A stretch of 34,875 bases of DNA from positions 1 through 34,875 of the forward strand of contig CANRCE010000008.1 of NCBI GenBank assembly GCA_947629035.1, written 5' to 3'. A program made the translations under genes and the position numbers. Under the pieces are notes generated by a model. It was not told the DNA's origin. It searched no databases and saw only the letters and a program-made list of their open reading frames with translations. Origin of the DNA: an uncultured Bacilli bacterium. Its GTDB lineage: Bacteria; Bacillota_I; Bacilli_A; RF39; UBA660. Shown one piece after another: positions 1-34,875 of this stretch; positions within the stretch are counted from its first letter, which is position 1, and each line of letters begins with the position of its first letter.

Positions 1-1058
1 TTTGAATATGTTCTATAATAATCGCAAGTAGTATAACTTCTTCCTGTTTTATTTTGATATCTTATTGTTATTCGATGTTTACAATCTCCACAATATAAAA
101 GTCCATCTAATAAATAAAATCTTTTCTTCTCTGGTCTTTTAACATTTTTAGGAAGCAGTGTTTGAACATAATTAAAAGTATTTCTATCTATTATTGCTTC
201 ATGTGTGTTTGGGACGATAATATAATCTTTAGGATTATTTTTAACTATCTTTTTTAATTTATAATTTATCTTTTTAGTTTTGCCTTGGACTGAATCTCCA
301 ACATAGATCCCGTTAGTTAGAATTGCTTTTATTGTTGTATCAACCCAAACACCAAGTTCCTTAGAAATACATTTACCACTACATTTTGTATTCCAAATAT
401 AATTATAATAAGATGCTGGAGTTTTAATTTTTCTTTTGGTAAGCTCTTGAGCTATATAATGATAGGTATTGCCTTTAAGTGCTAAATCAAAGATTAACTT
501 AACAGTCTCTACCTGTTCTTTATTTATTATTAGATGATTTTTATTATTAGGATCTTTCATATAGCCAAAAGGACATCTACCTGATACATATAAACCATCT
601 TTCATTCTTGAATGTAAACTAGTTTTAACTTTTTTTGAAATATCTTTGGCGTACATATCATTCATTATAGCTTTAAAAGGTGCTATATCATTATTGGTAT
701 TATCTATAAAAGTATCTATTCCATCGTTAATTGCTATATATCTTATATTATTATTTGGAAAATATTTTTCTATTAATTCTCCTGTTACAATATAATCTCT
801 ACCCAATCTTGACATATCTTTGGTAATAATCATATTGATTTTACCTATTTCAATATCTTTAATCATTCTTTTAAAAGCAGGTCTTTCAAAATTAGTTCCT
901 GTAAATCCATCATCAACATACTCATCTATAATATTATAATTATTTTCTTTTGCATACTGATTAAGTAAACTTCTTTGACTTACAATACTATCAGATTCAA
1001 TGTTTCCATCATCTCTTGATAATCTTATATAAAGTCCCACATTAAAACTGCTATTCAC
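1..1058 (-). CDS. Large serine recombinase (partial, runs off window)
   Basis: This is a site-specific recombinase of the large serine family, which moves integrative elements by cutting and rejoining att sites. I translated it by hand because the 3' end lies outside the window; about 352 residues are visible. The N-terminal resolvase domain has the catalytic serine in YIRLSRDD (Ser14) and the arginine motif SRLGRD. A recombinase domain follows (SGRCPFGYMKD), then the start of a zinc ribbon (LLYCGDCKHR, later TTCDYY). The start is a GTG whose last bases overlap the TGA of the small upstream ORF (GTGA), so the two are translationally coupled. The family is clear. What it mobilises is not visible, but an element probably extends left of the window and may include the genes to about 3.4 kb. 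Confidence 0.93.
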   Translation of the reverse strand, partial: MNSSFNVGLYIRLSRDDGNIESDSIVSQRSLLNQYAKENNYNIIDEYVDDGFTGTNFERPAFKRMIKDIEIGKINMIITKDMSRLGRDYIVTGELIEKYFPNNNIRYIAINDGIDTFIDNTNNDIAPFKAIMNDMYAKDISKKVKTSLHSRMKDGLYVSGRCPFGYMKDPNNKNHLIINKEQVETVKLIFDLALKGNTYHYIAQELTKRKIKTPASYYNYIWNTKCSGKCISKELGVWVDTTIKAILTNGIYVGDSVQGKTKKINYKLKKIVKNNPKDYIIVPNTHEAIIDRNTFNYVQTLLPKNVKRPEKKRFYLLDGLLYCGDCKHRITIRYQNKTGRSYTTCDYYRTYS

Positions 1059-1240
1059 AATTCTAAATTCATACTCCTTTCACTTTGAAAATAATGAGTA
1101 TGCTTGAATAATACCTCTTTATTTAAAATATTGCAAGTCGTATATTGTTTTTCTAACTCTATTTTTATTACATTAGTTATTATTTCATTTAAAGATTTAC
1201 CATTTTCTTTAAATTTTAAATTAACGTTATATTTAACCAT
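1055..1240 (-). CDS. Small ORF coupled to the recombinase
   Basis: This is a 61-residue protein of unknown function. It has a good ribosome site (GGAGG about 10 nt before ATG), and its stop overlaps the recombinase GTG start, so it is probably a real operon partner. The N-terminal half, NLKFKENGKSLNEIITNVIK, loosely resembles small accessory proteins (TnpW-like) found beside serine recombinases in Clostridia. That likeness is weak and I do not name it. It could be a directionality factor or simply a conserved small ORF. No membrane segment, cysteine motif or helix-turn-helix is obvious. Confidence 0.6.
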   Translation of the reverse strand: MVKYNVNLKFKENGKSLNEIITNVIKIELEKQYTTCNILNKEVLFKHTHYFQSERSMNLEL

Positions 1241-1309
1241 AGAAGTCTATACCTCCAATAAATTCTATGGCTTTAATATAATATTTAGTAATATTATTTA
1301 ATAATATAT

Positions 1310-2317
1310 TTATTTTCTTGTATAATTACATCTAGGATATCCACTACAACCAATAAAGCTACCATATTTTCCATTTCGCCTTACCAATTTAGAACCACAT
1401 TTTGGACATATCATATCATTATCATCATCTGTTTTATCACTTTTTCCCATATTACATCTTTCACATAATGTTTGAAGATTACTCATAACCGTTTTACCAC
1501 CTTTTGCAACTGGAATAATATGATCAACATGTAATTTAACACCATCTTTTACCGTTGCTCCACATATTTGGCAAGTATAGTTATCACGTTTTAAAACATT
1601 ATATCTTATATCATCATTCATTATTTTTCTTTCTTGTTTTTTTGTTTCTTCGTACCTATTTCCTTTTTTCCATTCATTATAACAATTAACTAATTGTTCA
1701 AAAGATCCAGAACCATATCTATTATCAAATACATTACCACCATTACTTTTATAATAAACTTCTAATTTTAACTTAATTATAAATTCCTTCTTTTTATGAA
1801 TTATATTATTACATACACGATTTTCAATTTTTCTAAATTTTTTATCACTATATTTGGTATTATTAATAGAGTCTTTATTGATAATTTTATTTACATCATT
1901 ATTATAATCATCTAATAAATTAATGTTATATATTGCATTTTCTATATCTGTTCTAAGAAAGTCGATATCATTTTCAAGATGATATTTTACAATACTAGAT
2001 CCTGTAACACGATCTAAACTTTTTCTAGAATACTCCCTTTCTTTAATGATATGCATTTTATGTTTAATTTTTTTAAATTTATATTCTTCATTTAATTTAG
2101 TTAATTGCTGTATTTTTTCACTACATTTACTTACATTATCATTTTGTTTTTTTATTATTAAATTTATGACACCAAAATAAATTACGATTGGTAAAACCAA
2201 AAATATAAGACTAATATACATTTCTACTTTATCAGGTAAAGAAATTAAATGTAATATTAAACTAGCTACATAAAAACTTACACAACACGCTAATACTATT
2301 AATAATATTTTTTTCAT
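1310..2317 (-). CDS. Membrane-anchored HNH endonuclease with zinc ribbon
   Basis: This is a 335-residue putative nuclease with an unusual layout. Two hydrophobic helices lie at residues 1-24 and 33-55. A charged, probably coiled region (58-190) and a linker follow. An HNH domain spans 238-295 with Cys249/Cys252, the HVDHI core (His263, Asp265, His266), Asn280 and Cys285/Cys288. A C-terminal topoisomerase-type zinc ribbon uses Cys304, Cys307, Cys324 and Cys330 ([12 protein letters not shown]). HNH enzymes cut DNA using a single metal ion; the ribbon would add nucleic-acid binding. The membrane anchor suggests action on DNA at the envelope, such as incoming phage or plasmid DNA, which is inference. 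It starts 19 nt after the fic stop, so the two are probably co-transcribed. Its ribosome site is weak. Confidence 0.85.
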
Positions 2318-2336
2318 TTTGACATTATCTTCACCC

Positions 2337-3329
2337 TTAATCCTTATAATACATCTGCTTACTACTGTTAGGTTTATCAGGAATTGTTAATTTAATTAAT
2401 CCCTGTTTAATGGCAGGATGTAAATATTGATTTCTTAATGTGTTTTTTGATTTTATATTTAATTTTTTCATTATTTCATTAGCGCTTAACGGAACGTTTC
2501 TTTCTAAACAGTCTAATAATTTATTTATATTGATTGTTTCTTGATTAATCGGCGTACTTGGAACACTTAAAGCTTCATCCAACGTTTCATCTATCATTTT
2601 AAGCATAAATTCAATAAATTCCGTAGAATCACCATTTCTATTACAATTAGCTATAGCCTTATAATAACCATTTTGATACTTATGTATCCTTGATTCTATT
2701 GGTAAATATTCAAACACTTTTTTCCAATTATAAAGTAAAATATTTTGCCAAAGTCTAACTGTTCTTCCATTTCCATCACTAAATGGATGAATAAATACAA
2801 ATTCATAATGAAATATACTTGATAATATTAATGGATGTATTTTATTTTTATTTTCTTTTATCCAATTAAATAATTGACGCATTAAATTATCAACATTTTC
2901 TGGAGGTGGACACATAAATATACATTTTTTACCATCAAAAACTCCTTCATTACCTTTTCTAAATTCACCAGATTCTTTTACTGTCAAATAAGTCATTACA
3001 CCATGAATTTTTTTTAAATCTTTAATGCTATAAGGATTAACATTATCTATCATCTCGTATGCATTATAAGCATTTTTAACTTCTTGAATATCTTTTTTAG
3101 ACCCTAAAACTAATTTACCCTCAATAACATCTTTAACCTGCTCTTTTGTTAGCTTATTATTTTCAATGGCAAGTGAAGAATGAATAGAATTAATTTTAGT
3201 TTGTTTTCTTAAATATGGTTTTTTGTTTAAATTTGAAAAATTATCAAGTTTAGTTACTTTTTCAGAAATATCACTAACTCGTTTTAACATAACTTGTGTA
3301 ATTTCAAATGGTGGAATATATTTTTCCAT
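2337..3329 (-). CDS. Fic-domain AMP-transferase, N-terminal inhibitory helix
   Basis: Fic enzymes transfer AMP from ATP to hydroxyl side chains of target proteins. The full core [12 protein letters not shown] sits at residues 181-192, with catalytic His181. An inhibitory motif of the (S/T)xxxE(G/N) type is present near the N-terminus (SLAIEN; Ser52, Glu56, Asn57), as in class II Fic proteins whose own helix blocks ATP. The flap region around residues 118-142 precedes the core, and the last 70 residues resemble a winged helix. I start at ATG 3329, with GGAGG 9 nt upstream, rather than the in-frame TTG just before it. It heads an operon with the HNH nuclease. The target is unknown; it may be a toxin-like or defence enzyme. 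Family assignment is firm. Confidence 0.93.
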
Positions 3330-3359
3330 CAATAATCACCTCCAAAATTCTTAAGGTAT

Positions 3360-3388
3360 ATTATATCATAATTGTTTACAACAATCAA
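3360..3388 (-). promoter_or_regulatory. fic promoter with operator-like dyad in the spacer
   Basis: Read on the minus strand, TTGATT (3388-3383) and TATAAT (3365-3360) are separated by exactly 17 nt, about 30 nt before the fic start. A perfect dyad, ATTGTT-TAC-AACAAT at 3371-3385, lies almost wholly in the spacer and touches the -35 box. This is where a repressor would block polymerase. Confidence 0.7.
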
Positions 3389-3391
3389 TAC

Positions 3392-3424
3392 AACTTGCTT
3401 AAAACTTGCTCAAGACTTACTTAA
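3392..3424. repeat. Three tandem 11-bp repeats upstream of the fic promoter
   Basis: Three back-to-back 11-mers are visible: AACTTGCTTAA, AACTTGCTCAA and GACTTACTTAA. The period is about one helical turn, so all copies face the same side of the DNA. They end 3-4 bp from the -35 box of the fic promoter, a position typical of activator or repressor binding sites. The cognate regulator is unknown. Confidence 0.65.
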
Positions 3425-3483
3425 AATTAAAAATGGTAATTTTTAACGCTTTTAGCAATTATCAATATTTATTATAATTTTTT

Positions 3484-4317
3484 TCATTTTTTTCTTAAAA
3501 TATATATATTTAAGGCAATAGTAATTTCATATATTTTTGGAATTTCCTTATAATTATTTAAAAGTGGAGTCATATTAATCAAATAATTAAATGTTTTATC
3601 ATCTAATTTAAATGTTTTAATATATTCATCTTTCTCAATAATTTCATATTTTTTCTTTATATTATCAAAGATTATATCTTCATTTTCATATTCTTTAATA
3701 TTTAATATATCTCTAATTTCATGTAAATATTGTTTTTTAGGAGTCACTTTTATTATTATTCCGTCTTTTTTTAGTAAACGTAACATTTCATTTTCATTTG
3801 ATGGAGATAATATATTTAAAATTACATCTATTGAATTATCCTTTATAGGTACATTATTTAAATCAGAAACTATTCCAATAATATTATCACTCATGTAATC
3901 ATTATATAAATCTATTCCATCTTTTGATAAGTCTATTCCTATCATTTGTAAATTACTGTTGTTTAATTTTTTTAAAATTTTGTAATCATGAGTTCCTTCT
4001 CCAGAACCCATATCCAAAATTTTTTGATTTTCGCCATTTTGAATAATATCATATATTTTATCATGTAATTCATCATAAAATCCACTATCAATAAAATTTC
4101 TTCTATTGACAAATAAATTTTTGTTATAAATTTTATCTTGTTTTAATTTTGATGTTTTATAAAGAATTATTGTGCCTTTTTTTGATATATTAAATGTATG
4201 ATTATTTACACACTTTAAACTATTATCACAAAAATTTAATTTTTCAGCACAAAAAGGACATATAAGTATTTCACTCAATCTATTATAATTATTCACAAAA
4301 TAATCCATCTTCTTCAT
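3484..4317 (-). CDS. rlmA: 23S rRNA (guanine-N1)-methyltransferase, RlmA family
   Basis: This enzyme methylates N1 of a guanine in helix 35 of 23S rRNA (G745 or G748 type) using S-adenosylmethionine; family members modulate macrolide sensitivity. An N-terminal zinc finger (Cys20, Cys23, Cys36, His40) is followed by a conserved linker (FVNRRNFIDSGFYDEL) and SAM motif I, ILDMGSGEG, at residues 100-108. Length (277 residues) fits the family. The reading frame opens 5 codons earlier, but GGGAGGAG lies 8 nt before ATG 4317, so I start there. It stands alone between the fic region and the terminator of the LysM gene. Whether it modifies G745 or G748 cannot be read from the sequence. Confidence 0.88.
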   Translation of the reverse strand: MKKMDYFVNNYNRLSEILICPFCAEKLNFCDNSLKCVNNHTFNISKKGTIILYKTSKLKQDKIYNKNLFVNRRNFIDSGFYDELHDKIYDIIQNGENQKILDMGSGEGTHDYKILKKLNNSNLQMIGIDLSKDGIDLYNDYMSDNIIGIVSDLNNVPIKDNSIDVILNILSPSNENEMLRLLKKDGIIIKVTPKKQYLHEIRDILNIKEYENEDIIFDNIKKKYEIIEKDEYIKTFKLDDKTFNYLINMTPLLNNYKEIPKIYEITIALNIYILRKK

Positions 4318-4353
4318 GTAAACTCCTCCCATTGAATAATAGCATTATACCAT

Positions 4354-4384
4354 ACAAAAAGGCATTTTTCTTCAAAATGCCTTA
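4354..4384 (-). terminator. Terminator after the LysM gene
   Basis: The minus strand reads AAGGCATTTT, a short loop, then AAAATGCCTT followed by a T run. It sits just after the stop of the LysM gene and before rlmA. Confidence 0.8.
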
Positions 4385-4408
4385 AAATTCATTAATATTT
4401 TTATATTA

Positions 4409-5287
4409 CTACTCATTATTCTCCATAAAAATTCTATCCCCACTTTTTACAATATAATTAATATAATCTTCTTCACTAGAAGTTGGAATTTTCAACACCT
4501 GACCTATTTGTAAAATATCACTAGTTAAATTATTTAAATCTTTAATAATAGATACTGTTGTATTATATTTATTAGCAATTTTATATAAAGTATCTCCACT
4601 CTTTACCGTATATGTTATATAATTATCATCACTTAAAGTTGGTATTTTTAATACTTGACCTACCTTGATAATATTATTGGTAAGATTATTAAGTACCTTA
4701 ATAGCATCTACTGTAGTATTAAAACGACTTGCTATAGAATATAGTGTATCTCCACTCTTTACTATATAAGTATCATTAGCATTATTATTATTATCATTAT
4801 TATCATTATCTAAAACACAACTATTCAAATTACCATACAAACTATCTAATCTTTGCCAAGTCTGGCTTCCTACCTTGCCATCAGCAGTTAAATCATTATT
4901 TAATTGAAATCTTTTTACAGCATTTAATGTTTCCAAATTAAAATTTCCATTGACATCTTCTGTATAATATAAAAGTGCTTTTAATTTTGTCTGTAAATCA
5001 ATAACATAACTTCCACTATCTCCTATAGATAAAGTTGGATAATTACTAATAGGTGCAACAATAGGTTCTGTATACTGTTTCAACTTATCCCAAGTAATCT
5101 CATCTACTATCCCTGTCTGTTCTAAATTAGCCCCTTTTTGAAAAACTTTAACAGCAATCTCGGTAGACTTACCAAAACTACCAGTAATAACAGGATTATA
5201 TAATCCCAACATTTTTAACTTTTCTTGTAAAATGATAACGTCATTACCAGTATCTCCCAATTTTAAATTTACAAAATCCAAAAACAT
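4409..5287 (-). CDS. Peptidoglycan-binding protein, two PG_binding_1 plus LysM repeats
   Basis: This is a wall-binding protein with two PG_binding_1 domains (about residues 8-72 and 88-152), an Asn/Asp linker and two complete LysM repeats (starting at TYIVKSGDTLYSIA and TYTVKSGDTLYKIA). A third LysM begins (YIVKSGDRIF) but stops after about 15 residues. No catalytic domain, transmembrane helix or clear signal peptide is seen. Such modules anchor endolysins or spore-cortex proteins to peptidoglycan. The start is uncertain: GAGGTG lies too close to the GTG/ATG pair at 5290/5287 but is 8 nt from an in-frame TTG at 5281, which is better spaced. It may be a former endolysin-like gene related to the holin cassette at 6 kb, or a spore-wall protein. 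Confidence 0.85.
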   Translation of the reverse strand: MFLDFVNLKLGDTGNDVIILQEKLKMLGLYNPVITGSFGKSTEIAVKVFQKGANLEQTGIVDEITWDKLKQYTEPIVAPISNYPTLSIGDSGSYVIDLQTKLKALLYYTEDVNGNFNLETLNAVKRFQLNNDLTADGKVGSQTWQRLDSLYGNLNSCVLDNDNNDNNNNANDTYIVKSGDTLYSIASRFNTTVDAIKVLNNLTNNIIKVGQVLKIPTLSDDNYITYTVKSGDTLYKIANKYNTTVSIIKDLNNLTSDILQIGQVLKIPTSSEEDYINYIVKSGDRIFMENNE

Positions 5288-5437
5288 CACCTCATTTAAT
5301 TTTATGAATTTATTAAATAATTATCATAAATTACAAATTATGCTATATTAATATAACAAAATGAATATTTTAATTTATTTAAAAATTGATATAAAACCAA
5401 AGATTTTTACATACAATAGTATAAAGGATGTGATATT

Positions 5438-5890
5438 ATAAAAAAGATTTTAATAAATGCATTTTATCTATTATTTCCTATTTTTATTGGAATGATAGTA
5501 GGCTTAGCAATCTCCAATCATATTGATTATACTTCTTTAAATCAACCTTTCCTTTCACCACCTAGTATAGTCTTTCCAATTGCTTGGTCAATCATTTATC
5601 TATTAATGGGAATATCTTACTTCATCTATAGAAAGAAACACAACGATGAAAAAACAATTTTTATCTATTATTTACAGCTTTTTGTAAATGCCCTATGGTC
5701 TATTATATTCTTTATTTGGAAAGCAAGATTTTTCTCTATTATTTGGATTATTTTACTTTTAATTCTTGTTACCTACCTTGTAATATTATTCTATAGACAA
5801 GAAAAAATTAGTTCCTACTTAAATATACCATACATCTTATGGTTACTATTTGCTACATATTTAAATATTGGAATTTACATATTAAATTAA
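5438..5890 (+). CDS. tspO: TspO/MBR-family tryptophan-rich sensory protein
   Basis: TspO proteins are five-helix membrane proteins that bind porphyrins and similar ligands and are linked to stress responses. Family signatures are visible: PPSIVFPIAWSIIYLLMGIS, then NALWSIIFF, and LNIPYILWLLFATYLN near the end. The first ATG (5492) would delete half of helix 1. The frame extends upstream as IKKILINAFYLLFPIFIG, and AAGGA lies 9 nt before ATA 5438 (6 nt before ATT 5435), so translation probably starts at a non-ATG codon. This gives about 150 residues, the normal length. It is a lone plus-strand gene between minus-strand neighbours and has its own terminator. The ligand is not predictable. Confidence 0.88.
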   Translation: MKKILINAFYLLFPIFIGMIVGLAISNHIDYTSLNQPFLSPPSIVFPIAWSIIYLLMGISYFIYRKKHNDEKTIFIYYLQLFVNALWSIIFFIWKARFFSIIWIILLLILVTYLVILFYRQEKISSYLNIPYILWLLFATYLNIGIYILN

Positions 5891-5924
5891 AAACTTGTAA
5901 GACTTAATCTTATAAGTTTTTATT
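5889..5924 (+). terminator. tspO terminator
   Basis: AAACTTGTAAGA and TCTTATAAGTTT form an almost perfect hairpin, with one G-T pair, followed by T residues right after the tspO stop. Confidence 0.8.
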
Positions 5925-5933
5925 TATATACAA

Positions 5934-5966
5934 AAAGACAGTACCCATAAAGTACTATCTTTTATT
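5934..5966 (-). terminator. Terminator of the holin operon
   Basis: On the minus strand GATAGTAC and GTACTGTC pair, with a G-U pair, around a short loop and are followed by TTTTTG. It lies just after the stop at 5977. Confidence 0.7.
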
Positions 5967-5976
5967 ATACTAAATA

Positions 5977-6327
5977 TTATTTATTATCTTCTGTTAAACT
6001 ATCTAATTTGTTTTCTATGTCATCTAAACTCTTTGGAGTATAGTTTATTAAATTTTGCTTTTTTAATAAAGCATAAATAGAAGGGGCACCAATAAACGCA
6101 AATATACTTACCCAAAGAGTATGCATTAAACTTAAGTTATAAAAAGTAAGACAAAAAGGAATACCTACTAAAAATGATAAGAAAAAATTCATAAGTAAAA
6201 TCTGATTATCAGTCTTTATGAAACTAATCGTTTTAATTTTTTGGATAAGTGCCATTATAATAGTACTAACGATTACAGATATGAATAATAAGTTTAGAAG
6301 TAACTCTAAATTTACTTGGAAATCCAT
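5977..6327 (-). CDS. Phage-type holin-like membrane protein
   Basis: This is a 116-residue protein with three predicted membrane helices (about residues 8-28, 44-62 and 68-86) and a short, highly charged cytoplasmic tail (DDIENKLDSLTEDNK). The size, three-helix topology and charged tail fit class I holins, which make holes in the membrane so an endolysin can reach the wall. It begins directly after the stop of the upstream phage-type protein (TAA then ATG), with GGAGG inside that gene. Sequence identity to a specific holin family (A118-like is the nearest in shape) cannot be confirmed by eye. The phage link rests mainly on its neighbour. Confidence 0.62.
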   Translation of the reverse strand: MDFQVNLELLLNLLFISVIVSTIIMALIQKIKTISFIKTDNQILLMNFFLSFLVGIPFCLTFYNLSLMHTLWVSIFAFIGAPSIYALLKKQNLINYTPKSLDDIENKLDSLTEDNK

Positions 6328-6648
6328 TTATCCTCCAAAAATATTTTCATCATTAATAGGTATCTTATCAAATTCTTCTTTTAAATTATCCACAATACTA
6401 TTACCACCTAATTTTTTATATTCTTGATATAAATTATTGACAGTTTCTTTTTCTAAAACAGAAATATTATTTTGTCTTTTATAATAAAAATATTTAGTTA
6501 TAAATAGGTCTTTTGAAAGAACTAAAATTGAATTTTTATTAGCATATGTCATATCTACTAAAGCTTTTAATTTCTTATATAAAAAGCTAATTAAAGCTAT
6601 GATTATTATGAATAATATCACTGCTAAATTATTTAATATAAATTCCAT
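6328..6648 (-). CDS. Small phage-lysis-region membrane protein
   Basis: This is a 106-residue protein with one N-terminal membrane helix (residues 5-25) and a helical cytoplasmic domain. The C-terminal pattern NNLYQEYKKLGGNSIVDNL closely follows a signature I know from small proteins next to holins in Firmicutes siphophages (roughly LY.EY..LGGNG.I..L). In those phages it lies between tail genes and the holin/endolysin pair. Here it directly precedes the holin-like gene, giving a two-gene unit ending at the terminator near 5.95 kb. No other phage structural genes are present, so this is a prophage remnant or a domesticated lysis module. Its function even in phages is unclear. Confidence 0.68.
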   Translation of the reverse strand: MEFILNNLAVILFIIIIALISFLYKKLKALVDMTYANKNSILVLSKDLFITKYFYYKRQNNISVLEKETVNNLYQEYKKLGGNSIVDNLKEEFDKIPINDENIFGG

Positions 6649-6740
6649 ACTTCTTCACTTCCCTATCACTATTTTATATGTTAATTTTTATATTTTAAAC
6701 AGTTAATACTCCTATTAAATTAAATTTAGTATAAATTTTT

Positions 6741-6799
6741 AAAAAAAGACTATAATTGAACTGTCCAACTTTTTAGGTTAAATTCAATCTATATAGTCT
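6741..6799 (-). terminator. nifJ terminator with long loop
   Basis: The minus strand reads AGACTATA-TAG-ATTGAA, a loop of about 22 nt, then TTCAATTATAGTCT followed by seven Ts, so a 14-bp stem with a 3-nt bulge. The loop contains a stretch (CTAAAAAGTTGGACAG) reminiscent of IS3-family ends. Confidence 0.75.
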
Positions 6800-6825
6800 A
6801 ATTTAATTTTTTATGTATTATAATT

Positions 6826-9800
6826 TTATTTTTCATTGTCTGCTAATTTCTTATAATAGTTATATCTATCTAATGCCCATTGTTTTTGTCTTGCTAAAAT
6901 ATCTTCTGCCAAAAGTGGATTTACATCTTTTAATCTAGCAAATCGATTTTCTGTTTTTAAATAATCTTCATATTTATCAAATTCGACATCAGTACTATCT
7001 AATGTAAAACTCTTTGTATCAGGATTAGATCTAAAGGTTGGAAAATATCCACATTTAGTAGCTAAATAAGCATTAGTTTGACTATGTTCCATTCCTATTT
7101 TTATACCATGCTCTATACAAGGACAATAAGCAATAATAAGAGATGGTCCATCATGAGCTACAGCTTCTTTTAAAACTTTTAAATATTGCATCTTATTATA
7201 ACCGATATTAGTAGTAGCAACATATACATGTTGATAACACATAGCCATTCTAGCTAAATCTTTCTTATAACTATCTTTTCCTGATTTAGCAAATGAGGCA
7301 GTTGCACCTAAATTTGATGATTTAGAAGCCTGACCACCAGTATTAGAATATACTTCTGTATCTAATACTAAAATATTTATATTATCATTTCTTGATAAAA
7401 CATGATCTAAACCACCATAACCAATATCATAAGCAAAACCATCACCACCAACAATAAAGACAACTGATGGAGTAATATAATCTTTTAAATCATTTAAATA
7501 ATCATGCTTTTTATAGTCAATATTATTTTTAACCTCTAAACATATATCATAATCATTCATATTGTCTAGCCATTTTTTAAAATTTTTATCTTTAGGATAT
7601 TTTAACATATAATTTTTAATTTTATCTCTTTTTACATTTATACCAGTAAGAATACCTAGTCCAAACTCTGAATTATCTTCAAATAAAGAATTTGCCCAAG
7701 GAATACTATAAGGTGTACTTGGAGCAGATGCTCCATAAATTGAGGAACAACCAGTAGCATTAGCAATAATTAAGTTATTACTATATACTTGTGATAAATT
7801 TTTAAGATAAGGTGTTTCTCCACAACCAGCACATGCACCAGAATATTCAAATTTAGGATTAGTAAATCCAATATTTTTTACATTTAATATTTTATTATCT
7901 ATTTTATCATTAACATTATGTTCTAGTAAATAATCAAAATAAGAACTATCTTTATTTTTATTTTCTACCATTTTTAAGGCTTTATTACCCATTTTTCCAG
8001 GACAAGCATTTACACATACGCCACATCCTGTACATTGACTATAATTAATAGCAATACTAAATTTTTTATCTTTAAGACCTAGTGCATCAATTGATTCAAT
8101 TTCATCTTTTTCATCATCAGTTACAAAAGCTCTAATGACACCATGAGGACAAGAAAAGACACAATTATTACATTCAATACAATTTTCTTTTAACCAACAA
8201 GGTACATTTTCAGCAATATTTCTTCTTTCCTCTTTAGTGCTTCCTGGTTTAAAAACACCATTTTTCTTATCTAAAAAAGCACTAACAGGAAGTTCATCTC
8301 CATGAAGTAAATTAATTGTTTCATCAAAACTTAAATTCTTTTTATCTTCATATTTGAAATTTACAAAGTTTTCATCTACTTTAACTTCCTTTAAATATTC
8401 TAAAGCCTTATCTACAACACTATTATTAATATCAATTATTTTTTTACCTTTAGATTCAAATCTTTTTATATTATTTTCTTTTATTATTTTTATAACTTTT
8501 TTTAAATCCAATATTTTTATTATTTTAAAAATACAAATTTCCAAAGCTGTATTTATTTTATTTTTAAGACCTAATTCATTTACTAATTTATAAGCATCAA
8601 TGGTATATAACTTAATTTTTTTACTAGATAGTTGATATTTTACTTTATTAGGCAGTGTTTTAAATAAATCTTCTTCACTTAAATTGGTATTTAATATTAA
8701 AGTACCATTTTCTTTTATATTATCTAATATATCGTATTTATACATATAACTATCTTTAGATACTACAATTAATTTTGGATTATCAACATAATATGGACTT
8801 CTTATTTGTTCATTTGCAATTCTAATATGACTTCTTGTAACTCCTCCTGATTTTTTAGAATCATATTGAAAATAACCTTGAACATCATAATCAGTATAAT
8901 CACCAATTATTTTGATAATATCTTTTGATGTTGATACCATTCCATCAGAACCATAACCATAAATTAAAAATTCTAAAGCCTTATTATCTATTTTATAATC
9001 ATCTATTGCTAAACTTAAATTAGTAACATCATCAATAATTCCAATTGTAAAATTATTTTTTAACTCTCCTTTTAAATTATCATATACAGCTTTTATCATC
9101 GCTGGTGTCGTATTTTTACTAGCTAAACCATATCTTCCACCAATTATTTTTATGTTTGTTTCCTTAAGAGCATTTACAACATCTAAATATAATGGCTCAC
9201 CATTTGAACCAAATTCTTTAGTTCTATCTAATACAGCAATTTTTTCAACAGATTTTGGTAATTCATTTAATAGATATTTGCTACTAAAAGGTCGATATAA
9301 ATGAACTTCTATTAAGCCAGTTTTATATCCTTTCTCATTTAAATCATCAACCGTTTGTCTAATGGTTTGACAAACTGAACCCATAGCTACAATTACTTCT
9401 TTTGCTAAAGGATTTCCATAATAATTAAATGGTTTATAATTAGTTTTTTCTATTTTGTTTATTTTTTCCATATAATCAGATACAATATCTGCCGTTTTCA
9501 TATAATCTAGATTTCTACTTTCTGTATTTTGAAAGTAAATATCTTCGTTTTGAGCAGTTCCTCTTGTATTAGGTTTTGCATTATTCATAGCTCTATTTCT
9601 AAAATCTGAAAGAGCTTTTTTATCAATTAATTTTTCTATTTTATCGTAATTTAAAATTTTTACTTTGTTAATTTCATGACTAGTTCTAAAACCATCAAAA
9701 AAATTAATAAAAGGTAAACTTGCCTTAATTGCAGATAAATGAGCAATCGCAGCCATTCTATAAGCATCATTTACTGAAGAAGAAGCTAAAATACATACTC

Positions 9801-10203
9801 CTGTTGCTCTTGTTGCATAAATATCCTGATGATCACCAAAAATACTTAATGCATGAGTTGCAATTGACCTTGCTGCTACATGAATAACAGCAGGTAACAT
9901 TTCTCCTGCTAATTTATATAAAGTAGGTATCATTAAAAGTAAGCCTTGACTTGCTGTATATGTTGTAGCTAAAACACCACTTTGTAATGCTCCATGAACC
10001 ATTGCAATTGCTCCTACCTCTGATTGCATTTCTACAATTTTAACCTTATTTTCAAAAAAATTAAGTTCACCATCATTACTTAAAACATCTATTTTCTCAG
10101 CCATTGGAGTTGCTGGAGTAATTGGATATATACCACATACTTCACTAAATTTATAACTAATTCTACTTACAGCTTCATTTGCATCCATTGTTTTATATTC
10201 CAT
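6826..10203 (-). CDS. nifJ: Pyruvate:ferredoxin (flavodoxin) oxidoreductase
   Basis: This enzyme converts pyruvate and CoA to acetyl-CoA and CO2 and passes electrons to ferredoxin, the central pyruvate reaction of many anaerobes. It is the full-length single-chain form (1125 residues; the family is about 1170). Order: N-terminal TPP/pyrimidine-binding domain (YPITPATPMAE), CoA-binding region, two 4Fe-4S motifs (CIECNNCVFSCPHG near residue 675; CTGCGVCVNACPG near 728), the proximal cluster cysteines (GACAGCGETPY near 790) and the TPP/Mg site (GDGFAYDIGYGGLD near 921, then NTGGQAS). All cluster cysteines are present. AGGAGG lies 9 nt before ATG. It is a single gene with its own promoter and terminator, and indicates a strictly anaerobic fermentative lifestyle. 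Confidence 0.97.
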   Translation of the reverse strand: MEYKTMDANEAVSRISYKFSEVCGIYPITPATPMAEKIDVLSNDGELNFFENKVKIVEMQSEVGAIAMVHGALQSGVLATTYTASQGLLLMIPTLYKLAGEMLPAVIHVAARSIATHALSIFGDHQDIYATRATGVCILASSSVNDAYRMAAIAHLSAIKASLPFINFFDGFRTSHEINKVKILNYDKIEKLIDKKALSDFRNRAMNNAKPNTRGTAQNEDIYFQNTESRNLDYMKTADIVSDYMEKINKIEKTNYKPFNYYGNPLAKEVIVAMGSVCQTIRQTVDDLNEKGYKTGLIEVHLYRPFSSKYLLNELPKSVEKIAVLDRTKEFGSNGEPLYLDVVNALKETNIKIIGGRYGLASKNTTPAMIKAVYDNLKGELKNNFTIGIIDDVTNLSLAIDDYKIDNKALEFLIYGYGSDGMVSTSKDIIKIIGDYTDYDVQGYFQYDSKKSGGVTRSHIRIANEQIRSPYYVDNPKLIVVSKDSYMYKYDILDNIKENGTLILNTNLSEEDLFKTLPNKVKYQLSSKKIKLYTIDAYKLVNELGLKNKINTALEICIFKIIKILDLKKVIKIIKENNIKRFESKGKKIIDINNSVVDKALEYLKEVKVDENFVNFKYEDKKNLSFDETINLLHGDELPVSAFLDKKNGVFKPGSTKEERRNIAENVPCWLKENCIECNNCVFSCPHGVIRAFVTDDEKDEIESIDALGLKDKKFSIAINYSQCTGCGVCVNACPGKMGNKALKMVENKNKDSSYFDYLLEHNVNDKIDNKILNVKNIGFTNPKFEYSGACAGCGETPYLKNLSQVYSNNLIIANATGCSSIYGASAPSTPYSIPWANSLFEDNSEFGLGILTGINVKRDKIKNYMLKYPKDKNFKKWLDNMNDYDICLEVKNNIDYKKHDYLNDLKDYITPSVVFIVGGDGFAYDIGYGGLDHVLSRNDNINILVLDTEVYSNTGGQASKSSNLGATASFAKSGKDSYKKDLARMAMCYQHVYVATTNIGYNKMQYLKVLKEAVAHDGPSLIIAYCPCIEHGIKIGMEHSQTNAYLATKCGYFPTFRSNPDTKSFTLDSTDVEFDKYEDYLKTENRFARLKDVNPLLAEDILARQKQWALDRYNYYKKLADNEK

Positions 10204-10230
10204 AATATCGACCTCCTCTTTCTATAAAAT

Positions 10231-10259
10231 ATAATATCATAAATAAAAAAAAAGAACAA
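10231..10259 (-). promoter_or_regulatory. Probable nifJ promoter
   Basis: TTGTTC (10259-10254) and TATTAT (10236-10231) are 17 nt apart on the minus strand, 28 nt before the nifJ start. The spacer is T-rich. Both boxes are imperfect. Confidence 0.45.
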
Positions 10260-10297
10260 GAAAGTTGTCATTATTTAAAAAGTCATTTTGAAGTGTT

Positions 10298-11026
10298 TTA
10301 TTTAAATATTAAAACCAAAATAAATATAAATACACCAAAAAATATAATTAAATAACTAACAAAACCTTGATTATTTAGATTATTTTGGCTACTTTTGCTT
10401 AAAACTTTTCCCTTTGTATTTTCATATTTTTGTCTATTTAAATTACCATATTGCTCTAAAATTTTATCTCTATTTATTTTAGCTTCAAAAACTTTCTTTC
10501 CTTGAAACATTTTTAAAAATATAGGACTAGTTGTTTTCTTAATTTCAAATCCTTTTTCCATAAACATATTTTGAGCTATTGATAATCTTAAAAGTGGTGA
10601 AACAGCAAAAATTTGTTTTATATTTAAATTATTTTCAATTATAGAAGAAGATTTTATTAACGCATCATCAAGTTGTGAAGATATGTGTTTTATATATTCA
10701 TCTTTTTCATTAGAATAAAATTTATCTTTGATACTAGAAGGAATAAAATGAAGATGTAAAGTATCACCACTAATTCCATAAGAAAAAATATCATTTAATG
10801 GTATATGAGCATTTTGTCTTTCTTTAAATGTCTTCGTTGCAAGTTCATCAACTTGTCTTTTTAATTCTTCTAAATCTTCTTGTCTATCTTTAAACATTAA
10901 AACTGCTCTAGCTATTTCTTCTTCTGTAAGAGGCTTATTTACCTTACTATTAATTTTACTTATTAATTCAACAATATAATTTTTAATTTCTAAATTTTTT
11001 TCTTCCATTTCCTTCATTTTTATCAC
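10298..11026 (-). CDS. Tail-anchored protein of unknown function
   Basis: This is a 242-residue protein I do not recognise. Residues 1-75 are charged and probably helical (EDLEELKRQVDELATK). Residues 80-190 form a mixed alpha/beta domain (DTLHLHFIPSSIKDKF; IKQIFAVSPLLRLSIAQNMF; MFQGKKVFEAKI). An Asn/Ser/Lys-rich linker leads to one hydrophobic helix at 221-241 that ends at the C-terminus. It should therefore sit on the inner membrane face with its bulk in the cytoplasm. The start is a GTG with AGGA 9 nt upstream; ATGs at codons 4 and 7 have poorer sites. It lies alone between nifJ and the lipoprotein gene. No catalytic motif is evident. Confidence 0.75.
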   Translation of the reverse strand: MIKMKEMEEKNLEIKNYIVELISKINSKVNKPLTEEEIARAVLMFKDRQEDLEELKRQVDELATKTFKERQNAHIPLNDIFSYGISGDTLHLHFIPSSIKDKFYSNEKDEYIKHISSQLDDALIKSSSIIENNLNIKQIFAVSPLLRLSIAQNMFMEKGFEIKKTTSPIFLKMFQGKKVFEAKINRDKILEQYGNLNRQKYENTKGKVLSKSSQNNLNNQGFVSYLIIFFGVFIFILVLIFK

Positions 11027-11088
11027 TTTTCTAAATCCTATCTATATCTATTATACATCATAATTTATCTTTTTTATACTTTTTTATT

Positions 11089-11120
11089 AAAAAAGCTTAA
11101 CTTATCTACAAGTTAAGCCT
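11089..11120 (-). terminator. Terminator overlapping the lipoprotein stop codon
   Basis: The minus strand GGCTTAACTT-GTAGAT-AAGTTAAGCTTTTTT forms a 9-10 bp stem with a T run. The 5' arm encodes the last codons of the lipoprotein and its TAA lies in and after the loop. Confidence 0.85.
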
Positions 11121-11677
11121 TGATTTGTATAGTTAGTTCTTAGTGTATTTAGACTTCGATCCAAGTTAAATTTACCTAAATCAGCATCATCCATCTTTTC
11201 TAAGTCGAACTTATAAGTTACTTTATAATTATCATCACGATCAGTATCAACACTACTAGTAAAACCAGTAATATTATTATAAGTTGTCATTCGATTATTA
11301 TGAGTTGTTTTGATCCCTGCAATATCTAAAATAGTATTAGTAACTCCCGTTACAACATCATCAAGAGCATCTCCAACAACACCATCAATGACACCATCGT
11401 TATCATTTTGATTATCATCACTCGTAGTACCATCAGTACCTGTACCAACACCATCATCATTAGTTGTATCATTAGTATCATTAGTACCAGTATTTTGAGC
11501 AGTATAATCATATGTTACAGTTACCATTTTTATATCATCATCTTTATAATCTATTTTATAAGTTCGATTACTACTTAAACCATTTATTGTATTAGCAGAT
11601 GTACACGTTAATGTATCATTTTCGCCACAACCTGATAAAAGTAATAAAACACCTACAAAAAATATGGCTTTTTTCAT
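11102..11677 (-). CDS. Secreted lipoprotein, function unknown
   Basis: This is a 191-residue lipoprotein. The signal peptide ends in a clear lipobox (LLLSGC), so the cysteine would be acylated and the protein held on the outer face of the membrane. After the lipobox come a beta-rich segment (YKIDYKDDDIKMVTVTYDY), a low-complexity Thr/Asp/Asn/Gly stretch of about 45 residues, and a second beta-rich segment (TTYNNITGFTSSVDTD). Two further cysteines (TLTCTS and GLTCR at the end) bracket the mature protein and could form a disulfide. The open frame begins 23 codons earlier, but AAAGGAGGG stands 5 nt before ATG 11677, which is the real start. The repeated beta segments recall DUF1307/YehR-like lipoproteins, only weakly. 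Confidence 0.85.
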   Translation of the reverse strand: MKKAIFFVGVLLLLSGCGENDTLTCTSANTINGLSSNRTYKIDYKDDDIKMVTVTYDYTAQNTGTNDTNDTTNDDGVGTGTDGTTSDDNQNDNDGVIDGVVGDALDDVVTGVTNTILDIAGIKTTHNNRMTTYNNITGFTSSVDTDRDDNYKVTYKFDLEKMDDADLGKFNLDRSLNTLRTNYTNQGLTCR

Positions 11678-11742
11678 TTTTTCCCTCCTTTTCCTATTAC
11701 TAATATAACCAATTATAATTATTTTACTATTGGAAATTGTTA

Positions 11743-11778
11743 ACAAAAATGTAGATAACTTTTTTAGCTATCTACATT
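11743..11778 (-). terminator. asnS terminator
   Basis: The minus strand AATGTAGATA, an 11-nt loop, then TATCTACATT followed by TTT is a 10-bp perfect stem. It lies 40 nt after the asnS stop and just upstream of the lipoprotein gene. Confidence 0.85.
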
Positions 11779-11817
11779 AATTGACAAAAATATAAGAAAT
11801 TGGTAAATATTGGAATT

Positions 11818-13191
11818 TTAAAACTCACAATTACCAGGCGTTCTAGGATAAGCAATAACATCACGAATATTATCAACACCTGTTAAGTAAATAATAAGTC
11901 GCTCAAAACCCATTCCAAATCCTGAATGTACACATCCTCCAAAACGTCGAAGATTTAAGTACCATTGCATAGATTCTTTATCAATATTTAACTGTTGCAT
12001 TCTTTGGACAAGCTTATCATAGTCTTCTTCTCTTTGTGATCCACCCATTAATTCACCTGCTCCTGGAACTTCCAAATCAACTGCTGCAACAGTTTTACCA
12101 TCAGGATTTTGCTTCATATAAAATGCTTTAATATCTTTTGGCCAATTTTTAATAAAGACTGGTCCATCAAAATATTCTGTAATATATTTTTCATGTTCTC
12201 TTGCAATGTCTTCACCATATTCTGGTTCAAATTCCCATTTAATTTTAGCTTCTTTTAAAATTTTAATAACTTCTTCATGATCAATTCTTACAAAATTACT
12301 GTTTACTAATTTATTTAATTTATCAATTAAGCCTTTTTCCACAAATTGATTAAAAAATTCCATTTCACTAGAACAATTATTTAAAACATATTTAACAACA
12401 TACTTAAGCATATCTTCCATTATATCCATATCTTGCTCTAAATCGCAAAAAGCAATTTCAGGCTCAATCATCCAAAATTCTGAAGCATGAGTCTTGGTAT
12501 TTGAATTTTCTGCTCTAAAAGTTGGTCCAAAAGTATAAACTTTTTTATAAGCAAGAGCAAAAGTTTCTGCTTCCAGTTGACCCGATACCGTAAGAGCCGT
12601 TCTCTTACCAAAAAAATCTTTATCATAAAAAACTTTACCTGAATCTGCAATTTTATCTAAATCAAGTGTTGTAACTTGAAACATTTGCCCTGCTCCCTCA
12701 CAATCAGAAGAAGTAATTAAAGGTGCATGAAAATACACATATCCTCTTTCTTGAAAATACTTATGAATAGCATAAGCTGCAACACTTCTTACTCGAAAAA
12801 CAGCTTTAAACAAATTAGTTCTTGGCCTTAAATAAGCAATTTCTCTTAAAAATTCTCTTGTGGGTCTACCTTTTGCCTGAAGAGGATAATCTTCTGGACA
12901 ATCACCTTCTAGAACAAATGATGACATAACTAATTCAAACTCTTGTCCCTCTTTTGGTGATTTAACCAATCTACCTTTAATAGTTACTGCTGAACCCAAT
13001 TTTAATTTTTCAGCTTCTTCAAAACAAGATAAACTATCATCATATACCACTTGTAAATTTTTAAAACAAGTACCATCAGACAAATCAATAAAGCCAAAAT
13101 GAGCCTGTCTACGATGATTTCTAATCCAACCACTAATAGTTATCTCTTTATCTATAAAATCCTTTTCATACAAATCTTTTATATCTATCAT
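11818..13191 (-). CDS. asnS: Asparaginyl-tRNA synthetase
   Basis: This class IIb synthetase charges tRNA-Asn with asparagine. It has an N-terminal OB-fold anticodon-binding domain (residues 1-100, ITISGWIRNHRRQAHFGFID) and a C-terminal catalytic domain with motif 2 (FGPTFRAENSNTKTHASEF) and motif 3 (GFGMGFERLIIYLTG). Length, 457 residues, is normal (about 463). The asparagine-type signature HASEFWMIEPE distinguishes it from aspartyl enzymes. AAGGAGG lies 9-10 nt before ATG. It follows an XRE-type regulator with an 18-nt gap and is probably co-transcribed with it. Confidence 0.97.
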   Translation of the reverse strand: MIDIKDLYEKDFIDKEITISGWIRNHRRQAHFGFIDLSDGTCFKNLQVVYDDSLSCFEEAEKLKLGSAVTIKGRLVKSPKEGQEFELVMSSFVLEGDCPEDYPLQAKGRPTREFLREIAYLRPRTNLFKAVFRVRSVAAYAIHKYFQERGYVYFHAPLITSSDCEGAGQMFQVTTLDLDKIADSGKVFYDKDFFGKRTALTVSGQLEAETFALAYKKVYTFGPTFRAENSNTKTHASEFWMIEPEIAFCDLEQDMDIMEDMLKYVVKYVLNNCSSEMEFFNQFVEKGLIDKLNKLVNSNFVRIDHEEVIKILKEAKIKWEFEPEYGEDIAREHEKYITEYFDGPVFIKNWPKDIKAFYMKQNPDGKTVAAVDLEVPGAGELMGGSQREEDYDKLVQRMQQLNIDKESMQWYLNLRRFGGCVHSGFGMGFERLIIYLTGVDNIRDVIAYPRTPGNCEF

Positions 13192-13209
13192 TTATAATCA
13201 TCCTCCTTA

Positions 13210-13569
13210 TTAGTCCTTTGCAATATTTTTATTAATTATACTAACTGACCTTTTTATATCTTTTAAAATTTTATTATATAATATTGGATAATGCCGAAGT
13301 TCATTTATTAATGCTACATCCTCTGAGGAAATTGAACCAACATAACAATTATCATCTTCATTAGTCACAGAAATTTCTCTACCTAATAAGTAATCAGTAC
13401 TGGTTTTAAATACTTCTGCGATGGCTTCAAGTGTTTCTACATTAGGACATCTACTTCCTATTTCATAACCACAAACTGAAACTTTAGTTACGCCAAGCAT
13501 ATCACCCAATTGTTGCTGTGAATATCCATTTTTTATTCGTAATTGTTTAATTCTTGTCCCAATAACCAT
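13210..13569 (-). CDS. XRE-family helix-turn-helix regulator
   Basis: This is a 119-residue DNA-binding protein. A typical Cro/C1 HTH occupies residues 5-60 (RIKQLRIKNGYSQQQLGDML, then VSVCGYEIGSRCPNVETL, then STDYLLG). The C-terminal 55 residues are charged and helical and may mediate dimerisation. I start at ATG 13569, which follows AGGAAGGTGAT with good spacing; the open frame extends 9 codons further without a better site. It precedes asnS in one probable operon. A perfect 7-bp dyad lies upstream at 13642-13656 and could be its own operator, which is inference. Its regulon is unknown. Confidence 0.88.
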   Translation of the reverse strand: MVIGTRIKQLRIKNGYSQQQLGDMLGVTKVSVCGYEIGSRCPNVETLEAIAEVFKTSTDYLLGREISVTNEDDNCYVGSISSEDVALINELRHYPILYNKILKDIKRSVSIINKNIAKD

Positions 13570-13641
13570 CAAAATCACCTTCCTAAAGTTATCCACTTGT
13601 TAATACAATTTTATAATAAAATATTATTATTGTATATAATA

Positions 13642-13656
13642 TTAACTTTAAGTTAA
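13642..13656. promoter_or_regulatory. Dyad upstream of the XRE regulator
   Basis: TTAACTT-T-AAGTTAA is a perfect 7-bp inverted repeat about 75 nt upstream of the regulator gene and just downstream of the ssb terminator. Size and spacing suit an HTH dimer site, but AT-rich dyads can arise by chance. Confidence 0.35.
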
Positions 13657-13659
13657 CTG

Positions 13660-13693
13660 TTTTTTAAAGAAGAAGCCCTATTTAAGCTTCTTC
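13660..13693 (-). terminator. ssb terminator overlapping the stop codon
   Basis: The minus strand GAAGAAGC, a 9-nt loop holding the TAA stop, then GCTTCTTC followed by TTTAAAAAA. The stem is strong but the T run is short. Confidence 0.65.
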
Positions 13694-14062
13694 TTCACTA
13701 TTTTCTTCTACCATTTCAATATTGCTTCTTCTTTGTTTTGAATTATTTGAAGTCAAAAATGTTACTTTTTCTGCTACTATTTCCGTCTTTTTCTTCTTAG
13801 TTCCATCAGCAGCCTCAATAATTCTAGTTTGAACTCGACCTTTAACACCAAGCATATCACCAGTATCGCAATATTCATTAGTATTTTCTGCAATTGCTGT
13901 CCAAAGTGTACAATCTAGAAAATCAGTTTCATATTCACCATCAACATTTTTATAATTTCTAGGTACAGCAAGTGTCATAACTGACATTTTCTTACCATTT
14001 TCTGTTATTCTAAGTTCTGGTTTTTTTACCAATCTTCCCACTAAAACAACTTGATTAACCAT
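13682..14062 (-). CDS. ssb: Single-stranded DNA-binding protein with atypical tail
   Basis: SSB coats single-stranded DNA during replication, repair and uptake. The OB fold is clear (MVNQVVLVGRLVKKPELRI, then MSVMTLAVPRNYKN, then FLDCTLWTAIAENTNEYC, then GDMLGVKGRVQTR). The protein has 126 residues, shorter than most replicative SSBs (about 165-175). Its tail is acidic (MVEENSEEEA) but lacks the usual Asp-Ile-Pro-Phe end that recruits partner proteins. It also stands outside the usual rpsF-ssb-rpsR group. It may be a secondary SSB for DNA uptake or transfer, or a lineage variant. The open frame begins 17 codons earlier; AAAGGAGG 6 nt before ATG 14062 decides the start. Confidence 0.9.
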   Translation of the reverse strand: MVNQVVLVGRLVKKPELRITENGKKMSVMTLAVPRNYKNVDGEYETDFLDCTLWTAIAENTNEYCDTGDMLGVKGRVQTRIIEAADGTKKKKTEIVAEKVTFLTSNNSKQRRSNIEMVEENSEEEA

Positions 14063-14084
14063 AGTATTCCTCCTTTCGGAAGGC

Positions 14085-14113
14085 ACTATATCATAGATTT
14101 TAAAGCTAATCAA
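14085..14113 (-). promoter_or_regulatory. ssb promoter
   Basis: TTGATT (14113-14108) and TATAGT (14090-14085) are 17 nt apart on the minus strand. Transcription would begin near 14077, giving a very short leader that keeps AAAGGAGG intact. Confidence 0.6.
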
Positions 14114-14410
14114 ATCATAAAAATAGTCATTTTTTTAAGATGATTACGTAAAAATTTATTTTTACTAAACTAAAAATTCATTTTATATTAGATAAAAATT
14201 CTTTCCATTACAAAAATTCTCTTTTAAAGCTTTGAAAATTTATTTTAATAATTTTTTTTGTTAAAATTAGCCTTTTTTATTTTTTTTAAAATTTTACACT
14301 TTTTTTACACTTTTTTTCAAATATTAATTTAAATATTATCTTGTTGTTAATTATTTTATTCCATTATATTTTCATTTTACCTTTTTCAAAAACCTTTTTT
14401 AATATTATAA
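14114..14410. other. AT-rich spacer without a gene
   Basis: About 300 nt with long T runs on the plus strand and no ORF, tRNA or clear hairpin. A 13-nt unit, TTACACTTTTTTT, occurs twice, overlapping, near 14295-14318. It may hold a weak terminator for the amidase gene, but I see no convincing stem. Confidence 0.5.
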
Positions 14411-15694
14411 TTACATACCTAATTCAGTTTTAATACTATTTACAATTGCCATTACATATTTATCTTTATTATTAATTAAATTATTTCGATCATTATCATT
14501 AGAAATATAACCTAATTCCATAAGATAAGTTTCAGAACCAATATTACTATTATAATAAGGATTGCTACCTACTTTATCTTCATTTCTTGTATCAACATAT
14601 GCTCCAGTCATAAATCCACCAGTTTCTCTTATCATATATAAATAATTAGAATTTACAGTTACATCATATGGTTTATAGTTCTTTTTTTCGTAATCGCTTA
14701 AAGTAGCTTGAACTTCACTCGTTGTAAAATTATGAGTATAAACACCATCAAATTGTTTAAATAATTTGTTTTTAGAATAAGAAAGTCCTGTTTCATTCAC
14801 TATATTATTAGCTAAATTTTTAGCAAAATCATAATTAATCTTATCTGCAGTATAAACTTCTAATCCATTTACATAATTATAAACATTTTTATTGATATGA
14901 ACACAAAAAGTATATTTAGCTTGAACTTCACCTGGTATGACTGCTCGACCATGTTCTCCATATTCATCAAGTAAATCATTTGACCCTAAAGTATTTTTAT
15001 CCCAAGTAAGTTTTACCTTTAATCCTAATTTTTCAAGTTCCTCTTTAATACTTGAAGATAAATCATAAGTAAAATCTGTTTCTTTGTATCCTCCTGCACT
15101 AGCACCACCATCCATACCACCATGACCTGGATCAATGACTATATCATAAACATTACTGTCGCCTTTTTTACTGACTTTAAACATCATTGTTCCATATTCA
15201 TTATCAGAATTTATGTCAATCTTATTTCCAATATAAGACATTGTATAATATTGACTAGTTGCATAATTAGTTTCATTTTTTAATATATAATACTTATAAA
15301 CATCCTTATCTTCTTTTTTACCTAAATACAACCTAATAAATAGAAAATAATCACTAGGATCAATGTCATCTAGATATAAACCATCATTTATATAATCAGA
15401 TATGTTAAAAGAAATTGTATTAGTCTCTTGACTATAATTTAATGTAACTTCCTTAAATTCACCATTATATAGTACCATTTTTACATCCTCTGGTTCTATT
15501 CCTAAACCAACATCAAGCGTTCCTTTTAAATTAAAGTGATTACCATATATATAATATTCTGAAATATTAGCTACATTTTCCTCAACAGCAATTTTAGGTA
15601 TTTCATTACTATTATTAAAAAATTTAACATAACCAAAATAACCCCCAACACCAAGTAAAATTATAACCAAAATAATTATCAAAGCTTTCTTCAT
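14411..15694 (-). CDS. N-acetylmuramoyl-L-alanine amidase (Amidase_3), membrane-anchored
   Basis: This zinc amidase cuts the bond between muramic acid and the peptide stem of peptidoglycan. An N-terminal membrane helix (residues 2-24) exports and anchors it. Residues 35-180 form an unassigned beta-rich domain. The Amidase_3 domain follows, with the zinc ligands and catalytic glutamate in place: His191 (IDPGHGGMDGG), Glu205 (YKETDF), His266 (FCVHINKN) and Glu393 (YLMELGYISN). GGAGG lies at the very end of sufB and ATG 15694 is one base after the sufB TGA, so translation is coupled. CwlD/LytC-type enzymes of this family act in cell separation or spore cortex formation; the nearby yunB and cotJ genes make a sporulation role possible. 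Confidence 0.9.
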   Translation of the reverse strand: MKKALIIILVIILLGVGGYFGYVKFFNNSNEIPKIAVEENVANISEYYIYGNHFNLKGTLDVGLGIEPEDVKMVLYNGEFKEVTLNYSQETNTISFNISDYINDGLYLDDIDPSDYFLFIRLYLGKKEDKDVYKYYILKNETNYATSQYYTMSYIGNKIDINSDNEYGTMMFKVSKKGDSNVYDIVIDPGHGGMDGGASAGGYKETDFTYDLSSSIKEELEKLGLKVKLTWDKNTLGSNDLLDEYGEHGRAVIPGEVQAKYTFCVHINKNVYNYVNGLEVYTADKINYDFAKNLANNIVNETGLSYSKNKLFKQFDGVYTHNFTTSEVQATLSDYEKKNYKPYDVTVNSNYLYMIRETGGFMTGAYVDTRNEDKVGSNPYYNSNIGSETYLMELGYISNDNDRNNLINNKDKYVMAIVNSIKTELGM

Positions 15695-15695
15695 A

Positions 15696-17006
15696 TCATA
15701 CACCTCCAATATTTAATGATAATAATCTATTTAATTCTACTGCATATTCCATTGGTAATTCTTCCCTAAAAGCATTTATAAAACCTAAAATAATTAACTC
15801 TTTAGCCTTTTCTTCATCAATACCTCTTGTCATAAGATAAAATAATTTATCCTCTCCTATTTTAGATACTGTTGCCTCATGTTCTAAAAATGATGATTTA
15901 TTTTCTACAATATTCGTAGGCACTGTATCACTTTTTGATGTTTGATCTAAAAGAATTGTATCACATTTTACTGAAGCACTGGAATTAACTGCCGAAGAAG
16001 TAATTTTTACTAATCCACGATAAGTAGCATTTCCTCCATTTCTAGCAATCGATTTAGATACAATATTACTTTTGGTATTAGGAGCTAAATGAATCATTTT
16101 AGCCCCTGTATCTTGAATTTGATTTTCATTAGCACACGCCACAGTAATACAACTTCCTTTAGCGCCTTCACCTTTCAAAATACAAGCTGGATATTTCATA
16201 TTAACTTTAGCTCCAATATTACCATCAATCCATTCCATAAGACCAGATTCTGAAACAATAGCTCTTTTTGTTACAAGATTATAAACATCGTTAGACCAAT
16301 TTTGTATTGTTGTATAACGACATTTAGAATTTTTACCTACAAAAATTTCTACAACAGCAGCATGAAGTGCATCCTCAGTATAAGTCATTGCTGTACAGCC
16401 TTCGATATAATGTAATTCACTATTATCATCTACAATAATAAGTGTTCTTTCAAACTGTCCCATATTTTTAGTATTAATACGAAAATAACTTTGTAAAGGT
16501 CTATCCAATTTAGTATTTTTAGGAACATAAATAAAAGTTCCTCCACTCCAAACGGCCCCATTTAAAGCTGTAAATTTATTTTCATCATATTTTACTAAAG
16601 TATTGAAATATTTTTTAAACAAATTTGGATATTTCTTTAATGCCGTATCAGTATCACAAAAAATAACATTTTTAGCTTTTAATTCTGCAATCATATTATG
16701 ATAAATAACTTCACTATCATATTGAGCTCCCATACCAGATAAATATTTTTTTTCTGCGTCAATTACACCAAGCTCATCAAATATATTTTTTACATTATCT
16801 GAAATATTATCCCAATTATCTGTAAGTTTTTCTTCTGATTTTTTATAATATGTAATAGAATCATAATCAATATCTAAAGATGGACCAAAATTAGGATTAG
16901 GACAACTTGCAAAATAATTATAAGCCTTAAGTCTAAAATTCAGCATCCATTCTGGCTCATTTTTTATTTTTGATATTTCTTTTATCACATTACTAGTAAG
17001 TTTCAT
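15696..17006 (-). CDS. sufB: Fe-S cluster scaffold protein SufB
   Basis: SufB is part of the SufBCD scaffold that builds iron-sulfur clusters. The beta-helix core and conserved C-terminal half are present (GAVWSGGTFIYVP; MEWIDGNIGAKVNMKYP; SVKCDTILLDQTSKSDTVP; SFLEHEATVSKIGEDKLFYL; LIILGFINAF). It has 436 residues, slightly short of the usual 465. The cysteine in VKCDT matches the conserved interface cysteine. AAGGTGAG precedes ATG. sufC, sufD, sufS and sufU, usually adjacent, are absent from this window; upstream is yunB and downstream an amidase. The gene thus appears detached from its operon. The cell needs this product for enzymes such as NifJ. Confidence 0.93.
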   Translation of the reverse strand: MKLTSNVIKEISKIKNEPEWMLNFRLKAYNYFASCPNPNFGPSLDIDYDSITYYKKSEEKLTDNWDNISDNVKNIFDELGVIDAEKKYLSGMGAQYDSEVIYHNMIAELKAKNVIFCDTDTALKKYPNLFKKYFNTLVKYDENKFTALNGAVWSGGTFIYVPKNTKLDRPLQSYFRINTKNMGQFERTLIIVDDNSELHYIEGCTAMTYTEDALHAAVVEIFVGKNSKCRYTTIQNWSNDVYNLVTKRAIVSESGLMEWIDGNIGAKVNMKYPACILKGEGAKGSCITVACANENQIQDTGAKMIHLAPNTKSNIVSKSIARNGGNATYRGLVKITSSAVNSSASVKCDTILLDQTSKSDTVPTNIVENKSSFLEHEATVSKIGEDKLFYLMTRGIDEEKAKELIILGFINAFREELPMEYAVELNRLLSLNIGGV

Positions 17007-17105
17007 ATTCTCACCTTGTTTCTTTTTTTAGTATAAATAACTGTCCATTTATATCTTTATTATAATACAAATTTTATAAAATCAAAAGAAAAAATAATAT
17101 TTTAA

Positions 17106-17852
17106 TTAATTATCTTTTAAAATATTAGAATTACTACTAAAACCACCAAGATAATAATTAGGTATCTGTCCTTGAATAACTTTAGTAGCTATTGGTATTT
17201 TATTATTTACAGTTATCTCATTTGATACAAAAGGCAAATTAATTCTTGTCGTAACTTCAATATTAATATTTACATCAATTAAAGCATTATTTATTCCATA
17301 TTCTCTTACATCTGTATTTATTCCTGTTATAACATCCCCAATTAAATTTAACTTAACTGGTATCTTTGGTCCTAAATTTCCTAAAAAAGAAGATTGACTT
17401 ATAACTCCAACAGGTATTTCATAAATAATTCCTCTTCTTAATAAATTATCATCATAACCATCTAATGTATTATCAGGAAGCTCAATTAAATCAATGTTTC
17501 CCTCTTCAATAGCTTTTAAATTTAACTGAACAAGATTAGTAATAGAATTTAATATTTTAGTAACGTTTTTAGAATTAAAATCAATAAGAATTATTTCTCC
17601 AGCATTATTTTTGACAACTGTAAATAAATCTTCAACATCCATATCATTAGTAATTTGCTTGGTTACAGCTTTATTAATAATTAAAGTTGTAAGTTTTCTA
17701 GTTTCACTTTCTGCATATGATAAAAAAATAGGCATAGCTTTATCACTAAAATATTTTATAAGTTGATAAGATAAAAACAATCCTAAAATAATAATAAAAA
17801 TTAAAATTGTAAAAACATTACATTTTCTTTTCTTTTTTAATTTAAGTTTCAT
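17106..17852 (-). CDS. yunB: Sporulation protein YunB
   Basis: YunB is a membrane-anchored protein of the sigma-E sporulation regulon in Bacillus; loss impairs spore formation, but the mechanism is unknown. This 248-residue protein has the expected layout: a basic N-terminus (KLKLKKKRK), one helix (15-36), then an extracytoplasmic domain with family motifs (YAESETRKLTTLIINKAV; GIIYEIPVGVISQSSFLGNL; GPKIPVKLNLIGDVITGI; REYGINNALIDVNINIEV). Length matches the family (about 250). Together with cotJB/cotJC at 33 kb it implies that the organism carries sporulation genes. A terminator from the rhodanese gene separates it from upstream genes. Confidence 0.9.
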   Translation of the reverse strand: MKLKLKKKRKCNVFTILIFIIILGLFLSYQLIKYFSDKAMPIFLSYAESETRKLTTLIINKAVTKQITNDMDVEDLFTVVKNNAGEIILIDFNSKNVTKILNSITNLVQLNLKAIEEGNIDLIELPDNTLDGYDDNLLRRGIIYEIPVGVISQSSFLGNLGPKIPVKLNLIGDVITGINTDVREYGINNALIDVNINIEVTTRINLPFVSNEITVNNKIPIATKVIQGQIPNYYLGGFSSNSNILKDN

Positions 17853-17865
17853 ATTAATATATATG

Positions 17866-17896
17866 AAAAAAAGATACTTATTTTGTATCTTTTAAA
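17866..17896 (-). terminator. Terminator of the rhodanese gene
   Basis: The minus strand AAAAGATAC, a 7-nt loop, then GTATCTTTTTTT forms a 9-bp stem with a strong T run, overlapping the last base pairs of the rhodanese gene. Confidence 0.85.
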
Positions 17897-18179
17897 AAAA
17901 TTTACTTAAATATGCATCATACCCACCAATAACATTCAAAGTATCATATCCAAATAATTTTAACCTCTTAGCAATCTCTTCACTTTGTTTTCCCTCATCA
18001 CAATATAAATAATATCTATCAACTTTATTTAAATAATGAGAATAATTACCTAATAAATTATAATATGGAATATTTATAGCATTTTTAATATGACCTTGCA
18101 TAAAAGAATAGTTGTCCCGAATATCCACAATAATAGGATTATTTAGATGCATAAGATTTTCTATAGTAATACCATTCAT
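17892..18179 (-). CDS. Single-domain rhodanese
   Basis: Rhodaneses carry sulfane sulfur as a cysteine persulfide. This 95-residue protein is a single domain with the typical start (NPIIVDIRDNYSFMQGHIKN), the active loop CDEGKQS (the catalytic cysteine opens the loop at about residue 59) and the C-terminal VIGGYDAY. AGAGGTG precedes ATG. It stands alone with its own terminator, close to sufB. A role supplying sulfur for Fe-S clusters or tRNA thiolation is possible but not shown by the sequence. Confidence 0.9.
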   Translation of the reverse strand: MNGITIENLMHLNNPIIVDIRDNYSFMQGHIKNAINIPYYNLLGNYSHYLNKVDRYYLYCDEGKQSEEIAKRLKLFGYDTLNVIGGYDAYLSKFF

Positions 18180-18304
18180 ATAACACCTCTATTTTAATAT
18201 ATTAAGTATTATAATTATGAGTAAGTTAATTACTACTAGAAAATGCAAATTATTTAATAGATATTGATAATAAGCATAAAATATTTTCTTAACTTTTATA
18301 TCAA

Positions 18305-18360
18305 TTAAAAATAGAGCAATAAATAGAAGTTTCAAATCTTCCAAAATAATGCTCTTTTTT
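18305..18360 (-). terminator. Terminator after the secretion locus
   Basis: AGAGCA and TGCTCT enclose an inner GAAG/CTTC pairing, with T runs on both sides, so it can work in either direction. It lies 40 nt after the stop of the virD4-like gene, the last gene of the locus. Confidence 0.7.
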
Positions 18361-18399
18361 ATATTTTACAAACTAATTTTAATAATCTTATAAATCAAC

Positions 18400-20484
18400 T
18401 TATTCATCAGCAAAGAAATCATCGAAAAAGTCATCATCTTCATCATGATTAGTACTGTTATCACTATTATCGTTATTAATATCATTAATAGTTAAAACTT
18501 CATCATTTAAACTTGAAGTATTACTTGCATCTTGTTTTTCATTTTCCTCTGAAACTTGATTATTCGCTGCTTCTTTTTCTAATCTCTCTTCTTCCTCTAA
18601 TTCAGCAATTTTAGCATCGATTTTCTTAACTAATTCATCAACATTAAAACCACTTACTGAATTACTTGGACTAGGCATACCCATACCAGATAATCCCGGT
18701 GGTATCATACCAGGTATCATACCTGACATTGGATTAGGAGACATTCCACTAAAAGGATTAAGATTAATAGCATCAGCCATTTTTTCTTCCTTTTTCTTTT
18801 TAACAAATTCTCTAATATCAAAAAGAGCAATTGGTTTAGGATCTCTTACCTTATGAGTTGCCTTCTCATATGTTTTACCCCAATCTAATTTAAAATCAGG
18901 TGTATATTTAGTCTTATAAGGCATCATTCGAAGTCGTAAAATAATAATTTCAAACTGCCTTAATCGTTGTAAATCACTTACTGTAACAAGAGGTGTTGAA
19001 GCTGTCTTATCATCTTTTTTAGATTTTACTTCACCACACATTTTACTAATTTCCTCTAGAGCTTGAAGTTCATTAGAAATTAGATAAACCGTATTACAGT
19101 TTCCTTTAATTGTCTCAGCATTTTCTTTACCATAAACTTGTGTTAATTGAGCATAGTTCTGAATAATAAAGACAAATCTAACTTTTCTACTACGAGCTGC
19201 TGTTACCATTGTTGTTACATCTTTTAAAGGTGGCATATTAGCAAACTCATCCAAAATAAAATTAGTCTTAAATGGAAGCTTTCCTCCACATTCTTGAGCA
19301 ACATCAATTAAAGTTTCATAACATTGTTTTATAAAAATTGTGGCAAGAGGATGTAACGTTCTTTTTTCATCTTGAATAATTAAAAATACTGCTGTTTTCT
19401 TTCGACCAATATCTTTCATATCAAAATCACTATAACTTAACATCTCTGATAAATTATCACGTGATGAGAATATTTTTACTTTTTGTTTAAAAGTTGATAG
19501 AACTCCACCTTTAGTATCTTCAGGGGCATAAACAGTACCTGAAGCATTAACATAAGCAGGTCGTGATGGATCTTTCATATTAAAATATTCTTTAATATAA
19601 TTATTGTTTGGACCTCCAAATCTTTCTTCACCTAAACTTGACATCAAGTTCATACTATTTAAGTTAATTTGATCTTCAGTAGCATCTTCAAAAAGTCCTA
19701 AAGCTAGTCCAGTAAAATAATCTGCTCCTGACTTTTCCCAAAATGGATCGGCATTACTTGACTTTTCATCATATAAAATATTTAAAGCTAAATCATCTAA
19801 AAGTTCTATAGCCTTATCAGTATTTCCCTCTTTATATAAAAGATATGGCAAAGTCATCGGATTCCAAGCATTACCTTTTTGAGGATCACGGAAATTTAAA
19901 GTAATTACATTATAACCTCTTTCACGAAGCATTTCTGCTGATGATTCATATAACTCTCCTTTAGGATCAGTTACAATCATAGACTCCCCTGCTTTAGCAA
20001 GTATTTTTATCATTGGTTTAGCAACAATTTCTGTTTTACCAGAAGCTGTAGCTCCAAGAACTACATAATGTTGTTCTCCTTTATCTAGCCAAATATTTTT
20101 ACCATTACTAATTAATGGTACTCCTCCAACTGGAATAGTTTCATCTTTTATGTTAATTTTGACTAAATCCTTTTTCATTTCAGAATCCTTGCACCAACGT
20201 GAATAGCCTTTATCTTTTTTAGTAGTTGCAATTCCAAAGCCTTTTTCTCTATCAAAAAAGTATGAACTAACTGCTGTAAAAATAGCAATCAATGCTAAAA
20301 GGAAAAAGACAAGAGTCGCTCCAATATAACGACCACTAAAAGCTTCAAAAGGAAGTAAACCATAAAATTTACCTGTTGTTGCTAAACTTGAAGCATTTAA
20401 AACACCAACTGCACATATATACAATAAAAATATACAAAAACAGACAAAAATAGCAATATCTTTTGGTTCTGCTCTAAACTTCAT
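18400..20484 (-). CDS. VirD4/TraG-type coupling ATPase
   Basis: T4SS coupling proteins are hexameric ATPases that bring substrates (a relaxase-DNA complex or proteins) to the secretion channel. Two N-terminal helices (residues 10-30 and 52-74) anchor it. The ATPase domain has Walker A GATASGKT (144-151), the TDPKGELYE motif (172-180), Walker B LDEFANMPPL (411-420) and a conserved RSRKVRFVFIIQNYAQL. The C-terminus has a Met/Pro/Gly-rich stretch, a charged coil and a very acidic tail (DEDDDFFDDFFADE), a likely substrate-recognition region. At 694 residues it is a normal TraG size. It is the last gene of the locus and starts about 57 nt after the VirB8-like gene. Confidence 0.95.
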   Translation of the reverse strand: MKFRAEPKDIAIFVCFCIFLLYICAVGVLNASSLATTGKFYGLLPFEAFSGRYIGATLVFFLLALIAIFTAVSSYFFDREKGFGIATTKKDKGYSRWCKDSEMKKDLVKINIKDETIPVGGVPLISNGKNIWLDKGEQHYVVLGATASGKTEIVAKPMIKILAKAGESMIVTDPKGELYESSAEMLRERGYNVITLNFRDPQKGNAWNPMTLPYLLYKEGNTDKAIELLDDLALNILYDEKSSNADPFWEKSGADYFTGLALGLFEDATEDQINLNSMNLMSSLGEERFGGPNNNYIKEYFNMKDPSRPAYVNASGTVYAPEDTKGGVLSTFKQKVKIFSSRDNLSEMLSYSDFDMKDIGRKKTAVFLIIQDEKRTLHPLATIFIKQCYETLIDVAQECGGKLPFKTNFILDEFANMPPLKDVTTMVTAARSRKVRFVFIIQNYAQLTQVYGKENAETIKGNCNTVYLISNELQALEEISKMCGEVKSKKDDKTASTPLVTVSDLQRLRQFEIIILRLRMMPYKTKYTPDFKLDWGKTYEKATHKVRDPKPIALFDIREFVKKKKEEKMADAINLNPFSGMSPNPMSGMIPGMIPPGLSGMGMPSPSNSVSGFNVDELVKKIDAKIAELEEEERLEKEAANNQVSEENEKQDASNTSSLNDEVLTINDINNDNSDNSTNHDEDDDFFDDFFADE

Positions 20485-20540
20485 AACGTCCCTCCATTCA
20501 ACTAAAAATATTATAACACAACTAAATTAAACTAGCAATA

Positions 20541-21416
20541 TTAATCTTTATCGAAAGAAATTTCTACACTATAGTTTAATCCATGTATAACATTAACAGT
20601 ATATAATGTATTATTACTGTCAACTAAATTATAAGTATTCGAAACTTTATTATATTTCTCTAACATACCACTAGTAATCAAATCATTTTTAGAAGTATAA
20701 TCAATAAATTCTTCTAAAGTATTAAAATATTTATTTTTAGTCCTTGTTCCAATTTTATCATATATATAGCTAGGATTACTATATATATTAGATATAATAT
20801 CATTATAATAAATTGCAGCTATTATACTCTCATCATAATTAGTTATATTAAAATTATTATTATCATTATGTGAAATAGTTTTGAATTTAAAATCATTGCT
20901 TACAATTAGTTTTTCATATTTGCCTTTATCTATTGGATAAATGGCATAACTACTCTCATCAATATTATAATATAATACATAATTTTTAGTATCCTTTATA
21001 TAGTTTACTTGATCCATAACATCATTTTTTAAATAACCTTGAACTAAAAATATATAGTTATTTTTATTACTAATTACATAAATTTCACTAGCTTGAAAAG
21101 AAGTATTTTGATAATCAGTAAAATATGATAATACATTATCAATAGAAATATTATTTTCAAAAGTATAATCTTTATCTAATATATCATAAACATTATCTCT
21201 AAAGCCATTACTTATCATTTTACATAGATTATTAATATTTTCTGAAATAGAAAAGAAAAGAGATTCATCGCTTAATAAAACTAATTCATGATACTCAGTT
21301 GTTTTATTTTTTTCGTCTAATTCCAATTGATTTCTATTAATAAAATATACAACTATACCTATTATACTAAAAACTATCAATAATATTATAATAGTTATTT
21401 TATTTTCTTTTATCAT
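20541..21416 (-). CDS. Bitopic membrane protein, VirB8/TcpC-like position and shape
   Basis: This is a 291-residue protein with a short cytoplasmic N-terminus, one membrane helix (residues 7-27) and a large extracytoplasmic domain. I see no strong signature. The single anchor, size, and alpha-then-beta pattern, ending in paired strands (YTVNVIHGLNYSVEISF), fit VirB8/TcpC-like proteins with NTF2 folds, which scaffold the channel. Position in the locus supports this. AAGGAGG lies 6 nt before ATG 21416 and only 10 nt after the upstream stop, so I reject the longer frame beginning at 21446. Codons are very AT-rich, more so than the ATPases, suggesting fast evolution. The functional label is inference. 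Confidence 0.72.
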   Translation of the reverse strand: MIKENKITIIILLIVFSIIGIVVYFINRNQLELDEKNKTTEYHELVLLSDESLFFSISENINNLCKMISNGFRDNVYDILDKDYTFENNISIDNVLSYFTDYQNTSFQASEIYVISNKNNYIFLVQGYLKNDVMDQVNYIKDTKNYVLYYNIDESSYAIYPIDKGKYEKLIVSNDFKFKTISHNDNNNFNITNYDESIIAAIYYNDIISNIYSNPSYIYDKIGTRTKNKYFNTLEEFIDYTSKNDLITSGMLEKYNKVSNTYNLVDSNNTLYTVNVIHGLNYSVEISFDKD

Positions 21417-21426
21417 ATAAACCTCC

Positions 21427-22710
21427 TTAAGAAGGATAAATTCCATCGATTAGTAGTTTCCATTCAGCTTCTCTTCTTCTAGCTAATGCACTAAGATATG
21501 TACCATTTGCCATGGAATATTTAGAAAAACAATCGGTATGCATCTTTTCACTTAAGCCATATTCACTATAATGTTGGAAAAAGCAATTATTATTACCAAC
21601 ATTATATCTAAATGAAGTAAGAGCATCAATTTGATAATCAAATAAATCAATACCATGGCTTCTTGCTTCATTTATGACACTTGTTTTATACGAATTTATA
21701 ATTTCTATAGCAATAGCATCAGCAGTAGAAACAGGAACACTAGATCCTACGGTTAACTTATCAGGATCAATTCCTCTTGTAGTAAACATATCCTTATGAG
21801 CTGATATTAAAATACCTATACCAACGGTTAAATTACCATAGCCATCATCATAAACAAGATAATTACCATCCTTAATTGTTCCAGTACCTTCAAATTTTTT
21901 AATCATTGATAAAAGTTTGTTATCACTAGTTTTAGGTCTTGGATTATCAGGATCAACATAAGTTAGAGGATTTATAGCCATACTGTTATTATAACCACCA
22001 ATATCAATTTGAAAATGTAAGTGAGCGCCAGTTGAGCTACCACTATTACCTATTTTACCAATAACTTGTCCTTGTTTTACAGTATCACCTGTTTTAACTT
22101 TAACACTATTTGAAGCCATATGACCATATATTGTATAAACATTGTTATTATGTAAAATTACGACATGGTTACCAAATCCTCCACCACAACTATTTCCATA
22201 ACTTCCATTGTCTTCACAACCGTTATAAGCATAATAAACTACGCCATCAAAAGATGCAATAACATTATAATAACCAATTCTTCCCCCAGCTGATATATCA
22301 ATACCTTTATGAGTACCTGCTTGTCCATTAATTACTCTATTACCTGTATAAGAACTAATTGATAACTCTGGTGGTGTATCACTAGCATATAAAACTCCAT
22401 TAATTGATTTTGTTTCCATACTACCAACAGGCCACCAATAACTAAAATTATTAACAGAATCATAGGAAAGTAAATTATAATTATCATCATCTTCTCCTAT
22501 ATCAATGACATCAATTGCCATTAAAGTAGCAACTATTAATAAGAAAAGAAGAAGAAATACTCCTAATCCTCCAAAGAAAAATATTTTAAATTTTAATGAT
22601 GCCAGTTTAGAAATTTTTTCTACTACTGCATTATTAGAATTATTATCTGAACCATTACCCTCTTCTTTTGAGGTGTTTTTTTTAACAAAATTTACTAATT
22701 TGTCAAACAT
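21427..22710 (-). CDS. T4SS-associated wall hydrolase: M23 peptidase plus GH24 lysozyme
   Basis: Secretion systems need such enzymes to open the wall. Residues 1-40 are cytoplasmic and a strong helix spans 41-66. An M23 (LytM) endopeptidase follows at 115-255 with zinc ligands His134 and Asp138 (THKGID) and His232 (GAHLHFQ), plus His197 (YGHM). A phage T4-type lysozyme domain (GH24) spans 265-425: Glu274 (KKFEG), Asp289 and Thr295 (YDDGYGNLTVGIG) correspond to the Glu-Asp-Thr triad. It could therefore cut both glycan and peptide. Four cysteines in the exported part come as two close pairs. Gram-positive T4SS hydrolases usually combine a goose-type lysozyme with NlpC/P60; this pairing differs. 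Confidence 0.92.
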   Translation of the reverse strand: MFDKLVNFVKKNTSKEEGNGSDNNSNNAVVEKISKLASLKFKIFFFGGLGVFLLLFLLIVATLMAIDVIDIGEDDDNYNLLSYDSVNNFSYWWPVGSMETKSINGVLYASDTPPELSISSYTGNRVINGQAGTHKGIDISAGGRIGYYNVIASFDGVVYYAYNGCEDNGSYGNSCGGGFGNHVVILHNNNVYTIYGHMASNSVKVKTGDTVKQGQVIGKIGNSGSSTGAHLHFQIDIGGYNNSMAINPLTYVDPDNPRPKTSDNKLLSMIKKFEGTGTIKDGNYLVYDDGYGNLTVGIGILISAHKDMFTTRGIDPDKLTVGSSVPVSTADAIAIEIINSYKTSVINEARSHGIDLFDYQIDALTSFRYNVGNNNCFFQHYSEYGLSEKMHTDCFSKYSMANGTYLSALARRREAEWKLLIDGIYPS

Positions 22711-22728
22711 TTAATTCACCACCAAATC

Positions 22729-24513
22729 TTATAAACCTCCACCACTACCAAATGACTCTAACTCTTCTTCAGTTACATTTACATTTATTTGCATTCTTCT
22801 ACCGCCACACACAAATAATGCTTCTCCTTGACTGTATCTTTTAATATTCTCTTTTTCATTATCATTTAAATCAATTAAGCTACTTAAATCTTCAACTGCT
22901 TGTTTCTTAAGTCCCATAACTAAATAATAAGCAGCATTGTCAAATATAGCTTTACCATGCATTATAATATCTGATCCTACAAAATCAGTAGGCTGTTGAG
23001 TAATAATAATAGTCCCTGTATTGTATTTTCTAGCTCTTCTTTGAACTTGAGCTAAAAATTCTGCTCCAAAAACATTTTTTTCTCCTAAAAGAACATGTGC
23101 CTCATCAACAGATAAAACTGTGTTAACATTTGGATTTAAGCATAAACTCCAAGCATATTTTAAAACATTAAAAAGTAAAGCATTACGAATATTAACATCA
23201 GAATTCATAAGTTCTTTAATATTAAATACAATAAAATCAGTATTACTATTAATTGAAGTATGACCATTAAAATAATATTTTAATTCTCTAACAAATGGTC
23301 TTACTTTTAATTCTAATCTTTCCATAACATCTCTTTCATGAGTTTTTTCTGTCATAGAAGTAAGTCTTCCACTAATTGTAGCATAGACATCTTGAAAAAT
23401 AGGAAAAGATTCAGATTTAAAATTAGAAAAATCAGTATTAAAGTCAATACCAAATCTAGCATAAGTATCTTGAACAACTTCACTAAATAAAGTTAAAACA
23501 TCTTCCTCAATATCTGGTGCATAATATTTCATAAAAGCTTTCAAAGTTTGAATTGTCTTTGTTAAGACCGTATAACCTAAACCTGCTTTTATTTCTTCTT
23601 CATCAGCATCCATAATAATTTCAAGTGGATTTACCATACCAAATTGTCCACCTTTACCTAAATCGACAACCTCTCCTCCTAAAGCTCTAGTCATATCTGA
23701 TATTTCACCTTCAGGATCAACAGCAACAATCTGATAACCATTTCTAATATGACTTCTTAAAATAAGTTTAGCTGCTGTTGATTTACCACTTCCAGATGTA
23801 CCCAAAATAATCATATTAGCATTATTACGTCCTGGTTCTTTACCAATTTGATAAAAGAATTGATTAAATAAAACAACTCCTCCAGAAAAATCTACACCAA
23901 GTAAAGTAGATAATCCATCATCTTTAATACTATCAAAAATGAAAGGATACATTGCAGCCATTGTTGGAGATGGCATTGGCGTACCAATTCGCATTTCAAT
24001 TGGTTGCTTATCAAAAATAGGAAGCATTGATTTTAATACTCTTTCCTGTTCAAAACGTAAAGGAATAGCTTTAAGACCCATTGCATCTAAATAATTTTTT
24101 AAATTCATTTTTTTAAGTTCTAATTCTTCTTTAGTATTAGCCGTTACCATAAGATGCATTTGAAAGTCAAAAGTTTTAGCTTGTGAAGCTGTAAATTGCT
24201 GAATATAATATTCTAGTGAATCTACATCCTGTCTTATTCTTTCTTGAACAGTTCTATCATGTTCATCTTGATATTTTGATCTTAAATCTGCTATTTCCTT
24301 ATTTAACATTTTTGCTAATACAGAAAAAGGAACAGGAATATGCTTAATAACCATCTTAATACCTGATAAATTAGTTAAATTAGCAAGATAACCAGGTCCA
24401 ATTAATCTAGGATATGAAATAACAGTTAAAATCGTAGCATACTTATCACTAATTACAAATTCAGCTGGATTGAATTGAATTCCTTTAGGAGCTATTTCAC
24501 TTTTAAAACTCAT
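22729..24513 (-). CDS. VirB4-family secretion ATPase
   Basis: VirB4 ATPases power assembly and transport in T4SSs. This 594-residue protein has a non-catalytic N-terminal part (1-190; TFDFQMHLMVTANTKEEL) and a RecA-like ATPase domain: Walker A GTSGSGKS (238-245), AVDPEGEISDM (264-274), Walker B VLSVDEAHVLL (466-476) and QRRARKYNTGTIIITQQPTD. It is shorter than most Gram-positive VirB4 proteins (about 800 residues). The immediately upstream gene, overlapping by 4 nt (ATGA), encodes a protein resembling the missing N-terminal region, so the enzyme seems to be built from two chains. It is followed after 18 nt by the wall hydrolase gene. Confidence 0.95.
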   Translation of the reverse strand: MSFKSEIAPKGIQFNPAEFVISDKYATILTVISYPRLIGPGYLANLTNLSGIKMVIKHIPVPFSVLAKMLNKEIADLRSKYQDEHDRTVQERIRQDVDSLEYYIQQFTASQAKTFDFQMHLMVTANTKEELELKKMNLKNYLDAMGLKAIPLRFEQERVLKSMLPIFDKQPIEMRIGTPMPSPTMAAMYPFIFDSIKDDGLSTLLGVDFSGGVVLFNQFFYQIGKEPGRNNANMIILGTSGSGKSTAAKLILRSHIRNGYQIVAVDPEGEISDMTRALGGEVVDLGKGGQFGMVNPLEIIMDADEEEIKAGLGYTVLTKTIQTLKAFMKYYAPDIEEDVLTLFSEVVQDTYARFGIDFNTDFSNFKSESFPIFQDVYATISGRLTSMTEKTHERDVMERLELKVRPFVRELKYYFNGHTSINSNTDFIVFNIKELMNSDVNIRNALLFNVLKYAWSLCLNPNVNTVLSVDEAHVLLGEKNVFGAEFLAQVQRRARKYNTGTIIITQQPTDFVGSDIIMHGKAIFDNAAYYLVMGLKKQAVEDLSSLIDLNDNEKENIKRYSQGEALFVCGGRRMQINVNVTEEELESFGSGGGL

Positions 24514-25076
24514 GCTGCCATCACCGTCCCAAAGTTAGTAGTCATACCACTATTTAAGAAATTATCCAAAATAACTCTTAAATCTTGATTAGAAGTCTGA
24601 ACAGCCTCTAAACCAGCATTAGCAAGTCCCATAATTAAAGTACGAAGATTTTTTTGAATAATATCCTGATTTCGTTCTTTAAATAAAATATAATATTCTG
24701 TATCTGTAACATTATTATCCATAAACATATTAGCTTTATCAATATCTTGCAAAATTATTTTTCTAATAACGGGAGATGGTGTTTGATTATATAAAAGTTG
24801 CATACGAGCTAAATATCCAGAAATATCAACTGGTCTATCTGCTGAAATTAACCAAAATTCAAAATCAATAGAATTATAAAAATTTTTAAGAGCAATAATA
24901 ACTGATTCTTGTGTTGCAACATCTAAAATAAAGATATTACGAGGTCTTATCTTAACACCAGTTACCCTCATATTATTATTTAAAATAATTGAACCATTAG
25001 CAATAGTTTTAATGGGTAACCAATCTTCCGTATATTTAGAATTATTTTTTTGCCCTGTCATCTTTGAATTGTTCAT
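24510..25076 (-). CDS. VirB4 N-terminal-domain-like protein
   Basis: This 188-residue soluble protein resembles the extreme N-terminal domain of conjugative VirB4/TraC-type ATPases (EDWLPIKTIANGSIILNN, then FWLISADRPVDISGYLARM, then EYYILFKERNQD). It has no ATPase motifs. Its TGA overlaps the ATG of the VirB4 gene, implying coupled translation in near-equal amounts and probably a complex. The start is uncertain: candidates are ATG 25100, 25076 and 25061, all inside the 3' end of the prgI-like gene. I chose 25076; the site at 25061 would also suit homologues. The assignment rests on pattern and position. Confidence 0.75.
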   Translation of the reverse strand: MNNSKMTGQKNNSKYTEDWLPIKTIANGSIILNNNMRVTGVKIRPRNIFILDVATQESVIIALKNFYNSIDFEFWLISADRPVDISGYLARMQLLYNQTPSPVIRKIILQDIDKANMFMDNNVTDTEYYILFKERNQDIIQKNLRTLIMGLANAGLEAVQTSNQDLRVILDNFLNSGMTTNFGTVMAA

Positions 25077-25368
25077 ACAAACACCAACCTTTCCATACAT
25101 ATCTTCTTCTTTCTGTAAAAAATCTAATAATACTTTGAATTGCAGTCAATACATTATGATAATTAGGTATAGGTATTACCAAAAGACCAGTAATAAGAGC
25201 AGGTAGACAACCAATTATGATAACGGTCGTGTTTGTACTAGATACAAACATTAATATCAAAAATGATACAAATACACCACTACCAAATAAAATTAAGTCA
25301 AATGGTCTAAAAATATTAAGTATTAACGTACCTCTTTTAGCATTAGCTGGAACTAAATATCCATTCAC
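25042..25368 (-). CDS. PrgI-family protein (VirB3-like)
   Basis: PrgI-type proteins are small membrane components of Gram-positive T4SSs, equivalent to VirB3, always next to VirB4. This 108-residue protein has the typical short lead (YLVPANAKRGTLILNIFRPF), two adjacent helices (about 24-44 and 47-68) and a basic cytoplasmic end (FTERRRYVWKGWCLYEQF). It starts at GTG 25368, with AAGGAG upstream at a somewhat long spacing. Its 3' end overlaps the next gene, so translation is coupled. Family and position agree. Confidence 0.88.
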   Translation of the reverse strand: MNGYLVPANAKRGTLILNIFRPFDLILFGSGVFVSFLILMFVSSTNTTVIIIGCLPALITGLLVIPIPNYHNVLTAIQSIIRFFTERRRYVWKGWCLYEQFKDDRAKK

Positions 25369-25403
25369 TATGTATCACACTCCTTTTTATTTTATATTTA
25401 TTA

Positions 25404-27356
25404 TTACTTACCACCACCATATTTATCATTAGCTTGATGAGCTCTATAACCATTTGTTGAAGTATACTGTGTCTGCCCAGCTTGAGCAAATGTCCTAGCA
25501 TCTCCAACTGAAGTCGTTCCAGGGGTTGTTCCATCGCCAATTGTTCCAACATTAGCAAATCCTGGCAAGTTATGATTATCATTAGCAATTCTTTGCATAT
25601 TATCAACTGCTGTTCTAGCTTGTCCAGCTAAAGCAGCATCTACTCCAGAAGTAAGACTAACGCTTACACGAGCACCAGCAGCTGTTACATAATCATATTC
25701 CTTATCTCCTTTTAATATAGCATTTCTAGCGTTAGTTTTGGCAATATTTAGTTTAGTCTGTAAATTATGTATATTAGCAGCTGAATCACCCCTAGCTACA
25801 GCTTGATCAAGCTCTTTTTGTAAATTTTTTACACCAGCAGTGTTATTTACAGCTTTATCAAAAATATCATATTGAGCATCAAAATCTTTATAAGCCTGTA
25901 CATTTCTAGCATCAACATCAGCAGCAGTTTCCATACCAAGATGTCTTTGTAAGCCAGCTATTCTACCACCCATAATACTTCCTCCAGCTGCTCTTACATC
26001 ATTTCTTCTTTTATTCATAGCAGCTTGATTTTTTGTAACACTTCCTAAATTTTTCATTAAGCCACCTTTTTGAGCACCAGTAAATGCTCCTCTTCGAAGT
26101 CCTCCAACAACATCGCCAGAAAAAGCTCCTACTACAGCTCCAAGTCCTGCTCCTAAACCAAAGCCAAGAGCCCTTTTAGTTGTTTCATCTGGTTTAATAC
26201 CATAGCCGATTGAAGCAGCATTTTTAGGAAATAATTCTTTAATTAAATCCATGACTTTTTTAGCAAAAATTAATAAAGCCATCACTAATATTATTTTAGC
26301 ATATACTTGCTGTCCACTACTTAACCATGAGAAAGCTGTAGAAATCATATCTTCATCATTTAATATCAAAGTTGATACATAAACAACAAAATAAATAATT
26401 GCTGTTCTAATAAAAAAGTCTAAATATGTAGTTAAAACCATTTTCCACCATTTATCAAAGATATTGTTTTTATTCGGACCAAGATATCCTAATATTGGTA
26501 TTGGAGCAATCATCTGTAAAAAGGCAAGCTGAAATAATCTTACTCCAACATTAATTGTATACATTACAATTATCCACAAAACCACTCCAGCAACGGCAAT
26601 CATAAAAATACCATCAAAATTAATTGTATAAACACTCTTATCTTCCCTATTAGAGCTTGTTTTATCTGTACCACTTACTTTCCTATTTAAGCAAGCAAAA
26701 GCATTATTTAAATTAACATTTCCATTTGTAAATTGATATTCCATCAGATTTATGTTTGAATTATCAAATGGAGACACAGCATAATATGGACAGATATGTC
26801 TCTCACCTTCATCATTTTCATATAAATTTATATCTTCATCTAAATCTAATTGTTTCTCTAAATCATCATAATTAACTTCTTTATAAAAGGCACTAAAAAT
26901 ATTATAAGATAAGCTAGTTCCTGCATTTGCAACAATATCACTATTACTTGCAGTTGTATCAGAAAGAAATATCTTTCCTAAAACATTAGAATCAACAATT
27001 GCATTTTGTATTTTATAAGCATAATTAAATAAAGTAGGTGTCATTCCAAAAAGAACAATAACAATAATAACTTTTTTTACAATATTTATGGCTCCTTTAT
27101 CTTTATCTGTTAAACTATCAGGATTAAGAAGTATTTGAATCAACGAAAAACTAATTCTAAATATCATAAAAATAGATAATATTAACCCTATACGTTGAAA
27201 AATTGACATAACAATGTCATTATCTATAATTCTAGCTGTTCCGATAGCCTCAAAACACTCGAAGCAAAAACATATTGCTTTAAATAAAGCTTCGCCAATC
27301 ATCAATAATAATGTTCTAAAGGCATCTTGAATAGCTTCACCTATCTTATCGAACAA
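25404..27356 (-). CDS. VirB6/TrbL-like polytopic membrane protein
   Basis: VirB6-type proteins form the inner-membrane channel platform. About six helices are visible (residues 17-40, 52-80, 92-115, 245-272, 275-295 and 312-370 in part), with an extracytoplasmic loop of about 120 residues between helices 3 and 4 containing two cysteines (HICPYY; FACLNRK). The last 230 residues are hydrophilic, rich in Ala, Gly and Arg, with coiled-coil character (VKNLQKELDQAVARGDS). Codons there are noticeably richer in G and C than elsewhere. The long frame begins at a GTG inside the ribosome site; AGGAGG is 8 nt before TTG 27356, which I take as the start. The upstream stop TAG forms part of that site. Confidence 0.87.
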   Translation of the reverse strand: MFDKIGEAIQDAFRTLLLMIGEALFKAICFCFECFEAIGTARIIDNDIVMSIFQRIGLILSIFMIFRISFSLIQILLNPDSLTDKDKGAINIVKKVIIVIVLFGMTPTLFNYAYKIQNAIVDSNVLGKIFLSDTTASNSDIVANAGTSLSYNIFSAFYKEVNYDDLEKQLDLDEDINLYENDEGERHICPYYAVSPFDNSNINLMEYQFTNGNVNLNNAFACLNRKVSGTDKTSSNREDKSVYTINFDGIFMIAVAGVVLWIIVMYTINVGVRLFQLAFLQMIAPIPILGYLGPNKNNIFDKWWKMVLTTYLDFFIRTAIIYFVVYVSTLILNDEDMISTAFSWLSSGQQVYAKIILVMALLIFAKKVMDLIKELFPKNAASIGYGIKPDETTKRALGFGLGAGLGAVVGAFSGDVVGGLRRGAFTGAQKGGLMKNLGSVTKNQAAMNKRRNDVRAAGGSIMGGRIAGLQRHLGMETAADVDARNVQAYKDFDAQYDIFDKAVNNTAGVKNLQKELDQAVARGDSAANIHNLQTKLNIAKTNARNAILKGDKEYDYVTAAGARVSVSLTSGVDAALAGQARTAVDNMQRIANDNHNLPGFANVGTIGDGTTPGTTSVGDARTFAQAGQTQYTSTNGYRAHQANDKYGGGK

Positions 27357-27368
27357 GGAAAACACCTC

Positions 27369-28541
27369 CTAACCAATATTGCAAGAATTTGGTCCTATAG
27401 ACGACCATACCATATTAGCCAAATTTAATAGTAAATTAACAAGTGTTGGTACAAAGAAAATTGCAACACCAACAATCAATCTAACAATAAATCTTTTTTG
27501 AGCTTTCTTCATTTTATCATCATCCGATGCTAAAACTGCACTACCAAAATCAACTATACCAAATCCAATAACTAAAATTGGAACAATAATTCTGATATAT
27601 TTTAAAAATGAATTTATTATATCTATTATTTCATCACCAAATAATTCACACTCATCCTTTGGCGATTCAATTGGATCTATTGGAGTTATATTTTCTTTAA
27701 CTTTTTCATCAACTTTTACATATGGAGTAATGGCACACATAAAACTTTCTTCAGAATTAATTGTAAATTGAGTGTTAAGAATCATCCCATTATTGCATTC
27801 TTTTCTGTATATTTCAACAGGGCAAGTACTAGTTAAAACTGCATAATCAAGTATATCACTATTTGCCCATATTTTTTGTCCATCAGCATTAGGATTGATA
27901 AGATTAGGATTATTGTCTTTAATGCTTTTAACTAAACCATTATCTTTTTCATAAAGATTAAAAGTTTTTGTTGTAAAATCAAAATAAATTGTTAAATCTT
28001 TATCATTACTTCCATTAATAGTATAATAACATTCTGCTTCCCATTCTTTGTTTGAATTTAAAGCTAATTTATTGTAATCTTCATTATGAGTTCCATCGGC
28101 AATATCATATTGTATGGTACTTGTCTTTGTCTTGTTGAATTCATTTTTTAAATTACCACACCAGCCATCATTATTATCAAAGCAAACTTCATTTCGAAAA
28201 TGTGTATCATAATAAGCATTAGTAGGACAAGCGCCAAAAGCTAATAACGAATCTTTTATAGCTTGATTAGCAAAAGCATTACCATTATTACTTACAATTT
28301 TCTCTTTTCTAAATTTATCATAACTTGAATTATATATTGCATATAATTGATTATCTTTTATTGCAATTAAAACACTATAAGTTTTATCATCATATTCCAT
28401 ATCGTAACCACAAAGTGGCAAATCATAACCATCTTCAATATAACTATTAAAATTATTAATATCAAAAGCTTTAGCTCTAACATCATTCATATAAATAAAA
28501 GAGCTTAAAAGTATGATTATTACCAATACTATTTTTTTCAT
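27369..28541 (-). CDS. Large secreted protein with C-terminal pilin-like (VirB2-type) module
   Basis: This is a 390-residue protein with no known name. A signal peptide (residues 1-23, LVIIILLSSFIYMNDVRA) leads to an extracytoplasmic domain of about 265 residues with eight cysteines. The last 95 residues form a two-helix hairpin clearly related to the small pilin-like protein encoded next to it: both have IxPxLVI, G..D.G.AV.AS, a charged turn, and VAIFFV, and both carry one cysteine before helix 1 and one after helix 2 (Cys298 and Cys387 here). It looks like a pilin module fused to a cysteine-rich ectodomain, possibly a tip or minor pilin, which is inference. Start: GAGGAG lies 7 nt before ATG 28541. 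Confidence 0.82.
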   Translation of the reverse strand: MKKIVLVIIILLSSFIYMNDVRAKAFDINNFNSYIEDGYDLPLCGYDMEYDDKTYSVLIAIKDNQLYAIYNSSYDKFRKEKIVSNNGNAFANQAIKDSLLAFGACPTNAYYDTHFRNEVCFDNNDGWCGNLKNEFNKTKTSTIQYDIADGTHNEDYNKLALNSNKEWEAECYYTINGSNDKDLTIYFDFTTKTFNLYEKDNGLVKSIKDNNPNLINPNADGQKIWANSDILDYAVLTSTCPVEIYRKECNNGMILNTQFTINSEESFMCAITPYVKVDEKVKENITPIDPIESPKDECELFGDEIIDIINSFLKYIRIIVPILVIGFGIVDFGSAVLASDDDKMKKAQKRFIVRLIVGVAIFFVPTLVNLLLNLANMVWSSIGPNSCNIG

Positions 28542-28644
28542 ATATAAACTCCTCATTTCTAAAACAAGAAATAAAATTTAAACCATAACCACATTATAAC
28601 ATAAAAAATTATAATAATAAATAGAAAAAATCAACTTTATATTA

Positions 28645-28668
28645 AAAAAAATACCAAAAGGTATTTAT
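28645..28668 (-). terminator. Terminator inside the locus, directly after the pilin gene
   Basis: The minus strand AAATACC-TTTT-GGTATTTTTTTT is a 7-bp stem with a tight loop and eight Ts, overlapping the pilin stop codon. The next gene starts about 100 nt further on, with no obvious separate promoter, so partial read-through is likely. Confidence 0.85.
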
Positions 28669-28979
28669 TTTAAATAATTTAAACAACTTGCCCAATTTAC
28701 CGTATCAATGTTTTCATCTCCAGCAGTATCTGTTGCAAATAATCCAAATAGTAATTGAACAATTGCAATTACAAAGAATATTGCTACAGCATACATTGCT
28801 CTTTTAGTTAACATTTTTGTTGCTGCTTTTATTTCTTTTTCTTCACTTGCTATAACTGCTTTACCTAAATCTAACATACCAAGAATTACTAAAATTACTG
28901 GTATTCCAAATTTTACAATATCAAGTATTGATCCAATAAATTTCATAAGTGAAACTAATTCACTAGGACATCCTTCCAT
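28665..28979 (-). CDS. Small pilin-like protein (VirB2/TrbC type)
   Basis: This is a 104-residue protein with two hydrophobic helices (about 14-36 and 61-81) joined by a charged cytoplasmic turn (ASEEKEIKAATK). Such hairpins are typical of VirB2/TrbC pilins, which form the extracellular filament or the channel lining. There is no signal peptide; the first helix would act as one. One cysteine lies on each outer end (Cys4, Cys99) and could close the hairpin by a disulfide. It is the first gene of the locus, with TAAGGAGG before ATG, a near-consensus promoter and its own terminator, all expected for a highly expressed subunit. Family assignment is by topology and its larger paralogue. Confidence 0.8.
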   Translation of the reverse strand: MEGCPSELVSLMKFIGSILDIVKFGIPVILVILGMLDLGKAVIASEEKEIKAATKMLTKRAMYAVAIFFVIAIVQLLFGLFATDTAGDENIDTVNWASCLNYLK

Positions 28980-29004
28980 TTTTCTTCCTCCTTAACATAC
29001 TATA

Positions 29005-29033
29005 ATAATAACCTATTTCTATTAAAAAGTCAA
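29005..29033 (-). promoter_or_regulatory. Strong promoter of the pilin gene and secretion locus
   Basis: TTGACT (29033-29028) and TATTAT (29010-29005) with a 17-nt spacer on the minus strand is the best promoter in the window. A dyad, TTAACA-ATTGA-TGTTAA, lies 16 bp upstream at 29049-29065 and might be a regulator site. Confidence 0.78.
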
Positions 29034-29130
29034 TTAATTTTACAATATTTAACAATTGATGTTAATTATTTTATTTTCTCATATAAATTAAAAAATTACC
29101 TTCATGTATAATTTTATAGCTATCATCATC

Positions 29131-29182
29131 TAATAAAGTTATAATTAATTTATTATTAGAAAACTTTAATTATAACTTATTA
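29131..29182. repeat. Long inverted repeat upstream of the pilin promoter
   Basis: AAGTTATAATTAA (29136-29148) and TTAATTATAACTT (29166-29178) match perfectly over 13 bp and extend to 17 bp past one bulged A. The loop is 17 nt. No T run follows, so a terminator is unlikely. It could be a regulatory site or a structured RNA stem. Confidence 0.6.
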
Positions 29183-29328
29183 TATAAATCATATTTTTAT
29201 AATCAAGATTATTTATTTAAATGTTTAACTAATATTTTTGAAATCATATAAAAAACATTTTCTGTTTTGTAAAAATTAAACTCATTAGAATTATTATTAG
29301 TAAAAATAATAAAAAATAGAAAAAACTA

Positions 29329-29358
29329 TTGCCAATTTATTCCAAATTATGCTATAAT
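29329..29358 (+). promoter_or_regulatory. Promoter of the plus-strand RNA candidate
   Basis: TTGCCA (29329-29334), an 18-nt spacer and a perfect TATAAT (29353-29358). Transcription would begin near 29365 and read into a gene-free stretch. Confidence 0.65.
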
Positions 29359-29364
29359 CATTGC

Positions 29365-29701
29365 GTAAGATGTTTTAGATGGAATATTTACGATATCAAA
29401 TATTTTTATATATCTAATTATAGGTTTTATTACATATTTACTTGAGATTAATTATAAATCTCATATAGATAATTAATAGTTTCTCCCTATTCGCGAGCTT
29501 ATATAAGCTATTTCACCTTCGCGTTTCTATCTACTAGCATCTTTAAGAGCATTATGTAAAATAAATTTTTATCAAGATGTAATTAAAATAGCTTTTCTAT
29601 TTAATTAGCATAAACATATTATTTATTTCACTAATGCAAATAAATGATATTTTAGATATCATTTGCATACTGATATGATATTTCAATCATGTCAGTTTTT
29701 T
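29365..29701 (+). ncRNA. Unidentified structured RNA, about 337 nt
   Basis: There is no ORF between 28980 and 29797, yet a promoter and a strong terminator on the plus strand delimit a 337-nt transcript. AAGATG with AGAT near the 5' end can pair with ATCT and CATCTT near 29525-29542, closing a domain of about 175 nt. Inside are GAGATT/AATCTC, TAATTAT/ATAATTA and a self-complementary AGCTTATATAAGCT framed by two CGCG blocks (29493-29525). Three hairpins follow: AATTAAAATAG/CTATTTAATT, TGCAAAT..ATGATAT/ATATCATTTGCA and the terminator. The GC-richer CGCG part stands out. I do not find signatures of RNase P RNA, tmRNA, SRP RNA or a known riboswitch. 6S-like RNA is the nearest shape, unproven. Confidence 0.55.
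29670..29701 (+). terminator. Terminator of the RNA candidate
   Basis: CTGATATGAT-ATTTCA-ATCATGTCAG with six Ts: a 10-bp stem with one G-U pair. No protein gene ends here on the plus strand. Confidence 0.85.
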
Positions 29702-29797
29702 ATAATATAATTTTTCTAATATTATTTGCTAATAAAAATAGACAAAAACCCATTTTTAGTTATAAAAATGAGTTTCATATCAAAAATTATCTATCTC

Positions 29798-31075
29798 TTA
29801 TTGTCCAATAATAACAGTTGCTACAAAAATACTAATTAACGATAAAATTATAAGTCCAATACTAAGTAGACCAATATTTATATATCCTGCTTTAGTTAAA
29901 GTCCTAACCTTGCCATTTTCTAAATCATTGCTATTTATATCTTGATATGCTGGTAACAAATTATTTTGAATGATACTATTTAACATTTGAAATTGTTCAG
30001 GTGAAATACTTGCAGCAATTGAATTAGATGGAATCATTCCAGCTCTAGTCGGACCATCAACTGGTTTTCCCATGTTAATTCCTAAATCTTCCAATTTTTG
30101 CTGAAGACTCATCATTATTTTTAAAGTAGCTTTAATGTCTATGTTTTTTATTTCTTCTTTTACTTTACTTGCAACTTCTTCTTTTTTAGCAGATAATTTC
30201 TTCTTTAATGCACTAGCTTTGGTTACCATAATTTTATTAATAGACTTATATTCATGATGCTTTTTAGATAAACTTCTCTTTTGCTCCATACTTAATGCTT
30301 TTATCTTAACTGTTGTATTTCTAATAATTCTTACATTTTCATTTGAATCTAATTTAGCTTTATTAATATCTTCATATGATCTATCTATAGCATTTTTATT
30401 TGAACGAATATTAGCATTTTCAATTTCTATCGAATTTTCAGCAATATATAATTTAGCTTCTTCAGCCATTTTTCTTTCATTTATTTGATTATAAATTTCT
30501 TCTTTTTCTGCTAATTTTTTCGCTCTCATTTTAGAAACAATAGTTATTCTATCTAACTTACTTGGCTTCATAGCTTTTAGTACTTTTTTTAAAGCCTTTT
30601 TTTCTTCTTTTGTTATTGATTTTACTGATACTTTAAGATTTTTTACTTCTTCTTTCAATCTAGTTATTTCTTTTTGAGAACTAGCAATATTTTCTTTTGC
30701 AGATCTTATATTTTCAAGTTGATTATTTATAGTCTCATTATTAACATTAAGTTTCCTTTGAGCTTCTTCTAAATTATTTTTAGCTATATCATTTTGTTTT
30801 TGATAAAATTCTTCTTTTTCTTTAACAGGTAACTTATCATATAATTCTCTTAATCTATCAAAAGTAATATGCGAATAAACTTCATTCTTATCCAAATCAG
30901 GATGCCTAGTAAATTCAATAATATCTTGTACTGATATACCTGCTAATAAATCTTCTCTTTCTTTTGTCGCTAAAGATTTATATAATTCTATTTGAAAATC
31001 TATAGGAAGAGTTAAAAAATATAAAGTCTTATTTTGATCTTGTCGATAATATTCAATTACTTGTTCAATTGTCAT
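29798..31075 (-). CDS. Tail-anchored coiled-coil protein, unknown
   Basis: This is a 425-residue protein I do not recognise. Residues 1-90 form a compact helical domain (MTIEQVIEYYRQDQNKTLYF; FTRHPDLDKNEVYSHI). From about 92 to 345 it is almost continuous, Lys/Glu-rich coiled coil. A flexible region (PVDGPTRAGMIPSNS) leads to one membrane helix at 399-422, ending at the C-terminus. The coil should thus reach into the cytoplasm from the membrane. It is the last gene of an operon with two DUF1292-like genes (1-nt gap to the nearer). It lies directly upstream of the secretion locus, but an RNA candidate and the pilin promoter intervene, so a joint role is only a possibility. Confidence 0.8.
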   Translation of the reverse strand: MTIEQVIEYYRQDQNKTLYFLTLPIDFQIELYKSLATKEREDLLAGISVQDIIEFTRHPDLDKNEVYSHITFDRLRELYDKLPVKEKEEFYQKQNDIAKNNLEEAQRKLNVNNETINNQLENIRSAKENIASSQKEITRLKEEVKNLKVSVKSITKEEKKALKKVLKAMKPSKLDRITIVSKMRAKKLAEKEEIYNQINERKMAEEAKLYIAENSIEIENANIRSNKNAIDRSYEDINKAKLDSNENVRIIRNTTVKIKALSMEQKRSLSKKHHEYKSINKIMVTKASALKKKLSAKKEEVASKVKEEIKNIDIKATLKIMMSLQQKLEDLGINMGKPVDGPTRAGMIPSNSIAASISPEQFQMLNSIIQNNLLPAYQDINSNDLENGKVRTLTKAGYINIGLLSIGLIILSLISIFVATVIIGQ

Positions 31076-31076
31076 A

Positions 31077-31331
31077 TTAATTACCTTCTTTTAACAAATC
31101 CATAACAATGGCATTAATTTTATTTTTTTCTTCTTCATCTTCAATTGAAATTATTTCAAAATCACCACTTGGATTTTTAATCAACCTAGAACTATAAATG
31201 CCATAATTATCATTATCTTCTTCAATACCATATACCACATATTCATTACCTAAAGCTTCAATAACATTTATAACCAGTGCTTCTTTTTCATTTCCATTTT
31301 CATCAACCATCATAAAAGTTTCATCTTCCAT
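31077..31331 (-). CDS. DUF1292-family protein
   Basis: This 84-residue acidic protein follows the DUF1292 (YrzB-like) pattern: a short beta domain beginning DETFMMVDENGNEKEALVI, a middle strand pair (NEYVVYGIEEDNDNYGIYSS) and an acidic end. Function of the family is unknown. It is nearly contiguous with the coiled-coil gene (TAA, one base, ATG) and follows a paralogue by 11 nt; the three are surely one operon. GGAGG lies 7 nt before ATG. Confidence 0.82.
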   Translation of the reverse strand: MEDETFMMVDENGNEKEALVINVIEALGNEYVVYGIEEDNDNYGIYSSRLIKNPSGDFEIISIEDEEEKNKINAIVMDLLKEGN

Positions 31332-31342
31332 CGTAATTCCTC

Positions 31343-31618
31343 CTAACTTTTTTTAATATTTTTTATTTGAAAATCAAATATTTTACCTACCATAATTCTT
31401 TCACTGTCATCATCAATATCAGTTAATATGTAACATTTTTGTTTTTCATCATACGTTATAATACCAGCATAAATATCATAATTACCATCTTCGTTATAAA
31501 TACCATAAATTTCGTAATTTCTAGTAGCAATATTAATCGTCTCCAAAGCAATAGCCACTTTATCCATACCATTTTTATCTCTAATTAAAAATTTTTGATT
31601 ATTATCCAATTTAACCAT
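31343..31618 (-). CDS. DUF1292-like protein (second copy)
   Basis: This 91-residue protein shares the layout of the next gene: FLIRDKNGMDKVAIALETI, then NYEIYGIYNEDGNYDIYAGI, then an acidic Asp/Ser turn (TDIDDDSER). Identity to DUF1292 is weaker than in its neighbour, but the aligned strands and operon position indicate a tandem duplication. It is the first gene of the operon. Function unknown. Confidence 0.75.
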   Translation of the reverse strand: MVKLDNNQKFLIRDKNGMDKVAIALETINIATRNYEIYGIYNEDGNYDIYAGIITYDEKQKCYILTDIDDDSERIMVGKIFDFQIKNIKKS

Positions 31619-31701
31619 CTACCTTTATTATTTTTATTTTATTTTAACATTTTTTAATATGATTGTAAAGAATTAATTTATGATATTAATTATGTCATAC
31701 T

Positions 31702-31728
31702 AAAAAAGTACCTAAATAAGTACTTTTT
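31702..31728 (-). terminator. Adenosine deaminase terminator
   Basis: AAAAAGTAC, an 8-nt loop and GTACTTTTT form a 9-bp stem with T runs on either strand, just after the deaminase stop. Confidence 0.8.
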
Positions 31729-31741
31729 AACTAACATTTTA

Positions 31742-32713
31742 TTATTTAACTAATTCATCATATAAAATTTCAAGTTTTAATTTATCAACATATGGTAAAA
31801 ATGATGCCTTAATAGCATTCTTATTCATTTTAATAAAATCTTCTTTAGTAAAATGAAATTCTTTGGCAAGTAATTCATATTCTTTATTTAAGTTAGTATT
31901 TGATACTGTTCTATTGTCAGTATTTATTGTAATTGGTATTCCTAAATCAAATAATTTTTTAATTGGCAAATCTTTAACTGTCGAAAAAGCTTTAGTATTT
32001 ATATTACTAGTTGGACAAATTTCTAAAGTTATTTTACTTTTTTTCATCTTTTCTAATAATTCACAATCATCAATTATCTTTATACCATGTCCAATTCTTT
32101 TTGGAGCTAAACTAATAGCAATATCTAATCCTTTACTACTAACCTCACCTTGATGAATAGTAAATGGTACTTTCCTAGATTTAGCATATTTAAATAATTC
32201 TTTATATGACTCCAGTGATGCCATACTCTCATCACCTGCTAAATCAACACCTCCAATACCATGATTTAAAAATATTCTAGCGTAGTCTATGACTTTACGA
32301 TTTTCATTTTCATCAAGGTTTTTTAGCATACACAAAATAAAATTTATTTTAGGAGTTTTATTATTTTGAGTAGCTTTTAAAACAGACTCAATTACTTCAT
32401 AATAACTAAGTCCACCTCGTGTATGAAGATATGGAGCAAACCTTATTTCAGCATAGATAACATTATCTTTTTTTAAATCTTCAATTAATTCTTTGGTAAT
32501 TCTTGTTATGTTATCTTTCGTTTGCATTAACTCTAGAGGAATGGTAAATTTTGTTAAATAATCTTTTAAATTTTTAGAATCTGAACTTACACATTTACGA
32601 TAAATTTCTTCATCTGATAAATTAGTTAATTCTTTTAATGTTGTTAAACGAACAGAACCATCTAAATGAAGATGTAATTCTACTTTAGGTAATTTTTGAT
32701 AATCTATTTCCAC
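31742..32713 (-). CDS. add: Adenosine deaminase
   Basis: This enzyme hydrolyses adenosine (or deoxyadenosine) to inosine in purine salvage. It is a TIM-barrel metal hydrolase with zinc ligands His14 and His16 (ELHLHLDGS), the HQGE motif (usual HAGE), RIGHG and the late aspartate in NTDNRTVSNT. Length, 323 residues, is normal. Bacterial members commonly have TDNR where animal enzymes have TDDP. It is a single gene, transcribed away from the cotJ operon. A related 6-aminodeoxyfutalosine or adenine deaminase role is less likely. Confidence 0.93.
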   Translation of the reverse strand: MEIDYQKLPKVELHLHLDGSVRLTTLKELTNLSDEEIYRKCVSSDSKNLKDYLTKFTIPLELMQTKDNITRITKELIEDLKKDNVIYAEIRFAPYLHTRGGLSYYEVIESVLKATQNNKTPKINFILCMLKNLDENENRKVIDYARIFLNHGIGGVDLAGDESMASLESYKELFKYAKSRKVPFTIHQGEVSSKGLDIAISLAPKRIGHGIKIIDDCELLEKMKKSKITLEICPTSNINTKAFSTVKDLPIKKLFDLGIPITINTDNRTVSNTNLNKEYELLAKEFHFTKEDFIKMNKNAIKASFLPYVDKLKLEILYDELVK

Positions 32714-32780
32714 TTCATATCACCAATTTCATTATACAATAAAAAATATATAATTACCATAAAAATGTGTTAATTACTTA

Positions 32781-32809
32781 GTAAAATAATAGGTAAAAGT
32801 CTATACACT
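32781..32809 (+). promoter_or_regulatory. Possible sigma-E-type promoter of the cotJ operon
   Basis: GTAAAAT, 14 nt, then TATACACT resembles the sporulation sigma-E pattern (-10 CATACAnT, spacing 14). The -10 matches 7 of 8 positions but the -35 is poor. It fits the gene content, about 43 nt before the start. Confidence 0.35.
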
Positions 32810-32851
32810 TTTTATCTATAACCATATCTTATTTTAGGAGGGGAAGAATAA

Positions 32852-33343
32852 ATGAATAATTACAATGATTATTATAATTACTTTAATAATCAATTAAATG
32901 ATATGAATTATATGCCAAATAATTATGAAATGATGCAAGATATGAATTATGGTAATGCATTTCAAAACACTTTTATGATGCCAACTGCACAAAATCAAAT
33001 CATAGATTCATATCAAGGTTTTTTAAGAGGAAATATGTTTGGGGATTTATATGATCCTTATAAAAATTATCAGCCTATGGAATTAAAAGCTCAAACAGAA
33101 AGGGAAAGTCTTTTACAACAAGTACAACAGTTAAAATTTGCAATGATTGATCTTGATTTATATTTAGATACACATCCAAATGATAGAGAGGCTTTAAATT
33201 TATTTAATAGCTATAGAACTCAAGAAAAACAATTATGTGAACAATTTGAAAATAAATTTGGACCTCTTACATTAGATAGTAATGCCCTAAATGCTAACAA
33301 TTGGGTATGGATTAATGGTCCTTGGCCTTGGGAGGTGAAATAA
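32852..33343 (+). CDS. cotJB: Spore coat protein CotJB with fused CotJA-like segment
   Basis: CotJ proteins form part of the inner spore coat. This 163-residue protein is about twice the length of CotJB. Residues 1-50 are low-complexity, rich in Asn, Tyr and Met. Residues 52-75 (GFLRGNMFGDLYDPYKNY) match the end of CotJA. Residues 84-163 are CotJB (LKFAMIDLDLYLDTHPNDRE; NKFGPLTLDS; WVWINGPWPWE). It thus appears to be a CotJA-CotJB fusion; no separate cotJA is present. A strong AGGAGGGG precedes ATG. cotJC follows after one base. Confidence 0.88.
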   Translation: MNNYNDYYNYFNNQLNDMNYMPNNYEMMQDMNYGNAFQNTFMMPTAQNQIIDSYQGFLRGNMFGDLYDPYKNYQPMELKAQTERESLLQQVQQLKFAMIDLDLYLDTHPNDREALNLFNSYRTQEKQLCEQFENKFGPLTLDSNALNANNWVWINGPWPWEVK

Positions 33344-33344
33344 A

Positions 33345-33905
33345 ATGTGGAAATATGTTAAAACATTAGAATATCCAGTTAATATTAAGAAAAAAGATTT
33401 AAGAATGGCAAAATATATGATGTCACAATACGGTGGAGCTAATAGTGAGTTAGCAGCAGCTCTTAGATATTTAAATCAAAGATACACAATGCCAGATGAT
33501 AAAGGTAAAGCTTTGTTAACTGATATTGGTACTGAAGAACTAGCACATGTTGAAATTATTTCAACAATTCTTTATCAGCTTATGAAAGATGCAACAGTTG
33601 ATGAGTTAAAACAAGCAGGTCTTGGAGGTCATTATTCTGAACATGGAAAGGATATATACCCTACCGATCCAAATGGAACACCATTTACGGTATCTTATTT
33701 TTCTTCAGTTGGTGATCCTATAGCTAATTTATCCGAAGATATGGCAGCAGAACAAAAGGCTCGATCAATATATGAAAATTTAATTAATTTAACAGATGAT
33801 CCTGATGTTCTTGGACCATTATTATTCTTAAGACAAAGAGAAATAGTTCACTTTACCAGATTTAATGAATTATATGATGAATATAAAAAAAAGGGATATA
33901 AATAG
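33345..33905 (+). CDS. cotJC: CotJC, manganese-catalase-like spore coat protein
   Basis: CotJC belongs to the manganese catalase family, a four-helix bundle with a two-manganese site, and is packaged in the spore coat with CotJA and CotJB. Likely metal ligands are visible: Glu35 (GANSELAAAL), Glu65 and His68 (GTEELAHVE), the EDMAAEQKARSIYE helix and the final ExxH (RQREIVHF). It has 186 residues, the expected length. It is translated right after cotJB and ends before a strong terminator. Catalase activity is inferred from the ligands. Confidence 0.93.
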   Translation: MWKYVKTLEYPVNIKKKDLRMAKYMMSQYGGANSELAAALRYLNQRYTMPDDKGKALLTDIGTEELAHVEIISTILYQLMKDATVDELKQAGLGGHYSEHGKDIYPTDPNGTPFTVSYFSSVGDPIANLSEDMAAEQKARSIYENLINLTDDPDVLGPLLFLRQREIVHFTRFNELYDEYKKKGYK

Positions 33906-33921
33906 ATATATTGAAATAAAG

Positions 33922-33963
33922 AAAAGACTGTTGACAAAAGAAAATTTGTTAATAGTCTTTTTA
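33922..33963 (+). terminator. cotJ operon terminator
   Basis: AAAGACTGTTGACAAA and TTTGTTAATAGTCTTT pair over 16 bp with two G-U pairs and are followed by Ts, just after cotJC. Confidence 0.9.
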
Positions 33964-33992
33964 TTTTGAAAAAAATATATTATAATATAATC

Positions 33993-34042
33993 GTAAGGTT
34001 GCTTACTATACCTAAAAATAAGCTTACAAACCTTACTTTTTT
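33993..34042 (+). promoter_or_regulatory. Attenuator-like hairpin with alternative pseudoknot
   Basis: GTAAGGTT-GCTTA pairs with TAAGC and AACCTTAC, with a 5-nt bulge (TTACA), followed by six Ts. The same 5' strand can instead make AGGT/ACCT (33996-33999 with 34010-34013), leaving GCTTA/TAAGC as a pseudoknot stem bridged by AAAAA. A TATAAT box stands just upstream. The competing folds resemble small aptamer-terminator switches, but no ligand class is recognised. Confidence 0.45.
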
Positions 34043-34052
34043 ATTGGAAAAA

Positions 34053-34061
34053 TGGTATAAT
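34053..34061 (+). promoter_or_regulatory. Extended -10 promoter of the second RNA candidate
   Basis: TGGTATAAT is a complete extended -10 element (TGn plus TATAAT). The -35 region (TTACTT near 34033) is weak, as allowed for this type. Transcription would begin near 34068. Confidence 0.55.
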
Positions 34062-34067
34062 TAATAT

Positions 34068-34266
34068 AGGTGCAATAAGGAGTAAGTGATAAATATGTCA
34101 ATGACCAGAAATCAACTTGCGTTGATTTAATCATTAACATCGCTTTGGTGCAACGATTTTATCTTTTGGAGCGATAACTTTACTTATATTCGAAAAATTA
34201 TACTCCCAAGATCGACTAAATCAACTAATTTAATTATAAAAGAATTGTTTTTGAAAATCAATTCCT
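34068..34266 (+). ncRNA. Unidentified structured RNA, three-way junction
   Basis: This stretch has no long ORF but folds well by eye. GGAGTA (34079-34084) pairs with TACTCC (34201-34206). Inside are a two-step hairpin, AATGA..AAATCAAC-TTGC-GTTGATTT..TCATT, and a stem ATCGCT/AGCGAT (34138-34174). The heptamer GGTGCAA occurs twice (34069 and 34147). A second AAATCAAC (34218-34225) could compete for GTTGATTT. A GAATTG/CAATTC hairpin near 34242-34264 ends the region. GC content of the stems is higher than the surroundings. An 11-codon ORF (ATG 34095) lies within. It could be a regulatory leader or a small RNA. I cannot place it in a known family. Confidence 0.45.
34236..34266 (-). terminator. Terminator-like hairpin after the OLD fragment
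   Basis: GGAATTG, an 11-nt loop, then CAATTCT followed by TTTATAATT on the minus strand. The plus strand also has Ts beyond it, so it may be bidirectional. Confidence 0.55.
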
Positions 34267-34270
34267 TTGT

Positions 34271-34690
34271 TTAAATTTGTTTAATTTCATTTAATTTTGA
34301 ATTAATTTTTTCTAAAAGCTCAAATAATTTTTCATTTTGTTCAAGATAAAATTCACTCATTAAAATTACTGACCCTCTATATTTATCTTTGTACATTTCT
34401 TTATTAATATTTAGGTATTCTTCGATTTGTGGTTTAAAACTGATTGTGCTAGTTGATATTTCTCCTATTGTTTTGTTTAAATATGCCTGTGGAAGTTGTT
34501 TTTCTGCATCTAAGTCATATAATGATAATACTTTAATTTCTAATTTATTTAAAACACTAATTATTATTGGAAAGAAAATTTTACCATCAACTATTGCAAA
34601 TTCAACATCATTTTTTTCCATATTTGAATCATATTTTAATAAAAATAATTCAAATATTTTTCTTTCTATTACTCCTTCGCCTAATAACAT
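34271..34690 (-). pseudogene. C-terminal fragment of an OLD-family nuclease (TOPRIM)
   Basis: OLD proteins are anti-phage enzymes with an N-terminal ATPase and a C-terminal TOPRIM nuclease. Only the TOPRIM part remains: LLGEGVIERKIFELFL (EG box), EFAIVDGKIFFPIIISVLNK and the acidic VLSLYDLDAEK, then a helical end (FELLEKINSKLNEIK). The frame stays open upstream of the first ATG back to an in-frame TAA at 34748-34750, and that stretch (FCNYMLLGEG) still looks like the same domain, so the gene has lost its front. No ribosome site precedes ATG 34690. It borders a DNA methyltransferase gene on the other strand, which suggests a decayed defence island. A stand-alone TOPRIM protein is less likely. 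Confidence 0.62.
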
Positions 34691-34767
34691 ATAATTGCAA
34701 AATAAAGATTTTAAAATTATTGGAAATACAAAATTTTGAAAATTTTTTTAAAAATTAAGCTAAGGCC

Positions 34768-34796
34768 TTCTCAAATAAAATTAAAAATGATATAAT
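34768..34796 (+). promoter_or_regulatory. Promoter of the methyltransferase gene
   Basis: TTCTCA (34768-34773), 17 nt and a perfect TATAAT (34791-34796), preceded by TG one base before, about 20 nt upstream of the start. Confidence 0.55.
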
Positions 34797-34816
34797 TGTT
34801 ATAGGAGGTAGAACAC

Positions 34817-34875
34817 ATGAAAAATAAAAAGTATACTTATATTAGTTTATTTAGTAGTGCTGGTATTGGATGCTA
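34817..34875 (+). CDS. DNA cytosine-5 methyltransferase (partial, 5' end only)
   Basis: Only 19 codons lie in the window. They read as the N-terminus of a C5 cytosine methyltransferase: after a short basic lead, YISLFSSAGIGC matches motif I (usual FSGxGG), the SAM-binding loop. AGGAGG lies 8 nt before ATG. This variant (LFSSAGIGC) is the one I associate with methyltransferases of type II restriction systems, so a restriction enzyme may follow outside the window. The call rests on one motif but that motif is distinctive. Confidence 0.75.
   Translation, partial: MKNKKYTYISLFSSAGIGC

What the first reader, a model, noticed from the sequence alone, without database searches (positions are those of the whole stretch)
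18400..28979. Relaxase-less minimal type IV secretion locus in a chromosomal setting
Nine contiguous minus-strand genes encode pilin, pilin-fusion, VirB6-, VirB3- and VirB4-like proteins, a wall hydrolase, a VirB8-like protein and the VirD4 coupling ATPase. No relaxase, integrase or replication gene lies in or next to the set. The flanks are ordinary genes (yunB, sufB, asnS; add, cotJ). A conjugative element would normally carry a relaxase. This may be a resident machine for protein export, DNA release or DNA uptake.
Basis: partly seen in the sequence, partly recalled or inferred. Interest (0 to 1): 0.72.

Follow-up and report, generated by a model that had tools for sequence, protein, structure and literature searches.

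The report
Resident relaxase-less secretion machine in Bacilli
A whole family of small-genome, uncultured gut Bacilli carries, as a fixed inherited part of the chromosome, a type IV secretion machine related to bacterial conjugation systems but without the enzyme that prepares DNA for transfer, so it probably serves the cell itself, most likely by delivering proteins to neighbouring cells.

Summary
The nine-gene set is real and complete: pilin, pilin fusion, VirB6, VirB3, VirB4 split into two ORFs, M23/lysozyme hydrolase, VirB8-like protein, VirD4. It is not a stray element. VirB4C at 65-76% identity occurs in 39 of 47 sampled genomes of the family, nearly all different genera (46 of 54 in a class-wide sample). 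Nothing outside the family scores above 412 bits, against more than 1095 inside. Its tree recovers all nine well-supported RpoB splits with no strong conflict. No relaxase lies in 113 homologous loci (2.1 Mb) or, for five relaxase models, anywhere in this genome. True conjugative elements in the same family carry a MobP relaxase between VirB4 and VirD4.

New points: (i) in most of the family the locus directly follows a Tad-like pilus block, here on another contig; (ii) motors are highly conserved while VirB6, pilin fusion, hydrolase and VirB8-position protein are hypervariable; (iii) VirD4 has a family-specific tail ending in FFDDFF, absent from nine conjugative VirD4s.

Best reading: a domesticated, non-conjugative monoderm T4SS, working like the Patescibacteria system, most likely contact-dependent transfer (probably protein) to other cells. 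Residence and loss of conjugation are well supported; the substrate is inferred.

The parts
28665..28979 (-). VirB2-like small pilin (104 aa)
   Evidence: Hydrophobic small protein homologous to the ~105-130 aa pilins in the family loci. No library family above cut-off.
27369..28556 (-). pilin fusion: ~290-aa N-terminal part (probably extracellular) plus C-terminal T4SS_pilin domain
   Evidence: PF18895 at residues 306-376, 28.3 bits (cut-off 26.6); in 68 of 73 long fusions the pilin domain is C-terminal; hypervariable between close relatives, 25-65%.
25404..27365 (-). VirB6-like polytopic membrane protein (653 aa)
   Evidence: TrbL_4 E=3e-4; a family HMM hits VirB6-position proteins of true conjugative elements at 29-107 bits.
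25042..25368 (-). VirB3/PrgI-like small membrane protein (108 aa)
   Evidence: Family HMM hits VirB3-position proteins of conjugative elements at 14-66 bits; weak NF045975 N-terminal match.
24510..25100 (-). VirB4 N-terminal half (196 aa), separate ORF
   Evidence: NF045975 positions 91-277, E=9e-14; 180-243 aa in 111 of 112 loci.
22729..24513 (-). VirB4 C-terminal ATPase half (594 aa), separate ORF overlapping the N half by ATGA
   Evidence: NF045975 positions 295-893; 591-608 aa in 113/113 loci, Walker A and DEAH in 113/113; PDB match to VirB4 4ag5, 2.7e-63; overlap of 4 bases in 77 of 112 loci, with GGTG near the start in 110/113.
21427..22710 (-). VirB1-like cell-wall hydrolase (M23 peptidase plus lysozyme)
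   Evidence: PF01551 3.1e-23, PF00959 6.9e-10; the domain set at this position varies widely across the family.
20541..21446 (-). VirB8-like protein: one TM helix plus two NTF2-like domains
   Evidence: AlphaFold2 pLDDT 85.1; Foldseek hits to NTF2 folds and VirB8-like OrfG (7pkw, prob 0.63), none significant at E<=0.001.
18400..20484 (-). VirD4 coupling ATPase with C-terminal extension ending DDDFFDDFFADE
   Evidence: PF02534 3.2e-50, NF045973 above cut-off; tail motif exact in 81/87 family VirD4s, in 0/9 conjugative VirD4s; the only FFDDFF-coding site found in this genome.
17892..18179 (-). rhodanese-domain protein, conserved neighbour downstream of VirD4 (role unknown)
   Evidence: PF00581 1.8e-15; found in 59 of 113 loci, usually next to or one gene away from VirD4.

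Best explanation
A resident, vertically inherited, non-conjugative type IV secretion system of the monoderm (MPF-FATA) type, derived from a mycoplasma/Bacilli-type conjugation apparatus that no longer has a relaxase. Proposed mechanism: split VirB4, VirB3 and VirB6 form the membrane motor and channel; the VirB8-like protein and VirB1-like hydrolase carry it through the wall; VirB2-like pilins and long pilin fusions form a short surface structure; VirD4 selects cargo with a family-specific acidic-aromatic C-terminal tail in place of relaxosome docking. A Tad-like pilus, encoded just upstream in most relatives and elsewhere in this genome, would provide contact with the partner cell. The machine most likely delivers protein cargo to (or exchanges material with) neighbouring cells. 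Shown: composition, fixation, vertical inheritance, lack of a linked relaxase, Tad-like adjacency in relatives, hypervariable surface parts, VirD4 tail. Inferred: secretion activity, cargo type, partner cell.
For: 39/47 and 46/54 genomes of the family have the orthologue, in discrete separation from everything else (>1095 versus <=412 bits). At least three apparent absences carry other T4SS genes on broken contigs. VirB4C and RpoB trees agree at all 9 RpoB splits with support >=95, no strong conflict, Mantel r=0.72 with 0/9999 permutations, mean identity 71% versus 73%. Pairwise dN/dS of VirB4C is 0.004-0.12. No relaxase in 113 loci, while a held-out conjugative element was detected at 2e-120; conjugative elements of the same family carry MobP relaxases. 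16 T4SS-bearing genomes lack all five relaxase models tested. Conserved motors but hypervariable VirB6, pilin fusion, hydrolase and VirB8-position protein in close pairs, as expected of parts facing changing partners or phages. Tad-like block adjacent in most loci with enough sequence. VirD4 tail.
Against: No effector or cargo identified. VirD4 still scores as a DNA-transfer coupling protein. MOBV and MOBP relaxases occur on separate contigs in many relatives and could use the machine in trans. The AU test rejects the full RpoB topology for VirB4C (p=0.0009), so some transfer or tree error at weak nodes is possible. The genome is a 90% complete MAG. Foldseek support for the VirB8 and TadB folds is below significance.
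Confidence: 0.55

Rival explanations
1. Resident mobilisation platform: the chromosomal T4SS has no relaxase of its own but transfers IMEs or plasmids that bring MOBV/MOBP relaxases, so it still moves DNA.
For: MOBV relaxases in 33/58 and PF03432 relaxases in 15/58 genomes of the family, on other contigs or tens of kilobases away. VirD4 is kept and intact.
Against: 16 T4SS-bearing genomes, this one included, show none of five relaxase models. Serving mobile elements would not be expected to keep the motor as conserved as RpoB. The VirD4 tail is absent from conjugative VirD4s.
Confidence: 0.15
2. Chromosomal DNA release or cell-to-cell chromosome exchange, comparable in outcome to mycoplasma chromosomal transfer, with an unrecognised nickase or none.
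For: Mycoplasma ICEs, whose VirB4 model fits best, mediate chromosomal transfer (PMC12857230). An acidic-aromatic tail could in principle act as a ssDNA mimic (inference from SSB-type tails, own knowledge).
Against: No nickase candidate in or near 113 loci. Mycoplasma chromosomal transfer depends on a mobile ICE; this locus is fixed.
Confidence: 0.12
3. DNA uptake machine, working like Helicobacter ComB.
For: ComEC is present in this genome and in 52/58 of the family sample.
Against: A PilB/ComGA-type pilus ATPase and ComEC are present with or without this T4SS, which suffices for transformation. ComB lacks VirD4 (own knowledge), whereas VirD4 is kept here.
Confidence: 0.05
4. Remnant of a decaying ICE or a recently acquired mobile element.
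For: Homology to ICE machinery; relaxase absent; flank changed on the add side in this lineage.
Against: All nine genes intact, strong purifying selection, family-wide fixation with conserved order, RpoB-like tree. No viral contig encodes it and the best plasmid relative is 29% identical.
Confidence: 0.03

Closest known systems
Relaxase-less T4SS of Patescibacteria (PMC12102498; essential in Southlakia epibionticum, reviewed in PMC12857230)
   Same: Monoderm MPF-FATA set with VirB4, VirD4, VirB6, VirB3, VirB1; several VirB2-like pilins (PF18895); usually no relaxase; fixed in a lineage of small-genome, auxotrophic bacteria that also have pili and ComEC.
   Different: Other phylum. VirB4 split in two and closest in the libraries used to Bacilli/mycoplasma ICE VirB4; Tad-like pilus block beside the locus; FFDDFF tail on VirD4; long pilin fusions. 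An epibiotic lifestyle has not been shown for these Bacilli. A direct phylogenetic comparison could not be made here.
Mycoplasma/Bacilli integrative conjugative elements (Mbov_0397-type VirB4)
   Same: VirB4, VirB3, VirB6 and VirD4 homology. Some ICEs in other Bacilli families also have a split VirB4.
   Different: The ICEs carry a MobP2/MobP3 relaxase between VirB4 and VirD4 and are patchy; this locus has none and is fixed.
Streptococcus suis 89K island T4SS, reported to secrete a protease (PMC12857230)
   Same: Gram-positive minimal T4SS considered a protein exporter.
   Different: Carried on a pathogenicity island in one species; the locus here is family-wide and vertically inherited.
Tad (Flp) pilus loci
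   Same: Neighbour block with CpaF-like T2SSE ATPase, a weak RcpC/CpaB match and two membrane proteins of TadB/TadC size.
   Different: Membrane proteins and pilins are too divergent for Pfam; assignment rests on order and a sub-significant T2SSF fold match.

Membership tests
MPF-FATA type IV secretion system (machinery) | VirB4 ATPase with Walker A and B | tested here: met
   NF045975 match split over two ORFs; Walker A and DEAH in 113/113 loci.
MPF-FATA type IV secretion system (machinery) | VirD4 coupling protein | tested here: met
   above curated cut-offs of PF02534 and NF045973.
MPF-FATA type IV secretion system (machinery) | VirB6, VirB3, VirB1 and pilin components | tested here: met
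   pilin and hydrolase by Pfam; VirB6 and VirB3 by position and HMM cross-hits to conjugative elements.
MPF-FATA type IV secretion system (machinery) | VirB8 fold (NTF2-like domains behind a TM helix) | tested here: inconclusive
   confident two-NTF2 model, but no Foldseek hit at E<=0.001; the protein at this position is not homologous across the whole family.
Conjugative element (ICE or plasmid) | Relaxase in or near the transfer locus | tested here: not met
   own genome, five models; 113 loci. MOBQ, MOBF, MOBH and MOBL were not tested.
Conjugative element (ICE or plasmid) | Mobility: patchy presence, tree incongruent with host | tested here: not met
Conjugative element (ICE or plasmid) | Integrase and att sites flanking | not tested
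   No integrase was recognised among the window genes examined; neighbouring loci and att sites were not searched systematically.
Patescibacteria relaxase-less T4SS | VirB4 belongs to the Patescibacteria VirB4 clade | not testable with these tools
Patescibacteria relaxase-less T4SS | Array of VirB2-like pilins, no relaxase | tested here: met
   2 or more pilin-domain proteins in 75 of 87 loci with enough upstream sequence; PF18895 in the window.
Patescibacteria relaxase-less T4SS | Required for growth on a host bacterium | not testable with these tools
   Needs culture and genetics.
Gram-positive protein-exporting T4SS (S. suis 89K) | Demonstrated protein substrate | not testable with these tools
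   No effector identified here.
ComB-like DNA uptake system | No VirD4 coupling protein | tested here: not met
   VirD4 is present and conserved.

The most novel reading that the evidence does not exclude
A family of abundant gut Bacilli with reduced genomes, in parallel to Patescibacteria, turned a conjugation machine into a fixed contact-dependent device (T4SS plus Tad-like pilus, cargo chosen by a VirD4 FFDDFF tail) through which they inject effectors into, or feed on, neighbouring bacteria; these organisms would then be bacterial predators or epibionts.
Probability: 0.3. Interest if true: 0.9.

Novelty: new variant of a known kind. Interest (0 to 1): 0.72.

Why it matters
Nearly all known Gram-positive T4SSs move DNA, and whether any became dedicated secretion devices is described as a long-standing question (PMC12857230). 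This is a family-wide, vertically inherited case outside Patescibacteria, in what are probably RF39-type Bacilli: common in human and animal guts, uncultured, auxotrophic and without fatty acid synthesis (PMC6784871). It yields direct tests: the VirD4 tail, the hypervariable VirB6/pilin parts, and the shared pattern of T4SS plus pili plus genome reduction with Patescibacteria.

Tried and rejected
Programmed frameshift or assembly error as the cause of the split VirB4: rejected, since the split is in 112/113 loci with differing stop-start spacing and frame (-41 to +2), and the tail of virB4N keeps an SD-like GGTG. Split VirB4 as a feature unique to this system: rejected, because ICEs in other Bacilli families are split too. 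Plasmid or phage origin: no close relatives. True absences: G001, G014 and G034 lack a VirB4C hit but hold other T4SS genes. DNA uptake as main role: weakened by ComEC and ComGA-type ATPases. Conserved add/cotJ flank: not found. FFDDFF-coding sites across the family as a whole were not clearly more frequent than the reversed control pattern; most of those read lie at the end of virD4, the rest look like chance. The first MOBV profile held a wrong ORF and was rebuilt; the rebuilt profile found nothing in loci or controls, so MOBV rests on the Pfam search. Literature searches found no report of a T4SS in RF39 in the held library.
Full report
OBSERVATION. The window is one whole contig (C8) of a 1.25 Mb, 90% complete genome. 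Nine contiguous minus-strand ORFs at 18400-28979 encode a small pilin, a pilin fusion (PF18895), VirB6, VirB3, VirB4 as two ORFs, an M23/lysozyme hydrolase, a VirB8-like protein and VirD4. The two VirB4 ORFs match consecutive parts of one model (NF045975 positions 91-277 and 295-893). The VirB8-like assignment rests on a confident AlphaFold2 model with a TM helix and two NTF2-like domains; Foldseek returns NTF2 folds and the VirB8-like OrfG, but none at E<=0.001. The flanks are ordinary genes, including the sporulation-type genes yunB and cotJ.

WHO HAS IT. VirB4C at 65-76% identity is found in 39 of 47 genomes of the same family, nearly every one a different genus, and in 46 of 54 in a class-wide sample of 395 genomes. 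Inside the family the score is above 1095 bits; nothing outside exceeds 412. Three apparent absences hold other parts of the locus: G001 (VirB3, VirB6 and pilins at a contig end), G014 and G034 (VirD4 with the family tail). A scan of named genomes gave at least 548 relatives; the best 80 are mostly titled uncultured Bacilli or Tenericutes, with some Candidatus Onthousia. The only held paper naming both Onthousia and the order RF39 is PMC8035907; the part held does not show Onthousia's own lineage, so RF39 is a likely but unproven label.

INHERITANCE. For 28 genomes, all nine RpoB splits with bootstrap >=95 reappear in the VirB4C tree, no strongly supported split conflicts, and tree distances correlate (r=0.72; 0 of 9999 permutations as high). 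Mean identity is 71% for VirB4C and 73% for RpoB. An AU test does reject the complete RpoB topology for the VirB4C data (p=0.0009); since no well-supported node disagrees, this lies in weak nodes, but limited transfer is not excluded. dN/dS of VirB4C is 0.004-0.12 in 12 close pairs. Order is conserved: pilins-virB6-virB3-virB4N-virB4C-VirB1 type-VirB8 position-virD4, often followed by a rhodanese. Closest relatives share the yunB-sufB-amidase-ssb flank with the window; the add/cotJ side is specific to the window.

RELAXASE. In this genome PF03432, PF01076, PF13814, NF041499 and PF02486 give nothing. In 113 homologous loci (2.13 Mb, six frames) profiles built from conjugative relaxases find nothing, while a conjugative element not used for training was found at 2e-120. 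True conjugative elements in the same family and in other Bacilli families carry MobP2/MobP3-type relaxases between VirB4 and VirD4 (scores below NCBIfam's whole-protein cut-offs, E down to 4e-37). Sixteen genomes with the T4SS lack all five models. MOBQ, MOBF, MOBH and MOBL were not tested.

SPLIT VIRB4. 112 of 113 loci show VirB4N (111 of them 180-243 aa) and VirB4C (591-608 aa) as separate ORFs, mostly overlapping by 4 bases, in more than one relative frame, with GGTG near the virB4C start in 110 of 113. This fits translational coupling, not frameshifting. Some ICEs of other families share the split, so it probably predates domestication.

TAD-LIKE BLOCK. In most loci with enough upstream sequence, a block of a DUF5411 protein, a CpaB-like protein (weak RcpC match), a T2SSE ATPase, two membrane proteins of ~297 and ~260 aa, a ~150-aa protein and a CpaE-like protein stands directly before the pilins. 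A model of the 297-aa protein matches cytoplasmic domains of T2SSF proteins without reaching significance. In the window's genome the block is complete on another contig (L161). Calling it a Tad-like pilus is therefore well founded for the ATPase and the order, provisional for the rest.

CONSERVED MOTORS, VARIABLE SURFACE. In close pairs VirB4C and VirD4 stay high while other parts diverge steeply: L077/L079 have VirB4C 99%, VirD4 95%, SufB 96%, but VirB6 37% and pilin fusion 25%, with most of the ~4 kb that holds them not alignable as DNA. The hydrolase position holds SpoIID, M23, CHAP, NlpC/P60, lysozyme, glucosaminidase or VanY domains in different genera, and the VirB8 position holds unrelated membrane proteins. 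Such change fits parts exposed to changing partner cells, or to phages that use pili; the data do not tell which.

VIRD4 TAIL. Family VirD4s carry a variable linker, a conserved short helix (VDELVKKIDAKIAELE) and a terminal DDxFFDDFFxDE motif: exact core in 81 of 87, with aromatic or Leu variants in most of the rest, and in none of nine conjugative VirD4s. In this genome the only FFDDFF-coding site found is this one. A conserved motif at the end of a poorly conserved linker suggests docking of cargo or an adaptor (inference).

MECHANISM AND RIVALS. The composition would make a working monoderm translocation channel. Fixation and RpoB-like conservation imply a benefit to the cell. The absence of a relaxase, the VirD4 tail not seen in conjugative elements, the Tad-like neighbour and the variable surface parts favour contact-dependent delivery, probably of protein, over mobilisation of IMEs (0.15), DNA release (0.12), DNA uptake (0.05) or decay (0.03). 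ComEC and a ComGA/PilB-type ATPase are present in nearly all relatives irrespective of the T4SS, so uptake is served otherwise. No substrate was identified.

COMPARISON. The nearest system in kind is the relaxase-less T4SS of Patescibacteria, homologous to monoderm conjugation machinery (PMC12102498) and essential for epibiotic growth in one species (PMC12857230). The present system works like it in composition and setting (small auxotrophic genomes; PMC6784871 for RF39), but membership of the Patescibacteria VirB4 clade could not be tested; library matches place its VirB4 nearer to mycoplasma/Bacilli ICEs. It is therefore filed as a new variant of a known kind.

Noticed in passing
window 18400-18460 (end of virD4): Family-specific VirD4 C-terminal motif DDxFFDDFFxDE after a poorly conserved linker; absent from conjugative VirD4s.
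   Followed up: partly
L077 5093-9129 versus L079: Hypervariable island (pilin fusion, VirB6, VirB3) inside an otherwise 80-90% identical locus; could be cassette exchange or very fast divergence.
   Followed up: partly
L161 3820-12390: Complete Tad-like block of this genome on another contig, followed by an acyltransferase gene instead of T4SS pilins: probably a rearrangement specific to this lineage.
   Followed up: partly
L208, L209, L210, L211, L212, L065: ICE or plasmid systems in other Bacilli families also have VirB4 split into two ORFs; in L065 the order of the halves is reversed.
   Followed up: no
window 17892-18179: A rhodanese gene is kept near virD4 in about half of the loci (59 of 113) across many genera; reason unknown.
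   Followed up: no
L126 16696-17997 and similar: A ~400-aa membrane protein with a weak Wzz match lies between virD4 and the rhodanese in many relatives but not in the window.
   Followed up: no
window 17106-17852 and 32852-33905: Sporulation-type genes (yunB, cotJB, cotJC) persist in this 1.25 Mb genome.
   Followed up: no
phage-collection records MT835596, MT837079, MT837104, OR848116: Records filed as phages encode VirB4-like proteins and may be fragments of conjugative elements.
   Followed up: no
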